Shown here: in pieces, positions 1-64,000 of the stretch
How positions within the stretch are numbered: position 1 is the first letter of the stretch
Layout of the letters: each line of letters begins with the position of its first letter
Assembly: GCF_000478585.1 (NCBI RefSeq)
Contig: NZ_ARWI01000001.1
Location: 1,984,001 to 2,048,000 of the forward strand
DNA: 64,000 nt
Reading direction: 5' to 3'
From: Thiomicrorhabdus sp. Kp2
GTDB lineage: Bacteria > Pseudomonadota > Gammaproteobacteria > Thiomicrospirales > Thiomicrospiraceae
Notes under the pieces: generated by a model
The model's input: the letters and a program-made list of their open reading frames with translations, nothing else
What the model was told of the DNA's origin: nothing
The model's database searches: none
Made by a program: the position numbers and the translations under genes

Positions 1-388
1 TTGCACCTGGGCCTGCTAATAGCGGCATGGCCAGCGGCACAATGGCGACAGATTCTTTTTGTTCTGACTCATACGCCTCTTCTTTAGTTTGTCTAGCGGG
101 GCTGGTTTTACCGTGCAGCATTGAGATGGCCATTAATAAAATTAAAATGCCACCGCCAACACGGAATGAGTCAATGGTAATGCCAAAGAATTGCAGTAAG
201 GCTTCACCAAAGAACAGAGAAACCAACAAAATGCTGATAACGCCAATGGCCACAAGGTTAATGGTGGTTTGGCGTTCTTTTGGGGTTTCATCAGCGGTCA
301 TACTGATAAATAAAGGGATGGCACCAACGGGGTTAACGATGGCGATTAAACCAATCAAAATCTTAAAATATTCTGCATAATCGAGCAT
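1..388 (-). CDS. MarC/YchE-family integral membrane protein, N-terminal part
   Basis: The gene is cut by the window edge; only about 129 N-terminal codons are present. Translating the reverse strand from the ATG at 386-388 gives a hydrophobic protein beginning MLDYAEYFKILIGLIAIVNP, followed by VGAIPLFISM, FRVGGGILILLMAISML and a conserved VAIVPLAMPLLAGPG stretch. These are characteristic of the MarC (UPF0056) family of six-helix inner membrane proteins. The family's function is poorly defined; the old link to multiple antibiotic resistance was not upheld and some members have been proposed as amino acid transporters. A GGAGAG Shine-Dalgarno sequence lies just upstream. The gene is on the same strand as the serine dehydratase gene behind it, 73 bp away. 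Family assignment is firm; substrate unknown. Confidence 0.85.
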   Translation of the reverse strand, partial: MLDYAEYFKILIGLIAIVNPVGAIPLFISMTADETPKERQTTINLVAIGVISILLVSLFFGEALLQFFGITIDSFRVGGGILILLMAISMLHGKTSPARQTKEEAYESEQKESVAIVPLAMPLLAGPGA

Positions 389-461
389 GTTGCTTTACTC
401 TCCACGGAGTCTCTAATGAGTTGATGATATGGATGGAGTATAAAAGACCTTTTTTAATGAA

Positions 462-1838
462 TCAACACTCTACCCAAGTAACCGCTAACCCTCCTAGAGA
501 GGTCTCTTTGTATTTATGAGACATCTCATCTCCAGTCTTTTTCATAGCGGCAATACAGCTGTCTAATGGCATAATGTGTTCACCGCTTTCACGCAATGCA
601 ATCGATGAAGATGTGTAAGCTTTAATGGCCCCAAAGCCATTACGTTCAATACAAGGTACTTGCACTAATCCTTTTACGGGGTCACAGGTCATACCTAAAT
701 GATGTTCTAGAGCCATCTCGGCAGCCTGTTCAATTTGTTCAGGAATCCCACCTTTTACCGCACACAAGCCCGCTGCGGCCATGGCCGAGGCAGAACCGAC
801 TTCACCTTGGCAACCTACCTCGGCACCCGAAATAGAGCTATTGTGTTTGATTAAGCCCCCAATGGCGGCCGCGGTTAATAAAAAGGTTTTTACATCTTCT
901 AGAGTGCCATTTTCATGTTCCATAAAATAGTAGAGTACAGCAGGCACAACGCCTGCAGCCCCATTTGTAGGCGCGGTAACCACCATGTGCCCTGCAGCGT
1001 TCTCTTCATTAACGGCCATGGCATAAGCACACAACCAGTCATTTACGTTGCCCGTTGCGGGTTCATTTTTAAGTTGAGTATAGAGGTTTTTGGCACGGCG
1101 TTTTACCTTTAACCCTCCTGGTAAAATGCCTTCTGCTTCTAGCCCGTTTTCAACACAGCTTTTCATGGCTTGCCAAATTTTGTTAATTTGTTTGTTGATT
1201 TGCACATCGGATAAATGTTCTTTTTCATTAGTGAGCTTCATTTCGGCAATGGATACTTGGTTTTGATTGGCTAGCTCCAACATGAGTTCTGCGTTATTAA
1301 AAGGATAGGGAAATAGCTTGGCGGGTTCGCCTTTTATGGGCGCCTCAATAGAGTTGATTTCATCAACGGTTGTAATAAAGCCACCGCCAATAGAGAAGTA
1401 GATTTCATGATGAATGCGTTCACCGTTCTCATCTAAACACTCCATAATCATGCCGTTTGGATGTTGAAAGAGGGCATCGCCAAAATCAAACTTGATATCG
1501 TGCTCTGGATCAAACATGAGCTCGGTTGTTAAATGGCTGATTAAGGTTGGGCTGTTAAGTTGCCCTAATAAAATGGGGATATCAACCTCAATAAGGTTTT
1601 CTGGTTTATAACCATGAACACCCAATAAAACAGCGCTGTCTGTGGCGTGGCCTTTTCCTGTAAAAGCCAGAGAGCCTTTGAGGGTACATTTTATGCGAGC
1701 AACCTTGAAATCAGGATTTTGCTTTAAGAGTGAGTTCACTAACGCAATATAGTTTTCAGCCGCAATCATTGGCCCCATAGTATGAGAACTAGAAGGGCCA
1801 ACCCCAATTTTAAAAATATCGAAAACGCTTATAAACAT
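462..1838 (-). CDS. sdaA: L-serine ammonia-lyase (iron-sulfur type)
   Basis: Deaminates L-serine to pyruvate and ammonia in the cytoplasm. It is a single-chain SdaA/SdaB-type enzyme of about 458 residues, the usual length. The N-terminus carries [20 protein letters not shown], the beta-domain signature. The C-terminal alpha domain has cysteines near residues 341 (GCQGEV), 383 (MTCDPV) and 394 (VPCIERN) that bind the oxygen-labile 4Fe-4S cluster. The ATG at 1836-1838 is chosen because homologues begin just before SVFDIFKIG; an in-frame TTG three codons upstream is possible. Neither start has a strong Shine-Dalgarno sequence. The gene stands alone; the next gene upstream is an AGCS amino acid symporter, which could supply substrate, but 770 bp of repeat-rich DNA separates them. 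Confidence 0.95.
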
Positions 1839-1929
1839 AATAACCAAGCTAAATAGTGGGAAGTTGTTTCAATAATACACCGATGAAAAATAGTTGAAAA
1901 GAAACAAACTCTTATGATTGTTATAAATA

Positions 1930-2089
1930 GAGACCTTTGCACGAGTCGATGAACGTATAAAAACGGCTATAATCCTCTATCTTCAGGCTAAAAATCTGCC
2001 CAATGACTCGTTATTATGCGTATTTTTTAGCCTAAATCTAAAGAATTCTATCTCGTTTTTCTTACATCCCTGACTCGTGCAAAGGTCTC
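1930..2089. mobile_element. MITE copy 1 (160 bp, 18-bp terminal inverted repeats)
   Basis: The element starts GAGACCTTTGCACGAGTC and ends with the exact reverse complement GACTCGTGCAAAGGTCTC. The same 5 bp, AAATA, lies on both sides and reads as a target-site duplication. It contains an internal inverted repeat (AGGCTAAAAA / TTTTTTAGCCT) and no coding capacity. Near-identical copies lie at 38834-38994 and 52187-52296. The ends resemble those of IS5-type transposons, so it was probably mobilised in trans by an unseen transposase; that link is inference. Confidence 0.85.
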
Positions 2090-2114
2090 AAATAGGATTG
2101 TTATACAGAAACAA

Positions 2115-2175
2115 ACCAGGCCTGGTAAATAATCGAGCTCATCTCCAACTTGGGGATTAAAGTCTCCAGGCCTGG
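2115..2175. repeat. Two intergenic copies of the CAGGCCTG palindrome
   Basis: ACCAGGCCTGGT at 2115-2126 and CCAGGCCTGG at 2166-2175 are about 40 bp apart. They belong to the highly iterated palindrome described in the findings. Confidence 0.8.
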
Positions 2176-2611
2176 TAGGTTTAGTTGTAGAAAATTAGAT
2201 TTTATCTGACAGTACAAAACAAAACGAATAGTTTTCTACCATAAATGTTTTTATATTTTTGAATACTATAAGCCATAAGTGAACCTTGCTTTTTATAATC
2301 AATGCATCGGCAAACGCCTCGATTCCCCTTGGAATAAATAGCGCAAAGTTCTTAGCGTAGAGAACGATTAAACAATCTCTGCTGCTCGAAGCTGAGCTTG
2401 CTCAGCAAGTTGCGAGATTGTCAGTGAACAAGCTTAGAACTTGCCCATTTATGGAGCGGGGTTTGTTTTTTTGGTTACTTTTTGCCAAATTGCAAAAAGT
2501 GACGGGAAGCCTGATAGAAAAAATTTAGGCAAAGTAATTAAATCGAAAAGGCTTCTCAACTTCTGTACTGCAAGATTATGTTAGAACTTCTACAGTTTAT
2601 TGATTTTTCGG

Positions 2612-3949
2612 TTATTTGTTTTGTTGGCTGAGTTTAATGATTATGGGGGATAGAACCAATAGGGCAATAAGGTTAGGAATGGCCATTAACGCATTGAGGA
2701 CATCGGCCAAAATCAGTACGGTATTAAAGTAGTCAGACAAGGATGCGCCTGCAAAAACAGCGAGCACCCACAATATGCGGTAACCCGTAATCACTTTAGT
2801 GCCCGCAATGTATTCAGCGCAACGTTCACCGTAATAGCTCCAACCAATGAGCGTGGTGAAGGCAAATACCGCTAAACCAACGGCGACCACTATGGCGCCC
2901 AAACCAGATTCTAATCCCGTGTTAAATGCTAAGGCAGTTAAGGGTGAACCCGTTTCACCACTCTGCCAAACGCCTGTGACCATAATGACCAGGGCGGTCA
3001 TGGTGCATAAGATGATGGTGTCAATAAAAGTACCGAGCATGGCAATATGGCCTTGCTCAACAGGGTTATTGGTTTTAGCGGCGGCATGGGCAATAGGGGC
3101 GGTTCCCAGACCTGCTTCATTAGAAAATACCCCACGAGCCACACCAAATTGAATGGCTAAAATAATACTCGCCCCTGCAAAACCACCTGCGGCGGCGCTG
3201 CCTGTAAAGGCGCTTTCGATAATGGTTGCAAATGCGCCAGGTAAAGCGTCTGCGTGCATAAATAAAATATACAAGGCAAACGCGATATACAAAATCGCCA
3301 TAATCGGCACTAGCATGGTGGCGGTATGGGCAATACGTTTAATACCGCCAAACAGTACCAAACCCACTAACACCATCAATACCAGGCCTGTAAGTTGATT
3401 ATCCATTTCAAACGCACTTTGCATTGCGCCAGCCACCGCATTGGCTTGTACCATATTGCCAATACCAAAGGCGGCAATCGTGCCAAACAGGGCAAACGCA
3501 AAGGCGAGTGGTTGCCACTTTTCGCCCATGCCATTTTTAATGTAATACATAGGGCCACCAACATGGCGACCATCTTCATCGACCTCGCGGTATTTAACCG
3601 CCAAAACGGCTTCACTGTACTTAGTGGCCATGCCGACTAGTGCGGTAATCCACATCCAAAAAATGGCACCTGGTCCTCCAATAAAAAGCGCGGCCGCTAC
3701 CCCAGCAATATTCCCCGTTCCCACCGTTGCGGCCATGGCGGTCATTAAGGCGCTAAAAGGACTGATGTCACCTTCTTCTCTGGACTTACGGCCTTTCCAC
3801 AAAAGGCTAAAAGCATAGAAAAGATGGCGTAACGGCAAGAATTTTAAACGAATGGTTAAGTAAACCCCCGTGCCTAATAAGAGAATCAACATGAGAGGCC
3901 CCCAAGCCCAACTGCTGGCGGTTGAAAGGATGCTGTTGATTGATTCCAT
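2612..3949 (-). CDS. Sodium:alanine/glycine symporter, AGCS family
   Basis: A 445-residue polytopic inner membrane protein with about ten hydrophobic helices. It carries the AGCS family hallmarks: TVGTGNIAGVAAAL near residue 75 and GVFSNEAGLGTAPIAHAAA near residue 275, regions known to form the substrate and sodium sites in this LeuT-fold family. It imports small neutral amino acids (alanine, glycine or serine) with sodium; the exact substrate cannot be read from sequence. Length fits AlsT/DagA/YaaJ homologues. The start is the only plausible ATG before ESINSILSTASSW; no clear Shine-Dalgarno sequence precedes it. A copy of the CAGGCCTG palindrome falls inside the coding sequence near 3384. 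The upstream region is shared with the divergent dUTPase gene. Confidence 0.93.
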   Translation of the reverse strand: MESINSILSTASSWAWGPLMLILLLGTGVYLTIRLKFLPLRHLFYAFSLLWKGRKSREEGDISPFSALMTAMAATVGTGNIAGVAAALFIGGPGAIFWMWITALVGMATKYSEAVLAVKYREVDEDGRHVGGPMYYIKNGMGEKWQPLAFAFALFGTIAAFGIGNMVQANAVAGAMQSAFEMDNQLTGLVLMVLVGLVLFGGIKRIAHTATMLVPIMAILYIAFALYILFMHADALPGAFATIIESAFTGSAAAGGFAGASIILAIQFGVARGVFSNEAGLGTAPIAHAAAKTNNPVEQGHIAMLGTFIDTIILCTMTALVIMVTGVWQSGETGSPLTALAFNTGLESGLGAIVVAVGLAVFAFTTLIGWSYYGERCAEYIAGTKVITGYRILWVLAVFAGASLSDYFNTVLILADVLNALMAIPNLIALLVLSPIIIKLSQQNK

Positions 3950-4081
3950 AGGAGGCCTTTTGGGACTGTTTAAATGTCATTAAATAATAGGTTTGAGTTA
4001 AATTACCTAGAAATAGCGGCTATGTCCACCAAAAAGCGTATATAAGTCTTTTAAATGAGTTTATGTTTGAGCTTAAAACGA

Positions 4082-4101
4082 ACTTACCAGGCCTGGTAAG
4101 T
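4082..4101. repeat. 20-bp perfect palindrome between divergent genes
   Basis: The half-site ACTTACCAGG is followed directly by its complement, CCTGGTAAGT. It is an AT-flanked form of the iterated palindrome and sits between the divergent symporter and dUTPase genes, 60 bp before the dUTPase start. It could overlap promoter elements of either gene. Confidence 0.85.
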
Positions 4102-4160
4102 GCCATGTAATCCGTAAGAGGCTTAGTGTAAAATACATTCAAATTAACCAGAGGTGATTT

Positions 4161-4622
4161 ATGACAATACAAGTGGAATACAAGATTTTAGATAAGCGTC
4201 TAGGCAATGAGATTGAAATGCCTCATTACGGTACTAAAGGTTCTGCAGGTTTGGATTTACGTGCCTGTATTGATGAAGATATGACCATTGAACCAGGGCA
4301 AACAGTATTAATTCCCACAGGGATGGCGATTCATTTAGATGATGCGGGTTTGGCGGCTATGTTATTACCGCGTTCTGGTTTAGGGCATAAGCATGGTATT
4401 GTGCTTGGCAATTTAGTGGGGTTGATTGATTCTGATTACCAAGGCCCACTAATGGTTTCTGTTTGGAATCGTGGTGACACCGCTTATAAAGTAGAAGTGG
4501 GTGAACGTATTGCTCAAATGGTGATTGTGCCTGTATTACAGCCAGTCTTTACCGAAGTGCAAGAGTTTGGTGATGCCACTGAACGTGGTGTTGGTGGTTT
4601 TGGTTCAACAGGAAGCAAGTAA
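4161..4622 (+). CDS. dut: dUTP diphosphatase
   Basis: Hydrolyses dUTP to dUMP and pyrophosphate, keeping uracil out of DNA and supplying dUMP for thymidylate synthesis. At 153 residues it has the normal length of a homotrimeric dUTPase. The five family motifs are visible in order, including GSAGLDLRA (motif 1), PRSGLG (motif 2), [13 protein letters not shown] with the catalytic Asp (motif 3) and the glycine-rich C-terminal arm [10 protein letters not shown] (motif 5). An AGAGGTG Shine-Dalgarno sequence precedes the ATG. In many proteobacteria dut lies beside coaBC or lpxC-region genes; here it stands alone, divergent from a symporter and convergent with an aminotransferase. Confidence 0.97.
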
Positions 4623-4651
4623 ATATTTAAAAGAGAGCACTCCTTTATAAA

Positions 4652-4669
4652 CCTACCAGGCCTGGTAGG
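4652..4669. repeat. 18-bp form of the iterated palindrome after dut
   Basis: CCTACCAGG and its complement CCTGGTAGG abut 30 bp after the dut stop codon, in the gap between convergent genes. The RNA of either strand could fold into a short hairpin with a GGCC loop. Confidence 0.8.
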
Positions 4670-4738
4670 AGGGTCTTAATGGCTATGCAGTTTTTGTAAT
4701 TGATTTTCTATATTTAAAAAACTCACCACCAACCAAAT

Positions 4739-4822
4739 AACTCAGCTGTACAGTCGAGAAACAAAGAACTCGGCTGTAGAGCCGAGAAACAAAGAACTCG
4801 GCTGTAGAGCCGAGAAACAAAT
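4739..4822. repeat. Three tandem 28-bp hairpin repeats
   Basis: Units at 4739-4766, 4767-4794 and 4795-4822 read approximately AACTCGGCTGTAGAGCCGAG followed by AAACAAAG. Units 2 and 3 are nearly identical, while unit 1 has diverged. Each unit contains the inverted repeat CTCGGCT / AGCCGAG. No unique spacers separate them, so it is not a CRISPR array. It lies in the convergent gap after dut. Confidence 0.85.
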
Positions 4823-4831
4823 CATAATTAG

Positions 4832-4927
4832 GTCATTGCGAACGAAGTGAAGCAATCCATGGTTAACGGCAAAGTATGTAGTTAGAGCTAAGCTATGGAT
4901 TACCACGGCCTTCGGCCTCGTAATGAC
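4832..4927. repeat. REP-like 96-bp palindromic element
   Basis: The sequence begins GTCATTGCGAACGAAGTGAA, reaches CAATCCAT, and returns through ATGGATTACCACGG to CCTCGTAATGAC. It thus forms a long imperfect stem. Sequences of the GTCATTGCGA...GAAGCAATC type are widespread extragenic palindromes in many bacteria, which fits its position between convergent genes. Confidence 0.8.
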
Positions 4928-4944
4928 TCAATCGTTAAATAGAT

Positions 4945-6159
4945 TTAGGTATTTTTAATAAACGCGGTTATTTTTTGTATGGCTAATTTGAGTTGCTCGC
5001 AATCTGTGGTATACGCCAAACGTACATGTTTGTTTGCTTCAAATTCACCAAAGTCTAAACCTGGGGTTATTGCCACCCCTGTTTGGCGTAACAGTTCAGC
5101 ACAAAACTGTTCACTGCTATCGGTGTATTCTGAAACATCCCAATACAGATAAAAAGCACCTTGTGGTAGACCTTTTAATCTAAAGCCAGCCTCTATCATT
5201 GCTTTAGACAGTGTGTTTCTTCTTTTTTCAAAGATTTGTCTTCGCTTTTCAAGTTGTTCCAAAGCATCGCTGTCTAATACTCGTAAGGCCGCATATTGGG
5301 AGGGCGTTGGCGCGGCCAAAAAAAGGTTTTGTCCTAAACGATCTAAAATAGGCATGAGGTGTGTTGGTGCCACTGTCCAACCTAAACGCCAGCCCGTCAT
5401 ACCAAAAAACTTAGAGAATGAGTTAATGACAATGACATTTTCTGGCAAAGCCGTGCTACTTAAAATACTCTCTGCTGGGCGTTCATACACCAGCCCTTGA
5501 TAGATTTCATCGACAATAAAATAGGCATTATTTTCGGCAAGAAAGTGCGCGATTTTAACCAGTTCATCTTGCTCAATAACCGTGCCTGTTGGGTTGGCTG
5601 GCGATGCGACCATCACCGCTTTAATGCCCTCTTGCCAATGTTGTTTAATAAGGCTTAAATTTAATTGGTAATTGGTTTCATGTGAAACGGGTACGGAAAC
5701 TTGTTGTGCTTGCAGTAAATTGATGAATTGACGATTACATGGATAAGCGGGATCGGTGAGCATGACTTTGTCAGAGGGATTTAAGATGGCGGTTAAAACC
5801 AGTTGCAGTGCCGATGATGAGCCTGGTGTTACCATGATGTTTTGTAAATCAACCTTAGCCTGATAAAAGTGGCTATAAAATTGGGCTAATTTTTCTCGTA
5901 AAGCAGGTAATCCTAAGGTGGGGGTGTAATGCGTTAAGCCTTGTTTAACCGCTTTATAGGCGGCGTCATGTACGCAATCTAAAGAAGGGAAGTCAGGCTC
6001 GCCGATTTCCATATGAATAATCTCTTTGCCTTGCGCTTCCAAAGCCTTAGCTTCGCCTAATATTTTCATTACATGAAAAGGTTGTATCGCTGCCGCAGTG
6101 GTAGATATTTGTGGCATAAATGGTGTTGTGTAGTGAGAAGGTTGAGAGCTTGATGTCAT
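4945..6159 (-). CDS. PLP-dependent aminotransferase, class I/II (aspartate aminotransferase-like)
   Basis: A 404-residue fold-type I aminotransferase. Visible hallmarks are EPDFPSLD near the N-terminus, SPANPTG with the substrate-binding Asn, IVDEIYQGLVYE, and NSFSKFFGMTGWRLGW, where the lysine near residue 248 forms the Schiff base with pyridoxal phosphate. A C-terminal RLAYTT arginine would bind the substrate carboxylate. It transfers amino groups between an amino acid and a 2-oxo acid. The sequence resembles aspartate or alanine-type class I enzymes, but the donor cannot be fixed without alignment. The gene is divergent from yajQ and convergent with dut. The annotated ATG gives an N-terminal tail of about 30 residues before the conserved region; a later start is possible. 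Confidence 0.88.
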   Translation of the reverse strand: MTSSSQPSHYTTPFMPQISTTAAAIQPFHVMKILGEAKALEAQGKEIIHMEIGEPDFPSLDCVHDAAYKAVKQGLTHYTPTLGLPALREKLAQFYSHFYQAKVDLQNIMVTPGSSSALQLVLTAILNPSDKVMLTDPAYPCNRQFINLLQAQQVSVPVSHETNYQLNLSLIKQHWQEGIKAVMVASPANPTGTVIEQDELVKIAHFLAENNAYFIVDEIYQGLVYERPAESILSSTALPENVIVINSFSKFFGMTGWRLGWTVAPTHLMPILDRLGQNLFLAAPTPSQYAALRVLDSDALEQLEKRRQIFEKRRNTLSKAMIEAGFRLKGLPQGAFYLYWDVSEYTDSSEQFCAELLRQTGVAITPGLDFGEFEANKHVRLAYTTDCEQLKLAIQKITAFIKNT

Positions 6160-6321
6160 AGCAGTAGGTTTTAAGTTTGATTGCTTTGAATTATACGGGT
6201 TGATACTCTGAAAAGATAACCGTTTTATTTATCTAAAGCCTGTTACAAGACTTCTGCAACTGTCAGGCTAATGGTAAAATGTTTGCAATATTTTTATTTT
6301 AAATTCTTGGTTGGGTATAAG

Positions 6322-6337
6322 TTACCAGGCCTGGTAA
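6322..6337. repeat. 16-bp iterated palindrome just upstream of the yajQ ribosome binding site
   Basis: TTACCAGG and its complement CCTGGTAA abut between the divergent aminotransferase and yajQ genes. The palindrome ends only about 15 bp before the yajQ start, immediately upstream of its AGGAGAG Shine-Dalgarno sequence, so it probably lies in the 5' leader. Confidence 0.8.
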
Positions 6338-6352
6338 GTTTTAGGAGAGAAC

Positions 6353-7809
<1,457 letters not shown>

Positions 7810-7846
7810 AGCTTCTACTCAGAGGATTGGATAAAAGGAATATTAC

Positions 7847-8659
7847 ATGGAATTTAATGCGTTATTGAATGATTATGCCATGCCATGGGCAATTAAAGTG
7901 GCACTTGCCATCGCAATTTTTGTGATTGGTAAATGGGTTGTAAAAGTGATTGTTAAACTGGTTAAAAAGCTATTAGGTCGCTCTCAAGCAGTTGATGATA
8001 TGCTGGTGAACTTTATTGGTTCGATTGTGAACGCGGTACTAATGTTGTTTGTCATTATTGCGTCATTAGACCAATTAGGTGTAGATACCTCTTCTTTGGT
8101 AGCACTGATTGCGGCAGCAGGTTTAGCGATTGGTTTAGCTTTACAAGGTTCAATGCAGAACTTTGCAGCGGGTGTGATGATTTTAGTCTTTAAACCCTTT
8201 AAAAGCGGTGACTTTGTTGAAGCGGGTGGTGTAACGGGTGTGGTTGAAAATGTACAAATTTTCAGCACAACGATGCGTACAGGCGATAATAAAGAAGTGA
8301 TTGTGCCTAATGGCGGAATTTACAGTGGGGCTATTACTAACTTCTCAGCACGCGATACTCGTCGTGTCGATATGGTTTTTGGTATTGGTTACGATGACGA
8401 TATCCGTAAGGCCAAAGAGATTCTGACAGGATTAGTTGAAGCGGATGATCGTATCTTAAAAGATCCTGCTCCTGTAATTGCACTTTCTGAACTTGGTGAT
8501 AGCAGTGTTAACTTTATCGTTCGTCCATGGGTAAACTCAGGCGATTACTGGAAAGTTTACTGGGATATGAATGAAAAAGTAAAACTGGCCTTTGATGAAG
8601 CTGGAATCTCTATTCCTTATCCACAAATGGATGTTCATCTTCACAAAACAGAAGATTAA
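7847..8659 (+). CDS. mscS: Small-conductance mechanosensitive channel MscS
   Basis: A 270-residue inner membrane channel that opens under membrane tension during hypo-osmotic shock. There are three hydrophobic helices in the first 110 residues. The pore helix region reads GLAIGLALQGSMQNFAAGVMI, with the alternating glycine/alanine packing of MscS TM3. It is followed by the beta domain (VENVQIFSTTMRTGDNKEVI, then VPNGGIYSGAITNFS) and the alpha/beta C-terminal vestibule. Length and layout match E. coli MscS (286 residues). An AAGGAA Shine-Dalgarno sequence sits six bases before the ATG. A strong intrinsic terminator follows at 8701-8730. Confidence 0.96.
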   Translation: MEFNALLNDYAMPWAIKVALAIAIFVIGKWVVKVIVKLVKKLLGRSQAVDDMLVNFIGSIVNAVLMLFVIIASLDQLGVDTSSLVALIAAAGLAIGLALQGSMQNFAAGVMILVFKPFKSGDFVEAGGVTGVVENVQIFSTTMRTGDNKEVIVPNGGIYSGAITNFSARDTRRVDMVFGIGYDDDIRKAKEILTGLVEADDRILKDPAPVIALSELGDSSVNFIVRPWVNSGDYWKVYWDMNEKVKLAFDEAGISIPYPQMDVHLHKTED

Positions 8660-8700
8660 TCGTCCGTTTTTAGACTTTTCCAAGTAACAAGTCTAACGTT

Positions 8701-8730
8701 AAAAAAACCACTCATCGTAGTGGTTTTTTT
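8701..8730 (+). terminator. Intrinsic terminator after mscS
   Basis: AAACCACT (8705-8712) pairs with AGTGGTTT (8719-8726) around a 6-nt loop and runs into a T tract. The arms are A-rich and T-rich outside the core, so the hairpin could work on both strands. Confidence 0.9.
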
Positions 8731-8777
8731 ATCTCTTAAATTCTGTTTAGAGTGTTCGGGTCGAATACAATAAGCGC

Positions 8778-9542
8778 ATGGACTTATTTGAACAGCTTAT
8801 CTTATTTATTATTTCTTTGGTCGCTAACCTATTTTCTGCTTTAGCGGGCGGTGGGGCAGGTTTACTGCAGTTACCCGCTTTGCTTTTTTTAGGTTTACCC
8901 TTTGGAACGGCTTTAGCTACCCACAAGGTTGCCAGTGTTTTTCTTGGTCTGGGTGCCACAGCAAGACACCTTAAATCATCCACTTTTGATTGGAAGTTTT
9001 CAGCCTTTATTTTAGCCACAGGGCTGCCAGGCGTAGTTTTAGGTGCCAGTATTATCTTGCAGGTAGACGACACGATATCGCAAGGGCTGTTGGGGTTGTT
9101 AACGCTCGGTTTAGGTTTATATTCTTGGCTTAAACCGCAATTAGGGCAAGTTGAATCGACAACTCATAGAGACTTACCAGGCCTGGTTATTGGAGGGTTA
9201 ATGCTCTTTTTTATTGGCGCTTTAAACGGTTCTTTAACCTCTGGAACAGGTTTGTTTGTGACTTTGTGGTTAGTGCGTTGGTTTGGGTTAGATTATAAAA
9301 CGGCTGTGGGCTATACCTTGATTTTGGTCGGTATTTTTTGGAATGGTTCGGGGGCGATTACCCTTGGCATTTTGGGCAATATCGAGTGGAGCTGGCTGCC
9401 TGCTCTGATTTTAGGCTCATTAATTGGTGGCTACTTAGGGGCGCATTTTGCCATTGTAAAAGGCAATCAAATGGTGAAACGAAGTTTTGAAATCATTACC
9501 ATTCTAGTTGGGATTTCACTTATTTTTAAAGCGATTAGTTAG
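8778..9542 (+). CDS. TauE/SafE family anion exporter/permease
   Basis: A 254-residue protein with about eight hydrophobic segments in two similar halves. The N-terminal half has the family's AGGGAGLLQLPALLFLG and ATHKVASVFLGLGAT; the C-terminal half repeats the pattern in GALNGSLTSGTGLF and KTAVGYTLILVG. Members move sulfite, sulfonates or related anions across the inner membrane, which would suit a sulfur oxidiser; the substrate here is not readable. No strong Shine-Dalgarno sequence is seen, so the start is provisional. A CAGGCCTG palindrome lies within the gene at about 9177 and encodes LPGLV at the start of the second half. Confidence 0.88.
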   Translation: MDLFEQLILFIISLVANLFSALAGGGAGLLQLPALLFLGLPFGTALATHKVASVFLGLGATARHLKSSTFDWKFSAFILATGLPGVVLGASIILQVDDTISQGLLGLLTLGLGLYSWLKPQLGQVESTTHRDLPGLVIGGLMLFFIGALNGSLTSGTGLFVTLWLVRWFGLDYKTAVGYTLILVGIFWNGSGAITLGILGNIEWSWLPALILGSLIGGYLGAHFAIVKGNQMVKRSFEIITILVGISLIFKAIS

Positions 9543-9569
9543 GCTTTGACTTACCAAAGAGTAAAAAGT

Positions 9570-9600
9570 TAACCACGAAGACACGAAGGCACGAAGACTT
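9570..9600. repeat. ACGAAG-type dispersed repeat
   Basis: The stretch TTAACCACGAAGACACGAAG followed by GCACGAAG is a short tandem of the ACGAAG heptad found in intergenic repeats of many proteobacteria. A related sequence, arranged as an inverted pair, lies at 62584-62703. Confidence 0.7.
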
Positions 9601-9613
9601 AAGAAAATACTTT

Positions 9614-9627
9614 AACCAGGCCTGGTT
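9614..9627. repeat. 14-bp iterated palindrome in a convergent gap
   Basis: AACCAGGCCTGGTT lies between the convergent TauE/SafE and OmpA-like genes. Apart from this, the 9570-9600 repeat and the terminator at 9806-9834, nothing else is recognisable in the 323-bp gap. Confidence 0.8.
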
Positions 9628-9805
9628 GTTTTAGGTGTTTTACTAAAAACGAGGGATACCTATGAATAAGTTACACAGGCTATTTCTTAAATAACTGACT
9701 ATTCATGAATACAGCAATATGCCACTAATTACCAATAAATAAGCGTGAATGTATCTGTTAAAAATTTTGTACTTGAGTCTATTGTAGAGTTTTAATTTAA
9801 GATAA

Positions 9806-9834
9806 AAAAATACCCACTAAAAGTGGGTATTTTT
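9806..9834 (-). terminator. Intrinsic terminator after the OmpA-like gene
   Basis: TACCCACT (9811-9818) pairs with AGTGGGTA (9822-9829). The hairpin is flanked by an A tract on the left and a T tract on the right, so it could serve both converging genes; it is 32 bp past the OmpA-like stop codon. Confidence 0.9.
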
Positions 9835-9865
9835 GTCAAACCAATCTAAGTTTTGAAATCGTTAA

Positions 9866-10504
9866 TTACTTAACAATTTCAACCTCTACACGACGGTTTT
9901 CAGCGCGACCTGCTTTTGTTGCGTTGTCTGCGATTGGTGAAGATTCACCTGCACCAGAAACCATCATACGGTCTGCTGCGATACCTTTACCTGCTAGGTA
10001 ATCAGCCACATCTTGCGCACGTTTTACAGATAAAGTCTGGTTGTAAGCTTCTGGACCAGTGCTGTCAGTATGACCTGTAATAGAGATTTTGCTATCAGCA
10101 ACTTCATTCATGTATGCAGCAAAGGTATCTAACTCAGGTACTTCTTTAACATCGGCTTTATCAAAGTCGAAGTGTCCAATAAACTTAGCTGGAGCCATTG
10201 GCGCTGGAGCTGGTTCAGGTGCTTTAACAACTGGAGCAGGTGCAGGTGCTGGAGCAGGTGCAACTACTGGCTTAGGTTCTTCCCAGCCTTCACATTTAGC
10301 GATAGCAGTATCTTTACTCCAGTCGATAGAACGTACACAACGATTTTCGTTGTCGCGAACAATACGACCCCAAGAATCTACAACATAAGCAGAACTACCT
10401 TCTGCCATGATGTCACCTTTTGCTTCTACTGAAGAGTGAGCTTGTACAGAAGCGGCTGATGCCATAGCGATAACAGCAACAAGAGGAAGTAATTTTGTTT
10501 TCAT
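9866..10504 (-). CDS. OmpA-family outer membrane protein (peptidoglycan-binding C-terminal domain)
   Basis: An exported protein of about 212 residues. It has a signal peptide (MKTKLLPLVAVIAMASAASV, cut after VQA), a short cysteine-containing region, a long Pro/Ala linker of APAPAP type and a C-terminal OmpA domain. That domain has FDFDKADVKE, SITGHTDSTGPEAYN and GRAENRRVEVEI, including the Asp and Arg that hold diaminopimelate in peptidoglycan. There is no eight-strand beta barrel, so it is a periplasm-spanning linker protein rather than a full OmpA porin. The ATG at 10504 is preferred because AAGGA then sits at proper distance; an ATG two codons earlier is too close to it. The upstream 219 bp is AT-rich and probably holds a strong promoter. 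Confidence 0.92.
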   Translation of the reverse strand: MKTKLLPLVAVIAMASAASVQAHSSVEAKGDIMAEGSSAYVVDSWGRIVRDNENRCVRSIDWSKDTAIAKCEGWEEPKPVVAPAPAPAPAPVVKAPEPAPAPMAPAKFIGHFDFDKADVKEVPELDTFAAYMNEVADSKISITGHTDSTGPEAYNQTLSVKRAQDVADYLAGKGIAADRMMVSGAGESSPIADNATKAGRAENRRVEVEIVK

Positions 10505-10729
10505 GAACATATCCTTATTATTTTTTTAAATTTAGCTATAAAATTTAATTCACTCATAAAATATAACATGTATATTTACTTAATAATAGGGATATATCTC
10601 TAACAAGTTGAAAATATGAGGCTTTTGTAGGAATTATTAACTTTTGTGTTTGTTTTGCAACAAACCGCCCTTTTTTATCATAATTTATTAAGTCTTTGAG
10701 GATTAAACCAATGGTTGATTGGGAATGAG

Positions 10730-11242
10730 TTAATGACTGTTTTTGATCTCTTTAGCCGTAATAAACTGTTGTAGCTTACCATCACCAGCCTCAATATTTT
10801 TCCAGTCATTGGGTAAAATAAAATGGGCGAGCGAGCAGGTAGGAAAAAGTTGTACATGGGAGGAGGCTGTTTCGGAAACCAATAAATTAAACAATGTTTC
10901 TAGGCCGGGATTGTGACCGATAATCATAATACGTTCAGCGTGTGGAGCATCCGCTAAAACTTGGCGTAATTGGTCTAATTCTGCTAGGTAGAGTGCATCG
11001 ACAGTAATGGCCGTTGCGGAGCATTCATTGCAAATACGTCTTAACGTTTGTTGTGCTCTCACTGCGGGTGATACCAAAATAAGGTCAGGCATTAAGTTTT
11101 TTTCTTTTAACCATTTGCCCATTTTGGCGGCATTCTTTTTGCCTTTATCGGATAAAGGGCGGTCAATGTCTTCTAAATCATTATCTTTCCAATCGGTCTT
11201 TGCATGTCTAAGTAGCATCAGTTCGCGCAGTTTATTGGCCAT
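10730..11242 (-). CDS. SixA-type phosphohistidine phosphatase (histidine phosphatase superfamily)
   Basis: A 170-residue member of the histidine phosphatase (RHG) superfamily. The catalytic motif LMLLRHAKTDW lies near the N-terminus and the second catalytic histidine is in MIIGHNPGLE. Size and the absence of extra domains match SixA, which in E. coli removes phosphate from histidine-phosphotransfer domains and from the nitrogen PTS protein NPr. Its target here is unknown. The gene lies 67 bp after pyrE on the same strand and may be cotranscribed with it. Confidence 0.88.
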   Translation of the reverse strand: MANKLRELMLLRHAKTDWKDNDLEDIDRPLSDKGKKNAAKMGKWLKEKNLMPDLILVSPAVRAQQTLRRICNECSATAITVDALYLAELDQLRQVLADAPHAERIMIIGHNPGLETLFNLLVSETASSHVQLFPTCSLAHFILPNDWKNIEAGDGKLQQFITAKEIKNSH

Positions 11243-11309
11243 TAGAATGCCTCCAATTGGTCAGAGATTGAGTTGAATACATCCTGTTTGTAACGTTGTG
11301 GAGTATTCA

Positions 11310-11984
<675 letters not shown>

Positions 11985-12083
11985 TTATCTTACTCCATTC
12001 ATTTTGCTTGTAGCAAGTTGTATCTCTATTAACAGGTTAGAATGGGGTTATGAATAAATGCGTTTTAATGTCAATTAAATGGA

Positions 12084-12923
12084 TTATTTAGGTAACCAGG
12101 CCTGGAGTTGTTTAATCTCTTCGCTCCAGATATCGGGATTAATGGTCTCTAAAGTCATGGGGATATTATCAATGCGTTTATCCTCCATAAGTTGTTTAAA
12201 CATGGGCCAGCCAATTTCACCTTCACCTAAACTGTGGTGGCGATCAAGCTTTTGCCCGAGCTTGGCTTTAGAGTCATTTAAGTGCATGCCTTTTAAATAC
12301 TCAAACCCTACAACCGATTCAAAATCGGCCATAACACCTTGGTAATCATTTTTTAAATCATAACCCGCTGCATAGGCATGACAGGTATCAATGCAGACGC
12401 CAATGCGCGATTTGTCTTCAACTTTATCAATAATATAAGCAAGCTGCTCATGCTTGTAACCAAGATTTGAGCCTTGACCTGCTGTGTTTTCTAAAACAGC
12501 TATAACGCCCTGAGTTTGATCTAATGCAAAATTAATGGACTCAGCGATGTAATCCATACATTGTTCTTCAGAAATCTCCCGTAAATGACTGCCAGGGTGA
12601 AAGTTAAGGCGATTAATGCCAAGTTGTTGGCAACGTTCTAATTCATCAATAAAGGCATCAAGAGATTTTTGACGTTTATCTAAGTCAGGGTGGCCCAAGT
12701 TAATTAGGTAGCTATCGTGCGGTAGGATTTGATTAACCCCATAGCCATATTTTTCGCAGTTTGTTTTAAACGCATCAATGCTTTTATCAGTAAGGGGTTT
12801 TGCAACCCATTGGCGTTGATTTTTAGTAAATAGGGCAAACGCGGTTGCCCCAATTTCATGGGCGCGAATCGGGGCGTTTTCTACTCCGCCAGCCGCTGAA
12901 ACATGAGCACCAATGTATTTCAT
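12084..12923 (-). CDS. nfo: Endonuclease IV (AP endonuclease)
   Basis: Cleaves DNA 5' to abasic sites and removes blocked 3' ends in base excision repair. At 279 residues it has the E. coli Nfo length. The three Zn ions are bound by histidines, glutamates and aspartates in recognisable motifs: NFHPGSH near residue 108, [10 protein letters not shown] near 145, [13 protein letters not shown] near 180, GMHLNDSK near 215 and GEGEIGW near 233. The last codons overlap a CAGGCCTG palindrome at about 12097, which encodes part of QAW near the C-terminus. The gene stands alone. Confidence 0.97.
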
Positions 12924-13008
12924 AATGAGATTACCTTTTTGTATTTACAACGCGATTGTTTGTATCTTGAAAAGGGATTTTATCAAAATATCACGCGTTT
13001 GTATTAGT

Positions 13009-13024
13009 TGGCACAATTTCTGCA
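13009..13024 (+). promoter_or_regulatory. Candidate sigma-54 (RpoN) promoter
   Basis: TGGCACAATTTCTGCA keeps the invariant GG and GC dinucleotides exactly 12 bp apart and matches the consensus TGGCACGNNNNTTGCW at nearly every position. It points to the gene at 13126, about 100 bp downstream. A sigma-54 promoter implies control by an activator ATPase; none is encoded nearby. Confidence 0.6.
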
Positions 13025-13125
13025 TGGTACTGACATAAAGACAGCTAGCGCATACCATGCGACAAAAAAATGACAACTCAATAGACAGTCTATATGAGTT
13101 GCAAAAAACACACTAAGGATAAGAT

Positions 13126-13620
13126 ATGGCGATAGATATGAGAAAAGTTGAACCACTAGGTTCAAAAAGTGTTTTGCTAGAACAAGCGATGCGTAGAAGC
13201 CGTGCGGCAAATAGCCAAGACCGTTTTGATGATATTGATATGTCAGACATGATTACCCCCGATTTTGAATGGTTGAAAGAAGATAAAACGGCCATTGAAA
13301 GTTTAGTTAAGCAGATGGATGCCTCAATTGGTCAGCTCAATAGACAAATGAATGAGCTTGATGAAAAATCAAAGAAGTCTCGTTTAACCGTTGAAAAAGA
13401 GCAGCAACTGTTATTTAAACAAATCAAAACCTTAAACTCGTTGTTAAAACGTCAAGTTGATATTTTTGCTTCTGTTGAGCGCCAAATGTCAGATATTGAA
13501 ATTAAACAAAACAACTTAATTCCTCAAGTTGGAATTGGATTAATTGCGGGGTTGATGTCAGCAGTCACCATCTTAGCTACCGCTCCGTGGTTAACGGTAT
13601 TAATGGAAAATATTCGTTAA
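13126..13620 (+). CDS. Uncharacterised coiled-coil protein with a C-terminal membrane helix
   Basis: No family is recognised. The 164-residue protein has a polar N-terminus rich in Arg and Asp, and a central region (roughly residues 55-125) of Lys, Glu, Gln and Leu spaced as in a long coiled coil. It ends with one hydrophobic helix, VGIGLIAGLMSAVTILATA, about 20 residues from the C-terminus. It would therefore be a tail-anchored inner membrane protein with a cytoplasmic coiled coil. A good AAGGAT Shine-Dalgarno sequence precedes the ATG. The candidate sigma-54 promoter at 13009-13024 and the terminator at 13648-13680 frame it as a one-gene unit. Function unknown; sigma-54 control hints at motility, nitrogen or surface functions, which is only inference. 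Confidence 0.75.
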   Translation: MAIDMRKVEPLGSKSVLLEQAMRRSRAANSQDRFDDIDMSDMITPDFEWLKEDKTAIESLVKQMDASIGQLNRQMNELDEKSKKSRLTVEKEQQLLFKQIKTLNSLLKRQVDIFASVERQMSDIEIKQNNLIPQVGIGLIAGLMSAVTILATAPWLTVLMENIR

Positions 13621-13647
13621 AAATTAACAAACTCATCTTATCTTTTT

Positions 13648-13680
13648 AAAAGGAGTGGTGGTAAATGGCCACTCCTTTTT
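13648..13680 (+). terminator. Intrinsic terminator after the coiled-coil gene
   Basis: AAAAGGAGTGG pairs with CCACTCCTTTT across a short loop and is followed by T residues, 28 bp past the stop codon. Confidence 0.9.
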
Positions 13681-13789
13681 TCATATTTACGCTTCAAATA
13701 GCGCGAGTTAAAAACAACCTCATTAGTTTTGGGTTCATAGCGTGCTAGAATAAATGTTCATTTTTTAGCTCAGATTATGAAGTTTTGTT

Positions 13790-14887
13790 ATGAATCTCAC
13801 TGTTTCTCACAATGTCTGTATTACCCCAAATTCTCAAGATAAAGCTATTTTTTACTTAACGTTTCTATTGCCTGAAAATGTAAAAAGTCAGGATGTTTAT
13901 GCACCTGGAGACTGGCTAACGATTCAGCCTAAAAACAGAGAAGAAATGGTTAATGCCATGCTCTCTTTGCTTAATTTAGAGGGCGATGAAAGTATTGAAT
14001 TGAGACGACCAGGGCTGGTAACTTGCAGAGAGGCCTTAACTTTCCATTTAGAATTAACGCAGTTGAATCCCGCTATTTTAAATAAACTTCAAAGACAGTT
14101 TTCTTTGGGAAGCTGGGCAGATAGGCAAGCGATGATGGATTATGCCGATGGCAAAGACATTATTGATTTACTGGAAGCATTTCCAATATTAAAAGAGCAA
14201 GGTATTGAATTTTTAAAGCTGTTATCACCACTTGCCCCACGTTACTATTCGATTGCTTCAGCACCCGATAAGAGCAACAGCGTTTCAATCTTATATAAAA
14301 AAGTACAATACCAAAATCAAGGTCGTCAACGTTTTGGTGTGGCCAGTTGTGTTTTGGCTGATGCGAAAGAGCAGATGAGTTTTGAGGTTGAGTTTAAGTC
14401 AAATCCAACTTTTAAACTGCCCAATGATTTGGCTACACCAATCATTATGATTGGTGCAGGGACAGGGTTAGCGCCCTTTATTGGTTTTATGCAACAGCGT
14501 GAGCTGGAAAGCCGAGTGAATAAAGATTGCGCTGAAAACTTACTCTTTTTTGGGGAGACTTATCAGACGACAAATTGTCTTTTTTGTGATGAATTAGACC
14601 GTTGGCAATCCGCAGGCCTGGTAAAAGTCTTTTATGCGTTTTCACGTGATCAAAAAGAGAAACAATACGTGCAACATCAGATAGAAAAACAGAGCTTGCA
14701 TATTTGGAAGTTACTCAATGATGGCGCACATATCTATATTTGTGGTAGCCAAAAAACCATGGCGGTATCGGTTAAAGCAGCAATATTGAACATCTTTGAA
14801 AAACAGGGTGGTTTGGATTCAGAAGCGGCTGACGCATTTTGGCATACATTGAGAAAACAAAAACGTTTGCAGATGGATGTTTATTGA
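13790..14887 (+). CDS. CysJ-like FAD/NADPH-binding reductase without a flavodoxin domain
   Basis: A 365-residue flavoprotein resembling the C-terminal two-thirds of sulfite reductase alpha subunit CysJ. It has the connecting region (ALTFHLELTQLNPAILNKL), the FAD motif RYYSIAS, and the NADPH motifs IGAGTGLAPFIGFMQQRE and AHIYICGSQKTMA. It keeps the CysJ-style ending DAFWHTLRKQKRLQMDVY. The N-terminal FMN-binding flavodoxin domain of CysJ is absent, and no cysI or cysH lies nearby. It probably passes electrons from NADPH through FAD to an unknown partner; assimilatory sulfite reduction is possible but not shown. It contains one near-copy of the palindrome at about 14612 and converges on ppx. 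Confidence 0.85.
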   Translation: MNLTVSHNVCITPNSQDKAIFYLTFLLPENVKSQDVYAPGDWLTIQPKNREEMVNAMLSLLNLEGDESIELRRPGLVTCREALTFHLELTQLNPAILNKLQRQFSLGSWADRQAMMDYADGKDIIDLLEAFPILKEQGIEFLKLLSPLAPRYYSIASAPDKSNSVSILYKKVQYQNQGRQRFGVASCVLADAKEQMSFEVEFKSNPTFKLPNDLATPIIMIGAGTGLAPFIGFMQQRELESRVNKDCAENLLFFGETYQTTNCLFCDELDRWQSAGLVKVFYAFSRDQKEKQYVQHQIEKQSLHIWKLLNDGAHIYICGSQKTMAVSVKAAILNIFEKQGGLDSEAADAFWHTLRKQKRLQMDVY

Positions 14888-14894
14888 TTTTTTA

Positions 14895-14918
14895 AAACCT
14901 ACCAGGCCTGGTAGGTTT
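14895..14918. terminator. 24-bp perfect palindrome between convergent genes, possible bidirectional terminator
   Basis: AAACCTACCAGG is followed at once by its complement. It starts 7 bp after one stop codon and ends 10 bp before the other gene's stop. As RNA it would form a 10-bp stem with a GGCC tetraloop. A T-rich run follows on the + side and an A-rich run precedes it, as expected for a two-way terminator. The same 24 bp recurs at 28460-28483. Confidence 0.65.
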
Positions 14919-14928
14919 AGTTTTTGGT

Positions 14929-16446
14929 TTAGGCTAGAGTCAATTTAAAACCAAATTTATCTAAGTGTTTGGCTTCACTTTCTAAATCTAAGCGGGTAAG
15001 CGGGTGCTCATCAAGCCATTTTTCTTCAAACTCTAAATGTAATTGCTTGTCATCAGCAATAATGAGTGTAGGGTCAACATGTTCTAAATCTCGACCGCGA
15101 TGAATACGTACCGATAATCGCAATAAAGCGGTTAAATAGGGCATGAGTGGCTTTACGCTGTCATCAATTTCTTCATGGCTTTCATCTGAATATTTACCGC
15201 GTTGGTTGAGTACCAATGAGCTCATAATCAGTTTTTCTTGTTGGTTAAATCCTGCCATATCGGCTTGCGCAATGAGGTATGCACTGTGATGGCGTGAACG
15301 TTTAAAGCTCACGGCAATGCCAATTTCATGTAGACGGCAAGCCCATTTTAATAGGCGTTTTAGATCATAACCGTCTGAGTGTAAACGCCATAAATTATGA
15401 CTTTGTTTGTAGAGTGATTTTGCGGTTTTGGCAACCATGTCTGCCTGTTCAGTATCGACCTTCATCCACTGTTGCATGGCTTTTACGCTGGTTTCACGAA
15501 CATCTTCGGCGTTTAATCGACCTAGCGTGTCAAACACTAATCCTTCACGTAATGCGTTTTGAGAAACCTGCATGTGTTCAATGTTTAATTCAATAAAGGT
15601 CGCCATTAAAATGGCTAAACCGCCAAGCAATACAGGGCGGCGTTCATCTTTTAAGCCAGCGAGCTTGATGCTCTGTGCAGAACCCTCTTTAAGCAGAGCC
15701 TTACTTAAATCAAACATGCCTTGCAAAGTAATGCCCGATTCTGACCAACTATTGATTTCAAGAATTTGACCAATGGATTTAATGGTGCCAGATGCGCCAA
15801 TCGCAATATCCCAACCTTGTTTACGAAGTGTACTGCGATGGGGACGAAGTACTTGGCGGCATTTTGCAATGGCGAGATTAAAGTTCTCTTCTGTCACTTT
15901 GCCTTTTGGAAAGTAGGTTTGGGTAATACTGACGCAGCCCATTTCAGTGCTGGTTAAGTGACTGTTTTCAAACTGTTTACCAATGATGTATTCCGTGCTT
16001 CCACCACCGATATCCATGACTAAACGTTGTTCATCACTGTTGGCTAAGCCGTGAGCAACCCCTAAATAAATCAGACGAGCCTCTTCTTGACCAGCAATGA
16101 TTTGAATACTATGACCCAGTGCTTGTTTTGCCTGTTTAAGAAATTCTCGGCTATTTACGGCATTTCTTAGGGTGTTTGTTCCTACGGCACGAACATTCTC
16201 TTTAGGGATGTCTTTGATGAGTTGGCCAAAACGCTCTAAGCAGGCAATTCCCTCTTCAAAAGCTTTATCGGTGAGTTTGCCATGTTTATCTAAACCAGAG
16301 CGTAGGCGTACCATCTCTTTGTGTTTATCAATGACTTGCATTTGGCCGTGAACGTCACGAGCCACAATCATATGAAAACTGTTAGAGCCAAGGTCTATTG
16401 CGGCAAATAAATCTTCATTTGAAGAGGGGCTGTTTGTATCTATCAT
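14929..16446 (-). CDS. ppx: Exopolyphosphatase (Ppx/GppA family)
   Basis: Removes terminal phosphate from polyphosphate chains or hydrolyses pppGpp to ppGpp. At 505 residues it matches E. coli Ppx (513) and GppA (494). The ASKHA-fold phosphate motifs are present: AIDLGSNSFHMIVAR near the N-terminus and VMDIGGGSTEYIIG near residue 150, followed by an HD-like C-terminal domain with CRLHEIGIAVSFKRSRHHSAY. The gene lies downstream of ppk1 on the same strand, about 160 bp apart, which favours a polyphosphate role over GppA. The dual activity cannot be separated by eye. Confidence 0.92.
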   Translation of the reverse strand: MIDTNSPSSNEDLFAAIDLGSNSFHMIVARDVHGQMQVIDKHKEMVRLRSGLDKHGKLTDKAFEEGIACLERFGQLIKDIPKENVRAVGTNTLRNAVNSREFLKQAKQALGHSIQIIAGQEEARLIYLGVAHGLANSDEQRLVMDIGGGSTEYIIGKQFENSHLTSTEMGCVSITQTYFPKGKVTEENFNLAIAKCRQVLRPHRSTLRKQGWDIAIGASGTIKSIGQILEINSWSESGITLQGMFDLSKALLKEGSAQSIKLAGLKDERRPVLLGGLAILMATFIELNIEHMQVSQNALREGLVFDTLGRLNAEDVRETSVKAMQQWMKVDTEQADMVAKTAKSLYKQSHNLWRLHSDGYDLKRLLKWACRLHEIGIAVSFKRSRHHSAYLIAQADMAGFNQQEKLIMSSLVLNQRGKYSDESHEEIDDSVKPLMPYLTALLRLSVRIHRGRDLEHVDPTLIIADDKQLHLEFEEKWLDEHPLTRLDLESEAKHLDKFGFKLTLA

Positions 16447-16603
16447 AGAGAAATCAGTTTTTTATCTTTGTGCAAGACAACCACGGTTGCCGCTATAAGT
16501 GGTTATAGTTTTAATTGGCGCTAGTGTACCGTTTTTAAACAGCCTTGTCTTAAGAAGAACAATCAATCTTACTTATAAGGCTGTGAAATGATTCATTTAT
16601 AGA

Positions 16604-18757
16604 CTAATGGCTGTATTTTTCAATAAGTAAGGACTGCGCATTGTATGCTTCAGCGCCATTGGGTTCTTTGGGTAGATAACTGCCATCAGGCTGTAAAACC
16701 CAAGCGCCAGTATTGTCTTGTAAATACATGGCAAGGCCTTCTGTATAGACTTGTTGAAAACAGTCGTCATCCAAAATAGGGAAGCAAGTTTCAACACGAG
16801 CGATAAGATTTCGTCTCATCCAGTCTGCGCTTGAGCAGAACAGTTCAGGTTTACCGCCACTATTCTCAAAATAGTAGATACGGTGGTGTTCTAAAAAACG
16901 GCCAATGATTGAGGTCACGGTAATGTTTTCTGACAGGCCTGGTACACCAGGTCTTAAACTACAAATACCACGGACAATCAGTTGAATGTTTACCCCCGCT
17001 TGCGAAGCTTCATAAAGCGCATCAATAACACCTTGCTCTTCTAAGCCATTCATTTTGGCAATAATTTTAGCCGATTTACCTTGTCGAGCATGTTCAGCTT
17101 CGCGGTTAATTCGTTCAATCATGCCGCTTTTTAAAGTGAAGGGGGATTGTAATAAGACTTCTAGATTTTTAGTGTCGCCTAAACTGGTTAATTGTTGGAA
17201 TATTTTTGAAGCATCCCGACCAATGGCTGGGTTGGCAGTAATCAAACCAAAGTCGGAATAAAAACGGGTGGTAATATGATGATAATTTCCCGTTCCCATG
17301 TGTGTGTAGTAACGAATTAAATCACCTTCACGACGCACCACTAAAATCATTTTAGCATGCGTTTTATAGCCAACTACTCCATACACAACATGCACACCAG
17401 CGTCTTGTAAACGTGTGGCTTGAAGGATATTGTTGTCTTCATCAAAACGGGCGCGAAGCTCAACCACGGCGGTAACTTCTTTACCATTTTGAGCCGCTCT
17501 TTCTAACGCCTTAATGATGAGAGAGTCTTCTCCAGTTCGATATAGGGTCATACGAATCGCAAGTACATTAGGGTCGGTTGCCGCTTTCGTTAAAAACTCG
17601 ATAACGGGCGAAAAAGAGTCATAAGGATGGTGTAATAAAATGTCTTTTTGTTTGATTTTTTCAAATAGGTTGTCGCTGGTTTCTTTATGGCGGGTAAAAA
17701 TTTTAAACGCATTTTTAGATGGGCGCTCTTTTAAGTTATATGTCTTCTGTGTGTACGGAGAAAATTGCAAATCTGCTCGGTTTGCCATGCCTGGTACGGC
17801 ATCTAAACGGTGAAGGTTAACAGGGCCATTCACCTCATATAGCGCTGTTTTATCTAGTTTAAAACGATCTAAAAGGTAATCAATCATGTGTTGAGGGCAG
17901 TTATCGGCGACCTCTAAACGTACTGCACCACCATATTGGCGGCCTGTTAATTCACCACGAAGAGCGCTCATAAGGTCATCCACCTCTTCTTCATCTATAA
18001 AGAGGTTAGTATTACGTGTTACACGAAACTGATAACAGCCTGTTACAGTCATGCCTGGGAAAAGTCTAGAGACATTGGCGTGCAGAATGGATGAGAGAAA
18101 CACAAAATCATTTTCGCCGTCGGTTGCCTCAGTAGGAAGCTTGATAATGCGTGGCAAAGAGCGAGGAACTGGCACAATGGCGAGGCCGTTTGAACGGCCA
18201 AACGCATCTTTACCTTCTAAAGAGACAATAAAGTTTAAGGTTTTGTTCAAGACCTTAGGAAACGGATGAGATGGGTCTAAACCAACCGCACTTAAAACAG
18301 GCTGTAAAGCTTGTTCAAAATAGTTGCTTAGCCACTCTTTGTGCTGTTCTGTCCAATGGTTGCGGCGAACAAAACGAATATTCTCTTTCTCTAAGGCAGG
18401 AATGAGTATATTGTTTAAAGTATGGTATTGCTCTTCAACAATGCTATGTGCGGTCTCAGAGAGACATTCCACTACACTACTTGCTGGAAGTTCATCTGGA
18501 AAAGTCAATGCATTAGGGTCTTTAGCAAGCTCTAATAAACTGGCCAAACGGACTTCAAAAAACTCGTCCATATTGCTACTAGAAATACACAGATACTTTA
18601 AACGTTCTAATAGCGGAATTTGGTCGTTTTGAGCTTGAGCCAAAACCCGTCTATTGAACTCAAGCAAGCTCTTTTCACGGTTAATATAACGTGGAAATTC
18701 TGTTGGCATTTCTATTGGGTTTTCAGGCTCGTGCAGGGTGACTTCGCTTGGTGACAT
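16604..18757 (-). CDS. ppk1: Polyphosphate kinase 1
   Basis: Makes inorganic polyphosphate from ATP reversibly, at the membrane. At 717 residues it has the full PPK1 layout: an N-terminal domain starting YINREKSLLEFNRRVL, a head domain, and two phospholipase D-like C-terminal domains. The autophosphorylated histidine sits in YKTHAKM near residue 466 and a second catalytic histidine in EHHRIYYFEN near residue 624. RMTLYRTG and LRARFDEDNNI line the active site. Reverse-strand gene directly upstream of ppx, forming a polyphosphate synthesis and degradation pair. It contains one near-copy of the iterated palindrome at about 16934. Confidence 0.97.
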   Translation of the reverse strand: MSPSEVTLHEPENPIEMPTEFPRYINREKSLLEFNRRVLAQAQNDQIPLLERLKYLCISSSNMDEFFEVRLASLLELAKDPNALTFPDELPASSVVECLSETAHSIVEEQYHTLNNILIPALEKENIRFVRRNHWTEQHKEWLSNYFEQALQPVLSAVGLDPSHPFPKVLNKTLNFIVSLEGKDAFGRSNGLAIVPVPRSLPRIIKLPTEATDGENDFVFLSSILHANVSRLFPGMTVTGCYQFRVTRNTNLFIDEEEVDDLMSALRGELTGRQYGGAVRLEVADNCPQHMIDYLLDRFKLDKTALYEVNGPVNLHRLDAVPGMANRADLQFSPYTQKTYNLKERPSKNAFKIFTRHKETSDNLFEKIKQKDILLHHPYDSFSPVIEFLTKAATDPNVLAIRMTLYRTGEDSLIIKALERAAQNGKEVTAVVELRARFDEDNNILQATRLQDAGVHVVYGVVGYKTHAKMILVVRREGDLIRYYTHMGTGNYHHITTRFYSDFGLITANPAIGRDASKIFQQLTSLGDTKNLEVLLQSPFTLKSGMIERINREAEHARQGKSAKIIAKMNGLEEQGVIDALYEASQAGVNIQLIVRGICSLRPGVPGLSENITVTSIIGRFLEHHRIYYFENSGGKPELFCSSADWMRRNLIARVETCFPILDDDCFQQVYTEGLAMYLQDNTGAWVLQPDGSYLPKEPNGAEAYNAQSLLIEKYSH

Positions 18758-18907
18758 ATCGTTCTCTAAATTCGTTGAATTGAACAGGTTTATATTTAGC
18801 TATTCTAGCGTTTTTATTAAACGAAATCAGTGTTCAAATAAGAAATTATTGTGACAAGTTATCATCTTAGACTAGGTGCTATGTAAAAGCCGTGTTTGCA
18901 AAAAAAC

Positions 18908-19174
18908 TTAATCTTTGGATTTATTTTTTTCGCAAGCGGATTTGCAGCCACATTTTGGAACAGGATCAACGCCTCCTGGGTTGGCAGGATGGCATCGTCC
19001 AATGCGTTTAATGGCGAGCCAAGAACCACATAAAACACCGTGGGTTTTTATGGCTTCAATGGTGTAGCTTGAGCAGGTAGGGTAAAAGCGACATCTTGGC
19101 CCAAGGAGTGGGCTGATAAACAGTTGGTAAAAACGCACCAATAATACAATTAGCCAACCAATTGGATTACGCAT
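18908..19174 (-). CDS. yidD: Membrane protein insertion efficiency factor YidD
   Basis: An 88-residue membrane-associated protein of the YidD (DUF37) family, with [21 protein letters not shown] followed by [10 protein letters not shown]. Three conserved cysteines precede a typical [13 protein letters not shown] motif. It assists YidC-dependent insertion of inner membrane proteins. In most bacteria it lies in rpmH-rnpA-yidD-yidC near the replication origin. Here its ATG lies inside the last codons of the upstream GGDEF-EAL gene (8-bp overlap, 19167-19174), so it is translationally coupled to a signalling gene. A Cys/Lys-rich tail follows the conserved domain. Confidence 0.93.
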
Positions 19175-21968
19175 TGTTTGAGTCTATGGATAAATGGGCT
19201 TGCTTATGAAAAAAATTGCGTTGGTTTTTTTGTAGCCAGGATTCTAAATCTTGAATGCTAAGTGGTGAACTGATGAAGTAACCCTGGGCAATATTGCATT
19301 TTAATTTTTGCAAAAACTTTAACTGTTCTTCGGTTTCAACGCCTTCTGCGACCACCTTCATGCTTAAGCTGTGAGCTAAGTTTAATATGGCGGTTGTAAT
19401 GATAATATCTTCTTCATCGATAGGAATGCCATCAATGAACGATTTATCAATTTTTAAGATACTTAAAGGGAACTTTTTAAGGTAGCTTAAAGAAGAATAG
19501 CCTGTTCCAAAATCATCAACCGAGAGGCCAAAACCACTAGAGCGAATTTGGTTAAAACGATTGATATTCTCCGTGACATTATTCATAACCGTGCGTTCGG
19601 TTAACTCAATTTCAAGTAGGTGGTTATGAATGCCTGAGAGTTCCATCAGCTTTCTTACAAAACCTAAAAAATACGGGCTTTCAAACTGAACGCTACTGAC
19701 GTTCATGGCAATGTGTAGCGAATCAAATTCGGTATCTTTCCAGGCCTGTAGTTGCGCAATACAGGCTTTCGTGACCCACTCGCCTATCGTGAGTATCAAT
19801 TGGCTCTCTTCAGCAATAGGGATGAACTTATCGGGGGCCACAAAGCCTAGTACGGGATTGTTCCAGCGTATCAACGCTTCTACACCAATGATAGCGCCAG
19901 TTTCTAAGTTGATTTGCGGTTGATAAACCAAGTTAAACTCATCGTTTTGGATAGCCTTTCTTAGATGTTTTTCAATTAAGCTTCTTTCTGCAATGCTCTC
20001 TTCCATGGCGTCGTGATAAAGCGAATAGGTGTTTTTCCCTAACGCTTTTGATTGATACATGGCGGTGTCGGCGTGTCTAAGCAGGGTGTCCACATCTTTA
20101 CCATGTTCAGGATACATGGCGATACCAATACTGGCAGAAACCTGTAATTCATCTTCTGCAATTTTAATGGTTCGTTCAATTTGATTAAGAATTCTTAACG
20201 AGATTTGAGAGCTATTTTTTTCATCCACGTTTTTGAGTAGGATGACAAACTCATCGCCACCAAAACGACAAATATGGTTATTGCCATGGTTGCCCCTTAA
20301 ACTGTTTTGAATGCGTTTAGCGACGACTTTGAGCAGTTCGTCACCAATATTATGCCCAAGCGTATCATTCACTTGTTTAAAGCCGTCAAGATCTAAAAAC
20401 AGAAGGGCTAAATGTGATTCTGGCTGGTCATTAATAAACTGGTCAACAGCTGTTTTGAAAAAAGTGCGATTTTCGAGTTGAGTCAAAGAGTCGAAATAGG
20501 CCATTTTTGTAATGGCTTCTTCGGTTTGTCTTTGGTAAGTAATGTCTTTGATAAAGAGGCTGATTTCGGTATTGTCTCTAATCTTGAGTACCGATGTGGC
20601 GATTTCAGCTGTTATTGGTTTGTGTGCACTATCGTGCAAAATACACTCAATTTTTCGGGAACCATTATGCTTATCAATATTATCTATATTGAGCTGAAGT
20701 GTTCTGTAAAACAGTTCAATCGCCTGTTGTTTAGAATCACTGTCTTCTATATCAATTTGCAAATTCGTGTCAAAGATTAAGCAGAATACGCATTCACCAA
20801 GCGCTTTGGATTTGGGGTGCTTGAATAGGGTCTCCGCTTCGGGATTCCAATCAATAATAAAACCCTCTTCATTTGTGATGATGACAGCGTCTTGTGAGGT
20901 CTCTATAATTTGCGACAATCTCGTTTGTGTAAGACGAAGGTTTCGCGTATAGCGTATAAGTGTAAATATGAGGGTTACCAATAAAAAGTAGAGTAAGCTA
21001 GCAATTAAAATCACGATCAATAACGCGATTTGATCGATTTCTGATGGGTGCAAGGTTCTGGTGATTTTAATGGTTTCTGATGATGAGTTTGTAGGCAGTA
21101 AGATTGAAGTTGAAAACGGTAAGTTAAACCAATTATCGGACAAATGCTCATAACTATCATTGGCGACTTGTATTGTGTGTACTGAGCCAGCTTGATTAAA
21201 GCTGATTGTGGTATGTGCACGATCAAAAAAATGGGATGCTTGCTTTAGTAGATTTTCTTCTAGGGGCTCTAATATAAATACGACTCCTCTGACCTGTTTC
21301 AATCTTTGTTCATGCGTCATTAAGTCAGGCGAGTTCAAAAAGACAGGCGTAAAGATAAGCTTTTGTACTTGATGGGTTCTACTTTCAGTTAAAAGTAGAG
21401 TTTGTGGTTGATTATTTTTGATGGCGACTTGAAATGTATTCACCAAACCTGGAATGGAGAAAAGATCCTCCGATAAATAGGTAGAACGTTTTGGGTCGAG
21501 TGGTGAAACCATCGTGACAGTTAAAAAACCCAGTTTCTCATTACTTTCTTGTTCTTTAAAGAAGTGTCTATTTGAAATTGAAAAGGATTCGTATCCAAGT
21601 GCTTGCATATTCGACTCAACAGCTGGTTTTTTGTCACGAGAAATTAAGTCTGCCAAACCTATGGTAGCCCCATTTTTGATATCGATTAACCCCTGAGAAA
21701 AGCTTCTAAAGTCAGAGTAGGACTTAATGGTTTGCGATGTATAGTACTCAGAAAGAGCCGTTAAAACGGTTTCTGCACGTTTTTGTTGAATATCTTGTTG
21801 GTTGGTGAATGCAATAGCATATTGTTGAAATTGTTCTTTATGTTCTTGGTATTGATGAGCAATTTCAATGACAGATGCGATAGATAACCATAAGAAACCC
21901 AATACAAAAATCAGGAATTTCTGTTTTATTGAAGTTTCATAAAAGGTTTGCATGAATAAGTTTTTCAA
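19167..21968 (-). CDS. Membrane GGDEF-EAL protein with PAS domain (c-di-GMP turnover)
   Basis: A 933-residue inner membrane signalling protein. Order: a TM helix near residues 15-35, a periplasmic sensor region of about 280 residues, a second TM near 315-340 ([19 protein letters not shown]), a PAS domain (about 350-470), GGDEF and EAL. The cyclase signature [12 protein letters not shown] near residue 567 is intact, as are the phosphodiesterase residues in [11 protein letters not shown] near 693 and [14 protein letters not shown]. It could therefore make or degrade c-di-GMP. Its ATG overlaps the stop of the upstream ABC_sub_bind gene by 4 bp (ATGA), which fixes the start. The upstream periplasmic binding protein is a natural candidate to deliver its signal. 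Confidence 0.94.
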
Positions 21969-23182
21969 TGAGCTACCTTTGCATCATAAATGATGGACTT
22001 TGAAAAAACGTTTTCAGGAAGCTCTTTTTTAAAAGGTCTAGCAAACTCTTTATTAATCCATAGTTGGACGTTTTGATTTGGTACAACTGCAATTTCGCTT
22101 GGAGGCGTACCCTTTAAAATTTCAAGTGCCGCTTGTCCAGCCCAAACACCTTGTTCATCAGGAATCTTATTAATACCTACAGCAACATAAGGCATCATCC
22201 AATCTTGTGTTGTGAAAGAAAGTTTATGGTTGTGTTGTAAAGCCCAGTCAATATTTTTTTGATGATCCCAGGTATTAAAAGCGGCTCGGTTAGAAAAATA
22301 GATAAGGTCGATATCGTCACTTTCCTGCACCTTTTTATAGACTTTACGCCACTCATTTTCATCTTGTATTTGATAAGCCTGATGTTTAATGCCAAGTTGA
22401 TCTGCGAGTTGCTTAAATTCAATAACATCTTTTTTGGCCGTCGTTCCATTGGAGGTTAGAAAGGCCACTCGAGTTTTTGATGGGCTAATATTAAACAAGA
22501 GTTTTAATAAATATTCTGTCGGGTTTTTTTCAATCATACCCGTGGTATTTTTATACGGAAGGTTGTAGGTTGATCCTGTGTTATTTACCCCGCAAAATAC
22601 AAATGGAATACGGCTGTTTTTATAATGTTTTTCAAGTACATACTTGGTAGCGTTGTCATCTGAAACAATCACAACATCGGGGTTGTTGGACGCAATAAAA
22701 TCAATCGCTTGTACCCCAATTTTTTCAAGTTCACTCTCTTTAAATACTTGTTTGGTATTCATAAAGAAAGTTTTAAGTTCACATTTGTCATTCAAGCTTT
22801 GTCTTATGCCTCGTTCTATTCCATTCTGCCAAGGGTAACCAGGTGCATAAGAAGCGATATATAGGCAAACTGGAAGCTTTTTTTGAGTCTCAACGGGGCT
22901 TTCAAAGAATGGCTTATCGGTTTTGGATTGCGGAACTTGTGTAAATGCACTCGCTGAAAAAGTCACGCTACAAAGCACGACAAACAGCACTTTTTTCAAA
23001 GAAAGTGCTGGCTTGAAAAAGAGGGGGGGTATGCAGGTTTCTGAGTGAAAACAAGGGGGATTAGTGTTGGTCATTAAGCCATTTAGTGCTTTATGAAATA
23101 GATTGGCTTTGCCTACTTGGCTAGGGTACTTATTATTAGCTATAAATCGTAAAATACGTTGATATATTCTAATAATTAACAC
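21965..23182 (-). CDS. ABC transporter substrate-binding-like protein (ABC_sub_bind family)
   Basis: An exported periplasmic binding protein of the ABC_sub_bind type. After a hydrophobic signal (KKVLFVVLCSVTFSASAFT) it has the two-lobed pattern with PDVVIVSDDNATKYVLEK, IPFVFCGVNN, TRVAFLTSNGTTAKKD and a C-terminal GVWAGQAALEILKG. No permease or ATPase genes are adjacent, so it is more likely a sensor subunit for the coupled GGDEF-EAL protein downstream than part of a transporter. The GTG at 23182 gives an unusually long N-terminus of about 70 residues before the signal helix; an ATG at 23074 or a later start is plausible. The ligand is unknown. Confidence 0.8.
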   Translation of the reverse strand: MLIIRIYQRILRFIANNKYPSQVGKANLFHKALNGLMTNTNPPCFHSETCIPPLFFKPALSLKKVLFVVLCSVTFSASAFTQVPQSKTDKPFFESPVETQKKLPVCLYIASYAPGYPWQNGIERGIRQSLNDKCELKTFFMNTKQVFKESELEKIGVQAIDFIASNNPDVVIVSDDNATKYVLEKHYKNSRIPFVFCGVNNTGSTYNLPYKNTTGMIEKNPTEYLLKLLFNISPSKTRVAFLTSNGTTAKKDVIEFKQLADQLGIKHQAYQIQDENEWRKVYKKVQESDDIDLIYFSNRAAFNTWDHQKNIDWALQHNHKLSFTTQDWMMPYVAVGINKIPDEQGVWAGQAALEILKGTPPSEIAVVPNQNVQLWINKEFARPFKKELPENVFSKSIIYDAKVAH

Positions 23183-23399
23183 TTGATGGCATCCCTGCTG
23201 TCTAAAGGCGTAGTGAATTTACGTTGAGAGTGAAAAACAAACAAAATCTTACAATGAATCAAGCTAGAATAGCAAATAAACAAGCAAATTCGGCCATTTT
23301 TTTGCAGTGCTAGTTAAATAGAGGTAGTTAAATCTCCTTGTTTACTTGCTGGAGAGTCAGAACGGCTGAATTATTGAGTCGAATTTAAAGGAAATCATT

Positions 23400-24755
23400 A
23401 TGTCGAAATTTTCGAACACCCACTCACAACAACTCCTTATTTCACAAGCAACCATCGTTAACGAAGGAAAGCAATTTGTTGGTGATGTATTGATTGAGAA
23501 TGGACGAATCCAAAAGATTGCGCCTAAGATTGAAGTTGGAGCCGATAAGGTGATTGACGCATCAGGATTGATGTTGTTGCCAGGTATGATTGACGATCAA
23601 GTGCATTTTCGTGATCCAGGTTTAACTTCTAAAGGTGATATTGCTACTGAATCAAAGGCGGCTGTAGCTGGAGGGACAACCAGCTTTATGGATATGCCGA
23701 ATGTTAAACCAACAACAACGACCATTGAAAACCTAGAAGCAAAATACCAAATTGGTGCTGAAAAAGCATGGACAAACTACTCGTTTTATTTTGGTGCGAC
23801 TAATGACAACCTGGAAGAGTTAAAGCAGGTAAATCCTAAGAATGTCTGCGGTGTTAAAATCTTTATGGGGGCGTCAACGGGTAATATGTTGGTGGATAGA
23901 GAGCAGGCGCTTAGAGATATTTTTACCTACAGCCCAACCTTGATTACCACGCATTGTGAAGATACTCCGATGATTAAGGCGCAAGAAGAGAAATATCGTG
24001 AGCAGTACGGGGATAATATTCCGATGTCAGCCCACCCTGAAATTAGATGCCGTGAAGCTTGTTATAAATCATCTTCTTTTGCCGTACAGCTTGCCAAAGA
24101 AACGGGGGCCGATTTACATATCTTGCACTTAACTACCGCCGAAGAGATGGCCTTGTTTGAACCGGGGCCTGTTAAGGGTAAAAAAATTACAGCAGAAGCG
24201 TGTGTTCATCACTTGTGGTTTACTGAAGAGGACTATGAAACACGCGGTACTTATATTAAGTGCAACCCTGCCATTAAAAAAATGTCAGACAGAGAGGCTA
24301 TTCGCCAAGCGGTAAGAGAGGGACGGATTGATATTATTGCCACCGATCATGCGCCACATACCGATGAAGAAAAACAGAACAGTTATTTTATGGCTCCAGC
24401 AGGGTTACCGCAGGTACAACAGTCATTGTCTGCCTTATTAGATATGGTGCATGATGGCGTGTTTGATCTTGAGACCATTGTTCAAAAGACAGCGCATAAT
24501 GTGGCGATTCGTTACCAAATTGAAGACCGTGGTTATATTCGAGAAGGTTATTGGGCCGATTTGGTCTTAGTGGACATGAATAAACCTCACGTGGACGATA
24601 AAGCGCATAATTTATATAAATGCCAGTGGTCACCGTGGGAAGGGCATACCTTTAAGTCTAGCGTAATCAGTACGATTGTCTCTGGAGAGCTAAAGTATCA
24701 CCAAGGTGAGTTTGCCGACTTTACACCAGGACATCGTCTGTTATTTGACCGTTAG
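23400..24755 (+). CDS. pyrC: Dihydroorotase
   Basis: Cyclises carbamoyl aspartate to dihydroorotate, the third step of pyrimidine synthesis. The 451-residue amidohydrolase has the metal-binding QVHFRDPG motif, GTTSFMDMPNVKP, GVKIFMGAS (the lysine expected to be carbamylated is here), THCED, HILHLTTAEE and IATDHAPHTDEEK. It is of the longer class rather than the 348-residue E. coli type. Allantoinase is a close relative; the FRDPG motif and the presence of pyrE in the genome favour dihydroorotase. AAGGAAA gives a good Shine-Dalgarno sequence. The gene is divergent from the signalling operon and stands alone. Confidence 0.9.
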   Translation: MSKFSNTHSQQLLISQATIVNEGKQFVGDVLIENGRIQKIAPKIEVGADKVIDASGLMLLPGMIDDQVHFRDPGLTSKGDIATESKAAVAGGTTSFMDMPNVKPTTTTIENLEAKYQIGAEKAWTNYSFYFGATNDNLEELKQVNPKNVCGVKIFMGASTGNMLVDREQALRDIFTYSPTLITTHCEDTPMIKAQEEKYREQYGDNIPMSAHPEIRCREACYKSSSFAVQLAKETGADLHILHLTTAEEMALFEPGPVKGKKITAEACVHHLWFTEEDYETRGTYIKCNPAIKKMSDREAIRQAVREGRIDIIATDHAPHTDEEKQNSYFMAPAGLPQVQQSLSALLDMVHDGVFDLETIVQKTAHNVAIRYQIEDRGYIREGYWADLVLVDMNKPHVDDKAHNLYKCQWSPWEGHTFKSSVISTIVSGELKYHQGEFADFTPGHRLLFDR

Positions 24756-24940
24756 TGTGTTTGATTAAATACCCCCTATGTGGGGAGTAGGCTGCCCGTT
24801 GGTTCATCTATTTAGCGGGTAAAAATATGTATTGCTGTATTGGCTTTACGTTGAATTTTGTTAATATGAGTTTAATAGCTAGTCAAAAGGCTTTACAACG
24901 AGCCATTGATTAAAAAAATAATAGATAAGGTAGTGTAACT

Positions 24941-26140
24941 ATGTCAGAAGTATTCATTGGAAGACAGCCAATTTTAGATAGGGATATGAATGTCTTTGCT
25001 TATGAATTACAGTTTCATCAAGGGATTAATCCTAATAATAAAACGCTTCAAGCCACCGCTGAACTCATAAAAGAGATAGAAGATAATATTGGTTTTCAGT
25101 CGATTGTTGGCAATCATAATGTGCTACTAAACCTACCCAAAGAACTTCTTAAAAAAACCGCATTGCCGCAGTTTGATACCCATTACCAACTCGTTTTAGA
25201 GATACCCAATAACATCACCAAAGATGTTGATGTATTGCGTCATTTAAAAGAGTTAAAAGCCGATGGTGCGAGCATTGCGCTAGATGATTTTATTGATGAT
25301 GAGTCCAGTATTCGTCTTGCCAGTATTAGTGATTATGTGAAAATTGATCCAGAATCGCATAGCGAAGTTCAAATCAGAAAAATGCTTGCAGATTTACAAG
25401 ATAAAAATATCAAAGTCATTGCGGAAAAGGTAGAAACAGAAGAGATGTTTCTCTATTTGAAAAAGCTTGGCTTTGATTATTTTCAAGGTTATTTTTTCAC
25501 TAACCCACTCATTATTAACGGGCAAAAACTGAGTGGCAACAAGCTTACATTGTTGCAACTTTTAGCAAAAGTGAACGATTCCAATACGGATTTTGCAGAG
25601 CTTTCGGATATCATCTCTCAAGATGTGGCATTAAGCCATAAGCTGTTGGTGGCGATTAACAATCCAGCTGCTATGATTCCTATTAGAGTGGAAAGCGTGG
25701 CCGATGCCGTCAAGTATATGGGCATTAAACGTTTAAAGTTTTGGGTGAATATGTTGATGCTGTCGAGTATGGAAGATGTTCCACAGGAGTTATTAACGAC
25801 GTCATTAATGCGCGCTAAGTTTTGTGAGTTATTGGCAGAAGCATCAGGCTATTCCAGTGATAAAGACAGTTTCTTTTTAGTGGGCTTATTCTCAAATTTA
25901 GGTGCTTTCTTTAAAACGCCAATTGATAAAATTGTGGCACAAATGCCATTAGCAGAAGACCTGGTCGAGGCATTGGTTGATAATGAAGGTCCAATGGGTG
26001 AAGCGCTTAAAGTACTGGTGAGTATTGAGCGCGTTAATTCCACCTTAGAAAGCTTGCATTATGATGGTTTAAGTATTAATCAGGTTGGCAAAAGCTTTAT
26101 GGCAGCCAATGCTTGGGCTCAACAGGTTATTGCTGACTGA
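24941..26140 (+). CDS. EAL-HDOD signalling protein (YuxH/CdgJ type)
   Basis: A 399-residue cytoplasmic protein with an N-terminal EAL-like domain (IGRQPILDRDMNVFAYELQF) and a C-terminal HDOD domain (about residues 200-390). The EAL domain appears degenerate: the usual E-x-L and catalytic acidic set are not preserved, and the sequence reads YELQF and LDDFIDD. It probably does not hydrolyse c-di-GMP but may bind it or partner proteins. Proteins of this type (CdgJ in Vibrio, YuxH in Bacillus) affect motility and biofilm formation. AAGGTAG precedes the start. The downstream aldehyde dehydrogenase is 150 bp away and may be independent. Confidence 0.9.
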   Translation: MSEVFIGRQPILDRDMNVFAYELQFHQGINPNNKTLQATAELIKEIEDNIGFQSIVGNHNVLLNLPKELLKKTALPQFDTHYQLVLEIPNNITKDVDVLRHLKELKADGASIALDDFIDDESSIRLASISDYVKIDPESHSEVQIRKMLADLQDKNIKVIAEKVETEEMFLYLKKLGFDYFQGYFFTNPLIINGQKLSGNKLTLLQLLAKVNDSNTDFAELSDIISQDVALSHKLLVAINNPAAMIPIRVESVADAVKYMGIKRLKFWVNMLMLSSMEDVPQELLTTSLMRAKFCELLAEASGYSSDKDSFFLVGLFSNLGAFFKTPIDKIVAQMPLAEDLVEALVDNEGPMGEALKVLVSIERVNSTLESLHYDGLSINQVGKSFMAANAWAQQVIAD

Positions 26141-26290
26141 AGAGTATAGGCAATAGTAAGTTTGCATCAATATGGGTATTTCCCTAACAATTAAAGATGA
26201 CAATGTAAGTCGGTTATTATCCGGCTTTATTTGTTTTTAGAAGCCTGTGAAAGGCTAACGGTAAAGAACCGTAGAACAAGGAGTAAATTC

Positions 26291-27661
26291 ATGGCAATGC
26301 GTTCAATAAATCCAGCAACGGGTGAGTTATTAATTGAATTTGATACATGGGATGAAGAGACCTTAGAGTACACACTCACCCAAGCGGGGTATATGTTTGA
26401 GGATTGGTCAAAATTAACCCCTATTGAAGATCGTTGCATGATGATGAAACGGGTAGCAGATGTTTTAAGAGATGATATTGAGCCTTTAGCAGAACTGATA
26501 ACCTTAGAAATGGGAAAGAGCATCAACGAAGCGCAGGCTGAAATTGAAAAGTGTGCTTGGGTTTGCGATTTTTATGCTGAAAACGGCCCCGCGTACTTAG
26601 CCGATGAAACAATCGAAACAGATGCCAGTAAGAGTTATGTTGCTTATTTACCCTTGGGTGTGGTGTTGGCTGTTATGCCATGGAACTTTCCTTTTTGGCA
26701 GGTTTTTCGCTGTGTAGCTCCAGCGCTTATCGCAGGAAATGTTGCTGTGTTAAAACACGCATCAAACGTACCTCAATGTGCATTAGCGATGGAAGAAGTT
26801 TTTCGTAAAGCAGGCTTTCCAGACCACGTGTTCTCAAACTTAATGATTGGTTCTGATTTGGTCGAAAATGCGATTCGCCATTCAGCCGTGAGAGGGGTCG
26901 CATTAACGGGGAGTGAACATGCGGGTCGTACAGTGGCTAGTATTGCAGGTGCTGAACTCAAGAAAACCGTTCTAGAATTAGGTGGTTCAGATGCGTTTAT
27001 TGTATTGGATAGTGCCAATATAAAAGAGGCGGTTCAAGGCGCGGTAAAAGGGCGTTTTCAAAATATGGGGCAGAGTTGTATTGCCTCTAAACGTTTTATT
27101 GTTGACCAATTTATTGCCGATGACTTCGTAGCACAGTTTAAAGAGGCGATTGAAGAAAAGTTTGTGGCTGGAGATCCAATGGATCCAAATACCACGCTAG
27201 CACCGATGGCACGCCAAGATTTACTGGATGAATTGCACGAACAAGTAATGGAATCTGTTGAGTTAGGCGCCAAAATTGTCACTGGAGGCTACCAACTTGA
27301 CAGGCCTGGTTGCTACTATGCGCCAACCATTTTGACCGATGTAACCAGTAATATGCCCGCCTTTAATGAAGAGTTTTTTGGCCCCGTTGCGATTGTGATT
27401 AAAGCCTCTGAGCCTGCTCACGCTTTGGGCATTGCCAATGGGGTTGATTTTGGTTTGGGTGGTTCTATTTGGACAAATGACTTAGCCACCGCAGAGACCA
27501 TGGCACGCGGTATGGAGTCTGGAGCGACGTTTGTGAATAACATCAGTTTTTCAGACCCTAGAATGCCATTTGGGGGTGTGAAAAATTCAGGTTATGGTCG
27601 AGAATTATCTGAGCATGGCATCCGAGAATTCACCAATATAAAATCTATTTGGATTAAGTAA
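26291..27661 (+). CDS. NAD(P)-dependent aldehyde dehydrogenase, succinate-semialdehyde dehydrogenase-like
   Basis: A 456-residue aldehyde dehydrogenase. Motifs: PLGVVLAVMPWNFPFWQVFR (cofactor site), LELGGSDAFIVLD with the catalytic glutamate, and NMGQSCIASKRF with the catalytic cysteine. The whole C-terminal substrate domain ends in MPFGGVKNSGYGRELSEHG. Short ALDHs of this kind usually oxidise succinate semialdehyde; the substrate is inferred from overall pattern. The ATG at 26291, behind an AAGGAG Shine-Dalgarno sequence, is chosen over an upstream in-frame codon at 26231. A palindrome copy lies at about 27302. The EI24 gene starts 2 bp after its stop, so the two are almost certainly cotranscribed. 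Confidence 0.9.
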   Translation: MAMRSINPATGELLIEFDTWDEETLEYTLTQAGYMFEDWSKLTPIEDRCMMMKRVADVLRDDIEPLAELITLEMGKSINEAQAEIEKCAWVCDFYAENGPAYLADETIETDASKSYVAYLPLGVVLAVMPWNFPFWQVFRCVAPALIAGNVAVLKHASNVPQCALAMEEVFRKAGFPDHVFSNLMIGSDLVENAIRHSAVRGVALTGSEHAGRTVASIAGAELKKTVLELGGSDAFIVLDSANIKEAVQGAVKGRFQNMGQSCIASKRFIVDQFIADDFVAQFKEAIEEKFVAGDPMDPNTTLAPMARQDLLDELHEQVMESVELGAKIVTGGYQLDRPGCYYAPTILTDVTSNMPAFNEEFFGPVAIVIKASEPAHALGIANGVDFGLGGSIWTNDLATAETMARGMESGATFVNNISFSDPRMPFGGVKNSGYGRELSEHGIREFTNIKSIWIK

Positions 27662-27663
27662 CT

Positions 27664-28431
27664 ATGTTTGATTTACTGTTTAAGACACTCTCTGATTTAA
27701 AAGAACCCGCTATTTTATGGCGTTTGTTTGTTCCCTTTGTGGCCGCCATTATTTTGGTCTCTTTAATGGGCTATGGTATTTTTGGTGTTTTCTTGGTGAG
27801 TGATTTTGTAACACAAAACCCAATTGTTGCTGAAGTAGGAGTTTGGACAGAAGAAGCGGAGCAAACCATTGGTGCTATTCCTTTTATTGGCGGTGCACTC
27901 ATTTGGATTTTAGGCATGGTGGTTGCGGTGATTGCAGGGATTTTGGGGGTTTTATTGGGGAGTTACCTCATACTGCTTTTTGCCATGATTATCACGGGCT
28001 TTATGACGGATAGCTTGGTAAAAGCGGTGCATGATAAACATTATCCGCATACCGATTATTCGGGGCATGGCACGATTTTGGGTATGATTTGGAAGTTATT
28101 GGTTTACGGTTTCTTGTTATTGTTACTCTTTATTGTCACGATCCCTATGCTCTTTATTCCGCTAGTGAATATTGTGTGGTTCTGGTTGCTTGGCTTTATG
28201 TTTTTTAGATATTCTATTGTGTTAGATGTAGGGCAGGTCATTTTGCCTGAAGCCATGTTTAATCAAGTAAAACCAATGACAAATTGGGCGCCAACGAATG
28301 CATTAGCCGCCCTGTTCTTATTGAGTACCTTACCCTTAATTGGTTTGTTTGTTCCAGTACTAGCGGTTATTGCTTTGTCACATCATTACTTTGACCATTT
28401 ATCGACTATGCCAGTAAGGGATGAGGCCTAA
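27664..28431 (+). CDS. EI24-domain (CysZ-like) membrane protein
   Basis: A 255-residue polytopic protein of the EI24/CysZ-like family. Hydrophobic segments lie near residues 22-42, 72-115, 145-190 and 215-240, and the N-terminus LLFKTLSDLKEPAILWRLFV is typical. E. coli CysZ in this superfamily is a sulfate permease; proteobacterial EI24 proteins outside cys clusters have no firmly assigned role. It starts 2 bp after the aldehyde dehydrogenase stop. The convergent gap to the DEAD-box gene contains the 24-bp palindrome. Confidence 0.85.
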   Translation: MFDLLFKTLSDLKEPAILWRLFVPFVAAIILVSLMGYGIFGVFLVSDFVTQNPIVAEVGVWTEEAEQTIGAIPFIGGALIWILGMVVAVIAGILGVLLGSYLILLFAMIITGFMTDSLVKAVHDKHYPHTDYSGHGTILGMIWKLLVYGFLLLLLFIVTIPMLFIPLVNIVWFWLLGFMFFRYSIVLDVGQVILPEAMFNQVKPMTNWAPTNALAALFLLSTLPLIGLFVPVLAVIALSHHYFDHLSTMPVRDEA

Positions 28432-28459
28432 AAGCCAATAGTAGATAGAAAACATAAAG

Positions 28460-28483
28460 AAACCTACCAGGCCTGGTAGGTTT
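28460..28483. terminator. 24-bp perfect palindrome between convergent genes, possible bidirectional terminator
   Basis: The half AAACCTACCAGG and its complement are identical to the palindrome at 14895-14918. The element sits 28 bp past the EI24 stop and 21 bp from the stop of the convergent helicase gene. TTTGAATTTTT on the + side supplies a U-rich run, and the minus side has a T run as well. Confidence 0.65.
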
Positions 28484-28504
28484 GAATTTTTAGGCAAGCG
28501 TTAG

Positions 28505-29749
28505 TTACTGTTTCTTTTTCGCTTTTTTAGCGGGCGTTTTCTTAGCACTCTTCTTGGTACTTTTCTTAGGCTTCTTTTTTGTAGTCGCTTTTTTTAGAGC
28601 ATCTTTCATTTTAAAGTTTGGCTCTAATCCAGCAATTTTTGCTTCTGGCAATTTCTGTTGTAGATGGTATTCAACACGTTCCAAATTGGGTAAATCGTGA
28701 CGCTCTACAATATTAATGGCAACACCCACTTGTTGAGCACGGCCAGTACGACCAATGCGGTGAATGTACATATCGCCTCTAAATGGCATGTCGTAGTTAA
28801 TGACATGAGTGATATTTAACATGTCTAAACCACGCGCAGCAACGTCAGTAGCCACTAATATTTTGATTTTACCTGACTGGAATTTTTGCATTTTTTCTAA
28901 ACGCACGGCCTGAATAAAGTCGCCATGTAGAACTTGTGCCGAGAGGTTTTGGGACTGTAGATAATCGGTTACTTCAATCGCGCGTTCTTTTTTGTTGCAG
29001 AATACTATGGCACTTTGGCAACTCGGGTCACTGAGTAGACTGGTAAGAATAGCTTGTTTGTGCGCTTTGTCATTGGCTAAATAAACCGCTTGTTGCACCT
29101 GTACTGATTGTTGATTAGGTGCATCAATTTGCACCACTTCTGGGTTGTCTAAGACTTCGTCTGCAAACTTTGCGACCCCTGAACCGCTTAAAGTGGCAGA
29201 GAATAATCCAGCCTGAAAATCTCCTGGAATGGCTTCTATTAACGCTCTAACCGTTGGCCCTTGACCCATGTCTAACATACGGTCGGCTTCATCAATAATC
29301 AGCATTTCAATGTCTGATAAATTAACGGCATCCTCTTCCATAATTTTGGCGAGACGGCCTGGAGTGGCCACAATAATGTCACAAGGTTTTCTTAGGGTTT
29401 CTATTTGCTGACTCATCTTAAAACCGCCTGTAATAATGGCGGTTGGGAAGTCGCAATTTGTACTCAGTTGTTTGACGACTTTATGTATTTGAAAAGCCAG
29501 TTCTCGGGTTGGTGCTAATAATAAAACTCTAGGTTGGTTACTACGTTGTGGTTCATCTAACAAAAACTGCAGTACAGGCAATACAAATGCAGCGGTTTTA
29601 CCCGTACCCGTTGCAGCACCTGCTAGTAAATCATGACGTTCCATAAGAATGGGAATAGCGGCCTCTTGAACGGGGGTCGGCTTGTGGTATTTTTGTTGTT
29701 CAATAGCGTCTAATAAGACGTCATCTAAATCCAGTTCTTCAAAAGTCAT
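28505..29749 (-). CDS. DEAD-box RNA helicase (SrmB/RhlE-like)
   Basis: A 414-residue ATP-dependent RNA helicase. The motifs are in order: the Q motif region KPTPVQEAAIP, motif I AATGTGKT, PTRELA, TPGR, motif II DEAD, SAT, and HRIGRTGRAQ. After the core, a Lys-rich tail of about 35 residues (repeated KKxKKSxKK-type blocks) probably binds RNA. The opening FEELDLDDVLLDAIEQ and the overall spacing are closest to SrmB, a 50S ribosome assembly helicase; RhlE is the other candidate. It is transcribed alone or with ppnN upstream. Confidence 0.92.
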   Translation of the reverse strand: MTFEELDLDDVLLDAIEQQKYHKPTPVQEAAIPILMERHDLLAGAATGTGKTAAFVLPVLQFLLDEPQRSNQPRVLLLAPTRELAFQIHKVVKQLSTNCDFPTAIITGGFKMSQQIETLRKPCDIIVATPGRLAKIMEEDAVNLSDIEMLIIDEADRMLDMGQGPTVRALIEAIPGDFQAGLFSATLSGSGVAKFADEVLDNPEVVQIDAPNQQSVQVQQAVYLANDKAHKQAILTSLLSDPSCQSAIVFCNKKERAIEVTDYLQSQNLSAQVLHGDFIQAVRLEKMQKFQSGKIKILVATDVAARGLDMLNITHVINYDMPFRGDMYIHRIGRTGRAQQVGVAINIVERHDLPNLERVEYHLQQKLPEAKIAGLEPNFKMKDALKKATTKKKPKKSTKKSAKKTPAKKAKKKQ

Positions 29750-29778
29750 GTAAATCTCAGTGTTATGACCAGGCTTTT

Positions 29779-29792
29779 TACCAGGCCTGGTA
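29779..29792. repeat. 14-bp iterated palindrome between ppnN and the helicase gene
   Basis: TACCAGGCCTGGTA lies 30 bp upstream of the helicase start codon, in the gap after ppnN. It could be part of the helicase leader. Confidence 0.8.
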
Positions 29793-29853
29793 GTTTAGAA
29801 ATCTCGAATAGAATCGAGATAATCATATTTGTCTGTTTTGCTTTGTGAAAAGC

Positions 29854-31224
29854 TTATTTGTGTATTTTATAACAAGGGTGGTACTCACTGGTATCTAGTT
29901 TCATACGTTTTTGTTCTACAAAGGTTTGTAGCAAGCTGTCCATGGCTTGCATAATTTCTTTATCGCCATGAATCTCGAAAGGGCCGTGGTTCTGAATTTC
30001 CCTAATTCCATCCGCCTTTACATTCCCCGCCACAATACCTGAAAAGGCTTTACGTAGTTGGCTGGCTAATAGGTGAATAGGTTGGTCTTTATATAGGTTG
30101 AGTGCGGCCATGTTTTTATGATTTGGTTCAAAAGGTTGTTGGTGTTCTAATTCTAAAGTAAGGCGCCAGTTGTAGTAGTAGGCGTCGCTACTCGCTTTGC
30201 GGTCTTGTCTTACCACTTCCATCTGTTTTTTCATATAAGTGGCGACATCACGAGGGTGGTCAATAATCAGTTTAAGTTTATCAAGCGCTGGTTTGCCTAA
30301 AGTGACGTCTAAAAAATGCATAACTTCAGTAAAGTAATCCTGGGTTGATTCATCTCCTGTAAGAATAACAGGGAGAGCTAAATCTTGGTTTTTTGGGTGT
30401 AATAATATGCTCAGTAAATAAAGCAACTCTTCCATCGTGCCTGGACCACCTGGAAAGATAATAATGCCATGCCCTAAACGTACAAAGGCCTCTAGGCGTT
30501 TTTCAATATCGGGCATAATGCAAAGCTCGTTTACGAAGGCGTTAGGGGCTTCGGCAGCGATGATGCCTGGCTCTGTCATGCCAATATAGCGGCCATTTTG
30601 GTAACGCTGTTTGCCGTGACCTAATATGGCGCCTTTCATTGGGCCTTTCATGACACCTGGGCCGCAACCTGTACAAATATCGAGATTACGCAAACCCAGT
30701 TCATAACCTAAATGTTTACTGTACTGATATTCGTCATTTGGTATGGAGTGGCCTCCCCAGCAGACGACAATATTTGGCAATTCATTCGGTTTCATCAGTT
30801 GCGCATTACGTGCGATATGAAATACTGCATTAGTAATGCCATGAGAGCTGTTGAGGTTAAGTTTCTGGCTGAATAACACTTCATTTCGTGAATAAATTAA
30901 GTCGCGAATCACCGCAAACAGGTGTTCTTTTAGACCCACAATCAGTTGGTTGTCTACAAATGCATGTCGTGGGGCATTTTTGATGATTACTTGAACACCT
31001 CGACCTTTAACCGCAACACTGATTGAGAAGTCAGGGTATTTTTCAAGTAGTGCCAATTCGTTATCGGCCTCTGAGCCTGTGTTTAATACCGCTAAAGCAC
31101 AACGCATTAAAATTTCGTTTAAACCCTCATCAGACACATCGCAAAGCTGTTTGGCTTCACGGTAAGACAAAATTTGTAAGGAGCCTTCTGGGCGAATAAT
31201 GATTTCTTCAATATCGGTATTCAT
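29854..31224 (-). CDS. ppnN: Pyrimidine/purine nucleotide 5'-monophosphate nucleosidase PpnN
   Basis: Cleaves nucleoside monophosphates to base and ribose 5-phosphate; in E. coli PpnN is bound and activated by (p)ppGpp. It is a LOG-family enzyme with a central Rossmann domain carrying CTGCGPGVMKGPMKGA and the PGGPGTMEELLYLL active-site motif. An N-terminal domain (ILSYREAKQL...ALAVLNTGSE) and a C-terminal domain flank it, as in E. coli YgdH (454 residues). The ATG at 31224 gives 456 residues; an upstream codon at 31281 would overlap the divergent permease gene. Polyphosphate and stringent-response genes elsewhere in the window fit the theme. Confidence 0.93.
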   Translation of the reverse strand: MNTDIEEIIIRPEGSLQILSYREAKQLCDVSDEGLNEILMRCALAVLNTGSEADNELALLEKYPDFSISVAVKGRGVQVIIKNAPRHAFVDNQLIVGLKEHLFAVIRDLIYSRNEVLFSQKLNLNSSHGITNAVFHIARNAQLMKPNELPNIVVCWGGHSIPNDEYQYSKHLGYELGLRNLDICTGCGPGVMKGPMKGAILGHGKQRYQNGRYIGMTEPGIIAAEAPNAFVNELCIMPDIEKRLEAFVRLGHGIIIFPGGPGTMEELLYLLSILLHPKNQDLALPVILTGDESTQDYFTEVMHFLDVTLGKPALDKLKLIIDHPRDVATYMKKQMEVVRQDRKASSDAYYYNWRLTLELEHQQPFEPNHKNMAALNLYKDQPIHLLASQLRKAFSGIVAGNVKADGIREIQNHGPFEIHGDKEIMQAMDSLLQTFVEQKRMKLDTSEYHPCYKIHK

Positions 31225-31270
31225 GGTAGGGTACACTTCATTCCTGATTGCTATTTTTATGGGGTTTATT

Positions 31271-32374
31271 ATGCGTGACAATCGTCCTTATGAGGAAGGT
31301 TTTTTAATGATTTTAATGGTTCTGGCTTTGCTAGGACTGATTTGGTTATTTGCGCCTTTTTTAGAAGCGCTATTTTTTGCGATGATTTTGGCGACGGCCA
31401 GTTATAAAGGCTATCAACAGTTATTACCGCATTGTAAAAACTCAGAAAGCATGGCCGCATCAATTATGAGTGTTGCGGTATTTGTGGGCGTGATTGCTCC
31501 CGTGACCTATTTATTGGTAGAAGTCAGTTTGCAAGTAGGTGGGCTAATGAGTAATGCCCAGGCCTGGTTAAGCGCTCAAGATGCCGAAAGTCTAGCCAAA
31601 TTTAACCAATCTATCTTAGGTTACCTACCCATTTCAGAAACAACACAAACTGATCTTTTAGCCCAGCTTAAAGCGCATTCCCAAAAGATTTTAGGTTTTG
31701 TTCAACAGGCAACCGTTTTCTTACTTGAGGGGGTATTGGGAACAACCTCCTCTTTTATTACCTTTTTAGGTTTGTCGGTTTTTGCGCTGTTCTTCTTTTA
31801 CCGTGATGGGCATAGTATTGCTCACCATATTAAAATTCTTTCACCCTTAGAAAATTATTACGACTTGATGATTATGAATCGCTTTTCCTCATTATCTACG
31901 GTGTTAACCCTAAGTGTGGTGGGGATCGCGTTGATGCAGGGGGTATCATTTGCCATTGTGTCTTGGGTGTTAGGTTTGCCAGGCCTGTTTATTGGAATGG
32001 CCATTGCCGTTACCTCCTTTATTCCTGTGGTGGGAGCCGCTTTAGTTTGGATTCCGATTGTGATTTATGCACTGATTCAAGGTGACTACTTAACGGCAGT
32101 GATAATCACTTTTTGGGGTATCGTGATTACAGGGTTTGTTATTGATAATATCGCCAGACCTTTAATGATTAGCCGTTTAACCAAAAGTTTAGGTGTGGCA
32201 GGTGAGGGCTTGCAGGTGGCGAATCATACTTTAATAACTGTGCTATCCACCTTTGCTGGATTACTACATTTTGGTGTTATTGGTCTGTTTTTTGGCCCAG
32301 TGATTGCCGCTATGGCGATTACGATATTTGATGTTTATGAGCATAAAAATTCTCATTCATTAGATAGAACTTAG
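31271..32374 (+). CDS. AI-2E family transporter / PerM-like permease
   Basis: A 367-residue inner membrane protein with about eight hydrophobic segments. It has the family's SLQVGG region, ALFFFYRDG near the middle, and the conserved PLMISRLTKSLGV followed by HFGVIGLFFGPVIAA near the C-terminus. Members export diverse small molecules (the name comes from E. coli TqsA, an autoinducer-2 exporter); others are Na/H antiporters. The substrate is unknown. The ATG at 31271 is chosen because it leaves a 46-bp gap to the divergent ppnN; the upstream in-frame start at 31199 would overlap it. A palindrome copy lies at about 31560 and a half-copy at about 31980. Confidence 0.88.
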   Translation: MRDNRPYEEGFLMILMVLALLGLIWLFAPFLEALFFAMILATASYKGYQQLLPHCKNSESMAASIMSVAVFVGVIAPVTYLLVEVSLQVGGLMSNAQAWLSAQDAESLAKFNQSILGYLPISETTQTDLLAQLKAHSQKILGFVQQATVFLLEGVLGTTSSFITFLGLSVFALFFFYRDGHSIAHHIKILSPLENYYDLMIMNRFSSLSTVLTLSVVGIALMQGVSFAIVSWVLGLPGLFIGMAIAVTSFIPVVGAALVWIPIVIYALIQGDYLTAVIITFWGIVITGFVIDNIARPLMISRLTKSLGVAGEGLQVANHTLITVLSTFAGLLHFGVIGLFFGPVIAAMAITIFDVYEHKNSHSLDRT

Positions 32375-32434
32375 TGATGAGTATTGTGATTAGCTTGGTG
32401 TTATGATTGGGTTAATAACAGAGGAGTGAAAAAA

Positions 32435-33517
32435 ATGCAGAAATTAATATTAACCGCTATTTTATCCACACTAAGTATCAGTGCTTCAGCACAAGAAGAT
32501 TTATATGTTCAGGGTTTTGCAGCTTGGGAACAAGAATTGAAAGCAATGGGCGATGATATTTCTGCTCATGCAACCTCGGCTTATGTAAATGATGTTAGTG
32601 GCGTCATTAAAAAGCAGGGTTATATTGGTAGTGAATTACCCCTTCCTAAAGCCACTAAAGTGATGGATGGTGTCTATACCATTGTAGGCAGTCAAATTTG
32701 GCATAACCCATCCAACTTTGGTCTAAATAACAATATCTCTTTTATTATTTTCAAAGACGGTGTTTTTGTCTTTAATGCGGGTGCAAACCCAGCGATTGCT
32801 TATAGTGTTCACCAACAAATTAAACGAATCACTAATAAGCCTGTTAAATGGTTAGCCGTTGAAAACAATCAAGGTCATGCTTATCTAGGAGCGAGCTATT
32901 GGGTAGATGTAGGGGTCAAAAATCTCTACTCTAGCGCACAAGCTAATGACCTGTTTAATCGAGCGTTTGACAGAGAATACCAAGAGTGGGGTGAACGAGT
33001 CGGTAAAATGATTACCCACACCGCACGCAATGTCACCGACAAATTTACCGTATTTGACGGAAAAATGACGATTGATGTGGGTGGTGGTGAAACCTTTGAA
33101 TTAATTGATTTTGGTCCAGGTCATACTCCCGCCTCAACCAGTGTGTATGTACCCAGTAAAAACTTATTTTTATCAGGTGATTTAGCGTTCAATGAGCGTA
33201 TGCCCGTTATGTTTAACTACACCAATAGCTTTGAATGGATGGCTTCCTACGACAAAATGATGAAGACTATTCCTGCAAACGCCAAGGTTATACCAGGGCA
33301 CGGTACACCAACCGATATGGCCACCGTAAAAAAACAGACTTATGATTACTTCCGTTATCTGCAAAAAGCGATTAAGCCAATTGTTGAAGCTGAAGGCACC
33401 GTAGAAGAGGCCGAAGCAGTGGATCAATCGATGTATAAAGATCGCCCTGTATTTGACCAGGCGGCAGAAAATAATGCGAGAAGGATATATAACGAAATCC
33501 AAAACGGTTACTTCTGA
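32435..33517 (+). CDS. Exported MBL-fold hydrolase with an altered zinc motif
   Basis: A periplasmic metallo-beta-lactamase-fold protein of about 360 residues. It has a signal peptide (MQKLILTAILSTLSISASAQ), an N-terminal extension, then the MBL fold. Later metal ligands are conserved: GPGHTPAST (His), LFLSGDLAF (Asp) and KVIPGHGTPTD (His). The first ligand cluster, normally HxHxDH, reads NNQGHAYLG, so two histidines and the aspartate are missing. It resembles SoxH or quinoprotein-linked MBL proteins of sulfur and methanol oxidisers in overall order. The ATG at 32435 is preferred over a GTG at 32426 because GAGGAG then has proper spacing. The protein may bind one metal or be a non-catalytic homologue. 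Confidence 0.82.
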   Translation: MQKLILTAILSTLSISASAQEDLYVQGFAAWEQELKAMGDDISAHATSAYVNDVSGVIKKQGYIGSELPLPKATKVMDGVYTIVGSQIWHNPSNFGLNNNISFIIFKDGVFVFNAGANPAIAYSVHQQIKRITNKPVKWLAVENNQGHAYLGASYWVDVGVKNLYSSAQANDLFNRAFDREYQEWGERVGKMITHTARNVTDKFTVFDGKMTIDVGGGETFELIDFGPGHTPASTSVYVPSKNLFLSGDLAFNERMPVMFNYTNSFEWMASYDKMMKTIPANAKVIPGHGTPTDMATVKKQTYDYFRYLQKAIKPIVEAEGTVEEAEAVDQSMYKDRPVFDQAAENNARRIYNEIQNGYF

Positions 33518-33536
33518 TTTGAGGCTTATTTTGAGC

Positions 33537-34040
33537 CACTCGTTGTTGGCATTCGTTCACATAGCGGTGCTATGCTTCTCTCATGCCGCCTAGATTGGCT
33601 TCAAAATAATCACTCAAATCATTTACGGGTTTGATTTATCCACTTCTGCGTTAAGTTAAAGTTTGTTCAGTTTTACTAAACTTCACTTTAACTTGCCTTG
33701 AATTGAATCAAAATAATCACTCAAATTTTATTGGTTTGTTGTAGGGCACTCGTTGTTGGTATTCGTTCACATAGCGGTGCTATGCTTCTCTCATGCCGCC
33801 TAGATTGGCTTCAAAATAATCACTCAAATCATTTACAGGTTTGATTTATCCACTTCTGCGTTAAGTTAAAGTTTGTTCAGTTTTACTAAACTTCACTTTA
33901 ACTTGCCTTGAATTGAATCAAAATAATCACTCAAATTTTATTGGTTTGTTGTAGGGCACTCGTTGTTGGCATTCGTTCACATAGCGGTGCTATGCTTCTC
34001 TCATGCCGCCTAGATTGGCTTCAAAATAATCACTCAAATA
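33537..34040. repeat. 210-bp tandem repeat, 2.4 copies
   Basis: Units start at 33537, 33747 and 33957, exactly 210 bp apart, each opening CACTCGTTGTTGG; the third stops after 84 bp. Copies differ at only a few bases. Each unit has two hairpins: CATAGC ggt GCTATG, and a nested AAGTTAAAGT...ACTTTAACTT enclosing AGTTTtactAAACT. A subrepeat TCAAAATAATCACTCAAAT occurs twice in each full unit. Confidence 0.9.
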
Positions 34041-34086
34041 AACGGGCTTGTGGTTTGTTTCGTTGATTACTCTATTGCTGAATTTA

Positions 34087-34096
34087 CCAGGCCTGG
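34087..34096. repeat. 10-bp iterated palindrome core
   Basis: CCAGGCCTGG lies 18 bp before the terminator hairpin at 34114-34154. The flanks extend the match on the left only (TTTA). Confidence 0.7.
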
Positions 34097-34113
34097 CAGG
34101 TTGTATTTCTTTC

Positions 34114-34154
34114 AAAAAAGCCAATTTAAGACACGCTCTTGAATTGGCTTTTTT
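34114..34154 (+). terminator. Intrinsic terminator in the long intergenic region
   Basis: AAAAAAGCCAATT with TAAGA pairs with TCTT and AATTGGCTTTTTT across a 5-nt loop. It is A/T-flanked on both sides, and lies 600 bp past the MBL gene, after the tandem repeats. Confidence 0.85.
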
Positions 34155-34428
34155 ATTACCGTTAATTATTCTTTTTTAAGTAGGCATGAAGCATTATTTG
34201 TTCTTAATTCTCTCTAGGTTTTTAAGGGTAAAAACTTTGGTTGTTACTTATACATGAGGCGCTATCTTGGTAAACATTTAACGGCATAAGGTGCGTTCAA
34301 TTTCCACACTATACTTCGACTAACTGCGCCATTAGATAAGTGTTTAATAATGCATTCGCTTAAATAGGCATGTGGTTTTAAAATGAATGGTGGCGGTTTA
34401 GTTAAGCATATACAACGGTGGATGAGTA

Positions 34429-34980
34429 ATGAAGACGTTATTGTTAGGTGTATTTTTGAGTGTATTTGTATTTTTTACAAATGCGTGGGCGCAAACACAA
34501 ACTCAGTATGATATTCATCCCGTAGTGCAAGAGATTGTGGCTCAGTCTAATGCTCCAAGTGGGGTGGTATTTGATATAGAGACTTTAGAGTCAGGTGTGT
34601 TGCCGCAACTCTTGCCATTTGTTAAACACCAGATTCAACTTATCCGCCAGCGTTTTCCTGATGTGGATGTGGCCGTGGTATCGCATGGTACTGAGCAGTT
34701 TGCATTGCAAAAAAAGGCGAGCGTGGATAATACATTACTTCATCAAACATTTAGCTCTCTAGTTAGTGATGACGAGGTGAGTTTGCATGTGTGTGGTGCA
34801 GTCGCTGGTTTAAAAGGGTTAAGCCAAGAAGATTTTGCCGATTTTGTTGAGGTGTCGGCCTCGGGTTTAGCGCAAATTAATGATTATAAAGCGCTTGGTT
34901 TTATTGTGATTCCAATCAAACAACTTACTTCTAAAGAGCGTAAGGCATTATTTGATGAGCCTCAAAAGTATCTGCCTTAA
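34429..34980 (+). CDS. Periplasmic DsrE-family protein
   Basis: A 183-residue exported protein with a signal peptide (MKTLLLGVFLSVFVFFTNAW, cut after AWA) and a DsrE/DsrF-like domain. A single conserved-looking cysteine lies in LHVCGAVAGLKGLSQEDFAD, and the domain ends GFIVIPIKQL. DsrE-type proteins bind or pass sulfur atoms on a cysteine in sulfur oxidisers. This periplasmic subtype is common in chemolithotrophs, but its partner is unknown and no dsr or sox operon lies here. GGATGA provides the ribosome binding site. Confidence 0.85.
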   Translation: MKTLLLGVFLSVFVFFTNAWAQTQTQYDIHPVVQEIVAQSNAPSGVVFDIETLESGVLPQLLPFVKHQIQLIRQRFPDVDVAVVSHGTEQFALQKKASVDNTLLHQTFSSLVSDDEVSLHVCGAVAGLKGLSQEDFADFVEVSASGLAQINDYKALGFIVIPIKQLTSKERKALFDEPQKYLP

Positions 34981-35020
34981 TTTAGGTTAATGCAATTCAA
35001 GTATTTGAACTTATGAAAAT

Positions 35021-35036
35021 CTACCAGGCCTGGTAG
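35021..35036. repeat. 16-bp iterated palindrome before a terminator
   Basis: CTACCAGG and its complement abut 41 bp after the DsrE-like stop and 15 bp before the hairpin at 35051-35091, in a convergent gap. Confidence 0.8.
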
Positions 35037-35050
35037 GTTGTTTTGAATAC

Positions 35051-35091
35051 AAAAAAGCCGATTTAAGTATTACTCTTAAATCGGCTTTTTT
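35051..35091. terminator. Bidirectional terminator between the DsrE-like gene and folE2
   Basis: AAAAAAGCCGATTTAAG (35051-35067) pairs perfectly with the arm at 35075-35091 around a 7-nt loop. With A and T tracts at opposite ends it can end both converging transcripts. Confidence 0.92.
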
Positions 35092-35122
35092 GTGTTTTAA
35101 GCTTTATTGAAATGCTAAAGCG

Positions 35123-36082
35123 TTACATTGGATCCATTAGGTTTGGATCATCGATGTAACCGTTTTTAATGCCTTTAGTCACAATCGCTACTGCATCATG
35201 CGGGTGTAGGCTTTCTAGGTGGTTTACGCGTACCCAAAAGTCTTGGTACTCTGCACAAGCATCCAATTTAGATTGTAAACGTCTTGATGCATCTTCACAG
35301 AACATTAAGTTTGAAGCATTTAAGCGGGCAAACTCTTGTTCATCTTCACGTTTAACGGTGGCTTGAACAGGTGTTTGTAATGCATCTTCAATATGGTTAA
35401 TGAGTTCAGAAATTTCTAAATGATCACTTTGAGCCACTTTGACTTTGACTTGAGCATAAGAACGTTGACTGTGTGGTGTTGCATTGATACCTTCAGGTGT
35501 ACCTAACCAGTCAATCACGGTATTGTAATCAATCTCTTTACCAGAAAACTGTGCTTCAAACGCTTCTTGAATCAACTGACGAGATAGTGCGGCTGAACAA
35601 GGGCAGGTTGATGAGTAAGGTACCGAGATCGATAATTCACATTCAAATTGACCGTTGCGTACTTCACCACGCAATGTGGTTGGGTAGTGTTTCCAGCCGC
35701 TATTATCACTTTTCAATGAACGACGACGCTCATAATAGTCAAACTTGAACTCAACAAATGCATTAGCACTTAATCCATGGTGAGATTCAATAAAAGCATC
35801 CAAAATGGCTTTAACACGAAGAGGTGTTAAGGATTCTTGTGTGGCCATTTGGTCTAGTAATAGGTACAAGCGAGACATGTGAATGCCTTTGCTATGCGGA
35901 TCGTCTAAACTGACGTAGGCTTGTGCTTTAGATGATAAACGAACATCAGTCGCATCACTATCACTCGCTTGAGCTTGCTTGACGAGGATTGGGAGTTCAA
36001 TACCGCTCATTCCTACCCAGTTAAGTTTACCTTGTGGGCCATGGTGCGGTTGACACGCGATATCGGGCATGTGCTTGGTCAT
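35123..36082 (-). CDS. folE2: GTP cyclohydrolase FolE2 (type IB)
   Basis: Converts GTP to dihydroneopterin triphosphate, the first step of folate and pterin synthesis. It is the zinc-independent form that many bacteria use under zinc limitation. The conserved core includes KGIHMSRLY, the catalytic-cysteine region TCPCSAALSRQL, and PHSQRSYAQVKV. At 319 residues it is slightly longer than many homologues because of its N-terminus; a later ATG (fifth codon) is possible. The COG0523 GTPase is directly upstream on the same strand (194 bp), a recurrent pairing in zinc-response (Zur) regulons. The gap has an inverted repeat GTTAT...ATAAC, but its spacing does not match a known Zur box. Confidence 0.93.
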   Translation of the reverse strand: MTKHMPDIACQPHHGPQGKLNWVGMSGIELPILVKQAQASDSDATDVRLSSKAQAYVSLDDPHSKGIHMSRLYLLLDQMATQESLTPLRVKAILDAFIESHHGLSANAFVEFKFDYYERRRSLKSDNSGWKHYPTTLRGEVRNGQFECELSISVPYSSTCPCSAALSRQLIQEAFEAQFSGKEIDYNTVIDWLGTPEGINATPHSQRSYAQVKVKVAQSDHLEISELINHIEDALQTPVQATVKREDEQEFARLNASNLMFCEDASRRLQSKLDACAEYQDFWVRVNHLESLHPHDAVAIVTKGIKNGYIDDPNLMDPM

Positions 36083-36275
36083 GCAATTTCCTTCGGCTTT
36101 AGTGGAGTTTTGGTGGGGCGCTTAATGTACCATTAGCGTTATTATCAACATAACTCACTGAAATAATTATAAAGAGCATTTAACACTGATTTTGTGTAAA
36201 TACTCAAAGTAGCGTGCGATTCTATCAAATAATTGACTAAAATGCTGGGTTAATCAATAAAATAGAAATTATCGG

Positions 36276-37349
36276 TTAATCCATAAGATTGTTTATAGTG
36301 TTTTTAATTTGCTTTTCAAGTTGTTGTGGAGAAAGTTTTAAATCATTTCTATTAGATCGATTAGATTTAAAAAGGCATTCTAGGCGGCTATCTTGGCGCC
36401 ATGCTATATCTTCAAATTTAAGCTCACCTTCGCTCCAGTTTACCAACTGCCACTCGTTGCCTGTTTTGATTAGGCCTTTGGCACGAATTAAGTAGGGTGA
36501 AATTTCTTCAAAAAACGCTTTAATTTTAACTCGATTAAATTGCAGTGTGCTATCCCAAATCCAGCCCATGCTTAATAATAATGGTTGTTTTGGGTCTGAG
36601 GTTTGACTGATGTAACAAGCTTGGGTTTTATCAATTATTGAGTGGTATGGAGCTTGTGGGTTCTCAGTTTGTTGTTGATGTTCTGAATCGTCGTTTTCTG
36701 TTTTTTGAGAGAGTAGGGTAAAGGGTTTAAATGGTCTCTCACCTAGTAGTGCTTGTAGAGAAACGTTTGAATACTGGCTTGGTATTATTTGGTTTTTGCT
36801 TGGGTAGCAGTTATCTAAAATGGCCAAGCTTTTTGTAGTGGCATCAGCATCACTTAAATCGGATTTATTTAGAATAATGGTGTCAGCTAAATTCACCAAA
36901 TCACGCATAACAGCGGACTTTTTCCAACGTTCAGCGGTTAATTGTTGAGGTGTGACTACACACACAATTTTTTGCAATGCCAGAGGGCGCAAAAATTGAG
37001 TATGCTGAATGGCATCAATGATTTTAGCGGGATGTCCCAGGCCTGTTGGCTCTATCCAAATGCGGTCAAAATTAAGGGTATGGTCGCTGAGTAATTGGTT
37101 AATGGTATTTACTAATCCAATTTGTGCGGTACAGCAAATACAGCCACCAGAAACGGTTTGAATATTAAGTGAATGTGTATTGTGGTTTGATTGAAGTTGA
37201 CTGGCATCAATGTCGACCTCACCAAATTCATTAATCAAAATAGCCCAGTTTTCATTACATGGTTTTTGTTGAATAAGGTGTTTTAAGCAGGTGGTTTTTC
37301 CACTGCCAAGCAATCCTGTTATGAGATGAACTGGCAGTGTTTGAGACAT
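36276..37349 (-). CDS. COG0523 (CobW/ZigA-type) metal-chaperone GTPase
   Basis: A 357-residue P-loop GTPase of the G3E family. The Walker A motif GLLGSGKTTCLKHL is at the N-terminus, followed by the metal-binding GGCICC motif (CxCC), a switch region and NKSD. The C-terminal CobW domain includes IKAFFEEISPYLIRAKGLI. This family delivers zinc or cobalt to target enzymes. Adjacency to folE2 points to zinc metabolism, following the known link between COG0523 and FolE2 in zinc starvation; that is inference from context. A palindrome copy lies at about 37038. The mqo gene upstream ends only 12 bp away on the same strand. Confidence 0.9.
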   Translation of the reverse strand: MSQTLPVHLITGLLGSGKTTCLKHLIQQKPCNENWAILINEFGEVDIDASQLQSNHNTHSLNIQTVSGGCICCTAQIGLVNTINQLLSDHTLNFDRIWIEPTGLGHPAKIIDAIQHTQFLRPLALQKIVCVVTPQQLTAERWKKSAVMRDLVNLADTIILNKSDLSDADATTKSLAILDNCYPSKNQIIPSQYSNVSLQALLGERPFKPFTLLSQKTENDDSEHQQQTENPQAPYHSIIDKTQACYISQTSDPKQPLLLSMGWIWDSTLQFNRVKIKAFFEEISPYLIRAKGLIKTGNEWQLVNWSEGELKFEDIAWRQDSRLECLFKSNRSNRNDLKLSPQQLEKQIKNTINNLMD

Positions 37350-37361
37350 AAACGGTGGCTT

Positions 37362-38708
37362 TTAGCGTGGCATGTCGGTGCCGCCAAGCAAGTCATTAAT
37401 GACGGCTTCACGGTCAAGTTCAAGACCTAAACGCTCGGCAATGATTTGTGCATCGCGGTAAGCGTTTCCTAAGCAGGTGGTTGCGCCTGGAGAGGGAGTC
37501 ATATTAAAGATGAGGTTTTCATCTTCAGGCACAATACTCGCTTCACCCAGCTTTAATTCCATGGTGGTTTTATCAATCACCTGTGGACGTAAACCACCAA
37601 TACCTTGTGCATATTCCAAATCTTCTGGCTTTAGGCTTGGAATGATTTTGCTGGCATCTTTAGCAAAGAGTTTTTGGCGAATTTTTGGAATCTCAAAGGC
37701 AAAGTTTCTAAAAATATAATTACGTATGGTGCTGTCTTTCATTAAATTCCAAAAGACTTTTATGACTTTGAAATCGAGCTTTAAGCTTTTCCAGAAATCC
37801 CAATAAGTGCCGCCAGTGTAACGTTCTAGTTTTGGAAGAACTAAGGCGGTTGGCCCTAAACGGGTTTTATTCAATTCGATTAAATCAGGGTCACCATGTA
37901 GAGCGGCAAAGGGGAGTTTGTCGTTTTGCATGGTGTAAACTTTTCCGTTTAGCATTTTTGGAACATAGTAAAAACTGCCTGCCATCGGTAGAATGGACAT
38001 ATCCATGCCGTGACCAAGCTGGTTGGCGAGTAGTAAGCTATGCGCACCCGCAGAAACCACAACAAATTTAGCCAGAAAAGTCCCTTGTGGCGTGGTCAGT
38101 TCATAGTGGTCATCATACTTGGCAATTTTTTCTACTTCACTGCTCAAAGAAACATTGATTTCTGTGCTGCCATTTCGAGCACTATTAATAAATGACTTTG
38201 ATAGATTGCCAAAGTTTACGGCTGAATATTCATCGGTACAACCAGAGGCAATGATTTTTTCTGGACGAGGTTTTCCATCAATCAGTGCAACAGCAGGTTC
38301 AACCTCGGCAATACGCTCAGCATCCCAAAGCTCCATATATGGAAAGGCTTCAGCAAACTCTTCATGGCGTTTTTCTAAGCGTTCACACTCGTCTTCACCT
38401 ACCGCCAAAATCATTTTAGGGAACTTATACAGAAAATCGTTTTTCTCAACTTGGCTTGCGTAGTGCACAATCATATTAGCTTGCTGTTTCACTAATTTGG
38501 CTTTTGCTAAGGTATAGTTGGTTTCAATATCGCCACAATGAAGTGTTTGACTGTTCGAACGTGCGTGCGAGTTTAGCGGTGCAAGAGAGCCATATTTTTC
38601 TAGCATGGCAACTGAACCGACATTTGTGTACTTGGAAAGCATGTAAGTTAAAGCGCTTCCTGAAATTCCACCGCCAACAATTACGACATCAAATGTACGA
38701 TTTTTCAT
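37362..38708 (-). CDS. mqo: Malate:quinone oxidoreductase (FAD-dependent, membrane-associated)
   Basis: An FAD enzyme of about 448 residues with an N-terminal Rossmann motif DVVIVGGGISGSAL and a long SHARSNSQTLHCGDIETNY stretch, typical of the Mqo group found in Campylobacterota and sulfur-oxidising gammaproteobacteria. This group is distinct from the E. coli-type Mqo. It ends GGLRPQVIDKTTMELKLGE and MTPSPGATTCLGNAYRDA. It would oxidise malate to oxaloacetate and pass electrons to quinone in the inner membrane. The ATG at 38708 immediately precedes the Rossmann motif; a GTG at 38729 would add seven residues. It may share a transcript with the GTPase gene 12 bp downstream. Confidence 0.85.
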   Translation of the reverse strand: MKNRTFDVVIVGGGISGSALTYMLSKYTNVGSVAMLEKYGSLAPLNSHARSNSQTLHCGDIETNYTLAKAKLVKQQANMIVHYASQVEKNDFLYKFPKMILAVGEDECERLEKRHEEFAEAFPYMELWDAERIAEVEPAVALIDGKPRPEKIIASGCTDEYSAVNFGNLSKSFINSARNGSTEINVSLSSEVEKIAKYDDHYELTTPQGTFLAKFVVVSAGAHSLLLANQLGHGMDMSILPMAGSFYYVPKMLNGKVYTMQNDKLPFAALHGDPDLIELNKTRLGPTALVLPKLERYTGGTYWDFWKSLKLDFKVIKVFWNLMKDSTIRNYIFRNFAFEIPKIRQKLFAKDASKIIPSLKPEDLEYAQGIGGLRPQVIDKTTMELKLGEASIVPEDENLIFNMTPSPGATTCLGNAYRDAQIIAERLGLELDREAVINDLLGGTDMPR

Positions 38709-39219
38709 CTCTTTTATCTCTGTATTCACTTAAATTCATAGTGCCAGTAAAACTGGTAGCCAGTTATTATATAAAAAATATTAATATGGGGTTTGGGTAA
38801 ATGTAATGTTAAAAGCTAACATACTGTTTATAAGAGACCTTTGCACGAGTCGATGAACATATAAAAACGGCTATAATCCTCTATCTTCAGGCTAAAAAAT
38901 CCGCCCAATAACTGGTTATTATGCGTATTTTTTAGCCTAAATCTAAAGAGTTCTATCTTGTTTTTCTTACGTCCCCGACTCGTGCAAAGGTCTCTATTAA
39001 GTGATTTTATCTAACGTTTTTACCTCTTTTTTCATTTTTGTTTCTACGGTTTTCACTTTGAGTTATTCTCAAAGCAACTGAGATTTTACCTAAATTCAAC
39101 AAGTGCCTAATCACTGTATAGTTTTTATAAAAACGGTACAATAAATTTAATAACGCAGGCCTGTTGTCTTTAAAACGGACAGTCACAATGTTGTCAGCCT
39201 TACGCTTGAGAGAGGGAAT
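38709..39219. other. Intergenic region with MITE copy 2
   Basis: About 510 bp lies between the divergent mqo and folM genes. It holds the 161-bp MITE at 38834-38994, an AT-rich stretch with possible promoters, and a partial palindrome (GCAGGCCTGTT) at about 39156. No gene is supported. Confidence 0.65.
38834..38994. mobile_element. MITE copy 2 (161 bp)
   Basis: This copy has the same 18-bp terminal inverted repeats as copy 1 (GAGACCTTTGCACGAGTC and its complement) and about 95% identity to it by eye. The flanking 5-mers are TATAA and TATTA, a target duplication with one mismatch. It is non-coding and lies in the mqo-folM divergent gap. Confidence 0.85.
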
Positions 39220-39945
39220 TTGAGTTTGTTAAAAGAAAATGCGGTTTTAATTACAGGTGGCGGTCAGCGTATTGGCGCTTATTTAGTAAGACAGTTCTTA
39301 TTACAAGGTCAATATCCAGTCATCTTCACTTACAGAACCCCACGAGCGGAAGTGGATGAATTAATCGCTTTGGGTGCAATCGCGATTCAATGCGATTTTA
39401 CTCAACAAACAGAGTTACCAGGCCTGGTAGAACAGATAAAGCAAACGGTCAGTAGTTTGCGTGCAGTTATTCATAATGCTTCTTTATGGTTGAATGATGA
39501 ACAAGCTCCTGCATTATCAGCGCAATATCAGAGTTTATTTCAAATTCATGTAGAAGCGCCCATTTATTTAAATCAGCAATTAAAACCTTTACTGAACGCT
39601 TCTGATTGTGAGAACAAAGACATTATCTCTTTGTCGGATAATAGCGTAAATCGTGTCACCGATAATCATGTGGCTTACCTTTCAAGTAAAGCCGCCATGC
39701 AAACCGCAAGCCAAGTGTTTGCTAAAAAGTTTGCCCCAGATATTAAGGTGAATGATATCGCACCCGCGTTAATTGAGTTTAATATTGGCGATTCGTCAGA
39801 ATATAAAGAAAAACGCCTAACCCAAGCCGCTATCCCCATTGAACCAGGTGCAAAAGTGGTTTGGCAAGCGGTCAACTATATTATGAACAGTTCCTATACA
39901 ACAGGTATTTCACTGCCCCTAAACGGTGGAAGGCATCTTACTTAG
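39220..39945 (+). CDS. folM: Dihydromonapterin reductase FolM-like SDR
   Basis: A 241-residue short-chain dehydrogenase. The NADPH motif TGGGQRIGAYLVRQ, the HNAS loop and the active-site YLSSK are present, and it ends with the FolM-like TGISLPLNGGRHL. FolM reduces dihydromonapterin to tetrahydromonapterin and has weak dihydrofolate reductase activity. Close proximity to folE2 supports a pterin role. The start is a TTG at 39220 behind GAGAGGG; a second in-frame TTG two codons later is equally possible. A palindrome copy falls inside at about 39421, encoding LPGLV. Confidence 0.85.
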   Translation: MSLLKENAVLITGGGQRIGAYLVRQFLLQGQYPVIFTYRTPRAEVDELIALGAIAIQCDFTQQTELPGLVEQIKQTVSSLRAVIHNASLWLNDEQAPALSAQYQSLFQIHVEAPIYLNQQLKPLLNASDCENKDIISLSDNSVNRVTDNHVAYLSSKAAMQTASQVFAKKFAPDIKVNDIAPALIEFNIGDSSEYKEKRLTQAAIPIEPGAKVVWQAVNYIMNSSYTTGISLPLNGGRHLT

Positions 39946-40206
39946 CTTGCTGGTTTGACTAAGAAACCTATCCTGTAATGCAGTTTATTACTGAGCTGGT
40001 AAAATCGTATTATTGTCTGCGGATGCCAAAAGCGACCTATCTCTTAAACCGATAAACACTTCGTATGAACCAACTTTTCTCTGTTTCGAGTTCTTTGATT
40101 AAAAGACAGACTAATAAAGTCACAAATTTGTAAATCGATTGGATGGATTTCAAAAGCAAATGAAATATTGCGGTTTTGTTGAATAAGTGGGGTTTTGAGA
40201 TGCACT

Positions 40207-40233
40207 GAATGGCGCGCTTGAGAAACCTCGAAC
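40207..40233. repeat. Left attachment-site repeat
   Basis: This 27-bp sequence matches the tRNA-Arg 3' end region at 48377-48403 at 22 of 27 positions, in direct orientation. The shared core is GCGCTTGAGA, flanked by GAATGG on one side and TCGAAC on the other. Confidence 0.75.
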
Positions 40234-40330
40234 ATGAGTTTTTTATGGTTCTTAACTGTATATAGAGTCTTTATTTAACAAATAGTTAAGTATTTATTGG
40301 TTCTAAATGGTTTGTTGAAATCCCGAATAA

Positions 40331-40362
40331 AATACGGTATCGTTTACGGTATCTATTCAGGA
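40331..40362. promoter_or_regulatory. Left integrase arm-type site
   Basis: Two ACGGTAT motifs (starting 40334 and 40346, 12 bp apart) lie in a 32-bp block that matches the block at 48302-48333 in 26 of 32 positions without gaps. It overlaps the integrase leader and the first bases of its AGGAGG Shine-Dalgarno sequence. Paired copies near both ends are typical of integrase or AlpA arm binding sites. Confidence 0.65.
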
Positions 40363-40374
40363 GGTTTACCAAAA

Positions 40375-41595
40375 GTGAAACGAAGTCTTACAGATAGAGC
40401 GGTCAAGTCGCTGAAACCAAAAGATAAGCAGTATAAAAAAGCTGATGGGGGTGGGTTGTACCTATTGATAAAGCCGAACGCTTCTAAACTATGGCGTTAT
40501 GATTTTTCCTATTTGAGCAAAAGATACACACTTTCTATTGGTTCTTACCCAGAAATTGATTTATCTACTGCTAGAGATATACATGGTCAGGCTAGAGCTG
40601 ATTTAGCGGCGGGTAACGATCCTAGACAAAGGCATAATGAAAGCCATCAATTAAAGTCTTTTAGCTATTACGCAAGAGAGTGTGTTCTTCGTCAAGAAAT
40701 CTCGGAATCAACACGTCAGAAGAAATGGCAAAGAATAGAGCGCTACCTAAATCCAGTTTTAGATAGGAAGCCAGTTAACACTATTACCACAATAGACCTG
40801 CTTAATATTTGTAAGCCTATAGCTGATGAAGGTAAGCGTGAGACAGCTAGATATGTCTCGACTTATGCTAGACAGACTTTTAACGACCTTGTGTTGTTAC
40901 AGTTGATTTCTATTAATCCCGCCGCAGGATTGTCAGAATTACTGCCTTCACCCAGGCCATCGGAAAACTTTGCTTTTACCTTAGAGCAGAAAACTCTCAA
41001 AGCGTTGTTGCTTGGTTTTGATGCTTATTCTGGCGATATAGCTGTCGCAAAAGCTCTCCAGTTTATGCCATTGGTATTTCTTAGGCCGAAGAATATTAGG
41101 TTTCTTAAGTGGAGTCATGTTGATTTCCAAGAGAGGTTAATTACTTTTCAAAAAGATGATATGAAAATGAAGCGCCCACACTTTCTTCCAATGAGCAGAC
41201 AGGTTATTGAGATATTAAGGTTTATGGAGCGATTGACAAGTGGTCAAGAGTACGTGTTTTCTACAGCCAGAGCTTGTGGTAAGCCAATGAGTGAGAATAC
41301 TTTAAACCAGGCTATTAAACGTATCAGGAATCCAAAGGATGGATTGCCATTTGGTAAAGGAGTAATGACTTCTCATGGCTGGCGTCATGTAGCTTCTACA
41401 TATCTCCATGAGCTTGGGTATGAGTCAGAGTTAGTGGAAGCTCAGTTAAGTCATGCCGATGCTAATTCGGTTAGATCTGTTTATAACAAGGCTGAATATT
41501 TATCCAAAAGAGCAGGGATGCTCCAAGATTGGGCTAATTATTTGGATGGAATTAAAAGAGGTGCCGAGGTGGTGCCATTATTTAAAGTTAAATAA
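40375..41595 (+). CDS. Tyrosine recombinase integrase (P4-type, DUF4102 N-terminus)
   Basis: A site-specific recombinase of about 406 residues. The N-terminal arm-binding domain opens RSLTDRAVKSLKPKDKQYKKAD and GGGLYLLIKP, as in the P4-integrase family. The catalytic residues are in FLRPKNIRFLKW (Arg), MKMKRPHFLPMS, SHGWRHVAST (His-x-x-Arg) and the C-terminal VYNKAEYLSKR with the nucleophilic tyrosine. The GTG at 40375 follows an ideal AGGAGG ribosome binding site; an ATG at 40297 would add 26 residues encoded across the arm site and is less likely. It should insert the element at the tRNA-Arg gene, although it lies at the end away from the tRNA. Confidence 0.93.
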   Translation: MKRSLTDRAVKSLKPKDKQYKKADGGGLYLLIKPNASKLWRYDFSYLSKRYTLSIGSYPEIDLSTARDIHGQARADLAAGNDPRQRHNESHQLKSFSYYARECVLRQEISESTRQKKWQRIERYLNPVLDRKPVNTITTIDLLNICKPIADEGKRETARYVSTYARQTFNDLVLLQLISINPAAGLSELLPSPRPSENFAFTLEQKTLKALLLGFDAYSGDIAVAKALQFMPLVFLRPKNIRFLKWSHVDFQERLITFQKDDMKMKRPHFLPMSRQVIEILRFMERLTSGQEYVFSTARACGKPMSENTLNQAIKRIRNPKDGLPFGKGVMTSHGWRHVASTYLHELGYESELVEAQLSHADANSVRSVYNKAEYLSKRAGMLQDWANYLDGIKRGAEVVPLFKVK

Positions 41596-41635
41596 TTATT
41601 GTTTTACATTAATAAGCCGAAGATAGGAGGCGTAT

Positions 41636-42130
41636 ATGAAAACTAATGTTACTGAGTGTAACTTGCCAGCAGAGTTTGTAATGAGCACAAGTACTAGTAA
41701 GTTGAAGTTTAAAAACAGGAAGAAACTTCCATTACACAGGCTTCCTTTTGTAGGAGATGAGGATGGGAAGCTGGGGCTATCTTTTTGGAAAGTGCCAAAG
41801 GACGGCGGGTATGCTGGCGGCTGTACAACTGGAAAAGCTTTAGCGCGCATTTACTTAAAGCATCTAAAAGAGCATGGAGGGTGTCCTGGTGGGATGCTTC
41901 AAAGCATAACTTTAGATATGCTTGATAAAGAGAGGGATGACAGGCAAGAATGGGATTCATTAAAAGGGCAGGCTGTTGGCTTCTTTTCAGAGCTTGATAG
42001 ATGGCTAGTAGCTGCGGCTAAAAACATGGATGATGGGCTTGAAAATGAAGATAACAGAGTGTTATTAAAAACAGCCAATAAGGGTCTTAATTTTGATGCT
42101 GCTGCGTATAGAGCCAGCTTGAAAGATTAA
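41636..42130 (+). CDS. Uncharacterised element protein
   Basis: A 164-residue soluble protein of unknown function, 40 bp after the integrase. It has a basic N-terminal half, a conserved-looking LSFWKVPKDGGYAGGCTTGK stretch near residues 48-67 and a helical C-terminal half. The FWxVPxxGGYAGGCxTGKA pattern is something I associate with small proteins following integrases on proteobacterial islands, but I cannot name the family. It has no signal peptide, membrane helix or catalytic motif. A GGAGG motif lies upstream of the ATG. Confidence 0.75.
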   Translation: MKTNVTECNLPAEFVMSTSTSKLKFKNRKKLPLHRLPFVGDEDGKLGLSFWKVPKDGGYAGGCTTGKALARIYLKHLKEHGGCPGGMLQSITLDMLDKERDDRQEWDSLKGQAVGFFSELDRWLVAAAKNMDDGLENEDNRVLLKTANKGLNFDAAAYRASLKD

Positions 42131-42159
42131 GTTCCGTTTTTAAAAAATGAGAGGACTCA

Positions 42160-42795
42160 ATGAAGCCTGAATTAATTTCGCTTTCTGATGCGCTTAAGCT
42201 AATAACTTCTCAAGGAGCGGGTAAGGATGAGGTGCTAATTGAAATAACATCGAATATTCGTTCTAAAAAGTTAAAGGCATTCCTTAATAAGTCAGGTATA
42301 GGAATGGTTGAGGAAATAGAAAAAAGGGGGGGTGGCATATACTTCATCACAGGAACAACTAGTTATAATATTGAGGGGTTTATGCTGCCTGGAGAGGTGC
42401 CCCTTCTTGAGGTTGCTCACTCAATTCATTTCATTGAACAGCAAATTTTTGACATGTTTGGAGTCCAGCTTGATACAACAGGGGGACTAAATGATTTAAA
42501 GAGTGCTAAAGCTGGAAAAGCAACAATTCCAGTACCAAAAGCTTATTACAAAAAAGCAATAAGAGAAGCGATTAGTGTTCTTGGTAAAGGAGCAACTAAT
42601 GAGCAAATCTACCAAAAGATAAAATCTTTAAGAGCAGGAGCAAAGGATTCTTCTTACCTTTATGAGATCGAGTTTGAAGGTGATGAAGTTTTTAACTTTA
42701 ATGTTACCAGTCAAACAGCCACGGTTCTTATGAGTGGTGGCAGAGCCATATCTAAGCAGACTTTTCAAGATTCTGTATCAAAGTTAAAAAAATAA
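42160..42795 (+). CDS. Uncharacterised element protein
   Basis: A 211-residue soluble protein with no recognised family. It is Lys- and Gly-rich with alternating short strands and helices. A middle segment (about residues 115-155) reads KAYYKKAIREAISVLGKGAT and NEQIYQKIKSLR, which resembles a helical DNA-binding or oligomerisation unit. It lies 29 bp after the preceding gene on the same strand and is probably cotranscribed. The intergenic DNA after it carries inverted TTTCGT/ACGAAA repeats (42798-42840). Confidence 0.7.
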   Translation: MKPELISLSDALKLITSQGAGKDEVLIEITSNIRSKKLKAFLNKSGIGMVEEIEKRGGGIYFITGTTSYNIEGFMLPGEVPLLEVAHSIHFIEQQIFDMFGVQLDTTGGLNDLKSAKAGKATIPVPKAYYKKAIREAISVLGKGATNEQIYQKIKSLRAGAKDSSYLYEIEFEGDEVFNFNVTSQTATVLMSGGRAISKQTFQDSVSKLKK

Positions 42796-42797
42796 TC

Positions 42798-42840
42798 TTT
42801 CGTATCTTTCGTTCCGACGAAAAAAAAGACGAAAACGAAA
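42798..42840. repeat. TTTCGT/ACGAAA inverted repeat cluster
   Basis: TTTCGT occurs at 42798 and 42807, and ACGAAA at 42817, 42829 and 42835. The inner pair forms a short hairpin around TCCG. The cluster lies upstream of the AlpA and Gp2-type gene group, so it may be an operator, a terminator for the preceding gene, or part of a replication origin. Confidence 0.5.
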
Positions 42841-42900
42841 AACACACTTATCTCAACTCTTCAAAAGGAGAGGGTTTTTAATTAAATCGGAGATAAGAAA

Positions 42901-43350
42901 ATGAGCAAGACTCAATATCAAACAGCTAACGCAGCATTAACCCACCTATTGAATGGCGAGCGCTTTTCTCGCTTAAACCTTCCACAAGATGTTGGCACTA
43001 TCAATTCAAGCTTACATTCAATCATTAGCACAATTCAAAACAAATACTTCGTCCCTATCTGTTCAGAGTACAACATTCACAATGTCTGTGAGTATTGGGT
43101 GGAGAAGGAAGAGATAGAACGCTTTTACAATGACAGAGAGTCTCAAAGAGAAGAGATGAAACACGAGGTTCGTCTTCGCTCTATTCAGAGAGAAGCAAAA
43201 GCTCTTCTTCGCCTTGCTGAAAAACTTGCTACTAACAGTGATGGTCTAAACCTAGTTATTCAAGAATTGGATGGAAAAGGTAAGTTTGCTGAGCTTGTTA
43301 TTCAGGCCGCTAACGATTCCTTTGGCAAGAACGGAGGTGACGCAGCATGA
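42901..43350 (+). CDS. Small winged-helix-like element protein
   Basis: A 149-residue protein with no certain family. Residues 5-70 suggest an N-terminal winged-helix region (AALTHLLNGERFSRLNLP through STIQNKYFVPICSE, then VCEYWVEKEEIERFY), followed by a charged helical segment, REEMKHEVRLRSIQREAKAL. Proteins of this shape are common just upstream of AlpA-like regulators in islands and prophages. Its last codons overlap the AlpA start by 4 bp (ATGA). A GGAGA ribosome binding site lies before the ATG. Confidence 0.7.
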   Translation: MSKTQYQTANAALTHLLNGERFSRLNLPQDVGTINSSLHSIISTIQNKYFVPICSEYNIHNVCEYWVEKEEIERFYNDRESQREEMKHEVRLRSIQREAKALLRLAEKLATNSDGLNLVIQELDGKGKFAELVIQAANDSFGKNGGDAA

Positions 43351-43529
43351 ATAAGCGAATCTACCGTTTAAAAGCCCTTGTAAGTGAGTTAGGGCTGTCT
43401 AAAACAACAATCTACGCATTGATTAAGGAAGGCCAATTTCCAAAGCCTGTCAGTCTAACAGCTCGTTCAGTAGGTTGGAAAGCAGAGGATATTGAAGAAT
43501 GGCTTAATTCACGCAAGAAAGTGAGTTAG
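43347..43529 (+). CDS. AlpA-like transcriptional regulator / excisionase
   Basis: A 60-residue helix-turn-helix protein of the AlpA (MerR-like) family. It reads IYRLKALVSELGLSKTTIYA followed by LIKEGQFPKPVSL and AEDIEEWLNSRK, the usual pattern. AlpA regulates integrase expression or excision in P4-like satellites, and AlpA is a hallmark regulator of Gram-negative PICIs. The ATG overlaps the previous stop, and the next gene starts 3 bp after its stop, giving a tight operon. Confidence 0.9.
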   Translation: MNKRIYRLKALVSELGLSKTTIYALIKEGQFPKPVSLTARSVGWKAEDIEEWLNSRKKVS

Positions 43530-43532
43530 ACC

Positions 43533-44315
43533 ATGCCTGTCATGACCCATGTTTTGGAGGGTAATAACAGCCCTCTTAACACCTTCAATTCATTTAGCGG
43601 TTTTGTATCAGCGGTTTTGTATCATGAGACTGTTAGCAACCCCTTATGGATTGAAGGTTTTAGAGATTCCAAAGTGGAACGAAAAAAGCGGATATTTCTA
43701 ATATCTAATAACTCTTCCTCTACAAATTCAGATAGAAAATTAACAAACAGAAAGTACGTTACATACTCAAATACATACAAGCACGAGAGCGGTTATTACG
43801 ATATTAACGTTGCTAAGAAATCTGGATGTTATACGCAAGTTCTTAGTCGAATGATTGACCAATTGTTGGTTTGCTATAAGAGATGGAAAAGGGTTTTTGT
43901 GCTACGTTTTGACCTTCATTACAAAATATACACTCAAGACAACAAGGTTGTTAGTGACTTCATGCGAAGAGTGCGCTCTTATATCAAGCGAAATTATCAG
44001 GCAAAGGAAGTAGGTTTTTGCTGGGTCAGGGAAGTTGAGAGAGTTAAGGTACAGCACTATCACGTTGTTTTGTTTCTTGATGGTGACAAGATAAGGCATT
44101 CATCTAAACTCAATAAAGTCATCAAGGGAATGTGGGAGAGAAATACTTGCGGCACGAAAACTATGCCTACTATTCCGAACCCATATTATTGGATTAATGA
44201 TATGGAGGGGGTGAAAGACGTGGTTTGGCGTATCTCTTATATGGCTAAAGAGCGTGGTAAAGGTTATAGGGGTGTTCAGGCAAAAGATTATTCAGCAAGT
44301 AGATTAAAGTCTTAA
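43533..44315 (+). CDS. Inovirus Gp2 / YagK-YfjJ-type replication protein
   Basis: A 260-residue protein whose C-terminal two-thirds resembles the YagK/YfjJ or inovirus Gp2 domain. It has VFVLRFDLHYKIY, the signature VQHYHVVLFLDGDKI with paired histidines, and a final WRISYMAKERGKGYRG followed by DYSASRLK. These proteins are found in cryptic prophages and satellite islands and are thought to be replication initiators. The HYH motif suggests HUH-like endonuclease chemistry, but that is inference. It starts 3 bp after the AlpA gene and is probably coexpressed. Confidence 0.8.
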   Translation: MPVMTHVLEGNNSPLNTFNSFSGFVSAVLYHETVSNPLWIEGFRDSKVERKKRIFLISNNSSSTNSDRKLTNRKYVTYSNTYKHESGYYDINVAKKSGCYTQVLSRMIDQLLVCYKRWKRVFVLRFDLHYKIYTQDNKVVSDFMRRVRSYIKRNYQAKEVGFCWVREVERVKVQHYHVVLFLDGDKIRHSSKLNKVIKGMWERNTCGTKTMPTIPNPYYWINDMEGVKDVVWRISYMAKERGKGYRGVQAKDYSASRLKS

Positions 44316-44376
44316 TTATGATTAGTGTAACAATAATCAAGATGTTAAAATATAATTGAAAACTTTAGGTCTAAAG

Positions 44377-44634
44377 ATGAAAAGTATTGAAGAAAGTTTG
44401 GCCTTAAAAAAGGCTAAAGAAATAATTGAAAGAACAGCTCATTATGAAGGTAAAAGTATAGAGCGAGAGCTGTTTGACGCAGCTATTACTGTTGCCGCAT
44501 TTATAGATTCTGGTCGAATTACTTTTGAAGATGATATGGCTGATTTTTATACGCATGGCCTTGTTGCTTGGGGGGTAGTAGCCGCTCATAGAATAGGTAT
44601 CAAGAGTGAGTCAGAAAATAAAACGATTCAATAA
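44377..44634 (+). CDS. Small uncharacterised element protein
   Basis: An 85-residue acidic protein without a recognised domain. It reads KSIEESLALKKAKEIIERTA in the first helix and contains a DDMADFYTHGLVAWGVVAAH segment that is mildly hydrophobic. The ATG at 44377, shortly after an AGG-containing stretch, is preferred over a TTG at 44356. It lies between the Gp2-type gene and the putative virion gene, with 12 bp to the latter, so it may belong to the late module. Confidence 0.6.
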   Translation: MKSIEESLALKKAKEIIERTAHYEGKSIERELFDAAITVAAFIDSGRITFEDDMADFYTHGLVAWGVVAAHRIGIKSESENKTIQ

Positions 44635-44646
44635 AGGTGGAAAGGT

Positions 44647-45630
44647 ATGTTCGGAGAAATATTAGGCGGGGCTATAGGCGGGCTTTTTGGTGGAAGTGAA
44701 AGCTCGTCTACGAGTGAGAGTAATGTTTGGGGGGAGCAAGAGAACTACCTCAAAGATATATATCAAAATTCACAAGGTTTATACAATCAAGGCTGGCAAG
44801 CACCAGGTGTAGCGGATTTTAACAATATCCAAAACGATGCTATGACAGGCATGCTTGGATATGCCAACACAACAGGCATGGATATTGCCAATAACAACAT
44901 GAACCAGGCCACACAGCTAATGGGCGGTTATGACCAGGCGCAGAACTACTATGGCGATTTAATGAATGGCGGCACACAGTTCAATGCTAATGCTAATCAG
45001 TTCATCAACTCAGACTTAGTAAACGGACAAATCAATGCGGCTAACAGTGCGGTAGATGACCAGTTCGGGCAAGCAATGAACGGCATTGCTTCACAAAGCG
45101 CAGGCGGCGGTAACACAGGCTCAACACGTAGAGCCGCAGCAGAAGCTATGATGGCGAAAGAAGCAGCAGGCTTAAAGTCTAACAATGTCTCTAACATTCA
45201 AAACAATGCTTATCAAAACGCCATGAATCAAATGAATCTTGGTGCTAATAACACGATGAATATGGCGAATCAAGGCACAGGTATGATGGGTGATGCTTAT
45301 AGTATGGGGCTACAGCCATACCAAACAGCCTTGAATGTAGGCGGAATGAAACAAGATATGTCGCAAACTCAATACGACTGGCAGAATAATAACGAATGGG
45401 ATTTATTAGGGCGTTATCAAGCGGCTATCGGCAATCCTACTGTGCTTGGTAGTTCAACAAGTAGTACAGCAGACTACAACAATGATCTTGGTAAAGGTTT
45501 AATGGGAGGATTGTCATATTCTTTCTTTGATGGTGCCAACGGTTATGGTCTTGGCTCTTTGGGCTATGGGGCAAGTTATGACATTAACCCGCTTGGTCAG
45601 CAAGCAAGTATGTTATCTAACCAATGGTGA
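44647..45630 (+). CDS. Gly/Asn/Met-rich putative virion (ejection-type) protein
   Basis: A 327-residue protein with an N-terminal glycine-rich hydrophobic segment (MFGEILGGAIGGLFGG), then a low-complexity body rich in Asn, Gln, Met and Gly with repeats such as NNNMNQATQLMGG and NAYQNAMNQMNLG. It ends with a Gly/Tyr-rich region. This composition resembles small phage minor virion proteins thought to be ejected with the DNA. The similarity is of composition, not proven homology. It lies directly upstream of the TerS-like gene. If correct, the element would bring its own virion or injection component; a secreted or adhesive protein is the main alternative. Confidence 0.5.
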   Translation: MFGEILGGAIGGLFGGSESSSTSESNVWGEQENYLKDIYQNSQGLYNQGWQAPGVADFNNIQNDAMTGMLGYANTTGMDIANNNMNQATQLMGGYDQAQNYYGDLMNGGTQFNANANQFINSDLVNGQINAANSAVDDQFGQAMNGIASQSAGGGNTGSTRRAAAEAMMAKEAAGLKSNNVSNIQNNAYQNAMNQMNLGANNTMNMANQGTGMMGDAYSMGLQPYQTALNVGGMKQDMSQTQYDWQNNNEWDLLGRYQAAIGNPTVLGSSTSSTADYNNDLGKGLMGGLSYSFFDGANGYGLGSLGYGASYDINPLGQQASMLSNQW

Positions 45631-45635
45631 TTTAG

Positions 45636-46103
45636 TTGAGGTCTTTAACTGATAAACAAGAGGCTTTCTCTAAAGAGTTCGTGCTAAACGGAGGTAATGC
45701 CTCTGCTGCTTATAGAAAAGCTTATGAGGCCTCTAAGATGAAGCCTGAAAGTATAAATGTTAAGGCTTGTGAGTTACTCAAGAACGGCAAGATTACGGTA
45801 AGGATTGATGAAATTCAAAGTAAGGTAAAAGCAAAGCTTGAACAACAGTTTGATTCTACTGTTAATGAGCGGCTTTTTTTACTTTGGGGTATAGCAAAGG
45901 CATGTAGTCAGAAAGAAGAAGGTACGCAGAGGCTCGTAAATCCTCAAGCGGCTATTAGTGCTATTGACCAGATTAACAAGATGACAGGTGATCACGCAGC
46001 AGTTAAGCAGAAGACTGAACACAGTGGCAGTGTTGAAATGACAGATAGCCGAGCGTTAGAGATATTAACTGAGAATGGAATAGATGCTAGTAAGCTTAAC
46101 TAA
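45636..46103 (+). CDS. Terminase small subunit-like protein (TerS)
   Basis: A 155-residue protein matching the Terminase_2 small-subunit family. It opens RSLTDKQEAFSKEFVLNGGN and continues with ASAAYRKAYEASKMKPES, the helix-turn-helix that recognises packaging sites, and INVKACELLKNGKITVRIDE. A helical oligomerisation region follows. Satellites of the PICI class use their own TerS to redirect helper-phage packaging. No large subunit is present here. The start is TTG at 45636, six bases after the preceding stop, suggesting coupled translation. Confidence 0.88.
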   Translation: MRSLTDKQEAFSKEFVLNGGNASAAYRKAYEASKMKPESINVKACELLKNGKITVRIDEIQSKVKAKLEQQFDSTVNERLFLLWGIAKACSQKEEGTQRLVNPQAAISAIDQINKMTGDHAAVKQKTEHSGSVEMTDSRALEILTENGIDASKLN

Positions 46104-46143
46104 TGTTGATTTCAGCTAAAACTAAAAAGGTTTGATATAGATT

Positions 46144-46428
46144 ATGGCTAACACAACAGGTAGAAAATTTGGGGGGCGTCAAAAAGGCACGCCAAACAAA
46201 ACAACTTTAGAGATTAAAGAGGCGATAATTGAGGCTTTTAATAAAGCTGGTGGAGTGGATTATTTAGTGGGGTTAGCGAAAGAAAATCCAAGCGTCTTTG
46301 CTGGCCTATTGAGCAAGGTTTTACCTAGGGACGTTAATGTTGAAGCAGTTATTAATAAGTCAGCAAAGAGTAAAGAAGAAATTGAATCAGAACTTGTAGC
46401 ACTTGGGATTGATCCAAGCAAACTATAG
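46144..46428 (+). CDS. Small DNA-packaging-type protein (TerS/DUF5681-like)
   Basis: A 94-residue protein with a basic N-terminus GRKFGGRQKGTPNKTTLEIK, a pattern common in small phage proteins next to terminase genes, then a helical region (AIIEAFNKAGGVDYLVGLA) and an acidic tail that ends ELVALGIDPSKL. A similar closing phrase, EILTENGIDASKL, ends the preceding TerS, so the two may share a partner such as the helper's large terminase. Same operon, 40 bp downstream of TerS. Confidence 0.7.
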   Translation: MANTTGRKFGGRQKGTPNKTTLEIKEAIIEAFNKAGGVDYLVGLAKENPSVFAGLLSKVLPRDVNVEAVINKSAKSKEEIESELVALGIDPSKL

Positions 46429-46673
46429 GACAGTATGCTTTTATTTAAATAAAGAAGGTCGGTAATCCCTATTTTTTTAATTATTTGATAAACTAGCTAG
46501 GGATTGAGTATAAGACTCGATATGCCTCTTTGCGATTACGTTATGTTTAGCAATGCTTTGGACTGGAAGCACTCAATCTCTTATCCCAACACTTGGCATG
46601 GAAAGTATCGGGTTGCCTTAAGCGGTTATTATGCCTATCTTTATTTGTTAGCGTTATATTTTAACCTTGTGGT
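46429..46673. other. Intergenic region at the end of the forward operon
   Basis: The 245 bp contains an inverted repeat AATCCCTA (46464-46471) / TAGGGATT (46498-46505) with a 26-nt loop that may end the forward transcript. The rest is AT-rich and overlaps the end of a weakly supported + strand open frame, which is not called. The reverse-strand gene ends at 46674. Confidence 0.5.
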
Positions 46674-47357
46674 TTATGTCGCAAAGTTAATTATTATTAA
46701 GTCTTCACAAGCAAATAGCAATATTAAAGCTGTAATAGCTAGAGCTAATGGGAATAAAAAATCCATTATTATCAGTCCAGTTACGGCACTCTTTGTTACT
46801 TTGTCAATTTCTTGTGCTCTCTTCAAATCAGGCAGAATATAGTTATTTAATCTTAGTTGATGATTTTCATAGTCAGAGTATTGTTTTCTATACTCATTTT
46901 GAGCAATGGTTTCATCCGTAATTATATGGCTCAGATTTGACGCGGGTTGTGGAGGCGGAAAGCCATTTATGCTGTGAAAAGAGTTTATTTTCTCCTCTAG
47001 TTTGTTCTTTTCCATGGTAATGCTGTCAGATAGGGGGGTGTAGTTCTGTCTGAAAAGTATTCCAATGATTCTGTGAGGTTTTTTGATAGACAGAGAAATC
47101 TCATTGCTACTGTATATTAATAGAAAAATATACCTAAATAAAAACCAAAGTAAAACCAGTCTTATAAAAACTGGTAAATAATCCCAGTTATTATTAATTG
47201 TCACAGAAAAGGGGGAGAGGCTTCCTGTTAGTGATGGCTCAAAGGTTATGTAGAAAATTACAATGCTACTAATCGCTAATAGTTTGTTTTTTGCTTTGGT
47301 CGCTTTGTCTGAAACCAGATTGTTTGAATCTGTGTAATCTTCCAATTGTTCAGTCAT
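46674..47357 (-). CDS. Uncharacterised multi-pass membrane protein (element cargo)
   Basis: A 227-residue protein with three or four hydrophobic segments: KLLAISSIVIFYITF near residue 30, VFIRLVLLWFLFRYIFLLIY near 65, and a C-terminal VTGLIIMDFLFPLALAITAL then ILLFACEDLIIIN near 195-220. A soluble loop of about 100 residues lies between. No family is recognised. It follows the gene at 47373 by 16 bp on the same strand, so the two form an operon transcribed inward. Membrane proteins at this end of satellites often belong to anti-phage or superinfection functions; here that is inference. Confidence 0.7.
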   Translation of the reverse strand: MTEQLEDYTDSNNLVSDKATKAKNKLLAISSIVIFYITFEPSLTGSLSPFSVTINNNWDYLPVFIRLVLLWFLFRYIFLLIYSSNEISLSIKKPHRIIGILFRQNYTPLSDSITMEKNKLEEKINSFHSINGFPPPQPASNLSHIITDETIAQNEYRKQYSDYENHQLRLNNYILPDLKRAQEIDKVTKSAVTGLIIMDFLFPLALAITALILLFACEDLIIINFAT

Positions 47358-47372
47358 TATTTTCCCATGTCC

Positions 47373-48212
47373 CTAAAATAATATTCCAAGAATTAAGCTT
47401 AAGGCAATTATCCAAGCTGTTAACTTTATGGAAGATAAATTTGTATCTAATTCATTCAGCTTTTTGAAGATTTGTGCTGTTGCTTCTATAATCTGTTGTG
47501 AGTTGTCTTGAGCAGTTTCTTGCTTGTCTCTATATGTATCTTCTGCTATGTTGTCACTTTCAGTTTCGGTAAATATTTTGGTAAAGGTAATGCCCGAAAA
47601 CTCAGCTTTTTCATTATTTTCTTTATCAAAATACATTTCTTTATCATTGATTGGGCCAACCCATAACCAGCCTTTCCTATTGATATAAACAGAAAGCTGA
47701 ATATCCGACTTTAACAACCATTTTTCGATACAATCAAAAATTTCTTTTGTAACACCAAACTCAGCATAAACCTCGTCTTCAATAGATATTTCTGGGTTTC
47801 CTTTAAAATAAAAGAAAGTTCCAGACTTAACAACAAGGTCAATATTATCAGTTGTATCTACCTCTCGAAGGATAAGGTTGAAATAATCTATCCTGTTGTG
47901 TCTCGATGTAGGGCTTTCTTTATCTTCTGGAACTCCAAGCAACATAGAATTATAAGAATCTTCAAATTTAGCTTTCGCTCTCAATCTTCTGAGCGGGTTT
48001 GAGTACTTAACCTCATTAGGGTTTTCATACATTTCATTTTGCGCTTGCTTTTCTTCATTTGAATGCTCAAACAATCCCAGGAGCCGAGGAGCTCTTGAAA
48101 ACCACTCTTCATTTTCATCAAGCTCAAGTAAATCAGCTGTTGTTGTAAATTCTAAATCGAATAATTCAAAGTATTCTTGATGCCAACGAAATTCTAAGTC
48201 TGTAAAACTCAT
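47373..48212 (-). CDS. Uncharacterised tail-anchored protein (element cargo)
   Basis: A 279-residue acidic, soluble-looking protein with one C-terminal hydrophobic helix (AWIIALSLILGILF), so it should be tail-anchored in the membrane with its body in the cytoplasm. A coiled-coil-like segment (EATAQIFKKLNELDTNLSSI) precedes the helix. The N-terminal half has aromatic- and acid-rich stretches but no enzyme motif that I recognise. It is the first gene of a two-gene operon with the multi-pass membrane protein at 46674-47357. Base use is AT-rich, like the rest of the element. Confidence 0.7.
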   Translation of the reverse strand: MSFTDLEFRWHQEYFELFDLEFTTTADLLELDENEEWFSRAPRLLGLFEHSNEEKQAQNEMYENPNEVKYSNPLRRLRAKAKFEDSYNSMLLGVPEDKESPTSRHNRIDYFNLILREVDTTDNIDLVVKSGTFFYFKGNPEISIEDEVYAEFGVTKEIFDCIEKWLLKSDIQLSVYINRKGWLWVGPINDKEMYFDKENNEKAEFSGITFTKIFTETESDNIAEDTYRDKQETAQDNSQQIIEATAQIFKKLNELDTNLSSIKLTAWIIALSLILGILF

Positions 48213-48301
48213 AATAGATACCCTTGTTTTAACTGCGTGACATTTACATAGTTAGCATATACGTATATTTACAGATTCTCAAGAGTGGGAAAAGAAAATG
48301 A

Positions 48302-48333
48302 AAAGCGGTATTTTTTACGGTATCTATAAAGGA
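48302..48333. promoter_or_regulatory. Right integrase arm-type site
   Basis: GCGGTAT (48305) and ACGGTAT (48317) are 12 bp apart in a 32-bp block that matches 40331-40362 in direct orientation. It lies about 45 bp inside the right att repeat. Confidence 0.65.
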
Positions 48334-48376
48334 TTGTGTAAGGAAAGTGTATATTATTCAATAGGTTACTTGTAAA

Positions 48377-48403
48377 GAATGGTGCGCTTGAGAGGATTCG
48401 AAC
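48377..48403. repeat. Right attachment-site repeat (tRNA 3' end)
   Basis: This direct partner of 40207-40233 overlaps the last 24 nt of the tRNA-Arg gene. The tRNA sequence remains complete, as expected when integration regenerates the 3' end. Confidence 0.75.
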
Positions 48404-48456
48404 CCCCGACCCCTGCCTCCGGAGGGCAGTGCTCTATCCAGCTGAGCTACAAACGC
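48380..48456 (-). tRNA. tRNA-Arg(CCG)
   Basis: The reverse strand folds as a 77-nt tRNA beginning GCGTTTGTAGCTCAGCTGG and ending GGTTCGAATCCTCTCAAGCG plus CACCA. The CCA is encoded. The anticodon loop CTCCGGA gives anticodon CCG, reading CGG arginine codons. D-loop, T-loop GTTCGAATC and acceptor pairs are all present. Its 3' end serves as the attachment site of the satellite-like element. Confidence 0.95.
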
Positions 48457-49027
48457 AGATTGTTAAAGTGTTCATATTATAAGGGGTTCAAGTGTGTTGG
48501 TTACGCTTTTCTTGATGTTTTCTTTAATGTGACAAGTTTTTTTGTTTTTGTCTGTAATAAAGCGATTGTGGTTATCTGGATAAAAGTACTTTTCGATAAT
48601 GGCTTTACTTTAAACTTGATATGATTAAATTCCTTATTCAGAGAGGGTTTTTACTTAATTCACTTGTTTTAAATTAAGTTTTAGGGTGTTATTTTCTCTA
48701 GCGATTCAATCTAATCTATAATTTTTAACCCTATAACAAAATCATGATTTTTATGAGTTTCACCTGTTAGGGTGAGTGAATAAACAATTTTAAAAACAAT
48801 CCGTTATTGCTTGTTGCGCTATTTTTATATTTGAACTATATTCAATAAAGATAGTATGGTTTTTTATAATAATTTAACTGTTTTTTATGCTTAATTTAAT
48901 ATGCAGTGGATTCTAGCGAATACCCCAGTATAGGCGTAACATAATAGTTGAAGAGAGACCATAAACTTAATGAGAATTGAGTGATGGTTTTAGTGAACAC
49001 TAAGTTGAATACAGAGGTAGAGAGAGT
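48457..49027. other. AT-rich upstream region of the surface protein
   Basis: This 571-bp gap precedes the surface protein gene at 49028. I see no gene, repeat or terminator that I would defend. A TTGAAC hexamer near 48831, followed after about 17 bp by GTATGG, is a weak promoter candidate. The AT content is high throughout. Confidence 0.5.
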
Positions 49028-51178
49028 ATGAAGACACAAAAAAAACAGTTAATTATTGCCATGGCGTTAGCTGTGGGAGTAAGTGGTAATGCTTATGCAG
49101 TAGAGCAAGCTAATACACAAATGCATTTTGGTGAAACGCAAAACTTATCAAGTAAACAAGTACCTGATTTAGGATTGGCATTTAAGGCTAAATTGGTTCG
49201 TTTAGGTAATGGTATGTTAATCAGCGCTTTTGGTGATGGTGTTGATGCAAGTAAAGTTGTTTATGACTTGAAAGGTGATAACGAAAGACCTGCAAGAGAT
49301 ATTTTTGTTAGAACGTGTGCGAGTGCAAGTGTGGATTGTGGTGTGGAGTCTAACTGGAGTGATCCTGTTAACGTTTCTAATACAGCAGTTCAAACAAGTA
49401 TTAGTACAGATTGGGATGGCGAAAGTGTTGATGGCACAACACGCAAAGCTTATTGGGGTGATTCAGATAAGCCAAACATTGCCAATGGTGGTGGTAACTT
49501 AATGCTTACGTGGGTTGATAAGTTTTGTGATAGTGGTTCTCAAAGAACGGTTACTTATGTAACGCGTGATAACAGAGAGATTCCATTTAGTTGTACTTAT
49601 GCGTCTTATTCAACTAATGGTGGATTGGCATGGACAGCACCAACTCGTTTAAGTGATGGATCACGTGATGCTAAACAAGATGCGAGTAAGGTTAGCTCGA
49701 TGGGGCAGTCTGTTATTACATGGCAAGAAGACCCGTTAGGGTTACAAATTGGTGGAGGAGATGGTCCTGGTGATGGTGCTTCTGGTGCAACGGCTTCTCA
49801 CGGTACAGATGTGTGGTACGCCACTACAACCAATGAGGTAACGGATGCTGTGCTTAAAAAAGGTAAGCCAACAGGATTTACAACGCCAGCACGTTTAACA
49901 AATAACTTCACAAAAAGTATGGCAGGTGATAACCGTACAGTAAAAGATGCAAATGGTAATTTAGTAGATGCATCAGTTATTGATGGTGGCTCAACGGCAT
50001 CAACTAGAGCTAATAATGCTTTGGTAGGTTCAAATATTGTGGTTACTTATGAAGAGACAAAAGGATCTGAAGAAATTGAATTTGGTAAGTATATTCGTTA
50101 CCACAGTTTTCCTTATTCTACTGATCCAAGTGCAGTAACCAACCAAGCAGGTTGTTTGATTTCAAACCCTGCTGAAAATGCACGTCGTGTCCGTTTTGTA
50201 CCTCAAGCGACACCAGGTGCAAGTGGTTTACAAATGGGTATCTTCTGGAAAGAAGGTAAATATGATGGCGGTGGACCATCTGACATAGTGGCGCGTGTTT
50301 TACGAAACGGTGTAAGTTATACCAATATGGTTCCAGCCGTTGATGCTAACTGTAATGCACCTGATTATGATTCGTCTAAAGCGGTTAATAATCAGCCTGC
50401 TTATAATTTAAGTAGTAACACCAAAACAGGCGGAAACTTAAGTGATACCACTGAAGCTAATAATGCAGAAAACGCATTAGCGCACCGTGGTGCAATTGTT
50501 GGTGATGATTTATATATTGGTTATTCATATACTTCTGATTGGGCGTTAGTGACTTACACTAACTTAGATAACTATGATTTCTGGCTACGTCATTATAATG
50601 GTGCAACGGATGAGTGGACGACACCTGTTAACTTGTCTAACCTAAAAAGTGAAATAAACCCAGAAACCAATGTTGAATACAAACCATTGACAGTGCGTGA
50701 ACCACGTTTTGTTAAAACACCTTACTCGGATGACCCAGCACAAAACTATAATCCAGATGCGTTTGTAATTGCATGGGGTACGCAAACCAACGTGGCTTCT
50801 CATATTGAAGAGGCAGAAGATGTTGAGATTTTCTATACACGTTCATTTGATAAAGGGGTCACTTTTGAACCAGTAGTCAGTGTTGCAAACCCGAATAATG
50901 CGTCTCGTTTTGAGTCGCAATTACGCCCATCTCCAGATGGTCAAACGGTATATGCTGTTTGGAACGAAGAGAGTAATGGTGCGGTAGATGCAATTTCTGC
51001 AGTGGCCATTACAGGTGAAGTAACGGATGTTCCAGTGGTAACGCCACCTGTTACAGATACAACTGTTGCTTCAAGTGGTGGAAGTGCCAGCGTATTTAGC
51101 GGTTTGATTATGCCAGCCTTAGTTGGACTGCTAATGGGTATTATTGGGTTTATGGGGTTACGCAAAATCCAGAAATAA
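49028..51178 (+). CDS. Large surface protein with sialidase-like repeats and a C-terminal anchor
   Basis: A 716-residue exported protein. It has a signal peptide (LIIAMALAVGVSGNAYAVEQ, cut after AYA) and a long beta-rich body with repeated Asp-box-like phrases (NGGLAWTAPTRLSDGS, YTRSFDKGVTFEP). A C-terminal tripartite signal follows: a GG motif in SSGGSASVFS, one hydrophobic helix (GLIMPALVGLLMGIIGFMGL) and a basic RKIQK end. This resembles the 'choice-of-anchor' group of surface proteins and GlyGly-CTERM-type sorting signals. AGAGGTAGAGAG before the ATG is a strong ribosome binding site. A strong terminator follows. Enzymatic activity is not assured; the function is probably surface attachment or glycan interaction. 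Confidence 0.75.
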   Translation: MKTQKKQLIIAMALAVGVSGNAYAVEQANTQMHFGETQNLSSKQVPDLGLAFKAKLVRLGNGMLISAFGDGVDASKVVYDLKGDNERPARDIFVRTCASASVDCGVESNWSDPVNVSNTAVQTSISTDWDGESVDGTTRKAYWGDSDKPNIANGGGNLMLTWVDKFCDSGSQRTVTYVTRDNREIPFSCTYASYSTNGGLAWTAPTRLSDGSRDAKQDASKVSSMGQSVITWQEDPLGLQIGGGDGPGDGASGATASHGTDVWYATTTNEVTDAVLKKGKPTGFTTPARLTNNFTKSMAGDNRTVKDANGNLVDASVIDGGSTASTRANNALVGSNIVVTYEETKGSEEIEFGKYIRYHSFPYSTDPSAVTNQAGCLISNPAENARRVRFVPQATPGASGLQMGIFWKEGKYDGGGPSDIVARVLRNGVSYTNMVPAVDANCNAPDYDSSKAVNNQPAYNLSSNTKTGGNLSDTTEANNAENALAHRGAIVGDDLYIGYSYTSDWALVTYTNLDNYDFWLRHYNGATDEWTTPVNLSNLKSEINPETNVEYKPLTVREPRFVKTPYSDDPAQNYNPDAFVIAWGTQTNVASHIEEAEDVEIFYTRSFDKGVTFEPVVSVANPNNASRFESQLRPSPDGQTVYAVWNEESNGAVDAISAVAITGEVTDVPVVTPPVTDTTVASSGGSASVFSGLIMPALVGLLMGIIGFMGLRKIQK

Positions 51179-51220
51179 TCTTTAAACTCAACGCTTTTAT
51201 TCTATAAAAGCCATTGAACA

Positions 51221-51259
51221 AAAAAGCGTCGCTAAATCATTTAGCGGCGCTTTTTTTTT
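51221..51259 (+). terminator. Intrinsic terminator after the surface protein gene
   Basis: AAAAAGCGTCGCTAAA pairs with TTTAGCGGCGCTTTTT (one G-U pair) around a TCA loop and runs into nine T residues. Confidence 0.92.
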
Positions 51260-51450
51260 GTAATTTTTTGTAATTTCTTGTGATTTTTGGCGGACTTAAT
51301 AAATAAAAAATCGTTGTAACGCTCTATTAAAAAAGTATTTATAAGAGTTTACTTATATGTATTAATAAATAAATTCATGTGTACATGTAAAATAATTACA
51401 TTTAATATTATCCATGACAAAGACATGTTTTAAACAACAAGGAATTATTT

Positions 51451-52110
51451 ATGAAAATGACAATTAAAACACTTTTTTCTATTGGTTTTATGGCACTGGC
51501 TTTAAATGTTTCAGCGGGTAATGGTTTTAAAAATCAAACAATCACTTCAATGGAAGAAGCCGTTGAAGCAAGTACTTTAGAAGCGATTTCGGTAGAAGAA
51601 GAGCACGGTATTTTATTTATGCGTGAAGAAGAGAAACTTGCTCGTGATGTTTATTTAACGCTATACGATATTTGGGGATTAAATATTTTTCAAAATATTG
51701 CTAAGTCAGAGCAGACTCATACGGATGCGATTAAAGGTTTGATTGAAAAATATCAATTAGCTGATCCTGTTATTGATGACACAATTGGTGTGTTTACAGA
51801 TTATCACTTTGTTGAGGTTTATGAAGCTTTGGTGGCTAAAGGCAGCGAAAGTTTAGAAGGCGCTTTACAGGTTGGAACTGAAATTGAAGAACTGGATATT
51901 AAAGATATTGCAGAATCGATTGCTCAAGTAGAAGGGAATGACGATATTATTAATGTCTATTCTGAGTTAATGAAGGGGTCACGTAACCACCTACGCTCTT
52001 TTTGGGATGTGTTAACAAGCAAAGGATTTACTTATGTTCCTTCACATATCTCACAAGAAGAGTTTGATGCGATTATCAATTCACCAATGGAAACAACTAA
52101 TTTAAAATAA
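51451..52110 (+). CDS. Exported DUF2202 (ferritin-like) protein
   Basis: A 219-residue protein with a signal peptide (IKTLFSIGFMALALNVSAGN) and a DUF2202 domain. It reads EEEHGILFMREEEKLARDVY, then TLYDIWGLNIFQNIAKSEQT and HTDAIKGLI, with the paired glutamates and His/Glu arrangement of a ferritin-like four-helix fold. The family may bind metals, but its biochemical role is unsettled. It lies 270 bp after the large surface protein, with the terminator between, so it has its own promoter; AAGGAA precedes the ATG. The pairing of these two exported proteins suggests a shared envelope function. Confidence 0.88.
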   Translation: MKMTIKTLFSIGFMALALNVSAGNGFKNQTITSMEEAVEASTLEAISVEEEHGILFMREEEKLARDVYLTLYDIWGLNIFQNIAKSEQTHTDAIKGLIEKYQLADPVIDDTIGVFTDYHFVEVYEALVAKGSESLEGALQVGTEIEELDIKDIAESIAQVEGNDDIINVYSELMKGSRNHLRSFWDVLTSKGFTYVPSHISQEEFDAIINSPMETTNLK

Positions 52111-52146
52111 TGTTTTAAACATTCACAATGAGTTGTTCATTAATAG

Positions 52147-52168
52147 AAGGGGCTTTTGCCCCTTTTTT
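52147..52168 (+). terminator. Intrinsic terminator after the DUF2202 gene
   Basis: AAGGGGC pairs with GCCCCTT around a TTTT loop and is followed by a T run, 36 bp past the stop codon. Confidence 0.92.
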
Positions 52169-52186
52169 GTTAAAAAAAGATTAATA

Positions 52187-52296
52187 GAGACCTTTGCACG
52201 AGTTGATGAACATATAAAAACGGCAATAGTCCTCTATCTTCAGGCTAAAAAATTCTATCTCGTTTTTCTTACGTCCCTGACTCGTGCAAAGATCTC
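52187..52296. mobile_element. MITE copy 3 (110 bp, internally deleted)
   Basis: This copy has the same ends as the other copies (one base changed at the right end, GATCTC), flanked by TAATA on both sides as a 5-bp target duplication. About 50 bp of the middle is missing, including the right arm of the internal hairpin. It lies between the DUF2202 gene and the MHYT-GGDEF-EAL gene; this 329-bp gap otherwise holds only the terminator and the promoter region. Confidence 0.85.
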
Positions 52297-52439
52297 TAAT
52301 AGAATTGATTTGTTTTATGTGAAGATAGAAAAAATGGGTTAGAAATTGAAATATAAAGACTTTATTTAGAATAAATGTTGCTAAAATCAATGGTAACGAA
52401 TGATTCATTAGGTGCCGTTTTGTTGCACAAGGTCTTTGT

Positions 52440-55310
52440 ATGGATAAACAGTATGATGTATATCTAGTATTAGGCTCGTTAATTATCTCGTTTTTAACGA
52501 GTTTTTTAGCCATTGCATTTGCTAACTTTATTGTTTGGCATAAAAAGAGTGCATCGCAGTGGTGGTTGTTTGCTGCCGCTCTTAACTTGGGGCTAGGTAT
52601 TTGGGCGATGCATTTTGTGGGAATGCTTGCCTTGCATCTTGATACTGCGGTCGCTTTTGAGCCGATTCGAACGATAGTTTCAGCTTTGATTCCAGTAGCC
52701 GCAAGCTATGCGGCTTTTTGGGTAATCCTGTCTCATCAAGATAGCTCCAATTCCAATCGACTTTTATTTGGTACCTTTGTTTTAGGTTCAGGTATCGCTT
52801 GTATGCACTATTTAGGCATGGATGCGATGCAGATGTTTCCTCAAATCGTTTACGATCCCATTCTGTTTTTTCTCTCTTTGATAATCGCTTATGTCGCTTC
52901 ATTTATTGGCTTAAAACTTTTCTCTCAATCACTCAAAAACCAAAACCGTACAATCTTTTCAATAAGCAATATATTCTCTTCTATTGTGATTGGAGTTGCG
53001 GTTACTGGTATGCACTATACGGGTATGGCCGCAGCTGAATTTGAGTACAATTCTTACTGTACGGTTTTAGAGGAGGGGATTCGATTCGGTAATTTAGCCT
53101 TGTTAGTGATTGTGGCTATTATGAGTTTGTTATTGTTTTCTTTTTTAATTTTAGCCTATGAGCAGTATGTGGAGCAGAAAGAGCAGGCCAAAAATCGCTT
53201 GATGCTAGAACACGTTACCTCAGAAGTGGCCAGGCGTACCGCTGAGCTAGAGTATCAAACGACAATGAATGAGCGACTTTTAGAAACAATGGATGCGATT
53301 GTTGTTGTATTGGATAAAAAGGGTTTTATTAAACAGTTTAATTTAGCCGCACAGCATATAACGGGTTATGCCGCGCATGAAGTTAAGGATAGGCCTGTTT
53401 GGGAGATGTTAATTCCTCAACACCTAGTTGCTGACGTTAAAAAGCGTTTCAGTAACTTGCCTAGCTCATTGCCTAATAAGTGGCAATATGACCTACTGAT
53501 AAGACAAGGTGGCGTTGTTACCATTGATTGGCATAATTCGGTTTTATTAGATGAAAACGGTGAAGTGCTCTTTATTATTTGCACAGGCCTGGATATTACC
53601 CAAGCAATAAAAGACCAAGAGGCTTTAAAGTTATCTGCCGTGGCATTTGAAACTCAAGAGGCAATGGTGGTAACCGATGCTTCTGGTGCGATTCTTAAAG
53701 TGAATCAAGCGTTTGAAGACATTACGGGGTATTCGTTGTCCGAAGTAAAAGGTAAAACCATGAAGGTTTTGCAATCTGGTCGGCATGATAAGGCTTTTTA
53801 TCGTGCAATGTGGGCTTGCATTATAAACCAAGGTTACTGGCACGGAGAAATTTGGAACCGTCGTAAAAATGGTGAGATTTACCCAGAATGGTTAAGAATT
53901 ACCCAAGTACTAGGTAAGGATAATCAAGTTATAAACTATATTGGCAGTTTTGCAGATATCTCGCAACGCAAACAAATTGAGCAAGAGCTTGAGTTTTTAG
54001 CCTTTTATGATTCGATAACTCAGTTACCAAATAGAAGATTATTTACTGATCGTTTAGAGCAGACCGTTAAAGCGAATCACTCAACAAAACAGCATTTGGC
54101 GTTGATGTTTATTGATTTAGATAATTTTAAACACATTAACGACACCTTTGGTCACGCTTTTGGTGATGAACTACTGGCCGTATTTAGTTCGTTTGTTAAA
54201 GAGCTTGTGCCAAATAGTGTGACTTTGTCACGTTTTGGCGGAGATGAGTTTGTTATTCTCTTTACCGAGCTCTCTGAAAGCTATGAGACGGCGGCGTTTC
54301 AAATTGAGCATATGGCACAAATTATTTTAGATTCATTAGCGGACGGTTTGGATGTACGCCAGCAAAATGTTTATATCTCTACCAGTATTGGTATCGCGGT
54401 AAGCGATTGCTCAAAAGACGATGCAGGCAGTTTATTAATGAAGGCGGATACAGCGATGTATCAAGCCAAAGCGATGGGTAAAAACACCTTTCGGTTTTAT
54501 ACTGATTTGATTGGCGATAATATGGCCGAGCGCTTTAAGATGGAGGTGGCTTTACGTCATGATTTAACGCTCACCAAAGAGGTCAATTCACCACTTTCTG
54601 TTGTATATCAACCTCAGTACAATAAGGATAAAAAACTGATTGGAGCTGAAGCGTTAGTTCGCTGGAACTCGGCGGAGCTCGGTGTTATCTCTCCCGTTGA
54701 TTTTATTAATGTCGCGGAGGAGAGCGGTCTAATTGATGATTTAGGTATGTTTGTTGTACACCGTGTGCTTTCAGATATTCAGCAGATGGAAGGGCTGTTT
54801 AATGAGAGTTCTTTAGATCACATTTCCATTAACCTAAGTATTAAACAGTTAACCAACCCAAACTTAACCGAGCGCTTGCTGTTGGCTTTTGAAGAACATC
54901 AGGTGTTATCCAGTAAAGTACGTTTTGAGTTTACAGAAAGTGCTTTTTTAGATAATGCCTTGGATCCCAAAGCGTTATTTGCTGAGATGTCCGAAGAAGG
55001 GTTTAGTTTTTCGTTAGATGACTTTGGAACAGGTTTTTCATCACTCTCTTATTTGAAAGATTTACCTATCTGTGAGCTTAAAATTGATAAATCTTTTGTG
55101 GATGGAATTCCGAGCGATGACAGCGATATGACCATTTGTAGTGCCACCATTAGCATGGCGCAAAAATTAGGGTTGGAAGTGGTTGCTGAGGGCGTGGAAA
55201 CACAAGAGCAGTTTGACTGGTTGGCTCAACAAGGTTGCAATTTACTGCAAGGGTATTTGATGAGCCGCCCACTCCCGTATGCAGAGTTTGTTTTGTTGCT
55301 AGAAAAATAG
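52440..55310 (+). CDS. MHYT-PAS-PAS-GGDEF-EAL membrane protein (c-di-GMP turnover)
   Basis: A 956-residue inner membrane protein. The first 240 residues form the seven-helix MHYT sensor with the repeated M-H-Y/F motifs IWAMHFVGM, IACMHYLGM and VTGMHYTGM, which may bind copper and sense O2, CO or NO. Two PAS domains follow (about 275-395 and 400-520), then GGDEF ([13 protein letters not shown] near residue 597) and EAL (GAEALVRWNS near 733, DDFGTGFSSLSYLK). Both catalytic domains look intact, so it could be bifunctional. AAGGT precedes the start. It converges with umuC, whose stop is 2 bp away. Confidence 0.93.
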   Translation: MDKQYDVYLVLGSLIISFLTSFLAIAFANFIVWHKKSASQWWLFAAALNLGLGIWAMHFVGMLALHLDTAVAFEPIRTIVSALIPVAASYAAFWVILSHQDSSNSNRLLFGTFVLGSGIACMHYLGMDAMQMFPQIVYDPILFFLSLIIAYVASFIGLKLFSQSLKNQNRTIFSISNIFSSIVIGVAVTGMHYTGMAAAEFEYNSYCTVLEEGIRFGNLALLVIVAIMSLLLFSFLILAYEQYVEQKEQAKNRLMLEHVTSEVARRTAELEYQTTMNERLLETMDAIVVVLDKKGFIKQFNLAAQHITGYAAHEVKDRPVWEMLIPQHLVADVKKRFSNLPSSLPNKWQYDLLIRQGGVVTIDWHNSVLLDENGEVLFIICTGLDITQAIKDQEALKLSAVAFETQEAMVVTDASGAILKVNQAFEDITGYSLSEVKGKTMKVLQSGRHDKAFYRAMWACIINQGYWHGEIWNRRKNGEIYPEWLRITQVLGKDNQVINYIGSFADISQRKQIEQELEFLAFYDSITQLPNRRLFTDRLEQTVKANHSTKQHLALMFIDLDNFKHINDTFGHAFGDELLAVFSSFVKELVPNSVTLSRFGGDEFVILFTELSESYETAAFQIEHMAQIILDSLADGLDVRQQNVYISTSIGIAVSDCSKDDAGSLLMKADTAMYQAKAMGKNTFRFYTDLIGDNMAERFKMEVALRHDLTLTKEVNSPLSVVYQPQYNKDKKLIGAEALVRWNSAELGVISPVDFINVAEESGLIDDLGMFVVHRVLSDIQQMEGLFNESSLDHISINLSIKQLTNPNLTERLLLAFEEHQVLSSKVRFEFTESAFLDNALDPKALFAEMSEEGFSFSLDDFGTGFSSLSYLKDLPICELKIDKSFVDGIPSDDSDMTICSATISMAQKLGLEVVAEGVETQEQFDWLAQQGCNLLQGYLMSRPLPYAEFVLLLEK

Positions 55311-55311
55311 G

Positions 55312-56667
55312 TTAGCCATTCGCTTTTACAATTAACAGTTCATCCCAGCGTGTGGTATAGCGTGCTGACATTAGGTTTCGGTTCATTTTCCAGCCTTGTT
55401 TTTGTAAACCGCTACTCGCCAGTTTTAACGTGTTTTTACCCATTTTGTGATTAATCTTATCAAGAGTTTTCATTAAACGGTCTGATTTTGTATTACCTGA
55501 ATATTGTGGGTTTGCGACAAATAAGTCGATTTGTAAGTTTTGCTTCTCTTGAATATTGAGTAGCATGACACTGGCTTTTTGATATTCGTAGTCGGGTTGC
55601 CAAATCTTTTGCAACGCCTTGAGCGCAATTTTTGTTAGTAGTATGGTACTGTCAGTTGGGTAAATCAGCGGTATCGTATATTGGTTTCGATACTGTGCTA
55701 ATTGCTTTTGATAGGGTGGGGTGGTAATAAATACGCTCACGGCTTGGCAGGTAGAAGATTGTTTGCGTAACTTTTCAGCTGCGGTCGCGGTATAGCTGGT
55801 GACGGCTTCACGCATTAGGTTAAATTCAGTCACATTTGTGCCAAAAGAGCGAGAAGAGACAATGCTCTGTTTATTGGTTGCTGATTCATGAAATTCAAAG
55901 CAAGCTTGCCCTGTAAGTTCGAGAGCAATGCGTTCAAGGTTAATAGAAAACCGTTTTCTTAATGTTTTACTGTCTATAGAAATTAAGTCGTAAGCGTTTT
56001 TTATGCCCTGGTCGTTGAGTTGATTGGCTATTCGTTTTCCTATCCCCCAAATCGAGCCTACTTTGACCTGTTTATAAAGCGCATTTCGAGAGTGATCAGA
56101 CATTTGACTTAAATCTAAGACGCCATTGCAGTGGGTTATTTTTTTGGCCAAATGATTAGCCAGTTTCGCTTGTGTTTTAGAGCGACCTATTCCAACTGCA
56201 ACAGGAATACCAATCCATTGCATAATGCGCTCTTTTAATTTAAGCGCGTGGTTGTTTAGGTCTGCTTTGTTTATGCCTGTAAAATCCAAAAAGCTTTCAT
56301 CAATTGAGTAAATTTCTTGACGTGTTGCAAACTGGGCGCTAATGGCATGCATACGCTGGCTCATATCGCCATACAGCTCATAATTTGAGCTAAATACCGC
56401 GGTGTTATACCGTTTTAAGAGTGGCGCAACTTTAAAATAGGGTTGAAACATCATACTGTCAGGTGTGGCCGCATGGTATCCACCTGTTCCCATGCTATTG
56501 GCTTTGGTATGTTGTAAATCTAAATTTTTAGCGATTTGATTGGCTGCCACAATGCAACCATCGTTATTAGATAAAACCACAACTGGGCGGTTTACCAGGC
56601 CTGGTTGAAAGGCAATTTGGCAAGAAGCATAAAATGAGTTGCCGTCAACTAAAGCGTAGATGGTCAT
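55312..56667 (-). CDS. umuC: Y-family DNA polymerase V subunit UmuC
   Basis: The catalytic subunit of translesion polymerase V, 451 residues. It opens YALVDGNSFYASCQIAFQPG with the first metal-binding Asp, followed by VVVLSNNDGCIVAAN, and has YSIDESFLDF with the catalytic acidic pair, helix-hairpin-helix and little-finger regions. It needs activated UmuD and RecA to bypass damaged DNA in the SOS response. In most genomes umuC follows umuD in one operon; here it is transcribed away from umuD with a shared 148-bp region. A clear LexA box is not visible there. Confidence 0.95.
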   Translation of the reverse strand: MTIYALVDGNSFYASCQIAFQPGLVNRPVVVLSNNDGCIVAANQIAKNLDLQHTKANSMGTGGYHAATPDSMMFQPYFKVAPLLKRYNTAVFSSNYELYGDMSQRMHAISAQFATRQEIYSIDESFLDFTGINKADLNNHALKLKERIMQWIGIPVAVGIGRSKTQAKLANHLAKKITHCNGVLDLSQMSDHSRNALYKQVKVGSIWGIGKRIANQLNDQGIKNAYDLISIDSKTLRKRFSINLERIALELTGQACFEFHESATNKQSIVSSRSFGTNVTEFNLMREAVTSYTATAAEKLRKQSSTCQAVSVFITTPPYQKQLAQYRNQYTIPLIYPTDSTILLTKIALKALQKIWQPDYEYQKASVMLLNIQEKQNLQIDLFVANPQYSGNTKSDRLMKTLDKINHKMGKNTLKLASSGLQKQGWKMNRNLMSARYTTRWDELLIVKANG

Positions 56668-56815
56668 ACTTGTATTCTCAAGATCGGTTGATGGTAAACA
56701 AAGGCTGTCTTTTTAAGATTGAGTTTAATATAATCGCTTTTTGAAAAGTGTAACACAAATCAAAAAAACACAACTTTGGTTTTTAAAAAAAATTCTGGCA
56801 AAAGGTGTAAAATCT

Positions 56816-57463
56816 ATGACTCAACAAAAAAGTGACACGATTCATTCTGTTGCTCATGGCGGTATCCGTGAAGGCGCAGGGCGTAAAAAAGGGTCTGGAA
56901 AATTTGGAGAACCCACCAAGGTGATGCGTGTGCCACAATCGAAGGTGTCGGCTATCCAGGCCTGGTTAAATTTACAAAATAAGCCAGATGATAAACTGCT
57001 CAAGCACGCTAAGCCGTCTAATCAGTCAAAATTCGATTCGCCTTTTATTTGGCATTTACCTAACGAAACAACAGAGTTTGTTGAGCTGCCTTTGTATGCC
57101 CATAAGGTGGTAGCAGGCTTTCCAAGCCCTGCTGAAGATTATGTAGAAGAGCGGTTAGATTTAAACGAAAAATTAATACGTAATAAAGAAGCGACATTTT
57201 TATTGTCTGTGCAGGGTGATTCGATGAAGGATGTGGGTATTCTTGATGGTGATATTTTGGTGGTTGATCGCAGTATTCAACCGCAAGATGGCAAAATTGT
57301 GATTGCCGCTTTGGACGGCGAGTTAACCGTAAAACGATTGTCTATGAAATCAACGGGTACTTGGCTTGTGCCCGAAAATGAAAATTATCCTCCCATTTTA
57401 GTCAGAGAGTCATCTGATATTGTCATTTGGGGCGTTGTCACCGCAACGATTTCACAGTTTTAG
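56816..57463 (+). CDS. umuD: UmuD-type S24 autoprotease with long N-terminal extension
   Basis: A 215-residue LexA/UmuD-family self-cleaving protein. The catalytic serine lies in QGDSMKDVGI and the lysine in LDGELTVKRLS, and the expected Ala-Gly cleavage bond is in VVAGFPSPAEDY at residues 100-101. E. coli UmuD cleaves at residues 24-25, so this protein has about 75 extra N-terminal residues, including a basic GGIREGAGRKKGSGKFGE stretch that may bind DNA. The ATG at 56816 follows an AAAGGTG ribosome binding site; an ATG at 56741 would overlap the divergent promoter. It could also double as a repressor. Confidence 0.88.
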   Translation: MTQQKSDTIHSVAHGGIREGAGRKKGSGKFGEPTKVMRVPQSKVSAIQAWLNLQNKPDDKLLKHAKPSNQSKFDSPFIWHLPNETTEFVELPLYAHKVVAGFPSPAEDYVEERLDLNEKLIRNKEATFLLSVQGDSMKDVGILDGDILVVDRSIQPQDGKIVIAALDGELTVKRLSMKSTGTWLVPENENYPPILVRESSDIVIWGVVTATISQF

Positions 57464-57617
57464 CTTTTGATTTAGTGAGAATAAATGACTTTGATTATGG
57501 GGTTATTTGTTCATTTTCTGGGTACTGAAATAATATCAATGACTAAAGAGTTTGCAACCCCGTTTGAAAAAGAGCACAATCAATATAATTTTTTACCAAA
57601 GACTCTGAATTATCTGT

Positions 57618-59495
57618 ATGCGTTTTTTAAAAAATAATAACTCTGTTTTTATATGGATAGCACTCGTTTTCCTTGTGATTGCGTCTGTGGTATTTTGGCT
57701 TTATGGGAATGCTAAAACCAAACTTTATAATGATGCTCTACAATCCTATCAAAAAGAAGTTTCTCGTGAAATTACCGGTTTAATTGACGATAGTCGAGAA
57801 GCCTCTATGGCGATCGCATTGGCTCTATCAGAAAGTACTCAGGTACACGACTTCTTGCAACAAGACTTTACCTCAAGCGCATCAATAACCCCTCTTAAAT
57901 TTGAGCACCTAATTGAAAAAATGACGTTACACACGCATTATCGTAACTTATGGGTTCAAGTGTTAGATACCAAAGGTGTAAGCCGTTATCGCAGTTGGAC
58001 AAAAAATGTGGGTGACTCCTTGGTCTCCGCGCGTTTAGACCTTCGTGAGATGTTAAAAGCACCTCAGGTTATGAAAAGTATCAGTGTGGGTAAGTTTAGT
58101 TTGACGACTAAATCGATGGTGCCATTATTTGACTCTTCTAATCAATTTTTAGGGATTGTGGAAATCGTCTCACACATGACTTCTTTATCAAAAAAGTTAA
58201 ATAATCTACAAGGAATCTCTTCAGTGGTATTGGTGGATAAACGTTTTCGCCAACAGCTCACTAAAGCGGATAAAAATTTATTTGTGGAAGATTACTATAT
58301 CCTCAATGGCGATGCGGATTGGCAAGACGTGCAGCAGTTAAAAGCGCTAAGTGTGCAAGAGTTGATGCAAAGAGAGTCAGTAACGGTAGAGAAAAACCAA
58401 GTAATCACAAGACAAGAAATTTACGATGATAATGGTTTCTTATTAGGTCATTGGTTTACTTTTCAGTCTGTGCACGCCTTGAATTTAATGGATGTAGAAC
58501 AGCTGAAACGACAATATTTGTATGGTTCGATTGCGCTACTTGCTTTAACCCTGTTTATTATGCTGCTCTATGTTTTTAAACAGTCGTCGGATAAAAGTTT
58601 ACGCTATTATCAACACGTTCTTAACTCCGCTTCTGAGATTATTTTTGTAAGTAACTACCAAAAAATAGTGGAAGCAAATCAGCAATTTTTTGAGTTTTAT
58701 TCTGAGTTTACAAATATTGAACAGTTCATTGAAAAATACGAGTGTATTTGCGAAACCTTTTTAGATAAACCTGGCTATTTACAAAAAGAACAAGATGGCG
58801 AGTATTGGTTAGATTATGTTTTACGCCATCCTGATAAACGGCATAAGGTACAAATTCAGAAAGATGAAAAAATACATTATTTTGAAATTAAAGTCGCCTT
58901 AATTAGCCTTTATGAAAAGCCATTATACAGCGTGATTATGCATGATATTACGGGCGAAGAAGAGTATAAAAAACAGCTTGAGTTTTTATCTGAAACAGAC
59001 ACCTTAACAGGCATTGCAAATCGCTTAGTCTTTAATCGAATGTTGGTTAAGGAGATTCAGCGAGCGCATCGATATCACCTTGATTTATCGCTGATTATAT
59101 TTGATGTCGACTTCTTTAAAAACATTAATGATAATTACGGCCATGAGGTAGGTGATCAGGTTTTGATCACTCTGGGTGAAGTGATTAGTGAATTATTGAG
59201 AGAAACGGATGTGTTTTGCCGAATTGGTGGTGAAGAGTTTTCGGTGATTATGCCTGAGACCAATTTAGAGCAAGCCACAAATACGGCAGAACGTTTACGT
59301 TTAGCAGTAGAGAAACTGCCAGATAATACCTTGCCGACTCAATTAACAGTTAGCTTTGGTGTGGCGGAGATGACCCGTTGGGATAATGATAAAACCCTGT
59401 TTAAAAGGGCTGATAAAGCACTTTACAAGGCTAAAGAAAATGGCCGTAATTGTGTTAAAGTGGCCGCTCATTACCATTCAAATACCCATGAATAA
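57618..59495 (+). CDS. Membrane diguanylate cyclase with periplasmic sensor and PAS
   Basis: A 625-residue GGDEF protein. One TM helix lies near residues 9-29, then a periplasmic sensor of about 260 residues (dCache-like pattern, inferred), a second TM near 295-315, a PAS-like domain (about 325-445) and a C-terminal GGDEF domain. The active site reads CRIGGEEFSVIMPE near residue 536, a functional GGEEF variant, and DVDFFKNINDNYGHEVGD is canonical. There is no EAL domain, so it should only synthesise c-di-GMP. It follows umuD by 150 bp; no strong Shine-Dalgarno sequence is seen at the ATG. Confidence 0.92.
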   Translation: MRFLKNNNSVFIWIALVFLVIASVVFWLYGNAKTKLYNDALQSYQKEVSREITGLIDDSREASMAIALALSESTQVHDFLQQDFTSSASITPLKFEHLIEKMTLHTHYRNLWVQVLDTKGVSRYRSWTKNVGDSLVSARLDLREMLKAPQVMKSISVGKFSLTTKSMVPLFDSSNQFLGIVEIVSHMTSLSKKLNNLQGISSVVLVDKRFRQQLTKADKNLFVEDYYILNGDADWQDVQQLKALSVQELMQRESVTVEKNQVITRQEIYDDNGFLLGHWFTFQSVHALNLMDVEQLKRQYLYGSIALLALTLFIMLLYVFKQSSDKSLRYYQHVLNSASEIIFVSNYQKIVEANQQFFEFYSEFTNIEQFIEKYECICETFLDKPGYLQKEQDGEYWLDYVLRHPDKRHKVQIQKDEKIHYFEIKVALISLYEKPLYSVIMHDITGEEEYKKQLEFLSETDTLTGIANRLVFNRMLVKEIQRAHRYHLDLSLIIFDVDFFKNINDNYGHEVGDQVLITLGEVISELLRETDVFCRIGGEEFSVIMPETNLEQATNTAERLRLAVEKLPDNTLPTQLTVSFGVAEMTRWDNDKTLFKRADKALYKAKENGRNCVKVAAHYHSNTHE

Positions 59496-59627
59496 AAATC
59501 TGAGCAACTTAACTTTATTTTGTTATTAGCCGTATAATAGCCACAACAAATAATAGCCAAAACAAAAATGTTATTGGAAACTTTGCCTCTTTTTTGTACA
59601 AAGCTCTATTAATTAAAAGGAATTTAC

Positions 59628-60014
59628 ATGAGTGTGTTACCCAACCATTTAAAATATGCTGAAACTCATGAATGGGTATATATTGATGAAAATGGTATTG
59701 CAACCGTTGGTATAACGGATTTTGCTCAAGAATCATTGGGCGAGTTAATGAGTGTGACTTTTCCAGAGCTGGGTATTGATGTTTCCGCTGAAGAAGATGT
59801 GATGTCGTTAGAATCGGTTAAATCGGCGTCAGAAATTTTTGCCCCAGTCAGTGGTGAAATTATTGAAATCAATGAAGAGCTTGAAGATAACCCTGAACTG
59901 ATTAATGAAGAACCTTATGACGGTGGTTGGTTATTCAAAATTGCTGTGCATGACGCTTCAGAACTTGATGATTTACTCTCAGATGACGAGTATCAAAAGA
60001 TGATTGATGGCTAA
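59628..60014 (+). CDS. gcvH: Glycine cleavage system H protein
   Basis: A 128-residue lipoyl carrier that shuttles the aminomethyl group between the P, T and L proteins. The lipoylated lysine is in LESVKSASEIFAPVSG, and the usual HEWVYIDENGIATVGITDFA opens the fold. The genes gcvT and gcvP are not adjacent, so it is a solitary copy. In some organisms such copies take part in lipoate transfer rather than glycine cleavage. AAGGAA provides a good ribosome binding site. A terminator follows. Confidence 0.96.
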   Translation: MSVLPNHLKYAETHEWVYIDENGIATVGITDFAQESLGELMSVTFPELGIDVSAEEDVMSLESVKSASEIFAPVSGEIIEINEELEDNPELINEEPYDGGWLFKIAVHDASELDDLLSDDEYQKMIDG

Positions 60015-60056
60015 TCGGCGGTTTTAACGCTTATCCCCATTTAGACACAAATAATT

Positions 60057-60091
60057 AGAAGAGGTTTAATCAAACTGGTTAAGCCTCTTCT
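60057..60091 (+). terminator. Intrinsic terminator after gcvH
   Basis: AGAAGAGG with TTAA pairs with TTAAGCCTCTTCT around a loop of about 9 nt, then a T-rich run, 43 bp past the stop codon. Confidence 0.85.
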
Positions 60092-60134
60092 TTAGTTTTA
60101 CAGAATAGACAAAAAGATAAAAGAGAACCTATCC

Positions 60135-61328
60135 ATGTTAGCCAGCCTACGATTAAAAAAGAATGAAGAACGCCGTATTAAACAAGGCCATGTTTGGGTG
60201 TACAGCAATGAAGTAGATGCCCAAGCCACACCGTTAAAAGCGTTTGAGCCAGGGCAACAAGTGATTGTTGAAGCCTCAAATGGCAAGCCATTAGGCATGG
60301 GGTATGTCAATCCAAATTCACTGATTTGTGCGCGTATTTTAAGTCGCAGTGTTAAGGTTGATTTTAATATTAAGTTTCTTAAAAAACGTATTCAGGCGGC
60401 ACAAGATTTACGTGAATTGTATTTTGATGAGCCTTTTTATCGTTTAGTGTTTGGAGATTCTGACGGTTTACCAGGCCTGGTAGTTGACCGTTTTGGCGAT
60501 GTGTTTTCGGTGCAAATTACCACTGCGGGTATGGAAGCGGTCAAAGACGACATTATTCAAGTGTTAGAAAACCTCTATCACCCACAAGCCATTGTGATGA
60601 AAAACGACACCGCCAGCCGAACGCTAGAAGGGCTGGATTTGTATGAAGAGGTGGTGTTAGGTGAATTACCCGAATCAATTTTGATTACAGAAAATGGCAC
60701 TCAGTTTGAAATCCCCGTTGAAAACGGTCAAAAAACGGGTTGGTTTTACGACCATCGTGAATCACGTAAACGTTTACAAAGCTTGGTAAAAGGTAAACGT
60801 GTATTAGATGTCTTTAGTTATTTAGGTGGTTGGGGCGTGGCCGCAGCGGTGGCTGGAGCAGAATCGGTAACTTGTACAGATGCTTCTGAATTTGCATTAG
60901 ATGGGGTTGACCGTAATGCGGCCTTAAATGGCGTGGCAGACAAAATGACCACCATTCAAGGTAATGCGTTTGATGTATTAAACGCCTTAAAACAAGAAGC
61001 CGAAAAGTTTGATGTGGTGATTGTGGATCCTCCTGCATTTATTAAACGTAAAAAAGACTTTAAACAAGGGTTTGAAGCCTATCGCCGTATTAATGAATTG
61101 GCAATGCGTGTGTTAGAAAAAGACGGTATTTTAGTGTCAGCATCGTGTTCTCACCACTTAACGCGTGACAATCTTTTACAAGTGGTTCAATCGGCTTCAC
61201 GTCATATTGACCGCAATGTACAGTTGTTTGACCAAGGTCATCAAGGACCAGACCATCCTATTCACCCAGCTATTCCAGAAACTGAATATATTAAAACGCT
61301 TTTTTTCAAAGTCTCACCTAGCTGGTAA
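60135..61328 (+). CDS. rlmI: 23S rRNA (cytosine-C5) methyltransferase RlmI-like
   Basis: A 397-residue SAM-dependent methyltransferase. It opens with a PUA domain (ASLRLKKNEERRIKQGHVWV), then a central region ending ENGQKTGWFYDHRESRKRLQ, and a Rossmann methyltransferase domain with VLDVFSYLGGWG, VIVDPPAFIKRKKDF and SASCSHH. This matches the RlmI/YccW family, which methylates C1962 of 23S rRNA. A palindrome copy encodes LPGLV at about 60471. The next gene begins 35 bp downstream and is probably cotranscribed. Confidence 0.93.
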   Translation: MLASLRLKKNEERRIKQGHVWVYSNEVDAQATPLKAFEPGQQVIVEASNGKPLGMGYVNPNSLICARILSRSVKVDFNIKFLKKRIQAAQDLRELYFDEPFYRLVFGDSDGLPGLVVDRFGDVFSVQITTAGMEAVKDDIIQVLENLYHPQAIVMKNDTASRTLEGLDLYEEVVLGELPESILITENGTQFEIPVENGQKTGWFYDHRESRKRLQSLVKGKRVLDVFSYLGGWGVAAAVAGAESVTCTDASEFALDGVDRNAALNGVADKMTTIQGNAFDVLNALKQEAEKFDVVIVDPPAFIKRKKDFKQGFEAYRRINELAMRVLEKDGILVSASCSHHLTRDNLLQVVQSASRHIDRNVQLFDQGHQGPDHPIHPAIPETEYIKTLFFKVSPSW

Positions 61329-61362
61329 GTGATGTATTTAAAGGATTTAGCGAGTTAGTCTA

Positions 61363-62574
61363 ATGAAATCGCCTGTTTTATTGACCGCTGCCGACCGTAT
61401 TCAGCAACAGCTCGCTAAACACTGTTTTTGGGATGAGTTTGAACAGGTGTTGTATATTGATGCCCGCCAGCTTTTCCCCAAAGAGGGGGTGGTGACCATT
61501 TTAGGTTGGGATAACATGATGATGAACGCCCAACCGATTCCGAATTACCCAGCGTTTTTCAAAATTTTAGCCTGGACGAAACACCCACAATATGCCGACT
61601 GGCGCAAACAGATTCCACCATGGGTGCAAGACAGTTGCGCTTTGTTTCCAACCCATCAAATGACCTTATTGCACTATGCAGGTAAATACCCACAAGTGTT
61701 AGAGTTGTTGGATCATGCCCCGATGTTGGCGTGGCGATTAGTCACTTCAAAACTGCAAGAGCCAAAAATTGTGGCGTTATTATCGGGTAAGAGAGCGGAT
61801 ATTGCGGCCACCGTTGGCTGGCCTGGCAAAGCGGAAACCGTTAAATTTTTAACCAATTTACGCTTACGTTTAGTGAATAAAGAGATTGCCGAACAGATCG
61901 AAACTTGTCTGCTCGATGAGCAACGCTTAACTGCCTTGCAGAGCCTGCCAAGAATTAATTCAATGGCTCTATCACTAGCTGCACGGTTTCCTGAGTTAAT
62001 TGGTTCAAAACTACATCACGCCTTAGCGCAACTCCCTTGCCGTCCCATGCAGTGCCAAAGCATGATTGCACAGTTAGAAGACGCCTACCGCGTGGCAGAC
62101 TATTTAGGGTTGGCTGAGCTAACCGTTAAAAGAATTGGTCAATGTCGTTATTTAGTGGAGGTAAATGAACTTTACCAGGCCTGGTTAATGGAAACGATTG
62201 ATAGCTGTAAACTTAATAAAATCGCCTTTCATAAAAGCCTGCAAACACACTTTATGCAACGTTTAACGGCTGAACCTAGTCAAGTACATGGATTAGAGGA
62301 TTGGGTGGCCTTAACGCAAATTCAGCAACATGTTTGGTTAACGGATTATGCCAATGCCACAGAAGGCAAGACGCAGTTAGTGGCTTGGCAAGATGAAGAG
62401 GGGATTTGGGGGGCGTTAATTCACTCAGAATTACCACAAACACCGAAACCGCTTGAACAGCTAAATGATATGCATAAGGTCATTAGAGTACGAGGGTTAG
62501 AGAACGTCTTGGCAGGCCCTAAACAGCACTCAACCTTACATCTATGGCAAGCCAAGAAAATTCAAATAACTTAA
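61363..62574 (+). CDS. Uncharacterised protein downstream of rlmI
   Basis: A 403-residue protein that I cannot place in a family. It is Leu-rich and helical, with LLHYAGKYPQVLELLDHAPM near residue 100 and a repeated alpha-helical pattern across the middle (residues 120-290) that could be a solenoid. A C-terminal region, VHGLEDWVALTQIQQHVWL through LENVLAGPKQHSTLHLW, may be a separate domain. It has no signal peptide or membrane helix. It starts 35 bp after rlmI, so the two may be linked by ribosome or RNA function. One palindrome copy lies inside at about 62176. Confidence 0.75.
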   Translation: MKSPVLLTAADRIQQQLAKHCFWDEFEQVLYIDARQLFPKEGVVTILGWDNMMMNAQPIPNYPAFFKILAWTKHPQYADWRKQIPPWVQDSCALFPTHQMTLLHYAGKYPQVLELLDHAPMLAWRLVTSKLQEPKIVALLSGKRADIAATVGWPGKAETVKFLTNLRLRLVNKEIAEQIETCLLDEQRLTALQSLPRINSMALSLAARFPELIGSKLHHALAQLPCRPMQCQSMIAQLEDAYRVADYLGLAELTVKRIGQCRYLVEVNELYQAWLMETIDSCKLNKIAFHKSLQTHFMQRLTAEPSQVHGLEDWVALTQIQQHVWLTDYANATEGKTQLVAWQDEEGIWGALIHSELPQTPKPLEQLNDMHKVIRVRGLENVLAGPKQHSTLHLWQAKKIQIT

Positions 62575-62583
62575 ATTTTAATG

Positions 62584-62703
62584 TTTACCACGAAGTCACG
62601 AAGTTATTTAAGTTTGGGTTTTCAAGGTTTAGATAAAAACTTTAATTAATTGAACCCTGTCTATTTTTCTTAAATCTTCGTGACTTCGTGTCTTTGTGGT
62701 TAA
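62584..62703. repeat. ACGAAG-type inverted repeat pair
   Basis: ACCACGAAGTCACGAAG near 62587 faces CTTCGTGACTTCGTG and TGTGGT near 62676-62700 in inverted orientation. This is a larger version of the repeat at 9570-9600, in the convergent gap between the rlmI partner and lysA. Confidence 0.7.
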
Positions 62704-62736
62704 TTTTTATGAAAATTGTCAGCAATTAATTGTTAA

Positions 62737-63990
62737 TTAATCGTTAATTAATATTTCAGAACCCATTAAATCTTCATAGGTTTCACGTGGACGAATTAAC
62801 CAGGCCTGGTTATCTTTTACCATCACTTCAGCGGCACGAGGGCGAGTGTTGTAGTTTGAGCTCATAGTAAAGCCATAAGCCCCAGCCGATTTAACCGCTA
62901 ATAAATCACCCGCTTTTAAATTCAGGCTACGGTCTTTACCTAAGAAATCACCTGTTTCACAAACTGGGCCAACTAAATCCCATTGCGCTTGTAAACCATC
63001 TGTACGGGGTTTAACGGGCACAATTTCTTGGTAGGCTTGGTAAAGAGCAGGGCGAATTAAGTCATTCATGGCGGCATCAATAATCGCAAAGTTTTTATGT
63101 TCGGTCGGTTTTAAGTACTCTACTTCTGTTATCAATACACCTGCGTTGCCTGCAATCGCACGGCCAGGTTCAATAATTACTTCAATAGAATCATCATTTA
63201 ATTTATTCAGTAAAGCGTGAATGTACTCTTGAATTGGCGGTGGGGTTTCATCGGTATATTGAATGCCTAAGCCGCCACCTAAATCTAAATGATGAATATC
63301 AATGCCCATATCGGCCAGGGTGTTTTTAAGGGTTAATACACGTTCTAAAGCATCAACAAATGGGGTGATTTCGGTTAACTGTGAACCTATGTGGCAATCT
63401 ATCCCAATTGGATTAATATGTGAACACGCACACGCATCGGCATAGAGTTCTGGAGCGGTATTGATATCGACACCGAATTTATTGTCTTTTAACCCTGTTG
63501 AGATATACGGATGGGTTTTGGCGTCGACATCGGGATTAACACGAATAGAGATATTTGCAATCAAGCCCATTGATTCTGCCACCGCTTGAATGCGGTCTAG
63601 TTCGGCGTGAGATTCAATATTAAAGCAACGAATACCCACTTCTAAAGCGCGACGAATTTCTACGGACTGTTTAGCTACGCCAGAAAACACCACTTTTTTA
63701 GGGTCGCCACCCGCTTTGAGAACACGTTCAAGTTCACCTTGAGAAACAATATCAAATCCAGAACCTAGTCTGGCCAAAACATTTAAAACCGCAATGTTAG
63801 AGTTGGTTTTGACTGCGTAACAAACCAAATGTGGCTGAGAACCAAAGGCGTTATCAAACGCTAACCAACGGTTTTCTAATTCGCTACGAGAGTAAATATA
63901 AAGAGGCGTACCGTACTGTTTGGCTAACGATTCGATGCTCACATTTTCGGCATAAAGGCCTGTTTTTTGTAAGTTAAATGCTTGTGTCAT
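62737..63990 (-). CDS. lysA: Diaminopimelate decarboxylase
   Basis: Decarboxylates meso-diaminopimelate to L-lysine, the final step of lysine synthesis, using pyridoxal phosphate. It is 417 residues, a standard length. Motifs: CYAVKTNSN with the PLP lysine near residue 60, GFDIVSQGEL, CHIGSQL, EPGRAIAGNAGVL, GPVCETGDFL, and SAGAYGFTMSSNYNTRPRAAEV near the C-terminus. The gene is complete; AGGAAAAA precedes the ATG. A palindrome copy lies near its 3' end (about 62802), encoding QAW. In many proteobacteria dapF follows lysA; here a repeat region follows instead. Confidence 0.97.
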   Translation of the reverse strand: MTQAFNLQKTGLYAENVSIESLAKQYGTPLYIYSRSELENRWLAFDNAFGSQPHLVCYAVKTNSNIAVLNVLARLGSGFDIVSQGELERVLKAGGDPKKVVFSGVAKQSVEIRRALEVGIRCFNIESHAELDRIQAVAESMGLIANISIRVNPDVDAKTHPYISTGLKDNKFGVDINTAPELYADACACSHINPIGIDCHIGSQLTEITPFVDALERVLTLKNTLADMGIDIHHLDLGGGLGIQYTDETPPPIQEYIHALLNKLNDDSIEVIIEPGRAIAGNAGVLITEVEYLKPTEHKNFAIIDAAMNDLIRPALYQAYQEIVPVKPRTDGLQAQWDLVGPVCETGDFLGKDRSLNLKAGDLLAVKSAGAYGFTMSSNYNTRPRAAEVMVKDNQAWLIRPRETYEDLMGSEILIND

Positions 63991-64000
63991 GATTTTTCCT

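Follow-up and report, generated by a model that had tools for sequence, protein, structure and literature searches.

A predicted phage satellite at a tRNA-Arg(CCG) gene of Thiomicrorhabdus sp. Kp2 carries a podophage-type DNA ejection gene

Gene content and ends of the element

The window analysed, a stretch of 64,000 nucleotides of the Thiomicrorhabdus sp. Kp2 genome (contig NZ_ARWI01000001.1, positions 1,984,001 to 2,048,000), harbours at its positions 40207-48403 an integrated element of approximately 8.2 kb, located at a tRNA-Arg(CCG) gene and composed of the following features:

40207-40233, plus strand: distal attachment repeat, a partial copy of the tRNA-Arg 3' end
40335-40356, plus strand: integrase arm-type site 1 (40326-40362 81% identical to site 2; exact motif)
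40375-41595, plus strand: tyrosine integrase (PF00589 and Arm-DNA-bind_3; likely GTG start at 40375, listed ORF start at 40297)
41636-42130, plus strand: orf164 (PHROG match, phrog_12849)
42160-42795, plus strand: orf211 (no Pfam or PHROG family matched)
42901-43350, plus strand: orf149 (69% identity over 140 aa to the protein at the equivalent place in the G055 element)
43347-43529, plus strand: AlpA regulator/excisionase (PF05930, E=4.5e-17)
43533-44315, plus strand: Gp2/YagK-YfjJ-type replication protein (PF11726, YagK_YfjJ_C; PF23343, REP_ORF2-G2P; HYH motif)
44356-44634, plus strand: orf92 (weak, doubtful PHROG match to a TerL-labelled family)
44647-45630, plus strand: podophage DNA ejection protein (phrog_4287, E=8e-25)
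45636-46103, plus strand: small terminase subunit TerS (PF03592, phrog_51)
46144-46428, plus strand: orf94, TerS-position protein (phrog_11043)
46674-47357, minus strand: predicted membrane protein, cargo (hydrophobic segments judged by eye)
47373-48212, minus strand: protein with a C-terminal hydrophobic segment (judged by eye), cargo
48306-48327, plus strand: integrase arm-type site 2 (pairwise comparison; exact motif)
48377-48403, plus strand: tRNA-proximal attachment repeat
48380-48456, minus strand: tRNA-Arg(CCG), the integration target

The direct repeats of the tRNA 3' end and the paired arm-type sites, both proposed in the first-pass annotation, were confirmed. The direct repeat (40207-40233 and 48377-48403) spans 27 nt with 81% identity, its distal copy being imperfect, and contains a 17-nt core, GAATGG(C/T)GCGCTTGAGA, with one mismatch; among 300 Markov shuffles of the left-hand flank, 0 gave so good a match. 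The arm-type sites extend over 37 nt (81% identity), and a search of the full 2.73-Mb genome with the motif derived from both copies gave exactly two hits (reversed control, 0). In the empty-site comparison, the best syntenic relative (genome G049, locus L019) possesses the same neighbours and the tRNA, which is inverted, while in five other loci tRNA-Arg(CCG) lies within 1.5 kb with one gene between, presumably ferrochelatase-like. The tRNA was not seen in the stretch examined at 22 of 28 foreign loci, and the comparison yielded no clean empty site. A copy of the tRNA-Arg end (at least 14 of 17 bases) was absent from the examined flanks of the integrase relatives showing 47-52% identity (nine loci besides the element's own).

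Matches of the integrase, AlpA, YagK/YfjJ-Gp2 and TerS proteins all exceeded the Pfam cut-offs, in agreement with their initial assignment. The Pfam matches together with the HYH motif are the basis for reading the Gp2-type protein as an HUH protein; structure prediction added no support for it (AlphaFold pLDDT of 45, and nothing retrieved by Foldseek at E≤0.001). The second small packaging-type protein of the initial reading corresponds to orf94, whose phrog_11043 kin lie directly 5' of a terminase gene in three of the five phage contexts opened, and which shows weak similarity to a DUF5681 protein of genome G112 (hhalign probability 29%). What had been called a possible virion protein proved to be the DNA ejection protein. 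The replication, ejection and packaging genes form one operon-like run, with the ejection gene between the other two modules.

In line with the first reading, TerL, portal, capsid and tail genes were not recognised: no convincing match was obtained among the 12 ORFs tested, small overlapping ORFs being left out. Capsid-forming satellites (cfPICI) have their own capsid, portal and TerL genes, none of which was recognised among these 12 proteins; the element shows the general satellite feature of having integration and replication genes and no full set of virion genes. The orf92 product was rejected as a TerL fragment (E=0.001 to a short TerL-labelled family, phage matches only at E of about 0.9-1). 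The best phage match of orf164 was to Pseudomonas satellite phage phiAH14b (34.7%), with 35 other Pseudomonas phage records matching too, and orf149 was found in 1 of 369 genomes of the class; IMG/VR scans with orf149 and Gp2 yielded no match. The membrane-gene cargo had no convincing family in Pfam, PHROGs, PADLOC or NCBIfam, and sequence searches of the PDB returned nothing useful.

Related islands and known satellites

Islands with integrase, AlpA and Gp2 genes and tRNA repeat ends exist in other genomes, two of them with TerS. The G055 island (8.06 kb) is bounded by a 49-bp tRNA-Val repeat with one mismatch and its Gp2 gene is interrupted by a stop codon, while the G051 island (4.85 kb) has a tRNA-Met repeat and a TerS of phrog_57. 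Both follow a plan similar to that of the Kp2 element, namely a tRNA-distal integrase followed by AlpA, Gp2 and TerS towards the tRNA. The layout differs in the G134 island, whose integrase adjoins the tRNA, and several Gp2 islands showed no recognisable TerS, whether judged by eye or from those proteins that were tested. Weak Gp2 matches in the order (G060, G041 and G015; E values of 2e-5 to 6e-4) were not counted as relatives.

The first-pass annotation had considered the element a possible new type, a claim for which the ejection gene and both genes of TerS type are the basis; the combination of integrase, AlpA and Gp2 is a class already known from I55 of Pseudomonas, a proven satellite of the jumbo phage JPTI55, and the related I23 and I44 (PMC12595487). 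According to the available text of that source, these share with the Kp2 element a tyrosine integrase, AlpA, an inovirus-Gp2-like protein and a location at the 3' end of a small RNA gene; they differ in targeting tmRNA, in being larger (a region of approximately 18 kb in common) and in carrying YqaJ together with defence genes, and that text never uses the word "terminase", whereas the element described here measures 8.2 kb, occupies tRNA-Arg and encodes TerS, orf94 and the ejection protein. What is new is the ejection gene, the integrase-AlpA-Gp2 core being that of a proven satellite.

Gram-negative PICIs, as far as described in the sections of PMC6092414 available, similarly combine an integrase with a specific attachment site, an AlpA-type regulator, a replication module and sometimes TerS, but replicate by a Pri/Rep primase where the Kp2 element has Gp2; no primase match was found in the element with Pfam or PHROGs. 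PICMIs are likewise very small, with integrase and AlpA and no capsid genes, but possess a primase and adjoin fis in Vibrionaceae, not a tRNA-Arg(CCG) gene as here, and "terminase" is absent from the portion of PMC10803314 searched; their DUF3987/DUF5906 primase has no Pfam match in the element. Since it has no primase, the element belongs to neither PICIs nor PICMIs. The satellite prophage phiAH14b resembles it in its integrase, AlpA and the orf164 homolog, and has one lone annotated tail-assembly gene, but is 16.8 kb long, has a primase and, per its authors in the accessible part of PMC4936722, no terminase gene.

Ejection genes recur in a different setting. Two E. coli AlpA/primase islands opened (approximately 18 kb each) hold a P22-type ejection cassette, with three linked genes of ejection type plus one for head morphogenesis (DUF2824), compared with the one phrog_4287-type gene here, and no terminase, portal or capsid gene is annotated in either; the primase-cassette junction occurs in 233 of 5,426 genomes. 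By gene content, rather than by direct comparison, these islands were set beside EcCIMP1, an E. coli PICI whose transfer by its P22-like helper Kapi1 has been demonstrated, and whose authors regard its ejection-type genes, called DNA transfer proteins, as packaging candidates (PMC11773190, available sections). Like the Kp2 element, EcCIMP1 and the two islands have an integrase, AlpA and genes similar to the ejection genes of a short-tailed phage; they differ in having a primase instead of Gp2 and no terminase gene, in so far as EcCIMP1 is covered by those sections.

The ejection protein and its phage relatives

The ejection protein is 80% identical over 281 codons to a protein of L002, an IMG/VR podophage contig that is an 11-kb fragment with no recognised terminase, and both proteins match phrog_4287. 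Its kin were found in seven contigs, of which the five opened (L002, L048 = L069, L070, L071 and L072) hold podophage structural cassettes, as read by family tests on the L002 neighbours, protein comparison for L048 and by eye for the remainder; the L048 homolog had no PHROG match, including phrog_4287, at E≤1e-4. In the gene core (207 codons, 90% identical to L002) dN is 0.059 and dS is 0.92. Against an outgroup, 11 lineage-specific changes were counted in the satellite protein and 12 in that of the phage; as judged from these counts, the gene is evolving no faster than the phage copy. This constraint could be largely older than the capture of the gene. An AlphaFold model of the protein was set aside (pLDDT of 35 with six sequences).

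Only one genome is known to hold the element with its ejection gene. The gene was detected in 1 of 62 genomes of the order, and all 31 further genomes of the genus lack it; the tRNA-linked DNA gave no sign of being a conserved, non-mobile part of the genus. Within the class, 2 of 369 genomes gave a match, the second of which (G252) was weak, appeared by eye to be a flagellar gene and was dropped as a relative. No relatives came from phage and plasmid records, or from 84,980 genomes scanned by pattern in two rounds, each with just two short patterns. IMG/VR scans with two other L002 proteins revealed no further close kin of this phage: the 514-aa protein added only L048, at 34%, and the 630-aa protein found only L002 itself.

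The satellite reading, its alternatives and its meaning

The anatomy of the element and the existence of similarly organised relatives next to other tRNAs lend good support to its interpretation as a phage satellite, which is very probable as a prediction from sequence. The initial proposal to this effect is supported in part: the same genes were not found inside a complete prophage anywhere in the order, but no clean empty site was seen, and mobility and packaging are predictions. The helper is likely to be a short-tailed phage (podophage), and an integrase-AlpA-Gp2 satellite with such a helper is, on balance, the probable best explanation of the whole. An L002-type phage was not found in the 62 genomes of the order, in a search run with no positive control. 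The prophage of the Kp2 genome itself, which holds its sole TerL match, reads as Mu-like and was dropped as an unsuited helper.

The alternative that survives best takes the ejection protein for a weapon, a trimmed copy that poisons helper particles and lets the satellite compete better. It would fit a protein devoid of the S74 chaperone domain of its L002 counterpart and ending like the next phage protein, and Gram-negative PICIs are described, in the available part of PMC6092414, as interfering with their helper. Nevertheless, this is unlikely: the core is highly identical and constrained; the L048 and L070-L072 homologs also show a gap where L002 has S74 (L048 having no PHROG match there), so its absence from the satellite need not represent a loss; and the three linked ejection-type genes plus head-morphogenesis gene of the E. 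coli islands exceed what a poison needs.

Two further readings are improbable, to a similar degree. The element might be a podophage prophage decayed by loss of its terminase, portal, capsid and tail genes, as the phage origin of TerS, orf94 and the ejection protein and the imperfect distal attachment copy would allow; but its ORFs read intact, it holds AlpA and Gp2 and no recognised phage replication genes, islands of similar plan and size occupy other tRNAs elsewhere, and the ejection gene evolves no faster than in the phage. The gene order also differs, being Gp2, ejection, TerS here and TerS (or its position), terminase, portal and later virion genes in the phages opened. Alternatively, an ordinary tRNA-linked genomic island may have acquired phage genes and move otherwise or not at all, given that mobility is here deduced from genes and that several Gp2 islands have no recognised TerS; the I55 precedent (PMC12595487, in part) speaks against this, as does the way AlpA, TerS and the ejection gene share one compact, operon-like run. 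Finally, retention of the ejection gene because its DNA holds a helper packaging or recombination signal is very improbable, for although a 680-bp block is 85% nucleotide-identical to L002, the core diverges chiefly at third codon positions (68% identity, against 92 and 95% at the other two), indicating that the protein and not the DNA is conserved.

In the podophage-helper satellite reading, entry or induction of the helper would turn on AlpA, which with the integrase would excise a circle, and the Gp2 nuclease would start replication, leading to concatemers. TerS, perhaps with orf94, would then steer the large terminase of the helper onto satellite DNA, which would fill helper heads. The satellite ejection protein would be built into those particles and serve or replace one of the helper's ejection proteins, judged from position to be the P22 gp7 counterpart, and satellite DNA would be delivered; whether it acts in particles at all we judge about evenly balanced.

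Ejection-type genes in a satellite are reported in the EcCIMP1 paper, where they are called DNA transfer proteins (PMC11773190, available sections). The literature search found no paper pairing "phage satellite" with "ejection proteins", the available text of PMC13216270 having the singular only in a cited title on a phage protein, and a wider-term search gave no paper containing "phage satellite". We tentatively suggest, at somewhat less than even likelihood, that it is common for podophage satellites to supply ejection proteins of their own. Lineages with no relation to one another, such as the Gp2-type mini-satellite of Kp2 and the AlpA/primase islands of E. coli, would each have taken one or several helper-type ejection genes. 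Transfer has already been measured in the E. coli MP1/EcCIMP1/Kapi1 system (PMC11773190, in part).

Known satellite piracy concerns packaging and capsid size, while ejection proteins act later, at DNA entry into the next cell. If the suggestion is true, control over the exit of DNA from a stolen particle, and perhaps over the choice of recipient cells, would lie with the satellite and not the helper. Piracy would then have a third layer in addition to the theft of packaging and the remodelling of the capsid, and, where satellites fit their own ejection proteins to stolen particles, delivery would become satellite-tunable.

Boundaries, attachment sites and gene content of the element

The window corresponds to bases 1,984,001-2,048,000 of a 2.73-Mb genome contained in one contig. 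Two features of the element and its target are as follows:

48380-48456, minus strand, tRNA-Arg(CCG), with the element on its 3' side
44647-45630, plus strand, ejection protein of 327 aa, matching phrog_4287 'DNA ejection protein' (E=8e-25)

The far end of the element (40207-40233) is a copy of the tRNA end, with 81% identity over 27 nt and a 17-nt core containing one mismatch, a match reached by none of 300 shuffles; the unit spans 8,170 bp between the starts of the two repeats. Two 37-nt sites, 81% identical, lie just within each end (40326-40362 and 48297-48333). The motif built from both, which contains a doubled ACGGTATC, has exactly two copies genome-wide and none for the reversed control. 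In an excised circle these sites would flank the core, like the arm sites of a tyrosine integrase. The integrase ORF is listed from 40297, and its arm domain starts near the GTG at 40375, which places the first arm site upstream of the integrase gene.

The plus-strand order is integrase, orf164, orf211, orf149, AlpA, Gp2-type protein, orf92, ejection protein, TerS and orf94; next to the tRNA, two genes of membrane type run on the minus strand. Pfam matches above cut-offs were obtained for the integrase, AlpA, the Gp2-type protein (YagK_YfjJ_C with REP_ORF2-G2P) and TerS. The intergenic gaps of 12 (orf92/ejection gene), 5 (ejection gene/TerS) and 40 bases (TerS/orf94) indicate that these four genes probably form one operon. 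The best phage match of orf164 (phrog_12849) is in the satellite phiAH14b; since the 35 other matching records are all Pseudomonas phages, the listed ones of 33-49 kb, orf164 is not a satellite hallmark. At the start of the Gp2 gene (43596-43624), the 14-bp sequence AGCGGTTTTGTATC occurs twice in tandem, as a possible origin repeat.

TerL follows the TerS relatives in both cases checked (L049 and L057). Relatives of orf94, a member of phrog_11043, directly precede the annotated terminase gene of Sulfitobacter phage pCB2047-A and, in IMG/VR contigs L065 and L067, TerL genes supported by PHROG matches; the gene that follows in Bradyrhizobium phage ppBjS10J-1 encodes a 460-aa protein, and in L066 no TerL follows. 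The TerS-like status of orf94 therefore rests on its position and is not proven. The presence of two TerS-type proteins, each from its own family, in so small an element could point to two helpers. The repeats, arm sites, integrase, AlpA, Gp2 and TerS described in the first-pass annotation were all confirmed, with orf94 as the protein in TerS position.

The ejection protein and its probable podophage relative

A close relative of the ejection protein is encoded in one IMG/VR contig, L002 (11.2 kb). It also has an ejection cassette, an integrase, and tail-type and phrog_3287 virion genes, for which LUZ24-like Pseudomonas phages are the nearest named relatives (~30% identity). The contig reads as a fragment of a temperate podophage. 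The stretch beside its integrase matches DNA in 13 plasmid-collection records from unrelated bacteria and, in our reading, looks like a tRNA-Met-type 3' half. The GC content of L002 (0.400) is close to that of the window (0.398), which fits a shared host but is not proof of it. Further homologs were found in six contigs; in the four inspected, L048 (the same as L069), L070, L071 and L072, the gene surroundings are similar, and the other two are L073 and L074. The L048 homolog had no PHROG match at E<=1e-4.

The satellite and L002 proteins share 80% identity (dN 0.148, dS 1.16, 281 codons), rising to 90% over the central 207 codons (dN 0.059, dS 0.92), with most differences at third codon positions. 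With L048 as outgroup, 11 private changes were assigned to the satellite copy and 12 to the phage copy (275 gap-free columns). These similar counts and the constrained core give no sign of decay in the satellite copy, and much of the constraint may predate capture. The C-terminal 34 residues of the satellite protein are similar (56%) to the end of the phage protein that comes next. The L002 protein (3044-4174) carries a C-terminal S74 endosialidase-type chaperone domain, absent from the satellite protein. Such domains usually occur on tail fibres, in agreement with the PHROG matches obtained. The alignment gap at this position in the L048 and L070-L072 homologs suggests that the S74 domain of L002 may be a novelty.

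Related islands, genomic place and possible helpers

Searches of 62 genomes of the order found the ejection protein in its own genome only, TerS in two (own and G055) and Gp2 in seven at E<=0.001, four of them strong (own, G055, G034, G051) and three weak. The G055 element, of 8.06 kb and bounded by 49-bp tRNA-Val end copies, encodes an integrase, an orf149 relative (69%), an AlpA-like protein, a Gp2 whose gene is broken by a stop, and TerS (41%), along with toxin-antitoxin-like and Sel1/trypsin-like genes identified by eye. In G051, a 4.85-kb element between tRNA-Met copies has genes for an integrase, an AlpA-like protein and Gp2, and its TerS belongs to phrog_57. G034 has an integrase (50%), AlpA and Gp2; the genes that lie further on look by eye like restriction-type genes.

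At class level, Gp2 was detected in 8 of 369 genomes at E<=1e-8. The comparison took in seven places from six foreign genomes among these (G250, G134, G112, G205 twice, G137 and G169; the weakest, G331, was left out) together with the four strong places of the order. Across nine of these eleven places (all but G034 and G112), repeats of tRNA ends bound six (own, G055, G051, G134, G205-C18 and G169) and were not found at G250, G205-C56 and G137. In G134 the integrase adjoins the tRNA, unlike in the window element. A clear TerS was recognised in three Gp2 islands (own, G055, G051), only part of the proteins of the other islands having been examined; G134 has a weak TerS-like match (2.8e-6) and G112 a DUF5681 protein. 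The ejection gene was recognised in a single Gp2 island, that of the window. Several families of the class have small 4-7-kb Gp2 islands with tRNA repeats (L128, L129, L132 and others), in which few packaging genes can be recognised.

Around the neighbouring gene, tRNA-Arg(CCG) lies nearby in 6 of 28 foreign loci, and no clean empty site was found among the 28. One of the six, in G049, a genome of the same genus, keeps both neighbours in the orientation seen in the window, whereas its tRNA is inverted (L019 2547-2623 versus window 48380-48456). By the order-wide searches and these loci, the element is no conserved feature of the genus, contrary to a possibility raised in the first-pass annotation for the tRNA-linked DNA. 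The one TerL match of the own genome falls within a prophage of Mu-like appearance. This prophage (L082/L083, genome 2.536-2.575 Mb) contains, by eye, a transposase, a MuB-like protein, TerL and tail genes, and a related one is found in G023. A search of the order, run without a positive control, returned no phage of the L002 type.

Ejection genes in probable satellites

The anatomy of the element, comprising integration, regulation, replication and packaging choice with no recognised particle genes, fits a satellite, and this part of the original proposal is likely. Having no primase, the element is not a PICI by the tests made, nor, with no primase and the wrong site, a PICMI, and its AlpA/Gp2 core is already known. 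One of the islands defined by integrase, AlpA and Gp2 has been demonstrated to travel as a jumbo-phage satellite (PMC12595487). What distinguishes the element is the ejection protein between the replication and packaging genes.

The P22-like phage Kapi1 mobilises the PICI EcCIMP1. Genes 017-019 of EcCIMP1 show similarity to DNA transfer proteins, DUF2824 proteins and Kapi1 proteins; the authors name them as packaging candidates, and the word 'ejection' is absent from the text searched (PMC11773190). A search with the Kapi1 genes gave matches in 1,421 of 5,426 E. coli genomes; judged by annotation, a large share of the 60 places listed look like P22-like prophages. Of two places opened, L142 is a P22-like prophage remnant and L141 an island with the order integrase, AlpA, antirepressor, primase, DUF2824 head-morphogenesis gene, three ejection-type genes, Abi and PerC. 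In order, the ejection-type genes match the P22 gp7 family (PF25688, E=6.6e-73), an injection translocase (PF16928, E=3.7e-22) and phrog_770, the last being a large DNA-transfer gene with an SLT domain. A 1.5-kb L141 probe across the primase-DUF2824 junction was at least 80% covered in 233 of 5,426 E. coli genomes. L143, a further one of these 233, shows the same order by annotation only (DUF2824, hypothetical, phage DNA ejection protein, injection protein). Names of terminase, portal and capsid are absent from the 24 (L141) and 27 (L143) annotated features, which include hypothetical proteins. The positions noted for these AlpA/primase islands, each with a DUF2824 gene and three ejection genes of P22 type, are L141 9001-14169 (E. 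coli EH01-18-02) and L143 10701-15359 (E. coli CX21).

In podophages, ejection proteins are carried inside the head, and infectivity depends on them (PMC8954989). In the simplest mechanism, the satellite ejection protein would enter particles carrying the satellite, as a helper or a substitute; the main rival is that it poisons helper particles. That ejection genes recur in E. coli islands, whose replication system differs, speaks for a role linked to short-tailed helpers rather than for accident. Ejection proteins may be a general, and testable, feature of satellites.
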